Source: Burkholderiaceae bacterium (lineage in GTDB: Bacteria > Pseudomonadota > Gammaproteobacteria > Burkholderiales > Burkholderiaceae_C). Taken from it: a stretch of DNA of 43,291 bases. The translations under genes were made by a program, and so were the position numbers. Below, in pieces: positions 1 through 43,291 of this stretch. Position 1 is the first letter of the stretch, and every line of letters begins with the position of its first letter. The DNA is taken from contig JAURZS010000037.1 of assembly GCA_030653255.1 (NCBI GenBank), positions 1 through 43,291 on the forward strand, written 5' to 3'. The notes beneath the pieces are model-generated. The model was not told where the DNA came from, made no database searches, and saw nothing but the letters and a program-made list of their open reading frames with translations.

Positions 1-1
1 A

Positions 2-454
2 CAGGCCCGTCTTTCGCTGACGCACGTTCCCTACCGCGGCGCGGCTCCGGCCGTGCAGGACGTCGTCGCCGGCCAGGTGCCGTTCATGTTCGTCGACACC
101 GCCAGCGGCTACCAGTTCATCGCCAGCGGCAAGCTGCGCGCGCTGGGCGTGGCCAGCCCCAAACGCGTCAAGGGTTTCGAGAACATCCCGACGCTGAGCG
201 AGCAAGGTCTGGCGGGCTTTGAGGCCTATGCCTGGCAAGGTCTGGTCGTTCCCGCCGGCACCCCTCAGGACGTGATTGCCAAGCTCAACGGCGCACTGCT
301 CACAGCGCTGGATTCCACCGCCGTCAAAGCCCGGCTGCAGATCCTCGGCCTTGAAGCCATCCCCGGCAGCCCGGCCCAGATGAGCAAGTACGCCGCCGAC
401 GAGCGCGCCAAGTGGGGCCAGGTGATCCGCAAGAGCGGGATCAAGGTCGACTGA
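2..454 (+). CDS. Bug-family (tripartite tricarboxylate transporter) substrate-binding protein, 5' truncated by window edge
   Basis: Frame open from the window start; 'VPYRGAAPAVQDVVAGQVPFMFVDTASG...GKLRALGVASPKR...IPTLSEQGLAGFEAYAWQGLVVPAGTP' is typical Bug C-terminal half. Confidence 0.88.
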   Translation, partial: QARLSLTHVPYRGAAPAVQDVVAGQVPFMFVDTASGYQFIASGKLRALGVASPKRVKGFENIPTLSEQGLAGFEAYAWQGLVVPAGTPQDVIAKLNGALLTALDSTAVKARLQILGLEAIPGSPAQMSKYAADERAKWGQVIRKSGIKVD

Positions 455-470
455 ACCCGCGCGGCCCGAA

Positions 471-932
471 ATGGCAAAACCCGACACCCCCACTGCAGCG
501 GACCTCCCTCTTGACAGGACATTGACCTATCGGCTGCACCTGCTGCACAAGCTCAGCGACCAGGAGAGCCAGCAGGCCTACGTCAAGGACGCCGGGCTGT
601 CCATGAGCGACGGACGCTGCCTCACGACCATCGGCACCTTCGAGCCGCTGTCGGTCAACACACTGGCGCGCTACGCCAATCTGAACAAGGGCCAGGCCAG
701 CCGGGCCGCCCAGGCCCTGGTCGAGCAAGGTCTGGTCCGCAAGCAGGGCGACGCCGAGGATGGCCGCGGCGTCACCCTGACACTGTCGCCCGCCGGCCGC
801 AAGGTCTGGGTCAAGACCATGGCCATGGTTCATCGCCGCAATCAGGAGATCTTCGGCTGTCTGACTGCGGCAGAGCAGCGGCAGCTGGGAGCCTTTCTCG
901 ACCGCCTCATCAGGCACAACGAAAAAATCTGA
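471..932 (+). CDS. MarR-family transcriptional regulator
   Basis: 153 aa; winged-helix pattern 'LSVNTLARYANLNKGQASRAAQALVEQGLVRKQGDAEDGRGVTLTLSPAGRKVW'. Confidence 0.85.
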   Translation: MAKPDTPTAADLPLDRTLTYRLHLLHKLSDQESQQAYVKDAGLSMSDGRCLTTIGTFEPLSVNTLARYANLNKGQASRAAQALVEQGLVRKQGDAEDGRGVTLTLSPAGRKVWVKTMAMVHRRNQEIFGCLTAAEQRQLGAFLDRLIRHNEKI

Positions 933-955
933 GACCGCATCGCAGAGTCACCACC

Positions 956-2647
956 ATGCACCAGCCTACAGCCACGCCCCGCTCCTCGATCTACTACGAC
1001 TACAAGGTGTTCACGCCCTGGCTGCCCGGCGCGCACGGCCCGCAGGAGCGCAAGAAGGTCGTCATCGTGGGCTCCGGCCCTGCGGGCATGGTCGCCGCGC
1101 TCGAACTGGCGCGCCACGGCGTCGCCAGCGTGATCCTGGAGTCCGAGCTGCAAGTCTCGCAAGGCAGCCGCGCCATCGTGTTCACGCGCCGCTCCATGGA
1201 AATCCTCCAGCAGGTCGGTGTGGCCGATCGCATGAGCCAGACCGGTCTGCCCTGGCGCTGCGGCAACTCCTACTACCGCGGCCAGCAGGTCTTTCGCATG
1301 GAAGCGCCGCACGACCCCGATGACCGCTTTTTTCCGATGCTGAACATCCAGCAGCAGTACATGGAGGAATACCTTCTGGACGCCTGCCGGGCCAACGCCC
1401 TGATCGATTTTCGCTGGGGCAACAAAGTCGTGCGAACAGAACAGCTGTCGGGCTCTGTGAGGCTGCAGGTCGATACGCCCGAAGGCCCCTACACACTGGA
1501 GTCGGACTGGGTGGTGGCCGCCGACGGCGGGCGCTCCGAGATCCGCGCGGCCATGGGGCTGCAGATGGAAGGCGCCTCCTACGAAGGGTTTTTCGTCATC
1601 GCCGACATCCGCATCGATCTGCCGCTGCCCACCGAGCGCCTGGCCTTCTTCGATCCGGACTGGAATCCGGGCAACACCATCCTGATGCACCGCGAGCCCC
1701 ACGGCATCTGGCGCGTCGACTACCAGTTGCCGCCTGGCGAGACCCCCGAACAGGCGCTCAAGGCCGAATCCCTCAAGCAACGCATCGACGCCCAACTGGC
1801 CATGATCGGCCACGCAGGCGTCCCCTGGGAGATGGACTGGAGCTCCGTCTACTCGGCGCGCACGCTCACCCTGCCGGACTACGTGCAGGGCCGCGTGATC
1901 TTCACCGGCGACGCCGCCCACCTGCTGCCGATCTTCGGCGTGCGCGGCGCCAACACGGCCTTCCAGGACGCTCAGTCGCTGGCCTGGCATCTGGCCTTTG
2001 TGGTCAAGGGCCTGGCACACGAGAAACTGCTCGCCAACCACAGCCAGGAGCGCGTTGGTGCAGCACGCGAGATCATCGACGAAGCCGGCAAGAGCACCCG
2101 CTTCATGGCGCCGCCCAGCCGGGGCTTCCGGCTGCTGCGCGACGCCGTGCTGTCGCTGTCGCTCACGGAGGAGTTCGTGCGCCCGCTGTACCACTGGCGC
2201 ACCTCGCGCCCCCATGAATACACGCATTCCGCACTCAACAGCAGCGGCGACGACAACGCCTTGTTCACTGCAGGCCCGGCGCACGGTGCGCCCCCGCAGA
2301 ACGTCCGCCTGGGCGCCGACGATTTCCTGCTCGATCACCTCGGAGGCGGCTTCGATCTGCTGTATTTCACGCAAGCGCAGTCCGTGCCAGAATCGATCCT
2401 GTCGGTGGTGGGCGAAGTCCGCGCCAGGGGCGTTGCGGTGCGGGTCGTTGCTGTTGGCGCCGACCGGCCCGTGCAGGGCGCAGAACTGACCCTCGCCGAT
2501 CCGCAGGGCCACTTCAGGCTGCGTTACGGCATTCAGGCCAGTGGAGGCGCCTATCTGCTGCGGCCCGACCAGCACATCTGCGCGCGCTGGATCACCCTGG
2601 ACGCCGCACGCCTGAAATCAGCATTCGGCGCGGCACTGCCCCAATGA
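956..2647 (+). CDS. FAD-dependent aromatic hydroxylase (PheA/TfdB/MhpA-like flavoprotein monooxygenase)
   Basis: GxGxxG 'VVIVGSGPAGMVAALELARHGV', 'GDAAHLLPIFGVRGANTAFQDAQSLAWHL' FAD motif, thioredoxin-like C-terminal tail. Confidence 0.88.
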   Translation: MHQPTATPRSSIYYDYKVFTPWLPGAHGPQERKKVVIVGSGPAGMVAALELARHGVASVILESELQVSQGSRAIVFTRRSMEILQQVGVADRMSQTGLPWRCGNSYYRGQQVFRMEAPHDPDDRFFPMLNIQQQYMEEYLLDACRANALIDFRWGNKVVRTEQLSGSVRLQVDTPEGPYTLESDWVVAADGGRSEIRAAMGLQMEGASYEGFFVIADIRIDLPLPTERLAFFDPDWNPGNTILMHREPHGIWRVDYQLPPGETPEQALKAESLKQRIDAQLAMIGHAGVPWEMDWSSVYSARTLTLPDYVQGRVIFTGDAAHLLPIFGVRGANTAFQDAQSLAWHLAFVVKGLAHEKLLANHSQERVGAAREIIDEAGKSTRFMAPPSRGFRLLRDAVLSLSLTEEFVRPLYHWRTSRPHEYTHSALNSSGDDNALFTAGPAHGAPPQNVRLGADDFLLDHLGGGFDLLYFTQAQSVPESILSVVGEVRARGVAVRVVAVGADRPVQGAELTLADPQGHFRLRYGIQASGGAYLLRPDQHICARWITLDAARLKSAFGAALPQ

Positions 2648-2657
2648 GGAAACAACC

Positions 2658-2849
2658 ATGACCCCACAGCAACCCCTCAGTGTTCCCGGCCTCGAAGCCG
2701 TGTACGACCAGCTCGCCGCTGCCATCGACCAGGCCGGCCCCGACAAGGCCGAACTCTTTCTCGTGAAGCTGGCCTTGCTCAACGCAAATGCCCTGGGCGA
2801 TGCAGATGTGTTCAGCATGCACGTTCATTCCGCGCTTCGCGATCTGTGA
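2658..2849 (+). CDS. DUF2783-like small protein
   Basis: 63 aa directly downstream of the flavin hydroxylase; small DUF2783-type proteins commonly sit next to such hydroxylases. Confidence 0.65.
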   Translation: MTPQQPLSVPGLEAVYDQLAAAIDQAGPDKAELFLVKLALLNANALGDADVFSMHVHSALRDL

Positions 2850-2880
2850 AGCACACCCCTTCATCACTCCTGGAGAACCC

Positions 2881-3426
2881 ATGAAGATCTCGAAAATTCA
2901 TCACGTGGCCTACCGCTGCAAGGACGCCCGGCAGACCGTCGAGTGGTACGCCAAGTACCTGAACATGGACTTCCAGCTCGCTTTTGCGGAAGACCAGGTT
3001 CCTTCCACCAAGGCGCACGATCCCTATATGCACATTTTTCTGGATGCTGGCGGCGGCAATGTGCTGGCCTTCTTCGAGCTGCCCACGCAGCCGCCCATGG
3101 GACGCGACACCAACACGCCCGAATGGGTGCAACACATTGCGTTCGAAGTCGAATCGCTGAGCGTGCTGGACGAAGTCAAGGCCAGGCTGCAGGCCGACGA
3201 CATTCCGGTGGTCGGCATCACGGACCACACCCTGTTCAAGTCGATCTACTTCTTCGACCCCAATGGCCATCGCCTGGAACTGGCGGTGGACACCAGCACG
3301 CCGGCATTGGCCGCACGGGCGGCATCCGTCAAATGGGAAATGCTCGAAGAATGGAGCAAGACCAAGCGCGCGCCCAAGCATGCAGCCTGGATGCACTCCC
3401 TGGAACTGGAAGACACCAAGTCATGA
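2881..3426 (+). CDS. VOC superfamily protein (glyoxalase/extradiol dioxygenase-like)
   Basis: Start placed at ATG 2881 ('MKISKIHHVAYRCKDARQTVEWYAKYLNM...WVQHIAFEVES...YFFDPNGHRLELAVD'); candidate metal ligands H/H/E. Confidence 0.82.
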   Translation: MKISKIHHVAYRCKDARQTVEWYAKYLNMDFQLAFAEDQVPSTKAHDPYMHIFLDAGGGNVLAFFELPTQPPMGRDTNTPEWVQHIAFEVESLSVLDEVKARLQADDIPVVGITDHTLFKSIYFFDPNGHRLELAVDTSTPALAARAASVKWEMLEEWSKTKRAPKHAAWMHSLELEDTKS

Positions 3427-4733
3427 TCAACGAGACCCACAACCCGGCCTTGCGCAGCTGGGTCGCATCGGCCAATGCGCCAGGCTGCGACTTTCCCCTC
3501 CAGAACCTGCCGTTTGCCAGTTTCAGGCGCCAGGGCAGCCAGGAGGCCTTTCGCGTAGGCGTGGCTATCGGCGACCAGGTGCTGGACCTTGGCGCGCCCG
3601 GGGTGGCCGCGGCACTGAAGTGCGAACCGCGCGTGGCCGCAGCGCTGGCGCAGCCGGGATTGAATGCCCTGATGGCGCTGGGGCACGCGGTCTGGTCGGC
3701 GCTGCGTCTGGCCCTGTCCCGGGCCTTGCGCGAGGCATCGCCAGCGCAGGCCGCGCTGCAGGCGGCGCTGTTGCCGCAGTCGCAGGTCGAATACAGCCTG
3801 CCCGCGCGCATCGGCGACTACACCGACTTCTATACCTCCATCTACCACGCGACCAACGTCGGCAAACAGTTCCGCCCTGACAACCCCCTGTTGCCCAACT
3901 ACAAATGGGTGCCCATCGGCTATCACGGCCGCAGCTCCAGCATCGTCGTCTCGGGCCAGAGCTTTCACCGCCCCAAAGGCCAGTTGATGGCGCCGGGGGC
4001 GGCCGCGCCCGTGCTGGGCACCAGCCAGCGGCTGGACATCGAACTCGAACTGGGCATCTTCGTCGGCCAGGGCAACACGCTGGGCGAGTCCATCCCGATG
4101 AGCGAGGCCGAAGACCATGTCTTTGGCCTGTGCCTGCTCAACGACTGGTCGGCCCGCGACATCCAGGCCTGGGAATATCAACCGCTGGGGCCTTTTCTGG
4201 CCAAGAACTTCGCCTCTACCGTCTCGCCCTGGGTGGTGACTCTGGAAGCGCTGGCCCCGTACCGCACAGCGCCCTTCCGGCCTGCTGAAGACCCGCAGCC
4301 ACTGCCCTACCTGGACACGCCGCAGAATCGCGAAAGCGGCGCACTGGACATCCAGCTCGAAGTACTGATCCAGACCGCCCAAATGAAAAAAGACGGCCTG
4401 TCGCCGCACCGACTGGTGCAGACCAGCTACCGCCACGCCTACTGGACGCTGGCGCAGCTCGTCACACACCACACCGTCAACGGCTGCAACCTGCAACCCG
4501 GCGACCTGCTGGGCAGCGGCACCCTCTCAGGGCCGACGCTGGACCAGGCCGGCGCCCTGATGGAGCTCTCTGCCGGCGGCAAGAACCCCATCGCCCTGCC
4601 CAACGGCGAGACGCGCACCTATCTGCAAGACGGCGACACCGTGGCGCTGCGCGGGCATTGCAGCCGCGAGGGCACCGCACGGATCGGGTTTGGCGAGTGT
4701 GCGGGGACGCTGCTGCCCGCAAAGAGCACGTAA
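3423..4733 (+). CDS. fahA: Fumarylacetoacetase
   Basis: 436 aa from ATG 3423, ATGA overlap with VOC gene; 'DYTDFYTSIYHATNVGKQFRPDNPLLPNYKWVPIGYHGRSSSIVVSG' and 'LELGIFVG...LLNDWSARDIQAWEYQPLGPFLAKNF'. Confidence 0.93.
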   Translation: MINETHNPALRSWVASANAPGCDFPLQNLPFASFRRQGSQEAFRVGVAIGDQVLDLGAPGVAAALKCEPRVAAALAQPGLNALMALGHAVWSALRLALSRALREASPAQAALQAALLPQSQVEYSLPARIGDYTDFYTSIYHATNVGKQFRPDNPLLPNYKWVPIGYHGRSSSIVVSGQSFHRPKGQLMAPGAAAPVLGTSQRLDIELELGIFVGQGNTLGESIPMSEAEDHVFGLCLLNDWSARDIQAWEYQPLGPFLAKNFASTVSPWVVTLEALAPYRTAPFRPAEDPQPLPYLDTPQNRESGALDIQLEVLIQTAQMKKDGLSPHRLVQTSYRHAYWTLAQLVTHHTVNGCNLQPGDLLGSGTLSGPTLDQAGALMELSAGGKNPIALPNGETRTYLQDGDTVALRGHCSREGTARIGFGECAGTLLPAKST

Positions 4734-4773
4734 AGGACCAGGCCCGTTGAGGGTATATCCGTAGGCGTGCGCC

Positions 4774-4811
4774 TTGACGGATGCCGCTTTGAATAATAGT
4801 CTGAACGTTCA
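4774..4811 (+). promoter_or_regulatory. Putative promoter/operator upstream of Bug gene (TTGACG plus 10-bp palindrome TGAACGTTCA)
   Basis: TTGACG at 4774-4779; perfect palindrome TGAACGTTCA at 4802-4811; -10 hexamer not clear. Confidence 0.4.
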
Positions 4812-4840
4812 TTCATATTTGATTCAAAGGGGTAGTTGCA

Positions 4841-5818
4841 ATGGACCGTCGTCAGCTCATCAAGGCCACTCTCGGCGCCGCAAGCCTTTCGGCGGCGCAC
4901 TCATCATGGGCTCAGAGCCAGTACCCCAATCGCCCCCTGCGCCTGATCATCCCGTTCGCGCCCGGCGGCTCCACCGATGTGCTGGGCCGCAAGACTGCCT
5001 TGCGCCTGGGCCAGATCCTGGGACAGCCGGTCGTGGTCGACAACAAGGCCGGTGCGGCCGGGGTGCTGGGCTGCGTCGAGGGTGCCCGTGCCGCGCCTGA
5101 CGGCTACACCCTGCTCATGGGGACCACCGGCACCCATGCGGTCAACCCCAGCTCCATGGTCCGGCCGGCCTACGATGCCGTGCGGGACTTCGCGCCCATC
5201 ACCTTGCTGGGCACGCAGCCGATATCGATTGCCGTCAACCCCAAGGTTCCCGCCAACACATTGGCCGAACTGATCGCCCTGATCCGCGCCCAGCCCGGCA
5301 AGTACAGCTACGGCTCGGCCGGCAACGGCGGCATCGCGCATCTCTCGTTCGAGCTCCTCAAGACCCTGGTGGGCGGCCTGGACGCGCCTCATATTCCCTA
5401 CAAGGGCGGCGCGCCCGCCCTGCAGGATGTGGTCGCGGGACATGTCCCGATCCTGTCCGACACCTTCAGCAGCACGCTGCCACAGCACAGGATGAAGACG
5501 CTGCGCGTGATTGCCATGACGGGCGAGCGCCGCGCGCGCCTGGCGCCCGATATTCCGGCCGGCACGGAAACCGTCCCCGGGCTCGTGACCTCGACCTGCG
5601 GCTTGCTGCTGGCGCCTGCGCGCACGCCCCGCGCCATCATCGAGACACTGCATCAAGCGGTTGCCAAGATGGTCAAGGATCCCGCCTTCATGGCCGAACT
5701 CGACGCGCTGAGCATGGAGGCCTCGACGGACTCTTCGCCCGAATACGCGGCGTCATTCATCTCCAGCGAGATCGCCAAGTGGGCGCCGGTGGTCAAGGCG
5801 ACCGGCACGACGATGTGA
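4841..5818 (+). CDS. Bug-family TTT substrate-binding receptor
   Basis: 'MDRRQLIKATLGAASLSAAHSSWAQSQYPNRPLRLIIPFAPGGSTDVLGR...PVVVDNKAGAAGVLG' signal plus Bug motifs. Confidence 0.93.
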   Translation: MDRRQLIKATLGAASLSAAHSSWAQSQYPNRPLRLIIPFAPGGSTDVLGRKTALRLGQILGQPVVVDNKAGAAGVLGCVEGARAAPDGYTLLMGTTGTHAVNPSSMVRPAYDAVRDFAPITLLGTQPISIAVNPKVPANTLAELIALIRAQPGKYSYGSAGNGGIAHLSFELLKTLVGGLDAPHIPYKGGAPALQDVVAGHVPILSDTFSSTLPQHRMKTLRVIAMTGERRARLAPDIPAGTETVPGLVTSTCGLLLAPARTPRAIIETLHQAVAKMVKDPAFMAELDALSMEASTDSSPEYAASFISSEIAKWAPVVKATGTTM

Positions 5819-5851
5819 TCAGGCGCCCCTCGTTGTCGAAAAGAAAAATCC

Positions 5852-6652
5852 ATGAACTACGCCGATTTTCAGTTTCTCAAATTTGATCTGACGCCTCCGG
5901 GCGTCATGCTGGTCACCATCAACAGACCCGAGGTGATGAACGCCATGAACGGCCGCCTGCATTGGGAGGTCTCCAAGGTCTGGGGCGTGCTTCACGCCGA
6001 TCCCAATGTAAGGGTCGTGATCATCACCGGGGCGGGCACCAAGGCGTTCTCCACCGGCGGCGACCTCGACTGGGTCGCCACCCTGCTCGCCGATGGTGAA
6101 CTCGCTGCCGCCGGCATGGCTGAAGCTTCTGACATCGTCTACGGCATGCTGGAGTGCAGCAAGCCCATCATCTCGGCCATCAATGGCGTGGCGGTCGGGG
6201 CCGGGCTGGCCGTCGCGCTGCTCGCTGACGTTTCCATCATGTCCCACAGTGCCCGCCTGGCCGATCCTCACGTGAACCTGGGCGTAGCCGCAGGTGATCA
6301 CGCGGCCATCATCTGGCCCCTGCTGTGCGGAATGGCAAAGGCAAAATACCTGCTCCTGACCGGCGACTTCGTAGACGGCAAGGAGGCCGAGCGCATCGGC
6401 TTGGTCAGCCTCAGCGTGCCGGCAGAGGAACTTCAGGACAGGGCCATGGCCATGGCCATGAAACTGGCCAACGGCAGCCAAATGGCCATACGCGCAAACA
6501 AGAGAATCATGAACGGCTGGATGAAACTGGTCGCACCCATCTTCGATCGCTCGGTTGCGGAAGAGCATATCTGCTTTCTCAGCGGCGACGCAAGGGAGGG
6601 CGTGGCGGCCATGCGCGAAAAACGTCCCGCCACCTTCCCATCCACGCTCTAG
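5852..6652 (+). CDS. Enoyl-CoA hydratase/isomerase family protein
   Basis: Crotonase fold '[11 protein letters not shown]...[15 protein letters not shown]...[28 protein letters not shown]'; [12 protein letters not shown] where PEVxLG is common. Confidence 0.88.
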
Positions 6653-6673
6653 CCTGGTCCGGCGCGACGTTCT

Positions 6674-7384
6674 TTACTTGTCGGGAACCACCGGCATGCC
6701 CGCCATTCGCAGGGCCAGGTCCGCGTAATAGTCGCCGGCGGCCGTGCGGCTCAACCGCTTCTCGGGGCGCCACCAGGTGTACAGGAAAGAAATCACGCCG
6801 GAGATCGAACGGGCTGTGGCATTGATGTCGATCACGGTGAAGTGCCCCGATGCCACCCCTTCCCGGATGATCCGTGCGACCATGTCGTCCATCTTCTTTT
6901 GTTCGACCGCCACGGCGGCACGCGCGCTTTTCGATAGCGAACGCTCCTCGCGCCAGAAGATTCCTACCGTCAACTGATTGTCGATGACCCACTCCGCGTA
7001 ATTCCGCGCAAAGGCGATCAGCCTGTCCGGCGGTGCACCCGGCGTGTCGATCGCGCGCTGGATGAGCGCTTGTGCGGCCGTCAATGCTCTGCGGAAAATT
7101 TCCTCGAGGATCGCCTGCTTGTCGGGGAAGTGGTAATAGACGATCGCCTTGGAGCCCGACAGCTGCTCTGCCAGCATATCGACCGTGGATTCGTGGTAGC
7201 CGTGCTCGTAGAAGATCGTGATGGCGGCGTTGAGGATCAAATCCCGCCTGTAAGCGGCAACTTCTTCGCGCATGCCGCCGCCGGTGCGCTCTTCCGGCCG
7301 GCCAGTTGGCGCAGCCGACCTACCTGTCCGAGTCAAGCGAGGCGTCTTGGTTGCCGCAGGGGTCTTGGTTGGGATGCTTGCCAT
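6674..7384 (-). CDS. TetR/AcrR-family transcriptional regulator
   Basis: 'RRDLILNAAITIFYEHGYHESTVDMLAEQLSGSKAIVYYHFPDKQAILEEIF' HTH; start may be internal. Confidence 0.88.
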   Translation of the reverse strand: MASIPTKTPAATKTPRLTRTGRSAAPTGRPEERTGGGMREEVAAYRRDLILNAAITIFYEHGYHESTVDMLAEQLSGSKAIVYYHFPDKQAILEEIFRRALTAAQALIQRAIDTPGAPPDRLIAFARNYAEWVIDNQLTVGIFWREERSLSKSARAAVAVEQKKMDDMVARIIREGVASGHFTVIDINATARSISGVISFLYTWWRPEKRLSRTAAGDYYADLALRMAGMPVVPDK

Positions 7385-7451
7385 TGGAGGGTTGCTGATC
7401 CACTTGCGGGGGCAGTGGGCATTTTGATTCTAGCTGCCTACCGCTGCGTTT

Positions 7452-9815
7452 CTATAGCGATCCCGTGGCACCAGTGGAAACAAGTTCTTCCATCTCGGCT
7501 GTCGTCATCCCCAACATCTCTCGCAAAACCTCCCGGGTGTCCTGCCCCATATGTGCATTGCGAAAGACGACACGCCCGGCCGCTGCGCGAGACGATGGAA
7601 AAAATCCAGGCACGCAAAACTCACCCAAGTTCGGATCGACCGCAGTTTGCACGTCCCCACGGGAAAGAAAGTAACGGTTGGCTCCAATGCCACCGCCATC
7701 CTGGACGTTCGCCGCAAGAACCCCAGCCCCAGAGAGGCCGGACTTTACGTCTCCGGAATTCAGTGTCGCCGTCCAAGAACGAAGCGAGTCCGTCAATTCC
7801 GTATCCCGTGCCCCTTCAACGAGTTGGCGGACAGGCAAATCGTCGCCTTGTGCCGGCAATATTGCGTGAACCCACTGGCCGTCCAGGCATCGCAACATGG
7901 CGCTGTGACGGCCATCTTCCGCCCCCCATCCATAGGGATCATTGGTTCCTTGTCGAGAAGGGGCTGTTCCAGCAGGATCAGGCGAAAATTGAGCATCGAG
8001 GATTCGAAGCAAAGGCTCGTAAAGAGCCAAGTCGATATGCACCCCCTTGCCAGAGCCACGGGCAAACAAAGCAACATTGACTGCCAAGGCACCAAACAGA
8101 CCTGCGCTCGTATCGGCAAGCGAAAATCCCACGAACATTGGCAAATCGGTTTTTGCCCCTGTCAGAGGAACCACTCCGCTCATGCCCTCTGCAATCTTCC
8201 CGAAGCCGGCCCGCTGCGCGTAGGGCCCGGTTTGCCCAAAGCCAGAGATGCTCAAAACCACCAACGAAGGGTTCAGTTCGTGAAGATGAGATACCGAAAG
8301 TTTGAGTCGATCAAGCACTCCAGGGCGGAAGTTCTCAATAAGAACGTCCGCCTTGGCTACCAGCTTCTCGAAAGTCGCACGACCGCCATCGCTTTTCAAA
8401 TCAAGGCTGATGCATTTTTTTCCGCGCACGGAAACTGCCCACCAGATCGGTATCCCCTTGACACACGGCCCCATATGGCGCAAGCCGTCCCCACTACGGG
8501 GCGACTCAATTTTTATTACGGTGGCGCCCAAATCCGCCATGAGGCTACCGGCAAATGGGCCGGCGATGATTGTGCCGAGCTCCAGAACAATCGCTCCCGC
8601 CAAAGGTAGATTTTGAGGGGAAGTAGCGCGTGTAGAAACTGACATACCGCGCTCCACGCCGGGTGTCGCAGCGCTCGCCACAAGGACAGCCACTTCAGCT
8701 CTATGTTGGCCCATCACAGGGGCGGCGGCGATTGGATTGGAAGATTCGAATATCCGTGGAATGATGTTTGCCGACCTGCGTTCAACCTTGTCGGCCATCT
8801 CTTGTGAGGTCAGATTTCCACGCGCGCGAATCTGCTCGTCCGCGAGAATTTCGAACACGTCATAGACAGGGCCGATGACAACATCGGCATGGCTACCTGC
8901 CTCCATGACTGCGGTTAGCGAGCGCTCGCCCACCCATTGATCTATGGCGGCATATATGGCCGCCATGTTGACGGCGCGAGCCGCAGGGGTTGCGAATCGC
9001 TCATCCGCCACCATTTCTTCGCCGCCGACCAGTCGCATGAGACGAACTGCCACTGCCTGATTCGCGGCAGAAATTGCAACATGCTTGCCATCGGCGGTAC
9101 GGTGCATATTGGAAATTCCGGCATTGAGAGGAAAGGCATTTCCATTGCGCAGCTCGGGCTTGCCCATCAGACTTGCAACGGGCAGCTGCCATTCAATCAT
9201 GCGCTGAACGGCTTCGTGCATCCCGATGGAAAGCGATTGCGCAGTCCGTGCGGAATTCTTGAGTGCGCAAAGCTCCGCCATCAATGCCATTGCACCCATA
9301 GCCCCGGCCAAACACTCTGCCAGCGGCGCCTCGACCACCACCGGCGCTCCGTCCGCCCAACCTGTGAGGGCCGCCATCCCGGTGTGCGCAGTGGTCAGCG
9401 TCGGCGCGATCCCCTGTCCCCATAGCTCCGGGTTGTCCGCGCCGGTGGGAAATATATCTACGATAAACGGTGGTTTGGCGAGTTTCGAATGCTTCACCAG
9501 CAAAGGGTGGCTTGTGCGATCCCCTTCAACAACATCGGTCAGGACCACGTCAACGCGTTCGAGAAGTCCAGTCCACATCAGCAGGTCTTCGGGATTTTCA
9601 GGGTCGATTGCCACAGAGCGCTTATTTCGCGCAATGGAACTCCACCAAACGGACTGCACGGACGGTGGCGTCAGGCGCCGTACTTGGGTGCCCAACGGAA
9701 GTAGTTCAATGACGTATACGGTGGCTCCAAAATCAGCAAGTAATGCGGCGGCAAAAGAAGCTGATACGGAGCTGCTGACCTCAACCACAAGCAGCCCTGC
9801 CAGAGGCTGCTTCAT
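7452..9815 (-). CDS. Fused tandem-domain CaiB/BaiF (class III) CoA-transferase
   Basis: 787 aa; two family III N-termini: 'LAGLLVVEVSSSVSASFAAALLADFGATVYVIE' and 'LAGAIVLELGTIIAGPFAGSLMADLGATVIKIESPRSGD'. Confidence 0.9.
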   Translation of the reverse strand: MKQPLAGLLVVEVSSSVSASFAAALLADFGATVYVIELLPLGTQVRRLTPPSVQSVWWSSIARNKRSVAIDPENPEDLLMWTGLLERVDVVLTDVVEGDRTSHPLLVKHSKLAKPPFIVDIFPTGADNPELWGQGIAPTLTTAHTGMAALTGWADGAPVVVEAPLAECLAGAMGAMALMAELCALKNSARTAQSLSIGMHEAVQRMIEWQLPVASLMGKPELRNGNAFPLNAGISNMHRTADGKHVAISAANQAVAVRLMRLVGGEEMVADERFATPAARAVNMAAIYAAIDQWVGERSLTAVMEAGSHADVVIGPVYDVFEILADEQIRARGNLTSQEMADKVERRSANIIPRIFESSNPIAAAPVMGQHRAEVAVLVASAATPGVERGMSVSTRATSPQNLPLAGAIVLELGTIIAGPFAGSLMADLGATVIKIESPRSGDGLRHMGPCVKGIPIWWAVSVRGKKCISLDLKSDGGRATFEKLVAKADVLIENFRPGVLDRLKLSVSHLHELNPSLVVLSISGFGQTGPYAQRAGFGKIAEGMSGVVPLTGAKTDLPMFVGFSLADTSAGLFGALAVNVALFARGSGKGVHIDLALYEPLLRILDAQFSPDPAGTAPSRQGTNDPYGWGAEDGRHSAMLRCLDGQWVHAILPAQGDDLPVRQLVEGARDTELTDSLRSWTATLNSGDVKSGLSGAGVLAANVQDGGGIGANRYFLSRGDVQTAVDPNLGEFCVPGFFPSSRAAAGRVVFRNAHMGQDTREVLREMLGMTTAEMEELVSTGATGSL

Positions 9816-10978
9816 GCCAGCGCCTTCCTTGCGCCATCTTCGCGGACGCTAGCCAAGGCATCTGCCAAAACCGGAGCGCGCTTCTGAAGCCACATCCGGT
9901 AAGGCTCTGGCCAGCCCACGAACTGCGACTTCTTGTCCATTGCGGCTTTGGTGTGATTGGGCCAATACGGATCGAATAGAGCTTCTCTCCCGATGGCGAC
10001 CAGGTCGGCGTCGCCATTACGCAATATCTCTTCTGCCTGCTCCGGATCGATGATGAAACCTACAGCTTGCACACAAATGTCCGCCCCCAGGCGTATGCGC
10101 GATGCATACGGCACTTGAAAGCCAAGTCCACGCGCACTGGCCGTGGGGCTCTGAGCTATGCCGCCAGATGAACAGTCAATGACATCAACGCCATGCTGCT
10201 TGAGAACACGGGCGAACAAGACCGAGTCTTCCAGAGTCCAGCCCTGCGCCCCACCACCATCGACGGCAGAAATGCGACAAATCAGCGGTTTGGAGGCTGG
10301 CCAATGCCTGCGCACCGCTGAAACAATCTCTATTGCGAGGCGCATTCTGTTCTCGATACTCCCGCCATATTCGTCGCCTCGCAAGTTAGTGAGCGGTGAT
10401 AAGAACTGAGCCACGAGGTATCCGTGTGCAAAGTGAAGCTCAAGAACATCAAACCCGGCGCGATCCGCGCGCCTTGCGGCATAAGCAAACGAGCCGACGA
10501 CTTCCAGAATTTCATCTTTTGTGAGCGGATGAGGCACCGTCCACGCCCCCTCCATTGCAGTCGCCGAAGGCGCAACCCGCCGCCAACTCCCAGAGACGGC
10601 CTGCATTTCCTCCAGTGTCAATGGCTTGTCGCCCTTCCACAAGGCGTGCTTTCCGGCTTTGCGTCCTGCATGGGAAAGCTGGATTCCAATCGCTGTTTGC
10701 TGTGAATGACAGAAGGCGACTATCGGCTTGAACGCATTCTCCTGCTCATCGGTCCATAGTCCGATGTCATCGTGCCCGCTCATGCCTTCCGCCGACACAG
10801 CCGTGCTTTCCATGAGAACCAATGCCGCGCCGCCCAGCGCGAACTGCCCGACATGGACAAGATGCCAGTTGGTGGGAACACCGCCAGTCGCCATGTGCTG
10901 CGACATGGGCGAAATAGCGATGCGATTTTTCAGCGTGAGATCGCGAATTTTCAGTGGAGAAAAAAGCAACTGCTCCAT
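9812..10978 (-). CDS. NADH:flavin oxidoreductase / Old Yellow Enzyme family
   Basis: 'LFSPLKIRDLTLKNRIAISPMSQHMA...FDVLELHFAHGYLVAQFLSPLTNLRGDEYGGSIENR'; start set at MEQLLF; ATGA overlap with the CoA-transferase gene. Confidence 0.92.
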   Translation of the reverse strand: MEQLLFSPLKIRDLTLKNRIAISPMSQHMATGGVPTNWHLVHVGQFALGGAALVLMESTAVSAEGMSGHDDIGLWTDEQENAFKPIVAFCHSQQTAIGIQLSHAGRKAGKHALWKGDKPLTLEEMQAVSGSWRRVAPSATAMEGAWTVPHPLTKDEILEVVGSFAYAARRADRAGFDVLELHFAHGYLVAQFLSPLTNLRGDEYGGSIENRMRLAIEIVSAVRRHWPASKPLICRISAVDGGGAQGWTLEDSVLFARVLKQHGVDVIDCSSGGIAQSPTASARGLGFQVPYASRIRLGADICVQAVGFIIDPEQAEEILRNGDADLVAIGREALFDPYWPNHTKAAMDKKSQFVGWPEPYRMWLQKRAPVLADALASVREDGARKALA

Positions 10979-10980
10979 GC

Positions 10981-11973
10981 TTACTCTGGCACGATCTGGG
11001 CAGCGCTGACCCATCCGGCCCAGCGATTGATCTCGCTGGCGATCAAGTCTCGAAGAACCGCAGGGGACTGAAAGTCCGGCGCTATACCTATCGCAGACAT
11101 TCGCTCCCGAACCTCCGGATTGTTGACGGCCGTACCGGTGGCCTCATTGAGCCGGGCGACGATGGGCGCAGGCGTCGCGGCTGGCGCCATGATCGCAAAC
11201 CAGCCCGGAACCACCATGCCTGATAGCGCCGCCGTCTCCGTCATTGTTGGCACCGAAGGCGCACGCGCCGCGCGGCGCTCTGTAGTGACGACCAGCGCCT
11301 TCAATTTTCCTGACTGGATATGGTTGAGCGCATTGGAGAGGTCAACGAACACAAAGTCGATGTGCCCACCCATCAGATCGACGACGGCGTTGGGTATGCC
11401 TTTGTATGCGATTGCCGTAGCCCGGGCGCCGATGCGCCTCAGGAACAGGGCGGCAGACACTTGAGACGCTGCAGAGCCGTGACCGTATGAAAAGCCCTTT
11501 TGGGACGCCTTGGCTTGCGCAATGAAGGCGTCCAGTGACTGCGCAGGAAAATCAGGGCGCACCATCAACACCATGCCGCTCGTACCGACCTTTCCCACGG
11601 GCGTAAAGTCGCGAATGGGGTCGTAGGGAAGCTGCTTGAACAGGCTTTTGTTGGCTGCCTGTGTCGTATTTGTCGTAAGAAGCAACACGCTTCCATCTGC
11701 GGGAGAATTCTTGACTGAGTCAGCACCAATGATTCCACCGGCACCAGGCCTGTTCTCCACAACCACAGGCAGTTTCAGTATCGTTGAAAGCTCTTGTCCC
11801 AAAATCCTCCCGAGTGCGTCAGTTGCGCTGCCTGCAGGGAAGGGAACCACCAGTCGAATAGGCTTGTCTACTGCCCAGGCACTGCGCATGCCAATTAGCG
11901 CGAGCAGCATGAATGCGATTAACCACATGCGGCTACGAAAAGCAGATAAATTTGGATTGGAGTGCGATTTCAT
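10981..11973 (-). CDS. Bug-family TTT substrate-binding receptor
   Basis: 'KPIRLVVPFPAGSATDALGRILGQELS...PVVVENRPGAGGIIGADSV'; start at MKSHSN preferred over 12030. Confidence 0.9.
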   Translation of the reverse strand: MKSHSNPNLSAFRSRMWLIAFMLLALIGMRSAWAVDKPIRLVVPFPAGSATDALGRILGQELSTILKLPVVVENRPGAGGIIGADSVKNSPADGSVLLLTTNTTQAANKSLFKQLPYDPIRDFTPVGKVGTSGMVLMVRPDFPAQSLDAFIAQAKASQKGFSYGHGSAASQVSAALFLRRIGARATAIAYKGIPNAVVDLMGGHIDFVFVDLSNALNHIQSGKLKALVVTTERRAARAPSVPTMTETAALSGMVVPGWFAIMAPAATPAPIVARLNEATGTAVNNPEVRERMSAIGIAPDFQSPAVLRDLIASEINRWAGWVSAAQIVPE

Positions 11974-12026
11974 GGGTTTGGATGGTTCAAGTGAGGAAGT
12001 GGTTGCCTTGCGGTGGCGTAGAAATC

Positions 12027-13655
12027 TCAAGTCGGGGTGACTGTTGCGGGACTCAAGCGGTCCCAGTATTCATGGAGGTTGCCCTCCGCATGCACGCGAA
12101 GTTTGTATTTTTCAATCTTCTGGTTCTGTGTTTTCGGTAGCTCATCGACAAAAAGAAGGTAGCGCGGAACCATGAACGACGCCAAATCTGCGGCGCAATG
12201 GGCAGCCAATTCTTCGGGGGTCAGCCCACAGCCTGTGGCGACCACGACGCAAGCTGCAATTTCGTCCTCGCTTTGCTCCGCCTTGACGGCGAAAACGGCA
12301 GCCTCATTGACCTGTTCATGCGTCAAGATTGCATTCTCGACTTCGAATGCGGATACGTTTTCGCCGCGTCTTCTTATGGAATCCTTTTTTCGGTCCGTAA
12401 AGAAAAGATACCCGTCTTCGTCAAGGTATCCACGGTCGCCGGTATGAAACCAGAGATTTCGCAGGCACGCCAGAGTCTCTGCTGGCATCTTGTAATAGCC
12501 CGACGCGACACCCCACATATTGTCACTGCGCAACAGAATCTCCCCCACGCTGCCGGTGGGCATATCGAAGTCATCATCGTCAACAATGCGGACCTGCATT
12601 CCCGGGCGGCAGCGTCCTGCTGAGCCGATCTTTTCTTGTGGGTCAGCAGGCGTAAATATGGTGGCCAGGGCATAGTCCGTCAGACCGTAGCTGCTGATGA
12701 TTGAAATCCCAAATCGCTCAGCGAATGCTTTTCCATAGTGGGGAACGGGAATCATGATCACAGTTCGCAGAGGATTTTTTCCATCTTCCGATGACCGAGG
12801 CGCATTCCATAGGAAATCTGTCATCGAACCCAACAGACCAACCACGGTGGACCCCGATGTTCGAACCTCTTCCCAGAATCTGCTGACTGAAAATTTCCGC
12901 ACTAGCGCTACACGGGCGCCGGCAGCAAACGCTCCATATGTCGAGGAAAGAAGTCCATTGGCATGCGAAATCGGCAGGCACGTATAGACCACATCTTCTT
13001 CCAGATAACCGTATGCCTGCGCCTGCTGAAAGGCGTACTGTAGAACGTGTGTTTGCGTGAACATATTGGCCTTTGAGGGGCCCGTTGTTCCCGACGTATA
13101 CATGAGCATGGCCAGGTCTTTGTATGAGACCTCCTCGCAGGCGAACACCGTGGCATTTCGCACCAGCTGGCCCAAGTCATGAGTCTGTATGCCGATCGAC
13201 CCGCGTGCAGCGCCCGTTGTCACACCACCATTCACGACAAGGACGGATTTCAGCGCTGTATCCTGCAATATTTGGCTATTGAGCATCTCTTCAGGCGCTT
13301 CTTCGACGATCAGAACCTCGGCGTCGGAATGACCGATGAAATGCTTCAGCAAAGAGCCTCTCAATGAGGGCGTGAGCGGAACGGCCACCGCACCGATCTT
13401 TGCAATGGCAATCAGAAGCAGCAAAAATTCTGGCGAATTTTCGAGCATCAAGGCGACATGGGTCGCGCGGCCTATGCCCAAAGTCTGCAGCGCGCCCGCA
13501 TACTGGTCGCTCTTGTCCTGAATATCCTTGTACGTGAACCTTCTTCCGTCGGTCAAGTAATCGAGCGCAATGTCACGCCCATGGGTCTGGGCGCGGCTTC
13601 TCACAAACTCGCCTATCGTCATGCCCTTGATCTGACTGGGTGACATGGAAGCCAT
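12027..13655 (-). CDS. AMP-dependent acyl-CoA synthetase/ligase (ANL superfamily)
   Basis: 'MLMYTSGTTGPSKANMFTQTH' P-loop, 'SSYGLTDYALATIF', 'WFHTGDRGYLDEDGYLFFTDRKKDSIRRRGENVSAFEVE'; start set at MASMSPSQ. Confidence 0.92.
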   Translation of the reverse strand: MASMSPSQIKGMTIGEFVRSRAQTHGRDIALDYLTDGRRFTYKDIQDKSDQYAGALQTLGIGRATHVALMLENSPEFLLLLIAIAKIGAVAVPLTPSLRGSLLKHFIGHSDAEVLIVEEAPEEMLNSQILQDTALKSVLVVNGGVTTGAARGSIGIQTHDLGQLVRNATVFACEEVSYKDLAMLMYTSGTTGPSKANMFTQTHVLQYAFQQAQAYGYLEEDVVYTCLPISHANGLLSSTYGAFAAGARVALVRKFSVSRFWEEVRTSGSTVVGLLGSMTDFLWNAPRSSEDGKNPLRTVIMIPVPHYGKAFAERFGISIISSYGLTDYALATIFTPADPQEKIGSAGRCRPGMQVRIVDDDDFDMPTGSVGEILLRSDNMWGVASGYYKMPAETLACLRNLWFHTGDRGYLDEDGYLFFTDRKKDSIRRRGENVSAFEVENAILTHEQVNEAAVFAVKAEQSEDEIAACVVVATGCGLTPEELAAHCAADLASFMVPRYLLFVDELPKTQNQKIEKYKLRVHAEGNLHEYWDRLSPATVTPT

Positions 13656-13666
13656 GGTGTGAAAAC

Positions 13667-14629
13667 CTATTGCAAAGGAACCTTCGCAACGCGCACGGCC
13701 TCTGTCCATTGAGTCACTTCATTAGCAATCTGCTTTCTGAATTCTTCCGCCGGGGCCCATGTCGATACGTATCCGTTCGTCTTCATGAAATTCACGATAT
13801 CGGGCGATTCCAGGGCTTGCTTCATTGCCAGGTTCATCTTCGTGACGATGGTCGTTGGAGTGTTTGCCGGCGCAAACAGGGCATACCAGACTGCAGCTTC
13901 GATGAGTGGGCCGCCTTCTTCCACCATTGTTGGTATTTCTGGATAGGCAGGTGAACGGACTTTGGAGAACAATGCCAAGGTACGGGCCTTGTCCTTGAAC
14001 AGGCTGCGAACAGCAGGGTCCCATGCCAGAAAGTCCGCTTCGCCGGAGAGGATGGATGCCGGTACGCTGGAACCCCCTTTGTAGGGAATGTGCACCACCT
14101 CGATGCCGGCCTTGCTGCGAAGCATCTCGACGGCCAGGTGCGGAACCGAACCGATTCCAGCTGTGCTGTAGTTGAGCTTGCCCGGGTTTTTCTTGGCGTA
14201 TTCGATGAACTGCTTATAGGTACTTATGTTCAAGTCCGATCTGACATGCAATCCCAGCGTGAGCTGAAACGCACATCCGATCGGGCTGAAGTCGCGCCTG
14301 ATGTCAAAGTCAGGCTTCGACAGCATGGTTTGGGCCACCGTCGCAGCGCCAGAGTGCCACAGCAACGTCAGCCCGTCTGCTGGCGCGGCCTTGACCAGGC
14401 GCATGCCAACCAATCCCGGGCGGTTCTCCACAATGAACGACTGGCCTAGCTGGCGTGTGAATTCCTTCGCAAACAAGCGTGCCGAGGCATCGGTGACGCT
14501 GCCGGCAGCAAATGGAACGACAAGGGTGACAGGCTTGGCTGGGTAGTCTTGCGCATTGGCGCCTAGCGTGCTGGCCAACAGACCTGACCCAAGGAGCTGT
14601 AATGACTGGCGGCGAGAAATTTTCGGCAT
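13667..14629 (-). CDS. Bug-family TTT substrate-binding receptor
   Basis: 'MPKISRRQSLQLLGSGLLASTLGANAQDYPAKPVTLVVPFAAGSVTDASAR'. Confidence 0.92.
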   Translation of the reverse strand: MPKISRRQSLQLLGSGLLASTLGANAQDYPAKPVTLVVPFAAGSVTDASARLFAKEFTRQLGQSFIVENRPGLVGMRLVKAAPADGLTLLWHSGAATVAQTMLSKPDFDIRRDFSPIGCAFQLTLGLHVRSDLNISTYKQFIEYAKKNPGKLNYSTAGIGSVPHLAVEMLRSKAGIEVVHIPYKGGSSVPASILSGEADFLAWDPAVRSLFKDKARTLALFSKVRSPAYPEIPTMVEEGGPLIEAAVWYALFAPANTPTTIVTKMNLAMKQALESPDIVNFMKTNGYVSTWAPAEEFRKQIANEVTQWTEAVRVAKVPLQ

Positions 14630-14718
14630 TTGTCTCCCGATCTTTGAATAATCTTTATCGGCCTGTCAGGACAACCCCGCAGGTAGGCAGAATGCTATGT
14701 GCATATCACTGATGGCCG

Positions 14719-14744
14719 AATCATCATCAAATTTTCTGATGATT
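14719..14744. promoter_or_regulatory. Inverted repeat AATCATCA-N10-TGATGATT in divergent LysR/Bug intergenic region
   Basis: Perfect 8-bp arms in the promoter gap between divergent LysR and Bug genes. Confidence 0.5.
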
Positions 14745-14867
14745 AAAATAAGCCGCATTGACTATGAATCGCTTTCCCAGCTTGCAAAATATCCCATACT
14801 CACGGAGCGGGCGTGTTCGCCCCTGCGTGTCAGGGTCGCCTGCACCATCAATATATGTTGATACTCC

Positions 14868-15917
14868 TTGCCGCTGCAGAAGGCCTTTGCCGCAGCGTAC
14901 ACCGTCGGCCTGGACGGAGAAATGGGACGGGAAATGAAAAAGGTTGCCAAAAGAAAGGACCCTCAAGACTTGCTGCCGGTGCGAAATCTGCAGCTTTTTG
15001 TCGCTGTCATTGAAACAGGCAGCATGACTGTTGCAGCACGAATGCTGAATTTGACCCAGCCGGCAGTTTCCATGGCGATCGGCGAGCTGGAGCAGATGCT
15101 CAACCGAACACTGCTTGACCGGACCTATAGACCGCTACGCCCTACAACCGCCGGTCGCATGCTGTTGGAAAAATCCAGAAAAGTTCTCGCAGAGCTCGAC
15201 GGGCTGAGATCCGCAGTTGAAACGTCTGGCTCCATGATGCTGCCCTCACTCAATGTGGGGCTGATTTCCTCCGCCACCTCGGCGGGCGCCATAGCGATTG
15301 AGGAAATGCAAGGCCTTGCAAAGGAACTTCGGGTGTCTTCCTCTGGATTGACGCCCGAATTGTCAGCGGCGCTTCGCTCTGGAACGATTGATATTCTTGT
15401 ATCCACAGACCCCATGAGCGAACTTACTGGGGTCGATCGACACCTGATCGTTCGCGAACCACTGGTGGTTGTGTACCCCAGGAGCCTCGCCTTTGAATCG
15501 CCAGTCGATCTTGAAAGGCTGTCGTCGCGCCTGCCAATGGTCCATTACACAGCGCGTTCCAGGCTGGGCGTAATGATTGACCAGTTCATGCGGCATCGCG
15601 GCCTCAAGGTCTCGAGAAGACTTGAATTTGATTCTTCCGCCTTTTTCTTTCCCCTCGTGGCCGAAGGCATCGGGTGGGCCCTGACGACACCGCTGTGCAT
15701 TGTCGAAAGCCGCGTCGATCCGAGTGAAATTTGTATCGCACCGCTCGGCACGGATGCGCCTTACAGAGAGCTGTATTCGCTTGCGTCGAACTCCGACCTG
15801 GCCGATGTCGCCGCCAAGATCGCCGTCATCTTCAGCAAGCACATACGGACCCGTCTGCCCATGAAGTTCAGGCATCCGCATGAGTGGATCCTCGATATGG
15901 TGAGATTTCCGGATTGA
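14868..15917 (+). CDS. LysR-family transcriptional regulator
   Basis: 'LLPVRNLQLFVAVIETGSMTVAARMLNLTQPAVSMAIGELEQMLNRTLLDR'; a later start (e.g. 14922 or 14934) is possible. Confidence 0.9.
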   Translation: MPLQKAFAAAYTVGLDGEMGREMKKVAKRKDPQDLLPVRNLQLFVAVIETGSMTVAARMLNLTQPAVSMAIGELEQMLNRTLLDRTYRPLRPTTAGRMLLEKSRKVLAELDGLRSAVETSGSMMLPSLNVGLISSATSAGAIAIEEMQGLAKELRVSSSGLTPELSAALRSGTIDILVSTDPMSELTGVDRHLIVREPLVVVYPRSLAFESPVDLERLSSRLPMVHYTARSRLGVMIDQFMRHRGLKVSRRLEFDSSAFFFPLVAEGIGWALTTPLCIVESRVDPSEICIAPLGTDAPYRELYSLASNSDLADVAAKIAVIFSKHIRTRLPMKFRHPHEWILDMVRFPD

Positions 15918-16145
15918 TGGGCAATCAATCCGCTCAATGCTTCACTTATCGACTGAAAGTTTGAAGCGGACCTCGAAGATGGAAAATGCCGCCTTCACCG
16001 ATGGTCAGACGCCTACGATCGCCTCGGCATCGTCGCCTGGGCCTAACGGAAAAAATGCCCCGGGGGGCGGGGCGCAGGGTTTGCCCCAGCATGATGCCTT
16101 GACCAGGACGGATATCATCCCGACACCAATTCAAAAATGAAACTA

Positions 16146-16163
16146 CGTTCCTATATTGGAACG
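16146..16163. promoter_or_regulatory. Inverted repeat CGTTCC-N6-GGAACG upstream of the Bug/IclR/PrpD operon
   Basis: CGTTCCTATATTGGAACG, 43 bp before the Bug start codon; IclR regulator encoded in the same gene set. Confidence 0.5.
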
Positions 16164-16205
16164 GAAGAATAGTAACTGGTTCATTGGCACAGCAACGGAG
16201 ACACC

Positions 16206-17174
16206 ATGAAAAAGTTCAAGCTTCTGGTTTCTGTACTCACGCTGGGTTTGTGTGCTGCGGCGCATGCGCAGGGCGCCTATCCCACAAAGCCGATTTCAAT
16301 GATCGTGCCCGGGCCAGCCGGGAGCGCCATAGACAATGTCGCCCGGGTCATTGGGGATGCCATGTCGGCCACTCTGGGCCAAAGTATCCTGCCCGTCAAT
16401 GTCGAAGGTGCGGGCGCCACACTGGGCACGATTCGGTTGGCTCAATCGCGGCCGGATGGCTATACGATCCTGTTTCACAACGTCGGTTTGTCCGTTGCAC
16501 CGTCGCTCTACAACAAGCTGCAATACGACGTATTCAACGATCTGCAGCCGCTGGGACTGACGAGCGAAGTACCCATCGTCGTTGTCGCAAAGAATGATCT
16601 TCCACCAAAAAGTGTGGCTGAACTGGTCGCCTATGCCAAGAGGGAAGGAAAAAAGATGACGTTGGCGACGTCCGGACCAGGTAGCGCCTCGGACTTGTGC
16701 GGAACCGTTCTGCAGCAGCAGATGGGGACCCAATTCACGCTTGTCCCGTACAAAGGTTCTTCGCCCGCACTCACGGACATGATTGGTGGGCGCATCGACC
16801 TGATGTGCGACCAGACAACCAGCGCAGCATCACAGATCAAAGCCGGCCGCATCAAGATCTATGGCACTGCATCGAAAGAGCGACTCGCCATTCTCCCGGA
16901 TGTCCCCACAATGACCGAGGGGGGCTTGCCGTATGTCTTTTCCATCTGGCAAGGCATGTACGCGCCCGCAAAAACGCCACCGGAAGCCGTGAGGGCGCTC
17001 TCGGCCGCTTTGCGCAGCGCCATCCGGCAGGAAAAGGTCAAGGAGGTTCTGCGGTCCAAATACAGCGTGGAAACCGTCGAGGCAGAACGGGCCACGCCTG
17101 AATTCCACACCAGATTCCTGAGGCAGGAAGTCGAGCGCTGGGCTCAGTACTACAAGGGCATTACCAAGCAGTGA
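16206..17174 (+). CDS. Bug-family TTT substrate-binding receptor
   Basis: 'MKKFKLLVSVLTLGLCAAAHAQGAYPTKPISMIVPGPAGSAIDNVARVIGDAM'. Confidence 0.93.
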   Translation: MKKFKLLVSVLTLGLCAAAHAQGAYPTKPISMIVPGPAGSAIDNVARVIGDAMSATLGQSILPVNVEGAGATLGTIRLAQSRPDGYTILFHNVGLSVAPSLYNKLQYDVFNDLQPLGLTSEVPIVVVAKNDLPPKSVAELVAYAKREGKKMTLATSGPGSASDLCGTVLQQQMGTQFTLVPYKGSSPALTDMIGGRIDLMCDQTTSAASQIKAGRIKIYGTASKERLAILPDVPTMTEGGLPYVFSIWQGMYAPAKTPPEAVRALSAALRSAIRQEKVKEVLRSKYSVETVEAERATPEFHTRFLRQEVERWAQYYKGITKQ

Positions 17175-17225
17175 GCCGCACCCGGTGTCATCTGATCCGC
17201 AACCAGCAACGCCAACTCAACTCCA

Positions 17226-18065
17226 ATGAATCGAAGCAACAACTACCCGATGAACGGCGTACGCATCCACGTCGAGGACGACGACTTCGTGGAGCCATGG
17301 CTTGACCACAGCACCGTCCTCATGCAGCACGGGTTCTGCCGCAACGGCGAGTTCTGGTCGACATGGGTGCCCTACTTTGCACGCAAGTTCCGCATTGTCC
17401 GACCAGACCTGCGTGGCCATGGCCAAAGCAGCGATCCCGGACCTGACTACAGGCTCACCCTGGATGATCTGATCGCGGATCTCATCGGCGTTCTCGATGC
17501 CCTGGAAATCGACGCAGTTCACTATATTGCTGAATCATTTGGATCCGTCATCGGAGTGTCGGCGGCAGCCCGGCATCCGCACAGATTCAAGAGCCTCTCG
17601 CTGCACCATACGCCAGTCAGTGTGGGGCCCGATGCAGGTCAGGCGCAAGCGGTAGGCCATTCCTCGTGGCGCAACGCCATTACAGATCTTGGCGTTGAAA
17701 AGTGGTGGCTGCAAGCCCGTGGAGCCACTGGTGACCTCACAGGAAACCCCAAGGCCGATGCCTATACGGCGCGTGAGGCTGCGCGGACACCGGTCCATGT
17801 GGCGGTGGCCCTCGCCGACCTGGCCAGAAGCTTCGACCTCTCCGATTCTCTGAAAAAGCTGAGCATGCCGACGCAGTTCCACACCTCAGGCCGCTACTCC
17901 TACACCACCAGCAAGGAGCAACAGGAGAGTTTGCTGAAACTGGTTCCCCACGCCGAACTCATCGTCCATGACGACGTGAAGGGGCGCACTTTTTTCAACT
18001 TCTTCGATGTCGACACCGTCGCCCCCAAAGTCGCCAGGTTTGTTCAGAAAATTGATTCGCAATGA
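17226..18065 (+). CDS. Alpha/beta-hydrolase fold protein with non-canonical active-site residues
   Basis: 'LMQHGFCRNGEFW...FRIVRPDLRGHGQSSDPGPDYRLTLDDLIADLIGVLDAL'; elbow 'AESFGS'. Confidence 0.82.
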   Translation: MNRSNNYPMNGVRIHVEDDDFVEPWLDHSTVLMQHGFCRNGEFWSTWVPYFARKFRIVRPDLRGHGQSSDPGPDYRLTLDDLIADLIGVLDALEIDAVHYIAESFGSVIGVSAAARHPHRFKSLSLHHTPVSVGPDAGQAQAVGHSSWRNAITDLGVEKWWLQARGATGDLTGNPKADAYTAREAARTPVHVAVALADLARSFDLSDSLKKLSMPTQFHTSGRYSYTTSKEQQESLLKLVPHAELIVHDDVKGRTFFNFFDVDTVAPKVARFVQKIDSQ

Positions 18066-18087
18066 CGCATTCACGGTTGCCGCAACC

Positions 18088-18885
18088 ATGAAGTCAGGAA
18101 AATTGAGCACTGGGGTATCTGAATACGATGTCGGGCCGCGCTCCCCATTGCGCACGGTGGAAGTGCTTCGCGAGCTGGCTCGGCACGAGGGGGCCGGCGT
18201 TTCCCTCGCTGCGCTGGCCGCAAAGCTTCAGTGTCCCAAGACAAGCCTGTTTCGTCTGCTTCGCTCCCTGGAAGCCGGAAAATACGTCATATCGGCCAGC
18301 GGGGAGCACCAGCTCGGGCCGGCCGCCTTGGAATTGGGCTTTGCTATTACAAACACGCGCGAGTTTCCTCGATGTGCAAGCACGACGCTGCAAGCGCTGG
18401 CACAGAAATGCAGAGAAACCGTCATTCTGGGCGTGCTCGCCAGCACAAAAAAAGAGATCCTCTACGCTGCGGTTATAGATGGCACACATCCATTGCGGTT
18501 CAGCGCCACGGTAGGAAGCAAGCATCCGCTTTATGGTTCAGCCTGCGGCTTGGCGGTGCTCGCCCACTCCGCACCGGCAGACCAGAGCGCTTACATCAAG
18601 TCAGTCAAGTTCAAGCGCCTGGCAACAAAGACCATCATGAGCACGATGGAGCTGAAGCGGCGCCTGGAGGAAATCCGAACGGATGGCATCGTGATCAGCG
18701 CGGATGGCATGGTGGAAGGCGTGCACTCATTCGCGGCGCCCATCCGTCAAGCGGACGGCACCGTGCATGCCGCCCTTTCCATATCTGCGCCAAATGCCCA
18801 TGCCGTCAAGAATTTCAGGAAGTTCGAGCAGCTGGCTCGAGATGCAGCAGCCGAGATATCCGCAATTCTCGGCTACACGAAGTAG
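18088..18885 (+). CDS. IclR-family transcriptional regulator
   Basis: 'SPLRTVEVLRELARHEGAGVSLAALAAKLQCPKTSLFRLLRSLEAGKYV' plus IclR effector domain; start set at MKSGKL. Confidence 0.88.
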   Translation: MKSGKLSTGVSEYDVGPRSPLRTVEVLRELARHEGAGVSLAALAAKLQCPKTSLFRLLRSLEAGKYVISASGEHQLGPAALELGFAITNTREFPRCASTTLQALAQKCRETVILGVLASTKKEILYAAVIDGTHPLRFSATVGSKHPLYGSACGLAVLAHSAPADQSAYIKSVKFKRLATKTIMSTMELKRRLEEIRTDGIVISADGMVEGVHSFAAPIRQADGTVHAALSISAPNAHAVKNFRKFEQLARDAAAEISAILGYTK

Positions 18886-18908
18886 TTCCAACTCCGGAGG
18901 CAATTCCC

Positions 18909-19745
18909 ATGTCGCAAAGCAATGCTGCCCAAGGCGGCCCCATCAAGTTCTGGCACCAGTCGATGACGGAGCTTCAGCTTCTCGGACCCTACCGCGAATA
19001 CCTCGAGTCACATGCTCGCAAGGTGCTTGGAGACAGCGTCTCGATCACCGTGCATGGGGTGAAGCCAGGTTCATACCACGGCCGCGCACCGACGCCGGCC
19101 CTGGGGAACGCGTTTACCTACCACCGCATCCTGGACCACGTCATCGATAACGCCTATACGGCCGAGAAGTCCGGCTTCGATGCGTTCATCGTCGGTTCAT
19201 TCAGTGAGCCTTTCCTGCGCGAACTCCGCTCGCTCGTCCGCATTCCGGTCGTCTCGATACTCGAAAGCTCTCTTTTGATCAGTTGCTCGCTGGGAAAGAA
19301 AATCGTTCCCCTGGCCAACGGGCGGGAGCTCGAGGCACTCGTCAACAGCGCTGCCGAAAAACACGGCCTCAGGGAACGGATCCAGCCGGCGGCGACACTT
19401 TCCCCGCCGTGGCATGAGCCAGAGTTGGCGGCAGCCATCCATGATCCAGCGAAGCTCATTGCGGCATTTCGCGAGACTGCGCAAAAGCTGGTGGATGGCG
19501 GCGCGGAGGTCATCATCCCGGCCGAAGGCGTGCTGTGCGCGGTCCTGAGCGCCAACAACGTGACAGAAGTCGGTGGGGCGCCGGTGATCGACGTCTTTGG
19601 GGCGACCTGGCTGTACGCGCAGATGCTCGTCCGGCTTCGCAGGCTTTTCGGCACGACCGTGAGCAATGTCGGAGCCTATGCGCAGGCCGATCGGGCGCTC
19701 GTCGAATTGGTACTGGGCGCGTCTGCCGGAAAACCTGCAGCGTAA
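18909..19745 (+). CDS. Asp/Glu/hydantoin racemase superfamily protein, catalytic cysteines absent
   Basis: 278 aa from ATG 18909 with upstream GGAGG; 'GFDAFIVGSFSEPFLRELRSLVRIPVVSILESS' and 'GAEVIIPAEGVLCAVLS...APVIDVFGA' match the racemase layout. Confidence 0.75.
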   Translation: MSQSNAAQGGPIKFWHQSMTELQLLGPYREYLESHARKVLGDSVSITVHGVKPGSYHGRAPTPALGNAFTYHRILDHVIDNAYTAEKSGFDAFIVGSFSEPFLRELRSLVRIPVVSILESSLLISCSLGKKIVPLANGRELEALVNSAAEKHGLRERIQPAATLSPPWHEPELAAAIHDPAKLIAAFRETAQKLVDGGAEVIIPAEGVLCAVLSANNVTEVGGAPVIDVFGATWLYAQMLVRLRRLFGTTVSNVGAYAQADRALVELVLGASAGKPAA

Positions 19746-19777
19746 ATCAGATGTCTGCCGTTTGATCGGAATCAGCT

Positions 19778-21241
19778 GTGTCTATTGGCTCACTGGGTAC
19801 GGAACCCTTCGACGTTGTGGTGGTCGGCGGTGGGTTGGCCGGGCTCTGCGCCACGCTGGCAGCAGCCGAACTGGGCGGACGGGTCGTCCTGCTTGAAAAA
19901 ATGCCGGCCCTGGGCGGCAGCACGGTGCTGAGCGGCGGATTCATGGCTTTCGCGGACACGCCGATGCAGCGCGAGGCCCATGTGCTCGACAGCAATGAAC
20001 TGCTGCTGCAGGACCTGCGGGCGGTGGCGGGGCCGGACGCTGATGAGGAACTGCTTCGCGCTTACGCAAATGGCCAGGCCCAACTCCATGAATGGCTGCT
20101 GAGCAAAGGGGTGCGGTATGCGGGGCTTGAGCAAAGCTCTGGCCAATCTGTTGCCCGCAGTCACCAGACCGATGCCAGAGAGATGCTGGAAAAACTGACC
20201 GGGCAGATCAGGAAGTATCCGCAAGCGAAAATATGCACTGACTCCCGCGCTATGGCGCTGATTCGCACTGAACTCGATGGTCCGGTGGCATCCGTCGAAG
20301 TCGAACGCGGTGGCTCGGTGGAGCGCATCCGTTGCCTGGGTGGGGTTGTTCTCGCCAGCGGCGGATTTTCCCGGTCAGAAGCATTGCTTCGGCTGTTCGC
20401 TCCGGCCCAGGCGCAGGCGGTTCGGATTGGGGGGGCAGGCAACACGGGCGATGGCTTGTGGCTTGCCTGGAAGCTCGGCGCCGGCGTGCGGGACATGGCA
20501 CAGATCCGAGGCACCTTCGGCACCCATCCGGACTGCACCGCCGAACAGCATGAAATCCTTTTGGCCTTTTATCTGGGCGCGATCATCGTCAACCTCGAGG
20601 GACGACGGTTCGTCGACGAATCCCAATCCTACAAAGTCCTGGGCGATGCCTGCCTGGCCCAGCCACAGCAGCGCGCCTTCCAGATCTTCGACCAGCGGGT
20701 GATGGACAAATCGAGCCCGGGTGTCCCGCTCTTCGACTTCCAGCCAGCATTGGAGCGCGGCCTGCTTGTCAAGGCGGACAGCCTGGAGGAACTGGCAGCG
20801 CGGTGCGGGATGGACGCCAAGGTGCTGCGCGCTTGCGTCGAGCGCTACAACGCCGGCGTCGATGCCGGATTCGATCAGGACTATGGGCGCGACGGCTTGT
20901 GCCACCACGCAGGCGCACTGTGCAGACTCGACCAGCCCCCGTTCTATGCCTACCTGTCGACCACCGCCCTTCTCGCTACTTACTGCGGCCTGCATGTGGA
21001 TGCGCTGGCACGCGTGCGTGATGTCTACGGCGAGCCCATAGAGGGACTCTACGCCGCCGGCGAGATCACAGGCGGCTTTCACGGCCAGACGTACATGACC
21101 GGAACATCCCTGGGAAAGGCTGCGTTCTTCGGCAGGGTTGCAGGCATTAACGCCTTTCGCCGCTCACGTAATGGGGCGGCCTCTTTGCAAGTTGGCGGAC
21201 CGGCATCCGCTTCGATCAACGTGAAGAGAGAGTCTGAATGA
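19778..21241 (+). CDS. FAD-binding protein, fumarate reductase/succinate dehydrogenase flavoprotein-like (FAD_binding_2)
   Basis: GTG start; 'FDVVVVGGGLAGLCATLAAAELGGRVVLLEKMPALGGSTVLSGG', C-term 'GLYAAGEITGGFHGQTYMTGTSLGKAAFFGRVAG'. Confidence 0.9.
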   Translation: MSIGSLGTEPFDVVVVGGGLAGLCATLAAAELGGRVVLLEKMPALGGSTVLSGGFMAFADTPMQREAHVLDSNELLLQDLRAVAGPDADEELLRAYANGQAQLHEWLLSKGVRYAGLEQSSGQSVARSHQTDAREMLEKLTGQIRKYPQAKICTDSRAMALIRTELDGPVASVEVERGGSVERIRCLGGVVLASGGFSRSEALLRLFAPAQAQAVRIGGAGNTGDGLWLAWKLGAGVRDMAQIRGTFGTHPDCTAEQHEILLAFYLGAIIVNLEGRRFVDESQSYKVLGDACLAQPQQRAFQIFDQRVMDKSSPGVPLFDFQPALERGLLVKADSLEELAARCGMDAKVLRACVERYNAGVDAGFDQDYGRDGLCHHAGALCRLDQPPFYAYLSTTALLATYCGLHVDALARVRDVYGEPIEGLYAAGEITGGFHGQTYMTGTSLGKAAFFGRVAGINAFRRSRNGAASLQVGGPASASINVKRESE

Positions 21242-22626
21242 CGAATACGATCAATCATCGGCTGGCGCGCTGGATGGTGGAACTGAAGGCGGACGAAATT
21301 CCTGAAGAGGTCATCACGCAGACCAAGTTCCGCGTTCTGGACCTGGTCGGCGCGATGCTGGGCGGCAGCCAGACCGTGCTCGCCGCGCAGGTTTCCAAGG
21401 CCATTTCGGGGCCTGAGCACGGGAGCGGCACACCAGCCATCGGACGCGCACAGCAAACCGGAACTGCCGCCGCAGCGCTGCTGCAGGGGACCATGGGCTG
21501 CGTGATGGAATATGACGACACGCACATCCTCGCGAGCATCCACTCCAGCACACCGGTGGTGGCGGCTGCCCTTGCCAAAGGGCAGCAATCGGGAGTGACG
21601 GGGCGCTCCTTGCTCGAAGCGGTGCTGGTCGGCAACGAGCTCAGCTGCCGCATTGCACTGGCGGCGCCGGGTGCGTTCCATCGTGCGGGCTTCCACCCAA
21701 CGGCAGTTCTCGGTGTCTTCGGCGCATGCTATGCGGTGGCACGCATGTCGGGTTTGAATGCCGGGCAGGTCGCCAATGCGATCGGCATCAGCGGCAGCCT
21801 ATCGTCGGGCATCATGGCTTCCTGGGAAGATGGCACCGACGCGAAGTCGCTGCATGCGGGCTGGGCGGCTTCGGCCGGTGTTCAAGCCGTCAACCTGGCC
21901 TTGTGCGGGGTGACCGGCCCTTCCAAAGTGTTTGAGGGCCGTTTTGGATTCTTTCCCTCGCACCTGCGCGCGGAGCCGATCCCCATCGCCTACGATGCCA
22001 TCGAGAAGGATCTCGGCCAGGTGTGGGAAGTTCTCAACATCGCCCCGCGCGAATTCGCCTGCGGCCACTACATCCAGCCCTTCATCGACGCCACGCTCCA
22101 GGCCTGCGCCGGCGCCAGGATTGACGCCGCCGACATATCCGAAGTGGTCTGCAGCGTCGCCGACTATATGGTTCCGCTGATTTGTGAACCGGTCGAGGAG
22201 AAGCTTCATCCGACCACCTCCTGGCATGCACGCTACAGTCTTCCGTTTTGCGTGGCCGAATGCCTGCTCAAAGGGAGCTTTACCAAATACAGTCTGGCGG
22301 AAAGAGACCTTGTGGACGAGCGCTATCTCGCGTTGATGCGCAAGATCAGATACGAAATCGACAAGTCAGCCCCCGATCGGACGCGATGGAGCGGCGAAGT
22401 GCGCGTCGTTCTCCGCTCCGGCCAAACCCTCAGGCACAGGGTGGAAGACATGCGCGGCAGCCCGCGCAACCCCATGACCACCAAGGAGCTGATCGACAAG
22501 TTCCTTCACAACACCGAGGGCATCATGAGCGCCGGCGCAGCCGCCGAAACGCTGGAACGAATTCTGGCCCTTGAAAGCGCCAGCGATATTCGCGAAGTGT
22601 TCGCGCCGCTTTCACGGGGCACCTAA
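21238..22626 (+). CDS. MmgE/PrpD family protein
   Basis: 'VLDLVGAMLGGS...EYDDTHILASIHSSTPVVAAALA...AGFHPTAVLGVFGA...DAKSLHAGWAASAGVQA'; ATGA overlap with upstream gene. Confidence 0.93.
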   Translation: MTNTINHRLARWMVELKADEIPEEVITQTKFRVLDLVGAMLGGSQTVLAAQVSKAISGPEHGSGTPAIGRAQQTGTAAAALLQGTMGCVMEYDDTHILASIHSSTPVVAAALAKGQQSGVTGRSLLEAVLVGNELSCRIALAAPGAFHRAGFHPTAVLGVFGACYAVARMSGLNAGQVANAIGISGSLSSGIMASWEDGTDAKSLHAGWAASAGVQAVNLALCGVTGPSKVFEGRFGFFPSHLRAEPIPIAYDAIEKDLGQVWEVLNIAPREFACGHYIQPFIDATLQACAGARIDAADISEVVCSVADYMVPLICEPVEEKLHPTTSWHARYSLPFCVAECLLKGSFTKYSLAERDLVDERYLALMRKIRYEIDKSAPDRTRWSGEVRVVLRSGQTLRHRVEDMRGSPRNPMTTKELIDKFLHNTEGIMSAGAAAETLERILALESASDIREVFAPLSRGT

Positions 22627-22661
22627 AAATGCACGTCATCGACCGGTGCATTTTCAATGCA
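22626..22661 (+). promoter_or_regulatory. Overlapping alternative stem-loops between PrpD and second flavoprotein gene
   Basis: AAAATGCAC(22626-22634)/GTGCATTTT(22646-22654) and TGCATT(22647-22652)/AATGCA(22656-22661) share bases. Confidence 0.45.
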
Positions 22662-22689
22662 GGCTTATTCTTCAGGAAGGCATGAGGCA

Positions 22690-24066
22690 ATGGCTGATTT
22701 CGATACCCAGGTAGACGTATTGGTGATTGGTGCGGGCGGCGCAGGTCTGGCTGCGGCGATTGCCGCAAGTGATCTTGGAGCTTCCGTGGCCGTGGTCGAG
22801 AAGCTGCCGCGCCCAGGCGGCAACACCGGTCTCAGCACAGGTTCGATCCCCGGTGCGGGCACGCGTTTTCAACGCCTGGCCGGCATCGACGACAACCCTC
22901 AAAAAATGACCGCCGACCTGCTGGGACTCAGCGGCGATCACGACGCCACCGACTTGACACGCATGCTGTCTGAACGGTCTGCTGAGCTTGTTGAATGGCT
23001 GGTCGACAAGGCACACATACGTCTGGACATCATCAAAGACTACAAACACGTAGCCCACTCGGTCCCCAGATTGCATGCCCCGGCGTCCCGAAAGGGTGCC
23101 GACCTCGTGCACGACCTGGTGGCCGCCGTAGAGCGCAGAGGCGTTCCCATTGTGTTGTCCAACCCGGTTGTCGATCTCATTCTCGGCAAGAACGGAGAGG
23201 TGATCGGCGCCACCACGCGGACCGCGCAGAACGCCGTGTCGCGGATTGGTGCCGGAAAAACCATTCTGTGCGTGAACGGATTTGGCGCCTCCCAGCAAAT
23301 GCTCGCGCAGTACTGCCCGGAAATCGCCGGCGCGATGTACAGCGGTGCCAAGGGCAGTGAAGGTGAAGCCATCCGCTGGGGAGCGCAGCTCAACGCGCGA
23401 CTGGGAAACATGGCCAGCTACCAAGGGTATGCAACACTCATGTACCCGCACGGCGAGCTGCTCTCATGGACCACCATTGAAAAAGGCGGCGTGCTCGTCA
23501 ACGACAAGGGCCTGCGGTTCGGCGATGAATCCATCGGATATTCGGGCTTTGCCGCGCCAGTGATTGCACAAAGCGGCAAAGTCCACGCCATATTCGACCA
23601 GCGCATCCGCGACATTGCGGCCAAGGAGCCGTGGTTCAAGGAAATACTGGACATGGGCGGTGCCAAGAAGGCCATCGATGTCCCCGATCTGGCGTCAAAG
23701 CTGGCGGTGGATCCCGCCGCGTTGCAGAAAACCTTGTCGGCATACGGTCAAGGCAGCGACGAGTTCGGCAGAAAGGATATCGGTATCGCCCCACTGCAAG
23801 CGCCCTATTGGTACACGCAGGTGGTGGGCGGGCTGTTGAGTACCCAGGGCGGCCTGATGATCGATCAGCACGCGCGGGTATTGGACAAGACCGACCGGAC
23901 GATTCCCAACCTGTATGCCGCCGGTGGCGCAGTCGCAAGTATCTCCGGACGCAGTGGGGGCGTTGGCTATGCATCGGGTAGCGGACTGCTGCATGCGATT
24001 GGACTGGGTTGGATTGCGGGAACTGATGCCGCCAATGCGGTGGCCAATCCATCCCATTCGAGGTGA
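22690..24066 (+). CDS. FAD-binding_2 family flavoprotein (fumarate reductase/ketosteroid dehydrogenase-like)
   Basis: 'VDVLVIGAGGAGLAAAIAASDLGASVAVVEKLPRPGGNTGLSTG', C-term 'NLYAAGGAVASISGRSGGVGYASGSGLLHAIGLGWIAG'; start at ATG 22690 with upstream AGGAAGG. Confidence 0.9.
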   Translation: MADFDTQVDVLVIGAGGAGLAAAIAASDLGASVAVVEKLPRPGGNTGLSTGSIPGAGTRFQRLAGIDDNPQKMTADLLGLSGDHDATDLTRMLSERSAELVEWLVDKAHIRLDIIKDYKHVAHSVPRLHAPASRKGADLVHDLVAAVERRGVPIVLSNPVVDLILGKNGEVIGATTRTAQNAVSRIGAGKTILCVNGFGASQQMLAQYCPEIAGAMYSGAKGSEGEAIRWGAQLNARLGNMASYQGYATLMYPHGELLSWTTIEKGGVLVNDKGLRFGDESIGYSGFAAPVIAQSGKVHAIFDQRIRDIAAKEPWFKEILDMGGAKKAIDVPDLASKLAVDPAALQKTLSAYGQGSDEFGRKDIGIAPLQAPYWYTQVVGGLLSTQGGLMIDQHARVLDKTDRTIPNLYAAGGAVASISGRSGGVGYASGSGLLHAIGLGWIAGTDAANAVANPSHSR

Positions 24067-24460
24067 ACTGCCTCCCAGAAGTTGGACAAACGTCAAGGGG
24101 CCAGTTCACACCCGGGGCGACTCACTCAGTCGCTCCGTCTTCAACGATGAGAAGTAGCTTTCCATCGCTGCGTTGTCCCAGCACTCACCGCGGCGGCCCA
24201 TGCTGCAGGTGATTCCCTGAGCCTTGAGCAACTGCTGGAAGTCCTCGCTGGATATAGGTGAAGTCGGCTACCCATTTCTGGTTCGGGGCGTCGGCCTGGA
24301 AGTCCCGCTGTAGATGATTCGGAGCGATGTGGCTCTCCTGCCGGCTGGCGGTGTCCTCAGGCAGCCTGCGGCGCTCGTGCCCGGCCTGCACTTGGCTACC
24401 TGCATCAACCGGCTGACACGGTTCTTGCCGCATGCCTCGCCGAGGGCATGATGCCGGGTT
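24064..24460 (-). mobile_element. Degenerate IS3-family element (orfB remnant, frameshifted and internally deleted)
   Basis: Reverse-strand fragments 'RRRLPEDTASRQESHIAPNHLQRDFQADAPNQKWVADFTYI', 'DFQQLLKAQGITCSMGRRGECWDNAAMESYFSSLKTERLSESPRV*'; IS-end-like TGAACTGCCTCCCAGAAGTTGGACA; outer end approximate. Confidence 0.8.
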
Positions 24461-24568
24461 TGCGCTAAGTCAATTCCGTTCCACTTTTTTGGTCGTACCA
24501 TCGCTCGGCGTCCGGGTGCCTGGCGCTTGGGAAGGCCTTGCCGAACAACCTGTAAAGAAGGAACGATC

Positions 24569-25174
24569 ATGAAATACCGCCGTTTTCTTTCGACGCTCTT
24601 CGCCAGCTTGTGGCTGGCCTTATGGTCCCAGTGTGCCGTGGCTATTGGGTTTGTTGTCCACGTCGGCGATAAGCAGGCCTGGCTCAAGGCACATCCGGAA
24701 GTGAATCCCAAAACACTCAAGAACCCGGACGGTTCCGATGCCAAGATTGTCAAGGTCAGCACCATGAAGGAATGGATGGCGGCCCATCCTGACATCTTGA
24801 AACAACGGGACAGCCAGGCAAAAACTGTGCTGTCAGGGCCAAGCCTCAGCCTGACGCCCATCCTCCTGTGGGACCTCAGCGGCCTCAAAGAGCCCGTGAA
24901 CTATTACGCGGTCGGGATCTACAGCACCAAGGAGAACATGAAGACGGTATATGAGAAGGACCGGCTTGCCGATGCGGAAATCGGAAAGACCAAGGATGGT
25001 CGCAAGACTTGGCGTGTGCCTCCGGGTGTGCTCAAGGCTGGATTCGAGTATTACTTCCAGGTTGTCGCGTTCTCGAAGTCGACCGAGCTGAAGGATGTGG
25101 TGGGCGGTTACTGGACCATGCGTCCGGACGCCAAGGTGGACGGTTACTCGCCCTGGCGTCAGGACGCCAAGTAG
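24569..25174 (+). CDS. Hypothetical secreted protein
   Basis: Signal peptide 'MKYRRFLSTLFASLWLALWSQCAVAIG', RBS AAGAAGGA upstream; no family recognised. Confidence 0.65.
   Translation: MKYRRFLSTLFASLWLALWSQCAVAIGFVVHVGDKQAWLKAHPEVNPKTLKNPDGSDAKIVKVSTMKEWMAAHPDILKQRDSQAKTVLSGPSLSLTPILLWDLSGLKEPVNYYAVGIYSTKENMKTVYEKDRLADAEIGKTKDGRKTWRVPPGVLKAGFEYYFQVVAFSKSTELKDVVGGYWTMRPDAKVDGYSPWRQDAK
25103..25171 (+). repeat. 36-bp tandem duplication at 3' end of secreted protein gene
   Basis: GGCGGTTACTGGACCATGCGTCCGGACGCCAAG / GACGGTTACTCGCCCTGGCGTCAGGACGCCAAG, 36-bp offset, 27 of 33 aligned positions identical. Confidence 0.75.
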
Positions 25175-25287
25175 TCATCCCTCCTGGGCAGGTTGGCGCC
25201 CGACACAATGACTTCACATTACCGCAGGACGCGCCGCGTCTGGGGTATTGGCAAATGCTGAATGTGCCGATCTTGCAGACGAGTTGG

Positions 25288-25309
25288 TGAATCGCCCCGG
25301 GGCGATTCA
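25288..25309. terminator. 22-bp perfect palindrome between convergent genes, possible bidirectional terminator
   Basis: TGAATCGCCCCGGGGCGATTCA; no U-tract. Confidence 0.5.
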
Positions 25310-25319
25310 GTTGCGTTAT

Positions 25320-25715
25320 TCATCTGCGCGCAATGTAAGTGAGCTGCCGATGATGCTTGACGGAAAGCAGAACGACTTCACTGTCTGAATGGGCGTAGAG
25401 CACGACGTGCGATCCAATCACGTATTCACGCAGATGGGGCAAGCCCGCCGACTGTGCCAACTGCTGCACCGCTGCCAGGCGCAGACTGGCTTGCGCAGAA
25501 TTCGGGCGCAAGAAACGCGCAGGGCGACCACTGGCAGGAGACCAGGCCAGCAGCGTTTTCATCTCCCGCAAATCACGTTTGATCTGTGCAAGCCGCGCTG
25601 GCGCGCTGGCAGCGTCTTGCTCCACCATAAAAGCATGGACTGCCAGCAGGCAATCCGCAAAGTGCGGGGCGGCGCTGACCCGTGCGCTGACTCGCCTTTT
25701 CACGGCCGGTGGCAT
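25320..25715 (-). CDS. RelE/ParE-type toxin-like protein
   Basis: '...LREYVIGSHVVLYAHSDSEVVLLSVKHHRQLTYIARR'; TGATG overlap with upstream antitoxin. Confidence 0.7.
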   Translation of the reverse strand: MPPAVKRRVSARVSAAPHFADCLLAVHAFMVEQDAASAPARLAQIKRDLREMKTLLAWSPASGRPARFLRPNSAQASLRLAAVQQLAQSAGLPHLREYVIGSHVVLYAHSDSEVVLLSVKHHRQLTYIARR

Positions 25716-25996
25716 CAGTCTGCGAGCAACTGATCGAGTTCTGCCGATGACATGCGTTTACCGGCAATCACCTCGCCCAGAGCGGTTTCGGCCTCGGTCA
25801 GAAGAACCAGGCCCGCATGCTCCAGCTCCAGAGCGTGGTAGTAATCGAGCTTTTTCGCATCCACCAAAGCAACATAACTGGAGCCGTTCTTGGTGAGCAC
25901 TTTCTCAGCCCCGCTACCAACCACGTCTTCGGCCAATTCGGTGAGACGGGCTCGTGCTTCGCTGATGGGAATAATGTCACTGGCGCGCAAAATCAT
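25715..25996 (-). CDS. Phd/YefM-type antitoxin
   Basis: 'MILRASDIIPISEARARLTELAEDVVGSGAEKVLTKNGSSYVALVDAKKLDYY'. Confidence 0.82.
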   Translation of the reverse strand: MILRASDIIPISEARARLTELAEDVVGSGAEKVLTKNGSSYVALVDAKKLDYYHALELEHAGLVLLTEAETALGEVIAGKRMSSAELDQLLAD

Positions 25997-26006
25997 GCCT
26001 TGACCC

Positions 26007-26030
26007 TTAACGTATTTATTAACGTTTATT
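26007..26030 (-). promoter_or_regulatory. Tandem 12-bp repeat upstream of antitoxin (candidate autoregulatory operator)
   Basis: TTAACGTATTTA + TTAACGTTTATT immediately 5' of antitoxin start. Confidence 0.5.
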
Positions 26031-26065
26031 GTATTACTCGAAGGCGAGTTTCACATCACGCCAGC

Positions 26066-26103
26066 GAAAAAGAAAAAGCCACCAATCTCTCGACTGATGG
26101 CTT
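26066..26103 (-). terminator. Rho-independent terminator downstream of tRNA-Asp
   Basis: Minus strand AAGCCATCA-N10-TGGTGGCTT followed by TTTCTTTTTC. Confidence 0.75.
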
Positions 26104-26112
26104 CCTGAATCC

Positions 26113-26189
26113 TGGCGGAGTGGACGGGACTCGAACCCGCGACCCCCGGCGTGACAGGCCGGTATTCTAACCAACTGAACTACCACTCC
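26113..26189 (-). tRNA. tRNA-Asp (GTC)
   Basis: GGAGTGGTAGTTCAGTTGGTTAGAATACCGGCCTGTCACGCCGGGGGTCGCGGGTTCGAGTCCCGTCCACTCCGCCA, 77 nt. Confidence 0.97.
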
Positions 26190-26261
26190 TGGTAGACAAC
26201 TTTTGCTCTTGCGAGCCAAGTGTTGCCACTTGTTGCCCGGTCAATCCTTGCGGAGATGAAC

Positions 26262-26337
26262 TGGCGACCCTACGGGGATTCGAACCCCGGTACTTACCGT
26301 GAAAGGGTAATGTCCTAGGCCTCTAGACGATAGGGTC
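26262..26337 (-). tRNA. tRNA-Glu (TTC)
   Basis: GACCCTATCGTCTAGAGGCCTAGGACATTACCCTTTCACGGTAAGTACCGGGGTTCGAATCCCCGTAGGGTCGCCA, 76 nt. Confidence 0.97.
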
Positions 26338-26347
26338 AAAACCATTT

Positions 26348-26423
<76 letters not shown>

Positions 26424-26486
26424 AAATTGGCGAACCGGCTCTTGCCGCTGCGTCAATTTCCAAGCCTTGCATTATAGCGTGATTTC

Positions 26487-27884
26487 TCAGGGCTTTGGCA
26501 GGCGAGCCAGGACAGTCTCGCGCTCCAGCAGGGCCAGCACGGCGTCCAGGGAGGGGGTCTGGGCCGTGCCCATGACGAGCACGCGCACGGGCATGGCCAG
26601 TTGCGGCATTTTGAGGCCTTGGGCAGTGAGTACTTCCTTGATGGCGACGGCGATGGTGGCTTTGTCCCAGGTGGCGCACCCGGCCAGTGTGGCTGCCAGC
26701 AGTTTCAAGGCGGGCTGGACGGCTTCGGTCACGTGCTGCGCCATTTCCTCGGCGGCGGGGGTGACGTCGCTGTAAAAGGCCGCCGCCCAGCGGGCCAGGG
26801 CCACGGTGGTGTCGCAGCGGTCCTTGAACAGGTCGCAGACCTGGGGCAGGTGGCTCTGCAGCCGCCCTGCCGGCACGCTCACGCCCAGGCGGGTCAGTTG
26901 TTCGGCCACCAGGGGCGCCAGGGCGCTGCCGGGCATGGCTTTGAGGTGTTGCGCATTGACCCAGCGCAGTTTGGCTTCGTCGAACTGGGCCGCGCTCTTG
27001 CCCAGGTGGTCAAGGTTGAACCACTGCAGGAACTGTTCGCGGCTGAAGATTTCGTCGTCGCCATGGCTCCAGCCCAGGCGCGCCAGGTAGTTGACCATGG
27101 CGTCGGGCAGGTAGCCTTCGTCGCGGTACTGGGTCACGGGTTTGGCGCCGTTGCGCTTGCTCATTTTCTCGCCCTGCTCGTTGAGCACGGTGGGCAGGTG
27201 GGCGTATACCGGGGGCTCCTGGCCCAGGGCTTTGAAGATGTTGATCTGGCGCGGCGTGTTGTTGACGTGGTCGTCGCCGCGGATCACGTGGGTGATGGCC
27301 ATGTCGATGTCGTCGACCACCACGCAGAGGTTGTAGGTGGGCGTGCCGTCGGGCCGCGCAATGACGAGGTCGTCGAGTTCGTCGTTGCGGATCTCGATGC
27401 GGCCTTTGACTTTGTCGTCCCAGGCGACGACGCCGCCTTGCGGGTTGCGGAACCGCAGCACGGGTTGCACGCCAGCAGGCACCGGCGGCAAGGTCTTGCC
27501 GGGCTCGGGGCGCCAGGTGCCGTCGTAGCGGGGTTTCTCTTTGGCGGCCATCTGGCGTTCGCGCAGGGCGTCGAGTTCGGCCATGCTCATGTAGCAGGGG
27601 TAGACCAGGTCTTTGGCCTGCATCTCGGCCAGCACGGCCTTGTAGCGGTCCATGCGCTGCATCTGGTAGAAGGGCCCCTCGTCGGGGTCCAGGCCCAGCC
27701 ATTTCATGCCGTCGAGGATGACGTCCACCGCGGCCTGGCTAGAGCGCTCCAGGTCGGTGTCTTCGATGCGCAGGATGAACACGCCGCCGGTGGAGCGCGC
27801 AAAGGCCCAGGGGTACAGGGCCGAGCGGATGTTGCCCAAATGGATGAAGCCCGTCGGCGACGGGGCAAATCGGGTGCGGGTCAT
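26487..27884 (-). CDS. gltX: Glutamyl-tRNA synthetase
   Basis: Starts '[29 protein letters not shown]', KMSKR motif '[12 protein letters not shown]'; true start 27884, not the ORF start at 29111. Confidence 0.97.
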
Positions 27885-29095
27885 CACAGGGTGTCCAGTC
27901 CGCGCAGCAGGTCGTTCTGGATGTCGACCACGGCGTCCAGGCCCACGGCCACGCGGATCAGGCCCTGGCCGATGCCGGCGGCCTGGCGCTGTTCTTCGGT
28001 CAGGCGCCCGTGCGATGTGCTGGCCGGGTGGGTGATGGTGGTCTTGGTGTCGCCCAGGTTGGCGGTGATGCTGCACACCAGGGTCTGGTCGATGGTGTGG
28101 AAGGCGTTCTTGCGCAGCTCTGCCGGATCGGCGCCTTTGACGTCGAAGGACACGACTGCGCCACCCAGGCCCGATTGCTGGCGCATGGCCAGTTCGTGCT
28201 GCGGGTGCGAGCTCAGCCCGGGGTAGTAGACGCGCCCGACCTTGGGGTGCTTGGACAGCCAGGTGGCGAGTTCGAGCGCGGCGGCACAATGCGCCTGCAT
28301 GCGGATGCCCAGGGTCTCCATGCCCTTGAGCACGACCCAGGCGTTGAAGGGCGACAGGGTCATGCCGGCGCTGCGCAGCACGGGCACGAATTTGCCATCG
28401 ATCATTTCCCTGGAGCCGCAGATGGCGCCGGCCATGACGCGGCCCTGTCCATCGAGGTATTTGGTGCCGGAATGGATGATGAGGTCGGCGCCGTATTTGA
28501 TGGGCTGCTGCAGTGCGGGCGAGCAAAAGCAGTTGTCCACGGCCAGCACGGCGCCGGCGTTGTGGGCGATGTCGGCCAGGGCGCGGATGTCGCAGATGTC
28601 GGTCAGCGGGTTGGTGGGCGTTTCTGCAAACAGCAGTTTGGTGTTGGGGCGCACCGCTGCCTTCCACTGGGCCAGGTCGGTCTGGGAGACGAAGGTGGTC
28701 TCGACACCAAACTTGCCGAACTCGCCGCCGATGAGTTTGATGGTGGAGCCGAACACGGACTGCGAGCAGATGACGTGGTCGCCGGCCTTGAGCAGGCCCA
28801 TGCACAGCATCAGGATGGCGCCCATGCCGGTGCTGGCGGCCAGGCAGGCTTCGGTGCCTTCGAGCGCGGCCAGGCGCTGCTCCATGCTGGTGACGGTGGG
28901 GTTGGTGAAGCGCGAGTAGGTGTAGCCCTGCTCTTCGCCGGCAAAGCGGCGCGCGGCCGAGGCTGCGTCGGGCTGCACGAAGCTGCTGGTCAGGTACAGG
29001 GCTTCGGAGTTTTCGCCATAGGGGCTTTTGTCGACGGCCACGCGAACGGCCAGGGTTTCGAGTTGCAGATCGTCGGGGAGTTTTTTCTGTGTCAT
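27884..29095 (-). CDS. metZ: O-succinylhomoserine sulfhydrylase
   Basis: PLP Cys/Met metabolism enzyme: '[12 protein letters not shown]', '[21 protein letters not shown]'; TGATG overlap with gltX. Confidence 0.93.
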
Positions 29096-29107
29096 GGTCG
29101 GGTCGGG

Positions 29108-30607
<1,500 letters not shown>

Positions 30608-30623
30608 AGGGCTCCAGACTTCG

Positions 30624-31112
30624 TTAACCGGGCAGGTACTGGCCGAATTCGGCAGGCAGCACCGGCTTCAATCCTTTGAGGGCCGCCGACAGCACGCCGG
30701 CGCCTCTCGATTCCATCCACCACACGCTGCCATTGAGCGCGGTCATGTTCATCACCACGGCGGCGGCCAGCAGCAGCACCACGCCGCGCACCAGGCCGAA
30801 GGCGCCGCCCAGGGTGCGGTCCACCGGCCGCATGCCGACGGCGTCGACCAGGGTTTTCAAGCCCCAGGCGCTCAGGCCACCCAGAAAGGCGACGACGATG
30901 AACACCAACACAAACCCCGCCGCGTAGCGCAGTGAATCCGCGGCCGGCCCCATGGGCAACCAGGCCGCGACATCAGGGGCCAGCCACTGCGCCACCACAA
31001 AAGCGGCTATCCAGCCCAGCACCGACAGGACTTCGTAGACCAGGCCGCGCCAGACACCCAGCACCAGGGACACCACCAGCACCGCGAGAAAAATCCAGTC
31101 GAGCGATGCCAT
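30624..31112 (-). CDS. cvpA: CvpA family protein
   Basis: 'MASLDWIFLAVLVVSLVLGVWRGLVYEVLSVLGWIAAFVVAQWLAP', upstream of purF. Confidence 0.92.
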   Translation of the reverse strand: MASLDWIFLAVLVVSLVLGVWRGLVYEVLSVLGWIAAFVVAQWLAPDVAAWLPMGPAADSLRYAAGFVLVFIVVAFLGGLSAWGLKTLVDAVGMRPVDRTLGGAFGLVRGVVLLLAAAVVMNMTALNGSVWWMESRGAGVLSAALKGLKPVLPAEFGQYLPG

Positions 31113-31122
31113 GCGCCCTCGC

Positions 31123-31872
31123 CTACAAGGTAAGGATGTTTGCGGGCAATCCAAGCCCCTTGGCCTGGGCCGCGGCCTTGTCGGCCTCGGCGCGGGTGCT
31201 GAAAGGCCCCAGCCGCACCCGGGTCCGCTTGCCATCGGGGGTGTCGGCAACATGGGTATAGGTTTTCAGGCCGGCGCGCTCCAGTTTGGCGCGGGCCTCG
31301 CGGGCCTTGCCGGCATCGGCAAAGGCGCCGACCTGGACCACGAAGCGAGCCTCAGCGGCTGGCGCGCTGGGGGCGGCTTTCGCGCTCGACGCTGTGGCCT
31401 TGGAAGCCGCGCCGGAGGCGACGATTTCCTCCTTGGGGCCCAGTCCGTTGGAGGGGGCTGCGGCCTTGGGCGCGGGCGCTGTGACGGCAGCGGCGGCGGC
31501 AGGCGGGGGAGTCGCAGGCTGAGCCGGCGCAGGCGCTGGTGCAGACGCGGGTGCAGATTTTGGGGCGGGCGCCGGCGCAATCTGCGCCACGGCCGACGAT
31601 GCCGCCACGACCGTGCCCGAGGCTACGGGGCTGCCGGGCATGGTCAACGGCTTGACTTTGTTTTTGTCCGGAATGTCGATCGGGATGTCCACGGGAATCG
31701 GCCGCGGCTGGGTGTCGAACAGCAGGGGAAAGCCGATCACCGCGATCACAACCAGGACCACCGCGCCGATCAGCCGGTGCCGGGCGCGCCGGCGCATGAC
31801 TTCGACGCTCTCGGACTGGGCGGCGGTGGCAGGTTGGTCGTCGCCACCTTTGCGGAACTTGAAAAAGGACAT
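31123..31872 (-). CDS. SPOR-domain protein (DedD/FtsN-like)
   Basis: Single TM segment, Ala/Pro linker, SPOR domain 'FVVQVGAFADAGKAREARAKLERAGLKTYTHVADTPDGKRTRVRLGPFSTRAEADKA'. Confidence 0.92.
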   Translation of the reverse strand: MSFFKFRKGGDDQPATAAQSESVEVMRRRARHRLIGAVVLVVIAVIGFPLLFDTQPRPIPVDIPIDIPDKNKVKPLTMPGSPVASGTVVAASSAVAQIAPAPAPKSAPASAPAPAPAQPATPPPAAAAAVTAPAPKAAAPSNGLGPKEEIVASGAASKATASSAKAAPSAPAAEARFVVQVGAFADAGKAREARAKLERAGLKTYTHVADTPDGKRTRVRLGPFSTRAEADKAAAQAKGLGLPANILTL

Positions 31873-31875
31873 GGC

Positions 31876-33165
31876 TCAGGGGCTCAGGTGTTTGGCGTGA
31901 AGCCGGGGTATGCCGTCGCGCAATACGCCGCCCACCGTGTAGAACGATCCAAAGACCAGGATTCTATCAGCGGGGTCTGCCACGGCGATGGCGGCATTCA
32001 GGGCCTGCACGGGGTCGGCGTGGATGCTGGCGGCAGTGTCCCGCCGCGTCTCTCCAGCCTGCCACGCGGCCTGCAGGCTGGCAGCGCTGGCGGCACGCGG
32101 CGTGGGCAGATCGGTGAAATACCAACGGTCCACCATGGGCCGCAGGCGCGCGAGCATAAGGCCCACATCCTTGTCCGCCATGGCACCGAACACGGCATGG
32201 GTGGTCGGGAAGAAGCCCATGGCGTCGAGATTGGCCGCCAGCGCCGCTGCAGCGTGCGGGTTGTGGGCCACGTCCAGCACCAGGGTCGGCTGTCCGGGGA
32301 CGATCTGGAAGCGCCCCGGCAGCTCGACCAGCGCCAGGCCGTTGCGCACCGCCTGCGCCGTGACCGGGATACGGCCGCGCAGCGCTTCGAGCGCGGCCAG
32401 CGCACCCGATGCATTCATCAACTGGTTGGCGCCGCGCAGCGCCGGATAGGCCAGGCCGGCGTAGCGCCGCCCGCGGCCCGCCCAGGCCCATTGTTGCGGG
32501 TCGCCGCTGTAGTTGAAATCCACCCCGAAGCGCCACAGGTCGGCGCCGATGCGCGCCGCATGGTCGAGCACGCTTTGCGGCGGCACAGGGTCGCTGACGA
32601 TGACGGGCCTGCCGGCGCGCATGATGCCGGCCTTCTCCAGGCCGATGTGCTCACGGTCCGGGCCCAGCAGTTCGGTGTGGTCCAGGTCGATGCTGGTGAT
32701 GATGGCGCAATCGGGGTCGATGATGTTGACCGAATCGAGGCGCCCGCCCACGCCCACCTCCAGCACGACGACATCCAACCCGGATTGCGCCATCAGGCTG
32801 AAGATGGCCAGCATGGTGAACTCGAAGTAGCTCAGCGATATCTCGCCGCGCGCCTGCTCTACGCGCTCGAAATGCGGCACGAGGTCTTCGGCCCGGGCAT
32901 TCTCGCCACGAATGCGGCAGCGCTCTTCGAAGTTCACCAGATGCGGCGAGGTGTACACGCCGGTGCGCCAGCCCGCCTGCTGCAGGATGGCCTCCAGCAT
33001 GGCGCAGGTCGAGCCTTTGCCATTGGTGCCGGCCACGGTGATCACGGGGATGTCAAAGCGCAGCGCCATGCGCCGTGCGACCTCGCGCACGCGCTCCAGG
33101 CCGAGTTCGATGGCGCGCGGATGAAGCTGCTCGCAATGCGCCAGCCAGTCTTGCAGTGTTTTCAT
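31876..33165 (-). CDS. folC: Bifunctional folylpolyglutamate/dihydrofolate synthase
   Basis: 'ITVAGTNGKGSTCAMLEAILQQAGWRTGVYTSPHLVNFEERCRI'. Confidence 0.96.
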   Translation of the reverse strand: MKTLQDWLAHCEQLHPRAIELGLERVREVARRMALRFDIPVITVAGTNGKGSTCAMLEAILQQAGWRTGVYTSPHLVNFEERCRIRGENARAEDLVPHFERVEQARGEISLSYFEFTMLAIFSLMAQSGLDVVVLEVGVGGRLDSVNIIDPDCAIITSIDLDHTELLGPDREHIGLEKAGIMRAGRPVIVSDPVPPQSVLDHAARIGADLWRFGVDFNYSGDPQQWAWAGRGRRYAGLAYPALRGANQLMNASGALAALEALRGRIPVTAQAVRNGLALVELPGRFQIVPGQPTLVLDVAHNPHAAAALAANLDAMGFFPTTHAVFGAMADKDVGLMLARLRPMVDRWYFTDLPTPRAASAASLQAAWQAGETRRDTAASIHADPVQALNAAIAVADPADRILVFGSFYTVGGVLRDGIPRLHAKHLSP

Positions 33166-33205
33166 GGGAACTTCATTGTCGCTGCATCGGCTTTATCATC
33201 GCGAA

Positions 33206-33553
33206 ATGATCACCGTGCATGGCATCGTCAACTGCGACACCGTCAAGAAGGCCCGCGCCTGGCTGGACGGCCGGGGGCTGGACTATCAGTTCCACGACTT
33301 CAAGAAGCACGGCGTGCCCGAAGCCGCGCTCGACGCCTGGATCAAGGCGGTGGGCTGGGAAAAGCTGGTCAACCGCAAAGGCACAACCTGGCGCGGGCTC
33401 GCCCCCGCCGTGCAAGGCGGCGTAACGGATGCAGCAAGCGCCCGCGCGCTGATGCTGGCAAACCCCAGCGTCATCAAGCGCCCGGTCGTGCAGTGGGGCC
33501 GGGACGTGACAGTGGGCTTCGATGCCGAGGCCTGGACCACCCGCCAACCCTGA
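33206..33553 (+). CDS. ArsC/Spx-like reductase family protein (YffB-type)
   Basis: 'MITVHGIVNCDTVKKARAWLDGRGLDYQFHDFKKHGVPEAALDAWI'. Confidence 0.9.
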   Translation: MITVHGIVNCDTVKKARAWLDGRGLDYQFHDFKKHGVPEAALDAWIKAVGWEKLVNRKGTTWRGLAPAVQGGVTDAASARALMLANPSVIKRPVVQWGRDVTVGFDAEAWTTRQP

Positions 33554-33581
33554 GTCTCGGGCGTTCCGGGATACGCAACCC

Positions 33582-33612
33582 GTGTAAAGCCGGCGGTTTT
33601 ACACCGGCTTTA
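33582..33612 (+). promoter_or_regulatory. Overlapping alternative stem-loops between ArsC-like and glycine-zipper genes
   Basis: TAAAGCCGG(33585-33593)/CCGGCTTTA(33604-33612) and GTGTAAA(33582-33588)/TTTACAC(33598-33604). Confidence 0.45.
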
Positions 33613-33682
33613 CCGAACCTTCACGTCCCGAAAGGGTCTGACTCCCTACACTGGGCGCGAAGCCATTCCACGAAGGCGCATC

Positions 33683-34453
33683 ATGAACAAAGCAGTTTTT
33701 CTGACCCCACTCGCGGCATTGATAGGCGCATTCGGCGCCACCGCACATTCCGAGGAACTGGGGCGCGTCATCTCGTCCACCCCTGTCATGCAACAGGTTG
33801 CCGTGCCGCAGCAGGTGTGCGGCCCTGAGCAGGGCATCATCAACCAGCCATCCTCCGGCGCGGGCGCTCTGATCGGCGGCATCGCCGGCGGCGCCATGGG
33901 CAACGCGGTCGGCGGCGGCGCGGGCCGTGCTGCCGCCACCATGATCGGCATCCTTGGCGGCGCCGTGATCGGCGACCGGATCGAAGGCTCCTCAGGCGGC
34001 TACGTGCAGCAGATCCAACGCTGCAATGTGCAGACCTCTTATGAAAACCGCGTCGTCGCCTACAACGTGACCTACGAATACGCTGGCAAGCAGTACTCCG
34101 CGCAAATGCCCAACGACCCCGGCCAGTATCTGCGGATACAGGTCACGCCCGTGGGCATGGTGCCCAGCCCGGCCGATGCCGGCCGCACTGCCGCTGCGCC
34201 GCCGATCGGCTATCCCCAGCAGGCCTATGGGCAACCCCCGTACGGGCAGCCCACCTATGTGCAGCCTGCGTACGGCCAGCCGACCTATGTGCAGCCCGGG
34301 GTGATCCTGGCCTCGCCGCCGGTGGTGTATGCGCCTTACCCCTACTACGCTCGCCCGTATTTCCCCCCGATCGGCGTTTCGCTGAACCTGGGCTTTTCGC
34401 GTGGCTATCACCGGAGTGGCTTGCGCGGCGGCCACACCCGCGGCTGGCGTTGA
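33683..34453 (+). CDS. Glycine-zipper 2TM-type outer-membrane/surface protein
   Basis: 'GAGALIGGIAGGAMGNAVGGGAGRAAATMIGILGGAVIGDRIEG' plus Pro/Gln/Tyr repeat tail. Confidence 0.85.
   Translation: MNKAVFLTPLAALIGAFGATAHSEELGRVISSTPVMQQVAVPQQVCGPEQGIINQPSSGAGALIGGIAGGAMGNAVGGGAGRAAATMIGILGGAVIGDRIEGSSGGYVQQIQRCNVQTSYENRVVAYNVTYEYAGKQYSAQMPNDPGQYLRIQVTPVGMVPSPADAGRTAAAPPIGYPQQAYGQPPYGQPTYVQPAYGQPTYVQPGVILASPPVVYAPYPYYARPYFPPIGVSLNLGFSRGYHRSGLRGGHTRGWR
34245..34304 (+). repeat. 30-bp tandem repeat encoding GQPTYVQP(A/G)(Y/V)
   Basis: Two adjacent units GGGCAGCCCACCTATGTGCAGCCTGCGTAC / GGCCAGCCGACCTATGTGCAGCCCGGGGTG. Confidence 0.8.
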
Positions 34454-34542
34454 AGCGCCGGTGCACGGTGCGCAGGGGTTCCTGCGGCCGGCCCTGACCC
34501 CGTGCCTTAAAATGGGCGGTTTTCCCAACCGAGCCGCCTCCC

Positions 34543-36213
<1,671 letters not shown>

Positions 36214-37284
36214 CTAGATCACCACCGGCTCGGGCTCCAGGCGGATGCCGAAGCGCTCGTACACGCTGGTCTGTATGGCCCCGGCCAAGGTCATGACCTC
36301 GCCCCCGGTGGCCGGCGTCGCGCCGCCCCGGTTGACGAGCACCAGCGCCTGCTTTTCGTAGACGCCGGCATTGCCCACGGTCTTGCCCTTCCAGCCGCAG
36401 GCATCGATGAGCCAGCCCGCCGCAAGCTTGATGCTGCCGTCGGGCATGGGGTAGTGCACGATGCGCGGCTCGCGCGCGATGATGTCGGCGCACTGCTCGG
36501 GCGTCACCGTCGGGTTCTTGAAGAAACTGCCGGCATTGCCGATCACGCGCGGGTCGGGCAGCTTGGCGCTGCGGATGGCACAGATCCAGTCATGGATCTG
36601 CTGCGCACCGGGGTCGGCCACGCCGGTCTCGCGCATCTTGCGCTCCAGGTCCAGGTAGCCCAGCACCGGCTTCCAGGGGCGCGGCAGGCGGAACCGCACC
36701 CGGGTGATCAGCGCCCGCCCTTCCAGCCCGAACCCCTGCTGCAGGCTGTCCTCCTGCCCCGCCAGCGCCGGCGGGTGCTTGAAGACGGAATCGCGGTAAC
36801 CGAAGGCGCATTGGGCGGCATTCAGCGTGAAGCTGCGCCCGGTGTTCAGGTCCAGCGCGTCAAGCGACTCGAAGCGGTCCTGCAGCTCGACGCCGTAGGC
36901 GCCGATGTTCTGCACCGGAGAGGCGCCTACGGTGCCCGGGATCAGGGCCAGGTTTTCCAGGCCCGGCAGATCCTGTTCGAGTGTCCAGCGCACGAAATCG
37001 GCCCAGTTTTCGCCAGCGCCGGCCTCGACGATCCAGGCCCGGGGCTGGGTCTCGATCAGCGTGCGGCCCAGTATCTCGACCTTGAGGACCAGGGGCTTGA
37101 CGTCACCCGTCAGCACGATGTTGCTGCCGCCGCCCAGCACGAACTTGGGCATGCCGCGCCACATTGCGTCGGCCACGACCTCGCGCGCCGCCGCTTCATC
37201 GGCAATGCGCACAAGGTTGTGCGCCCGCGCAATGATACCGAAGGTGTTGTAAGACTGGAGCGGGACGTTCTTCTCGACTACCAT
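36214..37284 (-). CDS. murB: UDP-N-acetylmuramate dehydrogenase
   Basis: '[19 protein letters not shown]...[13 protein letters not shown]...[11 protein letters not shown]...NAGSFFKNP'. Confidence 0.96.
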
Positions 37285-37325
37285 TGGTGGATTCTCGCAC
37301 CCCTTTTTTTCCGACGGACCCGAAC

Positions 37326-37811
37326 ATGCCTTCTTTCGACACAGTCTGCGAACCCAATCTGGTGGAAGTCAAGAACGCGGTCGAAAACACCGCCAAGGAA
37401 TTAGGCACCCGCTTCGATTTCAAGGGCACGGCCGCCGCGATCGAGCACAAGGAAAAAGAGATCACCCTGATCGGCGACGCCGACTTCCAGCTCGCGCAGA
37501 TCGAGGACATTCTTCGCAACAAGCTGACCAAGCGCAGCGTCGATGTGCGCTACCTGGACCTCGGCGACGTGCAGAAAATGGGCGGCGACAAGGTCAAGCG
37601 GGTGATCAAGGTCAAAAGCGGCATCGAGACCGAAGACGCCAAGAAAATCACCCGGCTGCTCAAGGACAGCAAGCTCAAGGTACAGGCCGCCATCCAGGGC
37701 GACGCCGTGCGCGTGACCGGCGCCAAACGCGACGACCTGCAATCGGCCATGGCGCTGGTGCGCAAAGACCTGGCCGACATGCCGCTGACTTTCAACAACT
37801 TCCGCGACTAG
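37326..37811 (+). CDS. yajQ: YajQ family nucleotide-binding protein
   Basis: '[51 protein letters not shown]'. Confidence 0.95.
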
Positions 37812-37813
37812 AC

Positions 37814-37841
37814 TGCGGCCGCAGCGCGCCCCGGGGCGCGC
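37814..37841. terminator. Back-to-back palindromes between convergent yajQ and plsY, possible bidirectional terminator
   Basis: TGCGGCCGCA (37814-37823) and GCGCGCCCCGGGGCGCGC (37824-37841); no U-tract. Confidence 0.5.
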
Positions 37842-37854
37842 ACTTCAGTGGCGG

Positions 37855-38481
37855 TCATTTCTTCTCGCCGATGCGGGGCTCCTTGCCCTCCAGCAGACGA
37901 TTGATATTGCCCCAGTGGCGCCACGCCAGCAACATGCCCATGATGAAGATGGCGAACAGGATGGAGCGGTCCAGATACCATTCGAGCCGGTCGCCCAGCA
38001 GGTAAAGCACCGGCGCCACCACAGCGCAGGTCAGCGAGGCCAGCGACGAGAAGCGGAAGACAAATGCCATCCCCAGCCAGACCAGGCCGACCCCCACCCC
38101 CAACAGCCAGTGGATGCCGAACATGACGCCGAACCAGGTGGCCACGCCCTTGCCCCCCTGAAACCGGAAGAACACCGGAAACAGATGCCCCAGAAAAGCG
38201 GCCATGCCCGCCAGCGCGATGGTGCGGTCGCCCAGGCCGAACTCGGAGCCGTAGCGCTGTACCAGAAACACCGGCAGCCAACCCTTGAGAGCGTCAAGCA
38301 GCAAGGTGGCAATGGCCGCACCCTTGTGGCCTGAGCGCAGGACATTGGTCGCACCGGGGTTCTTGCTGCCGTAGGTGCGCGGGTCTTTCAGGCCCGTGAC
38401 GCGGCTGATGATGACGGCAAAGGACAGCGAGCCCACCAGGTAGGCGGCGAGGATGGCAATGATCGGGTAATAGGTCTGCAT
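37855..38481 (-). CDS. plsY: Glycerol-3-phosphate acyltransferase PlsY
   Basis: 'AYLVGSLSFAVIISRVTGLKDPRTYGSKNPGATNVLRSGHKGAA...FPVFFRFQGGKGVATWFG'. Confidence 0.96.
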   Translation of the reverse strand: MQTYYPIIAILAAYLVGSLSFAVIISRVTGLKDPRTYGSKNPGATNVLRSGHKGAAIATLLLDALKGWLPVFLVQRYGSEFGLGDRTIALAGMAAFLGHLFPVFFRFQGGKGVATWFGVMFGIHWLLGVGVGLVWLGMAFVFRFSSLASLTCAVVAPVLYLLGDRLEWYLDRSILFAIFIMGMLLAWRHWGNINRLLEGKEPRIGEKK

Positions 38482-38488
38482 GGCAATG

Positions 38489-39553
38489 TCAGTTGGCAGG
38501 GTCGCGCATCACCCAGCGCAGGGCATCGATTTTGGCGATCACCTCGGGGGCCAGTTGCACCTCGCGTGCCGCCATGTTTTCCTCCAGCTGCGCCAGCGAA
38601 GTCACGCCGATGATGGTGCTGGCCACCGACCAGCGCTGGTAGCAGAAAGCCAGCGCCAACTGCACCGGCGTCAGGCCATGTTCGCGCGCCATCGCGTTGT
38701 AGCGCCGCGCGCCATCCAGCGCCTCGGGCCGGCCCCAGCGCTGCTGGCGGGATTTCTCGTAGCGTGTCAGGCGCGCCGCCTGCGGCGCATCGGGCGCCAC
38801 CAGCCCCGACTTGTCGTACTTGCCGGTCAGCAGGCCGAAGGCCAGCGGCGAATAGGCCAGCAGGGACACCTGGAGATGGTGCATGGTCTCGTCGAGTCCG
38901 TTGTCCACGCCGCGCGCCACCAGGTTGTAGACGTTCTGCACCGTGGCTACACGCGGCAGCCCGTGCTGCTCGGCCACCCGGACGAATTCATGCACGCCAT
39001 AAGGCGTCTCGTTGGACAGGCCAATGGCGCGCACCTTGCCTGCCTTGACGAGGCGGGCCAGGGCTTCGAGCTGCTCATGGATCGACAGCACCTGGCGTTC
39101 CTTGCCGGGATCGAAGTAGCTCGCGCCGAACATGGGCACGTGGCGCAGCGGCCAATGAATCTGGTAGAGATCGATGACGTCGGTCTTGAGGCGCTTGAGG
39201 CTCTTGTCGCAGGAGTCGATCAAGTCCTGCTGCGTGACGTCGATGCTGCCGCCGCGGATCCAGGGCGTGCCACGCGCCGGGCCCGCCGCCTTGGTCGCGA
39301 GCACAACCCGGCCCCGCATGCCCGGTCGCGCGGCAAACCAGTTGCCGAGGATGGTTTCGGTCGCGCCATAGGTTTCTGCGCGGGTCGGCACCGAGTACAT
39401 CTCCGCCGTGTCGATGAAGTTGATGCCCATCTCGACCGCGCGGTCGAGGATGGCGTGGGCCAGCGGCTGATCGACCTGCTCACCGAAGGTCATGGTGCCC
39501 ATGCAGACCGGCGTAACCCTGAGGCTGCTATGTCCGAGTTGAATTGTGTTCAT
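38489..39553 (-). CDS. Aldo/keto reductase (Tas-like)
   Basis: 'MGTMTFGEQVDQPLAHAILDRAVEMGINFIDTAEMYSVP...IDLYQIHWPLR'. Confidence 0.93.
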   Translation of the reverse strand: MNTIQLGHSSLRVTPVCMGTMTFGEQVDQPLAHAILDRAVEMGINFIDTAEMYSVPTRAETYGATETILGNWFAARPGMRGRVVLATKAAGPARGTPWIRGGSIDVTQQDLIDSCDKSLKRLKTDVIDLYQIHWPLRHVPMFGASYFDPGKERQVLSIHEQLEALARLVKAGKVRAIGLSNETPYGVHEFVRVAEQHGLPRVATVQNVYNLVARGVDNGLDETMHHLQVSLLAYSPLAFGLLTGKYDKSGLVAPDAPQAARLTRYEKSRQQRWGRPEALDGARRYNAMAREHGLTPVQLALAFCYQRWSVASTIIGVTSLAQLEENMAAREVQLAPEVIAKIDALRWVMRDPAN

Positions 39554-39559
39554 GGGTCG

Positions 39560-41314
39560 CTACTGTGCCAGATATCGCGGGCCGGGCGCTTGGCCCGCCT
39601 CCCGGGCCTCTTCGCGCTGGCGCAGGATGCGCCGCTGCACCTTGCCGGTGGTGGTCATGGGCAGGGTGTCGATGAACTCGATCTCCTTGGGGTACTCATA
39701 GGGCGCCAGCCGGCCCTTGACGTGGTTCTGCAATTGCACAGTCAGACCGGCCTGGAACTGCGGCGAGCCCAGCCCCGTCTGCCCCTGCTCGCGCAGGTAG
39801 TCCGCCGACAGAACCACATAGGCCTTGACCACGGCGCCGCGCTCGCGGTCCGGCTTGGGCACCACGGCGGCATTGGCCACAGCGGCGTGCCCGACCAGAC
39901 AATCTTCGATTTCGCTCGGGCCGATGCGGTAGCCCGAAGACTTGAACACATCGTCCGCGCGGCCCTTGTACCAGAGGTAGCCGTCCTCGTCCCAGGCGGC
40001 GAGGTCGCCGGTGCGGCACCAGTCGCCGCTGAACTTGGCCTGCGTGCCCTTGTCATTGCGCCAGTACCCGAGGAAGAACGCCGGGTCCGGGTGGCCATGA
40101 ATGTCCCGGCGGTGCACGGACACATCGCCCACCTCGCCGGGCCCGCAGGGACGGTCGTGCGCGTCGAGCACGGCCACGCGGTGGCCGGGGTAGGGCCGCC
40201 CCATGCTGCCGGGGCGTGCCGGCCAATGAAGCCCGCAATTGCCGACGATGTAGTTGATCTCCGTCTGGCCAAATATCTCATTGACGATCAGGCCCAGTTC
40301 GTCGCGGCAATAGGCAAACACCGCCTCGCCCACGGCCTCGCCACCGCTCATGAGGGCCTGCAGCCGCAGCCGGAAACGTTTGCGCGGCTTGGGGAAGGCT
40401 TTCATCATGGCCTTGAGTGCCGTCGGGAACAGAAAGCAGTGTGTGACCTGGTGGGCCTGCATCAACTCGAAGGCCGTCTCCGGGTGAAAGCGCCCGTTGT
40501 AGGCCACGATGGGTCGGCCAAAGTACAGCGTGGGCAGCAGCGCATCCATCAGCCCGCCGGTCCAGGCCCAGTCGGCCGGCGACCAGAACACCGCCGCGCT
40601 GGCCTCGTTGCGCAGGCCATCGAAGCCGAACCAGTCCTGGCTGCAGACAAAGCCCGTCAGATTGCCGATCAGCACGCGGTGCGGCCACAAGGCTCCCTTG
40701 GGCGCGCCAGTGGTGCCGCTGGTATAGATGATGAGCGCGGGGTCTTCGCTGCGCGTGGGCACGGCGGCATAGCGCGCCGGCTGCAACGCCAGCTGCAACT
40801 CGAACTCGATGTCGGACTGCCCCGCCACATCGCCGAAAGCCAGCACGCGGCGCAGCGCGGGGCAGCCCACGCGCGCCTCCGACAGATGGCCGATGGTGCT
40901 TTCGTCGGCAATGGCAACCACCGCCTGGCTGTCGCACAGGCGGAACTCCAGCGCCTCGGGGCCGAACAGCATCGACAAGGGCACCGCCACCGCACCCATC
41001 TGGAACACAGCCATGTAGGCCACGGCGGTCTCGAAGCGCTGTGGCATCACGATGGCGACGCGGTCGCCGCGACGCACGCCCAGCGTCTCCAGCAAGTTGC
41101 TCAGGCGGTTGGCCTCCTGCTGGAGTTGCAGATAGCTGTGGGTCTTGTGCGTACCGTCGGGCCGGGCGGCGTGGATCGCGGGCAGGCGCCGGGTCTGCGC
41201 GCCTTCGGCCCAGCGGGTGCAGCAGACCTGCGCGATGTTGAAGTACGCGGGCACCTGCCAGCCAAAACCCTCGTAGAGGCTGCGGTAGTTGTCGTGGCCC
41301 TGACTGACGCGCAT
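39560..41314 (-). CDS. Acyl-CoA synthetase (AMP-binding, medium-chain-like)
   Basis: 'LIIYTSGTTGAPKGALWPHRV', 'WCRTGDLAAWDEDGYLWYKGRADDVFKSSGYRIGPSEIE'. Confidence 0.92.
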   Translation of the reverse strand: MRVSQGHDNYRSLYEGFGWQVPAYFNIAQVCCTRWAEGAQTRRLPAIHAARPDGTHKTHSYLQLQQEANRLSNLLETLGVRRGDRVAIVMPQRFETAVAYMAVFQMGAVAVPLSMLFGPEALEFRLCDSQAVVAIADESTIGHLSEARVGCPALRRVLAFGDVAGQSDIEFELQLALQPARYAAVPTRSEDPALIIYTSGTTGAPKGALWPHRVLIGNLTGFVCSQDWFGFDGLRNEASAAVFWSPADWAWTGGLMDALLPTLYFGRPIVAYNGRFHPETAFELMQAHQVTHCFLFPTALKAMMKAFPKPRKRFRLRLQALMSGGEAVGEAVFAYCRDELGLIVNEIFGQTEINYIVGNCGLHWPARPGSMGRPYPGHRVAVLDAHDRPCGPGEVGDVSVHRRDIHGHPDPAFFLGYWRNDKGTQAKFSGDWCRTGDLAAWDEDGYLWYKGRADDVFKSSGYRIGPSEIEDCLVGHAAVANAAVVPKPDRERGAVVKAYVVLSADYLREQGQTGLGSPQFQAGLTVQLQNHVKGRLAPYEYPKEIEFIDTLPMTTTGKVQRRILRQREEAREAGQAPGPRYLAQ

Positions 41315-41339
41315 GGTCCCATCTCCTTATGATTGCAGA

Positions 41340-42251
41340 ATGTACCAAGTCAAACGCGTTTCACGCAGCGAATTCATCCCCGTGCGCAATCTGGACTACC
41401 ACGTTCGCGTCTGGGGCGAACCGGCGGCAGGCCAGCCGCCCTTGTTCCTGATGCACGGCTTCATGGATGTCGGCGCGTCGTGGCAGTTCATGGTCGACGC
41501 TCTGGTCGAGGACCGCCACGTGATCGCACCCGACTGGCGCGGCTTTGGCCTGACCCGCCGTAGCGACGGCGGTACCGTAGACAACTACTGGTTTCCCGAT
41601 TACCTGGCCGATCTCGATTTCCTGATGGACCACTATGCCGGCGACCAGCCGGTCAATCTGGTGGGCCACAGCATGGGCGGCAATGTGATCATGCACTACG
41701 CCGGCGTGCGGCCAAAGCGCATCAAGCGCCTGATCAACCTCGAAGGCTTTGGCCTGCCCGCCTCGCAGGCCGACGACGCCCCGGGGCGCTATGCCCGCTG
41801 GATCGACGAGGTCAAGGCCCTGCACCAGGGCACCAAGGGACTGGTGGCCTACGAAAGCTCGGCCGGAGTGACGCGCCGGCTCATGCGCAACAACCCGCGG
41901 CTGAGCCAGGACAAGGCGGACTGGCTGGCACAGCACTGGGCCCGGCCCAATGCCGAGGGGCGCTGGGAGATCTTCGGCGACCCCGCGCACAAGCTCGTCT
42001 CCGCCAACATTCACCGGGTCGAGGAAGTGCTGGCCATGTACCGGCGCATCACCGCCCCCACCCTGATGGTGGAGGCCAGCGACAACCTCCTGGAGCGCTG
42101 GTGGAAAGGCAACTACAGCCACGCCGAATTCCAGGAGCGCATCCGGCACGTGCCCCACCTGTCGCGGGCCGGGGTCGCGGACGCCGGCCACATGCTGCAC
42201 CACGACCAGCCACAACGACTGGCCGAACTGATCGAGGGCTTCATGGCCTGA
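41340..42251 (+). CDS. Alpha/beta hydrolase (canonical triad)
   Basis: 'LFLMHGFMDVGASWQFMVDAL', nucleophile elbow 'GHSMGG', 'DAGHMLHHDQP'. Confidence 0.92.
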   Translation: MYQVKRVSRSEFIPVRNLDYHVRVWGEPAAGQPPLFLMHGFMDVGASWQFMVDALVEDRHVIAPDWRGFGLTRRSDGGTVDNYWFPDYLADLDFLMDHYAGDQPVNLVGHSMGGNVIMHYAGVRPKRIKRLINLEGFGLPASQADDAPGRYARWIDEVKALHQGTKGLVAYESSAGVTRRLMRNNPRLSQDKADWLAQHWARPNAEGRWEIFGDPAHKLVSANIHRVEEVLAMYRRITAPTLMVEASDNLLERWWKGNYSHAEFQERIRHVPHLSRAGVADAGHMLHHDQPQRLAELIEGFMA

Positions 42252-42343
42252 GGGCGTGCGGCTGCCACTGCGCGCCCTGCGGGGCCGGCATGCGAAAATG
42301 CGCGGCTACCGCTCACTCACAAGCCAAAGAACAGGATTTCCCC

Positions 42344-43291
42344 ATGGAAGCAGAACGCATCAACCAGATCGACGCCCTCCTCTCGGACCTGAGCGCCAGG
42401 ACCGAAGATCTCCGGAGGTATCTTTGACTTCGATGCCAAGGCAGAGAGGCTGAGGACCGTCAACGCGTCGCTTGAGGACCCCGCGGTCTGGAACGACCCC
42501 AAACGCGCCCAGGACCTGGGGCGCGAGAAAAAATCGCTGGAAGGCATCGTGCTGTCGATCGACCGGCTCACCAGCGAGCTGTCGGACAACCGCGAGCTGT
42601 TCGACATGTCCAAGGCCGAATCCGATGAAGACGGCCTGCAGACCATCGAATCCGACACCGCCAAGCTGCGCCAGGAGATCGAACAGCTCGAATTCCGCCG
42701 CATGTTCAACAACCCGGCGGACCCGCTCAATGCCTTCCTGGACATCCAGGCCGGCGCCGGCGGCACCGAAGCCTGCGACTGGGCCAGCATGCTGCTGCGC
42801 CAGTACCTGCGCTATGCCGAGCGCAAGGGGTTCAAGACCGAGGTCATGGAAGAGTCCGCCGGCGACGTCGCCGGCATCAAGAGCGCGACGATCAAGCTGG
42901 AGGGCGAGTACGCCTTCGGCCTGCTGCGCACTGAAACCGGCGTGCACCGGCTGGTGCGCAAATCGCCCTTCGACTCCTCGGGCGGGCGTCACACCTCGTT
43001 CGCGTCGGTGTTCGTCTACCCGGAGGTGGACGACAACATCGAGATCGACATCAATCCGGCCGATGTGCGCGTGGACACCTACCGCGCCAGCGGCGCCGGC
43101 GGCCAGCACATCAACAAGACCGACTCGGCGGTGCGCCTCACGCACATACCGACCGGCATCGTCGTGCAGTGCCAGAACGACCGCTCCCAACACCGCAACC
43201 GCGACGAGGCCTGGCAGATGCTGCGCTCGCGCATGTACGAGCACGAGATGCGCATCAAGATGGCGGCGCAGCAAAAGCTCGAAGACTCCAA
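42344..43291 (+). CDS. prfB: Peptide chain release factor 2 (programmed +1 frameshift), truncated by window end
   Basis: First [30 protein letters not shown] ends at TGA 42425-42427; frame from 42426 continues [24 protein letters not shown]...; GGQ motif '[24 protein letters not shown]'. Confidence 0.97.

Follow-up and report, generated by a model that had tools for sequence, protein, structure and literature searches.

The window, that is, the whole 43,291-nt stretch of DNA analyzed, carries on its forward strand an open reading frame at 18909..19745 (278 codons uninterrupted by a stop, the ATG at 18909 being preceded by a GGAGG-type ribosome-binding site) for a 278-aa protein of the Asp/Glu/hydantoin-racemase fold, a member of what we call the WHQ subfamily, with Ser97 and Glu206 at the two catalytic positions. 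The gene is part of an operon with the order alpha/beta hydrolase, IclR, racemase-like protein, FAD1, MmgE/PrpD and FAD2, all on the same strand. The alpha/beta hydrolase (17226..18065) is nearest to the enol-lactonase (PcaD) models, although it scores far below their cut-offs, and the first-ATG start of the IclR-type regulator gene (18007..18885), which overlaps the hydrolase gene, is probably too early. Downstream lie FAD1 (19778..21241), a flavoprotein resembling fumarate reductase, urocanate reductase and ketosteroid dehydrogenase; an MmgE/PrpD protein (21238..22626), whose closest relatives of solved structure are iminodisuccinate epimerase and cis-aconitate decarboxylase; and FAD2 (22657..24066), a second fumarate-reductase-like flavoprotein. 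The racemase-like gene is separated by 23 bp from the IclR gene and by 32 bp from FAD1, which overlaps the MmgE/PrpD gene by 4 bases.

A TctC/Bug receptor of tripartite tricarboxylate transport is encoded ahead of the operon (16206..17174, forward strand), and TctC receptors, a CoA ligase, an old-yellow-enzyme relative and a CaiB-type CoA transferase are also found nearby. Farther upstream, at 956-4733, a FAD_binding_3 aromatic-ring hydroxylase and a fumarylacetoacetase-type hydrolase hint at an aromatic-acid branch, and a 787-aa CaiB-type protein with two CoA_transf_3 matches, a fused double CoA-transferase, is encoded at 7452-9815. Just behind the operon, the segment 24125-24200 is 80-88% identical to plasmid regions, some of them annotated as IS3-family transposase, and represents an insertion-sequence remnant.

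The only Pfam domain in the racemase-like protein is PF01177 (Asp_Glu_race), matched with an E-value of 6.9e-17 and a score of 62.4 bits, twice the curated cut-off of 31 bits; no NCBIfam model matched the protein. The AlphaFold2 model (pLDDT 93.2, pTM 0.90) has the two-domain pseudosymmetric fold of this superfamily, and allantoin racemases were the top matches in the Foldseek search with this model (TM up to 0.84, E 8.7e-11). The protein thus has the Asp/Glu (hydantoin/allantoin) racemase fold, as the first-pass annotation had proposed. We considered whether the gene is a pseudogene and rejected this on the basis of the open frame, the operon and the conserved residue pair described below.

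The same annotation, made by eye, had placed the motifs GSFSEP (residues 96-101) and IIPAEGVL (residues 202-209) at the catalytic sites and read them as Cys-to-Ser and Cys-to-Glu replacements, respectively. Both placements were borne out by alignment of a profile built from 59 relatives to PDB sequences. In the alignment to 3qvj (E 8e-31), Ser97 (codon 19197..19199) falls on the Cys of IACFGDP and Glu206 (codon 19524..19526) on the Cys of LGCGGM; the alignment to 5lfd (E 2.5e-29) likewise puts Glu206 on the Cys of LGCGGM. A phmmer search with the single sequence placed both residues in the same way, far more weakly. The two columns correspond to the catalytic cysteines of KpAllR, Cys79 and Cys184 (PMC12661438). 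Furthermore, relatives bearing a CFFDP motif place its Cys exactly in column 97, and three more distant relatives found with the same profile (L116, L117 and L122) carry Cys in both columns without gaps, which supports the alignment. In the AlphaFold2 model, Ser97 is the first residue after strand 92-96 and Glu206 falls in the stretch that links strand 201-204 to helix 207-215, so that the two residues are predicted to sit at symmetry-equivalent strand ends.

The protein contains other cysteines, which had been judged to lie off the catalytic positions, and this holds for both. Cys126 (codon 19284..19286), in the SCSLG segment, comes just after helix 117-125, 29 residues beyond the first catalytic column; it is a Cys in 83 of 91 family rows and is missing from most members with Cys97 and Glu206. 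Cys210 (codon 19536..19538), in EGVLC, is four residues beyond the second catalytic column, a position that is unconserved across the family (N, A, C, S or T). The alignment columns and the conservation pattern exclude either cysteine from the catalytic sites; in particular, the Cys of EGVLC does not take up a catalytic position. The Cys pair that defines hydantoin and allantoin racemases is therefore absent, and because neither catalytic column holds a Cys, racemization of the classical two-thiol kind is unlikely.

The subfamily was delineated by a genome-contig scan, seeded with four close rows because a broad 17-row alignment was too diverse as a seed, which returned 80 loci of 309 relatives. 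Together with plasmid and genome rows fetched earlier, this yielded 91 rows with W-H-Q at residues 15-17. The marker is the N-terminal motif I-K-F-W-H-Q-S (residues 12-18, 18942..18962, forward strand; consensus R-I-W-H-Q-S). W15, H16 and Q17 are invariant in the 91 rows, partly by selection, since the search itself used W-H-Q as one of its two patterns. Note that these patterns span the W-H-Q region (about residues 12-20) and about residues 85-94, leaving columns 97 and 206 unselected. Residue 97 is Thr in 56 rows, Ser in 21 and Cys in 14, and residue 206 is Glu in 82 and Asp in 9, with Cys in none; the pairs are Thr/Glu (56), Ser/Glu (21), Cys/Asp (9) and Cys/Glu (5). Whole-genome searches added 14 further WHQ rows, not counting the window itself and two rows counted before, and all 14 combine Ser, Thr or Cys at 97 with Glu at 206. 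A family alignment, proposed at the outset as a check on the two replacements, thus found both columns conserved in kind in 91 of 91 and 14 of 14 rows, which argues that the pair is not due to chance. Other conserved polar residues are H16, Q17, S18, Y28, H49, Y56, R107, E119, R157 and D228. In rows that fall outside the WHQ group, the two columns are mostly N/G, H/G, A/G or C/C.

In the phylogenetic tree, the Cys/Cys rows adjoin the rows with an acidic pair; they form a fork of their own (95/81) and the join is at 85/70, with long branches. This topology tentatively fits a stepwise replacement of a cysteine dyad. The window protein belongs to a strongly supported Ser/Glu group (100/96) together with members from Polaromonas, Paraburkholderia, Brucellaceae and Variovorax. 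The other genomes searched from the GTDB family of the window yielded no WHQ-type member; the gene is therefore patchy in its distribution and was perhaps acquired laterally. Neither a name nor a description of the subfamily was found in the literature, chiefly freely accessible papers.

Loss of the dyad was also seen elsewhere in the fold. The genome of the window encodes a tandem racemase-fold pair (G000:C3 10609-12198; L002, L003 and L105) with Asn at the first Cys column, Gly or a gap at the second and, accordingly, no dyad. A sister group, from plasmids of Rhodobacterales, Rhizobiaceae and Rhodococcus (L015-L020) and from L138-L142, has H-F-Q-D/E-P/A at the first position, has Gly at the second and is often found beside genes for a KynB-type cyclase, an SDR, a thiolase and an OsmC-type protein (organic hydroperoxide resistance); judging from sequence and gene context, it appears to be another dyad-less group with a pathway of its own. 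Hydantoin-racemase-like proteins with AAFGDP and AGAPLAG motifs (L006, L007, L008, L126 and L143-L145) carry Ala and Gly at the cysteine columns and lack both cysteines.

The association with flavoproteins extends beyond the window. Among 90 related loci, FAD_binding_2 genes are present in 57 and directly adjoin the racemase-like gene in 32; TctC genes occur in 37 loci and PrpD genes in 24. The whole 2.5-Mb genome of the window contains six FAD_binding_2 matches above 110 bits; two of them beside the racemase-like gene, and the frequency seen in the related loci, thus clearly exceed the background. In many Thr/Glu loci and in Rhizobium gallicum, a FAD1 orthologue (46-51% identity) lies directly next to the racemase-like gene or overlaps it. 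Orthologues of FAD1 (47-50% identity) were also identified in 2 of 4 additional genomes whose search yielded no WHQ-type gene, so that the two genes pair preferentially but not obligatorily. The neighbors differ between loci: Pseudomonas loci carry FAD, ETF, SDR and isochorismatase genes, and Brucellaceae loci old-yellow-enzyme, MBL hydrolase and CoA genes. Given this variation, substrate and reaction may differ from one member to another. The Cys/Asp member of L013 (Variovorax sp. SRS16) lies next to an argininosuccinate-lyase-like gene, and MmgE/PrpD and TctC genes are close by, an arrangement that recalls aminopolycarboxylate (iminodisuccinate) degradation. Because fumarylacetoacetase-type genes occur in the window and in L014/L040, we considered the maleylpyruvate isomerase of the gentisate route but rejected it, as most loci lack a ring-cleavage dioxygenase. 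In the literature searched, no described catabolic cluster joins MmgE/PrpD, tricarballylate-dehydrogenase, ETF/isochorismatase or auxin-degradation genes to one for a WHQ-type protein.

Taken together, the conserved residues and gene context suggest that the product is probably a working enzyme whose chemistry differs from two-thiol racemization. The simplest reading of a second Cys replaced by Glu or Asp, with the first position varying among Ser, Thr and Cys, is that the carboxylate took over proton transfer; alternation of Thr, Ser and Cys at 97 while 206 stays acidic is what would be expected if the carboxylate performed the main chemistry. The grouping of Cys/Cys relatives beside the subfamily is consistent with conversion from a dyad enzyme. 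Our leading reading, a tentative one that falls somewhat short of probable, is an isomerase or tautomerase that acts by acid-base chemistry on an unsaturated or 2-oxo carboxylate, with Glu206 as the main base, Ser97 as its partner and FAD1 in the same pathway. With the dyad exchanged for a hydroxyl or thiol (Ser/Thr/Cys97) and a carboxylate (Glu/Asp206), Glu206 would remove and return a proton at the carbon beside a carbonyl or carboxyl group. From the other face of the cleft, Ser97 would hydrogen-bond to the enol(ate) or relay a proton to it, and the net outcome would be an isomerization, either a double-bond shift or a keto-enol tautomerization. FAD1, acting as a CH-CH dehydrogenase or ene-reductase, and the MmgE/PrpD protein might receive the product or supply the substrate, the pathway putatively being fed by tricarboxylate-type uptake. 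We prefer isomerization because the partner flavoproteins and relatives of the MmgE/PrpD protein act on C=C or C-H bonds beside carboxylates or carbonyls.

The same single acid/base in a catabolic context rich in carboxylates could also serve a cofactor-free decarboxylase of the arylmalonate decarboxylase (AMDase) type, in which Glu206, at the place of Cys188, would re-protonate the enediolate after loss of CO2 and a small residue 97 (Gly74 in AMDase) would aid the oxyanion hole (PMC4996985). We regard this as unlikely: the elements that define AMDase (G74, C188, T75-S76, LMGTSLSF and ILLSCGGL) are all absent from the corresponding segments, VGSFSEPF and VIIPAEGV, as aligned by inspection, and AMDase is absent among the best 50 Foldseek matches listed. 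The first-pass view that two-base racemization is improbable stands for the two-thiol form, but it does not extend to Glu206, itself a possible acid/base. If Glu acted as base on one face and Ser, Thr or Cys as donor on the other, such an unbalanced pair could make the protein an epimerase or racemase that supplies the enantiomer accepted by a stereospecific FAD1; the fold, the immediate pairing with a dehydrogenase-like flavoprotein and the activity of EcL-DER with its unbalanced Thr83/Cys197 pair (PMC12661438) all point this way. Even so, this reading is quite unlikely, considering that the pKa values of Ser and Glu are badly matched and that two-face catalysis is sensitive to such changes: replacing Cys1 of OpaE by Ser leaves 4.8% of the activity, and replacing Cys2 by Ser at most 0.3% (PMC12661438).

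Throughout the subfamily, residue 97 is Ser, Thr or Cys, a typical set of nucleophiles, and it could act as nucleophile or base, partnered by Glu206, in a hydrolase or a C-C or C-X lyase built on the racemase scaffold; we consider this very doubtful, and we know of no Asp/Glu-racemase-fold member that works in this way. Finally, a catalytically dead, ligand-binding or regulatory protein, a non-enzymatic role that had initially been left open and that loss of both canonical cysteines and the adjoining IclR gene might suggest, is highly improbable in view of the strong conservation of the replacement acid and many polar residues (the H16 to D228 set) and the conserved operon coupling to enzyme genes.

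Returning to acid-base catalysis by Glu206, it is conceivable, although we would not call it probable, that the whole subfamily exchanged thiol for carboxylate catalysis and, paired with fumarate-reductase-like flavoproteins, acts as an isomerase or decarboxylase in an uncharacterized pathway of carboxylate degradation. The automatic annotation "aspartate/glutamate racemase family protein" is probably wrong for all WHQ members. If Glu206 is the catalytic base, the textbook two-thiol mechanism would not be the only one of the fold, and the natural Cys/Cys, Cys/Asp, Cys/Glu, Thr/Glu and Ser/Glu variants would form a ready-made series for the change of a catalytic pair. The recurrent partner genes define organic-acid pathways that are testable in cultured Pseudomonas and Paraburkholderia.

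Among characterized proteins, the nearest solved structures are the allantoin/hydantoin racemases KpAllR (3qvj/3qvk), PfAllR (5lfd) and the Pyrococcus horikoshii protein 2eq5, which share the fold and the conserved Glu119 region with the window protein. The window protein differs from them in an extra loop at about residues 50-66, with a conserved G-x-Y-x4-P, and in having Ser97/Glu206 in place of the dyad (Cys79/Cys184 in KpAllR). The substrate-binding Asn12, Thr118 and Thr119 of KpAllR are not kept as the profile alignment reads, with non-Thr residues in the Thr118/119 columns and the N-P-N-T loop becoming W-H-Q-S-x-T, the exact register of the loop being uncertain. Maleate cis-trans isomerase, from the same superfamily, would suit a pathway of unsaturated dicarboxylates but uses two catalytic cysteines, whereas the window protein has Cys at neither column. 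OpaE, also of the PF01177 fold but a weaker profile match (E 9e-14), requires both residues of a Cys90/Cys199 dyad that is missing here. Closer in this respect are EcL-DER (YgeA; Thr83/Cys197) and RacX (Ala79/Cys193), which, like the window protein, have a residue other than Cys at the first position but keep the second Cys (PMC12838360), where the window protein has Glu206 and the family Glu or Asp. Precedents in the literature found for replacing a dyad cysteine concern the first position only. AMDase (Gly74/Cys188; PMC4996985) retains Cys188, Gly74 and its specific motifs, all lacking here, and shares with the window protein the fold and one acid/base at the second position; together with EcL-DER and RacX, it provides the precedent within the fold for one-cysteine chemistry.
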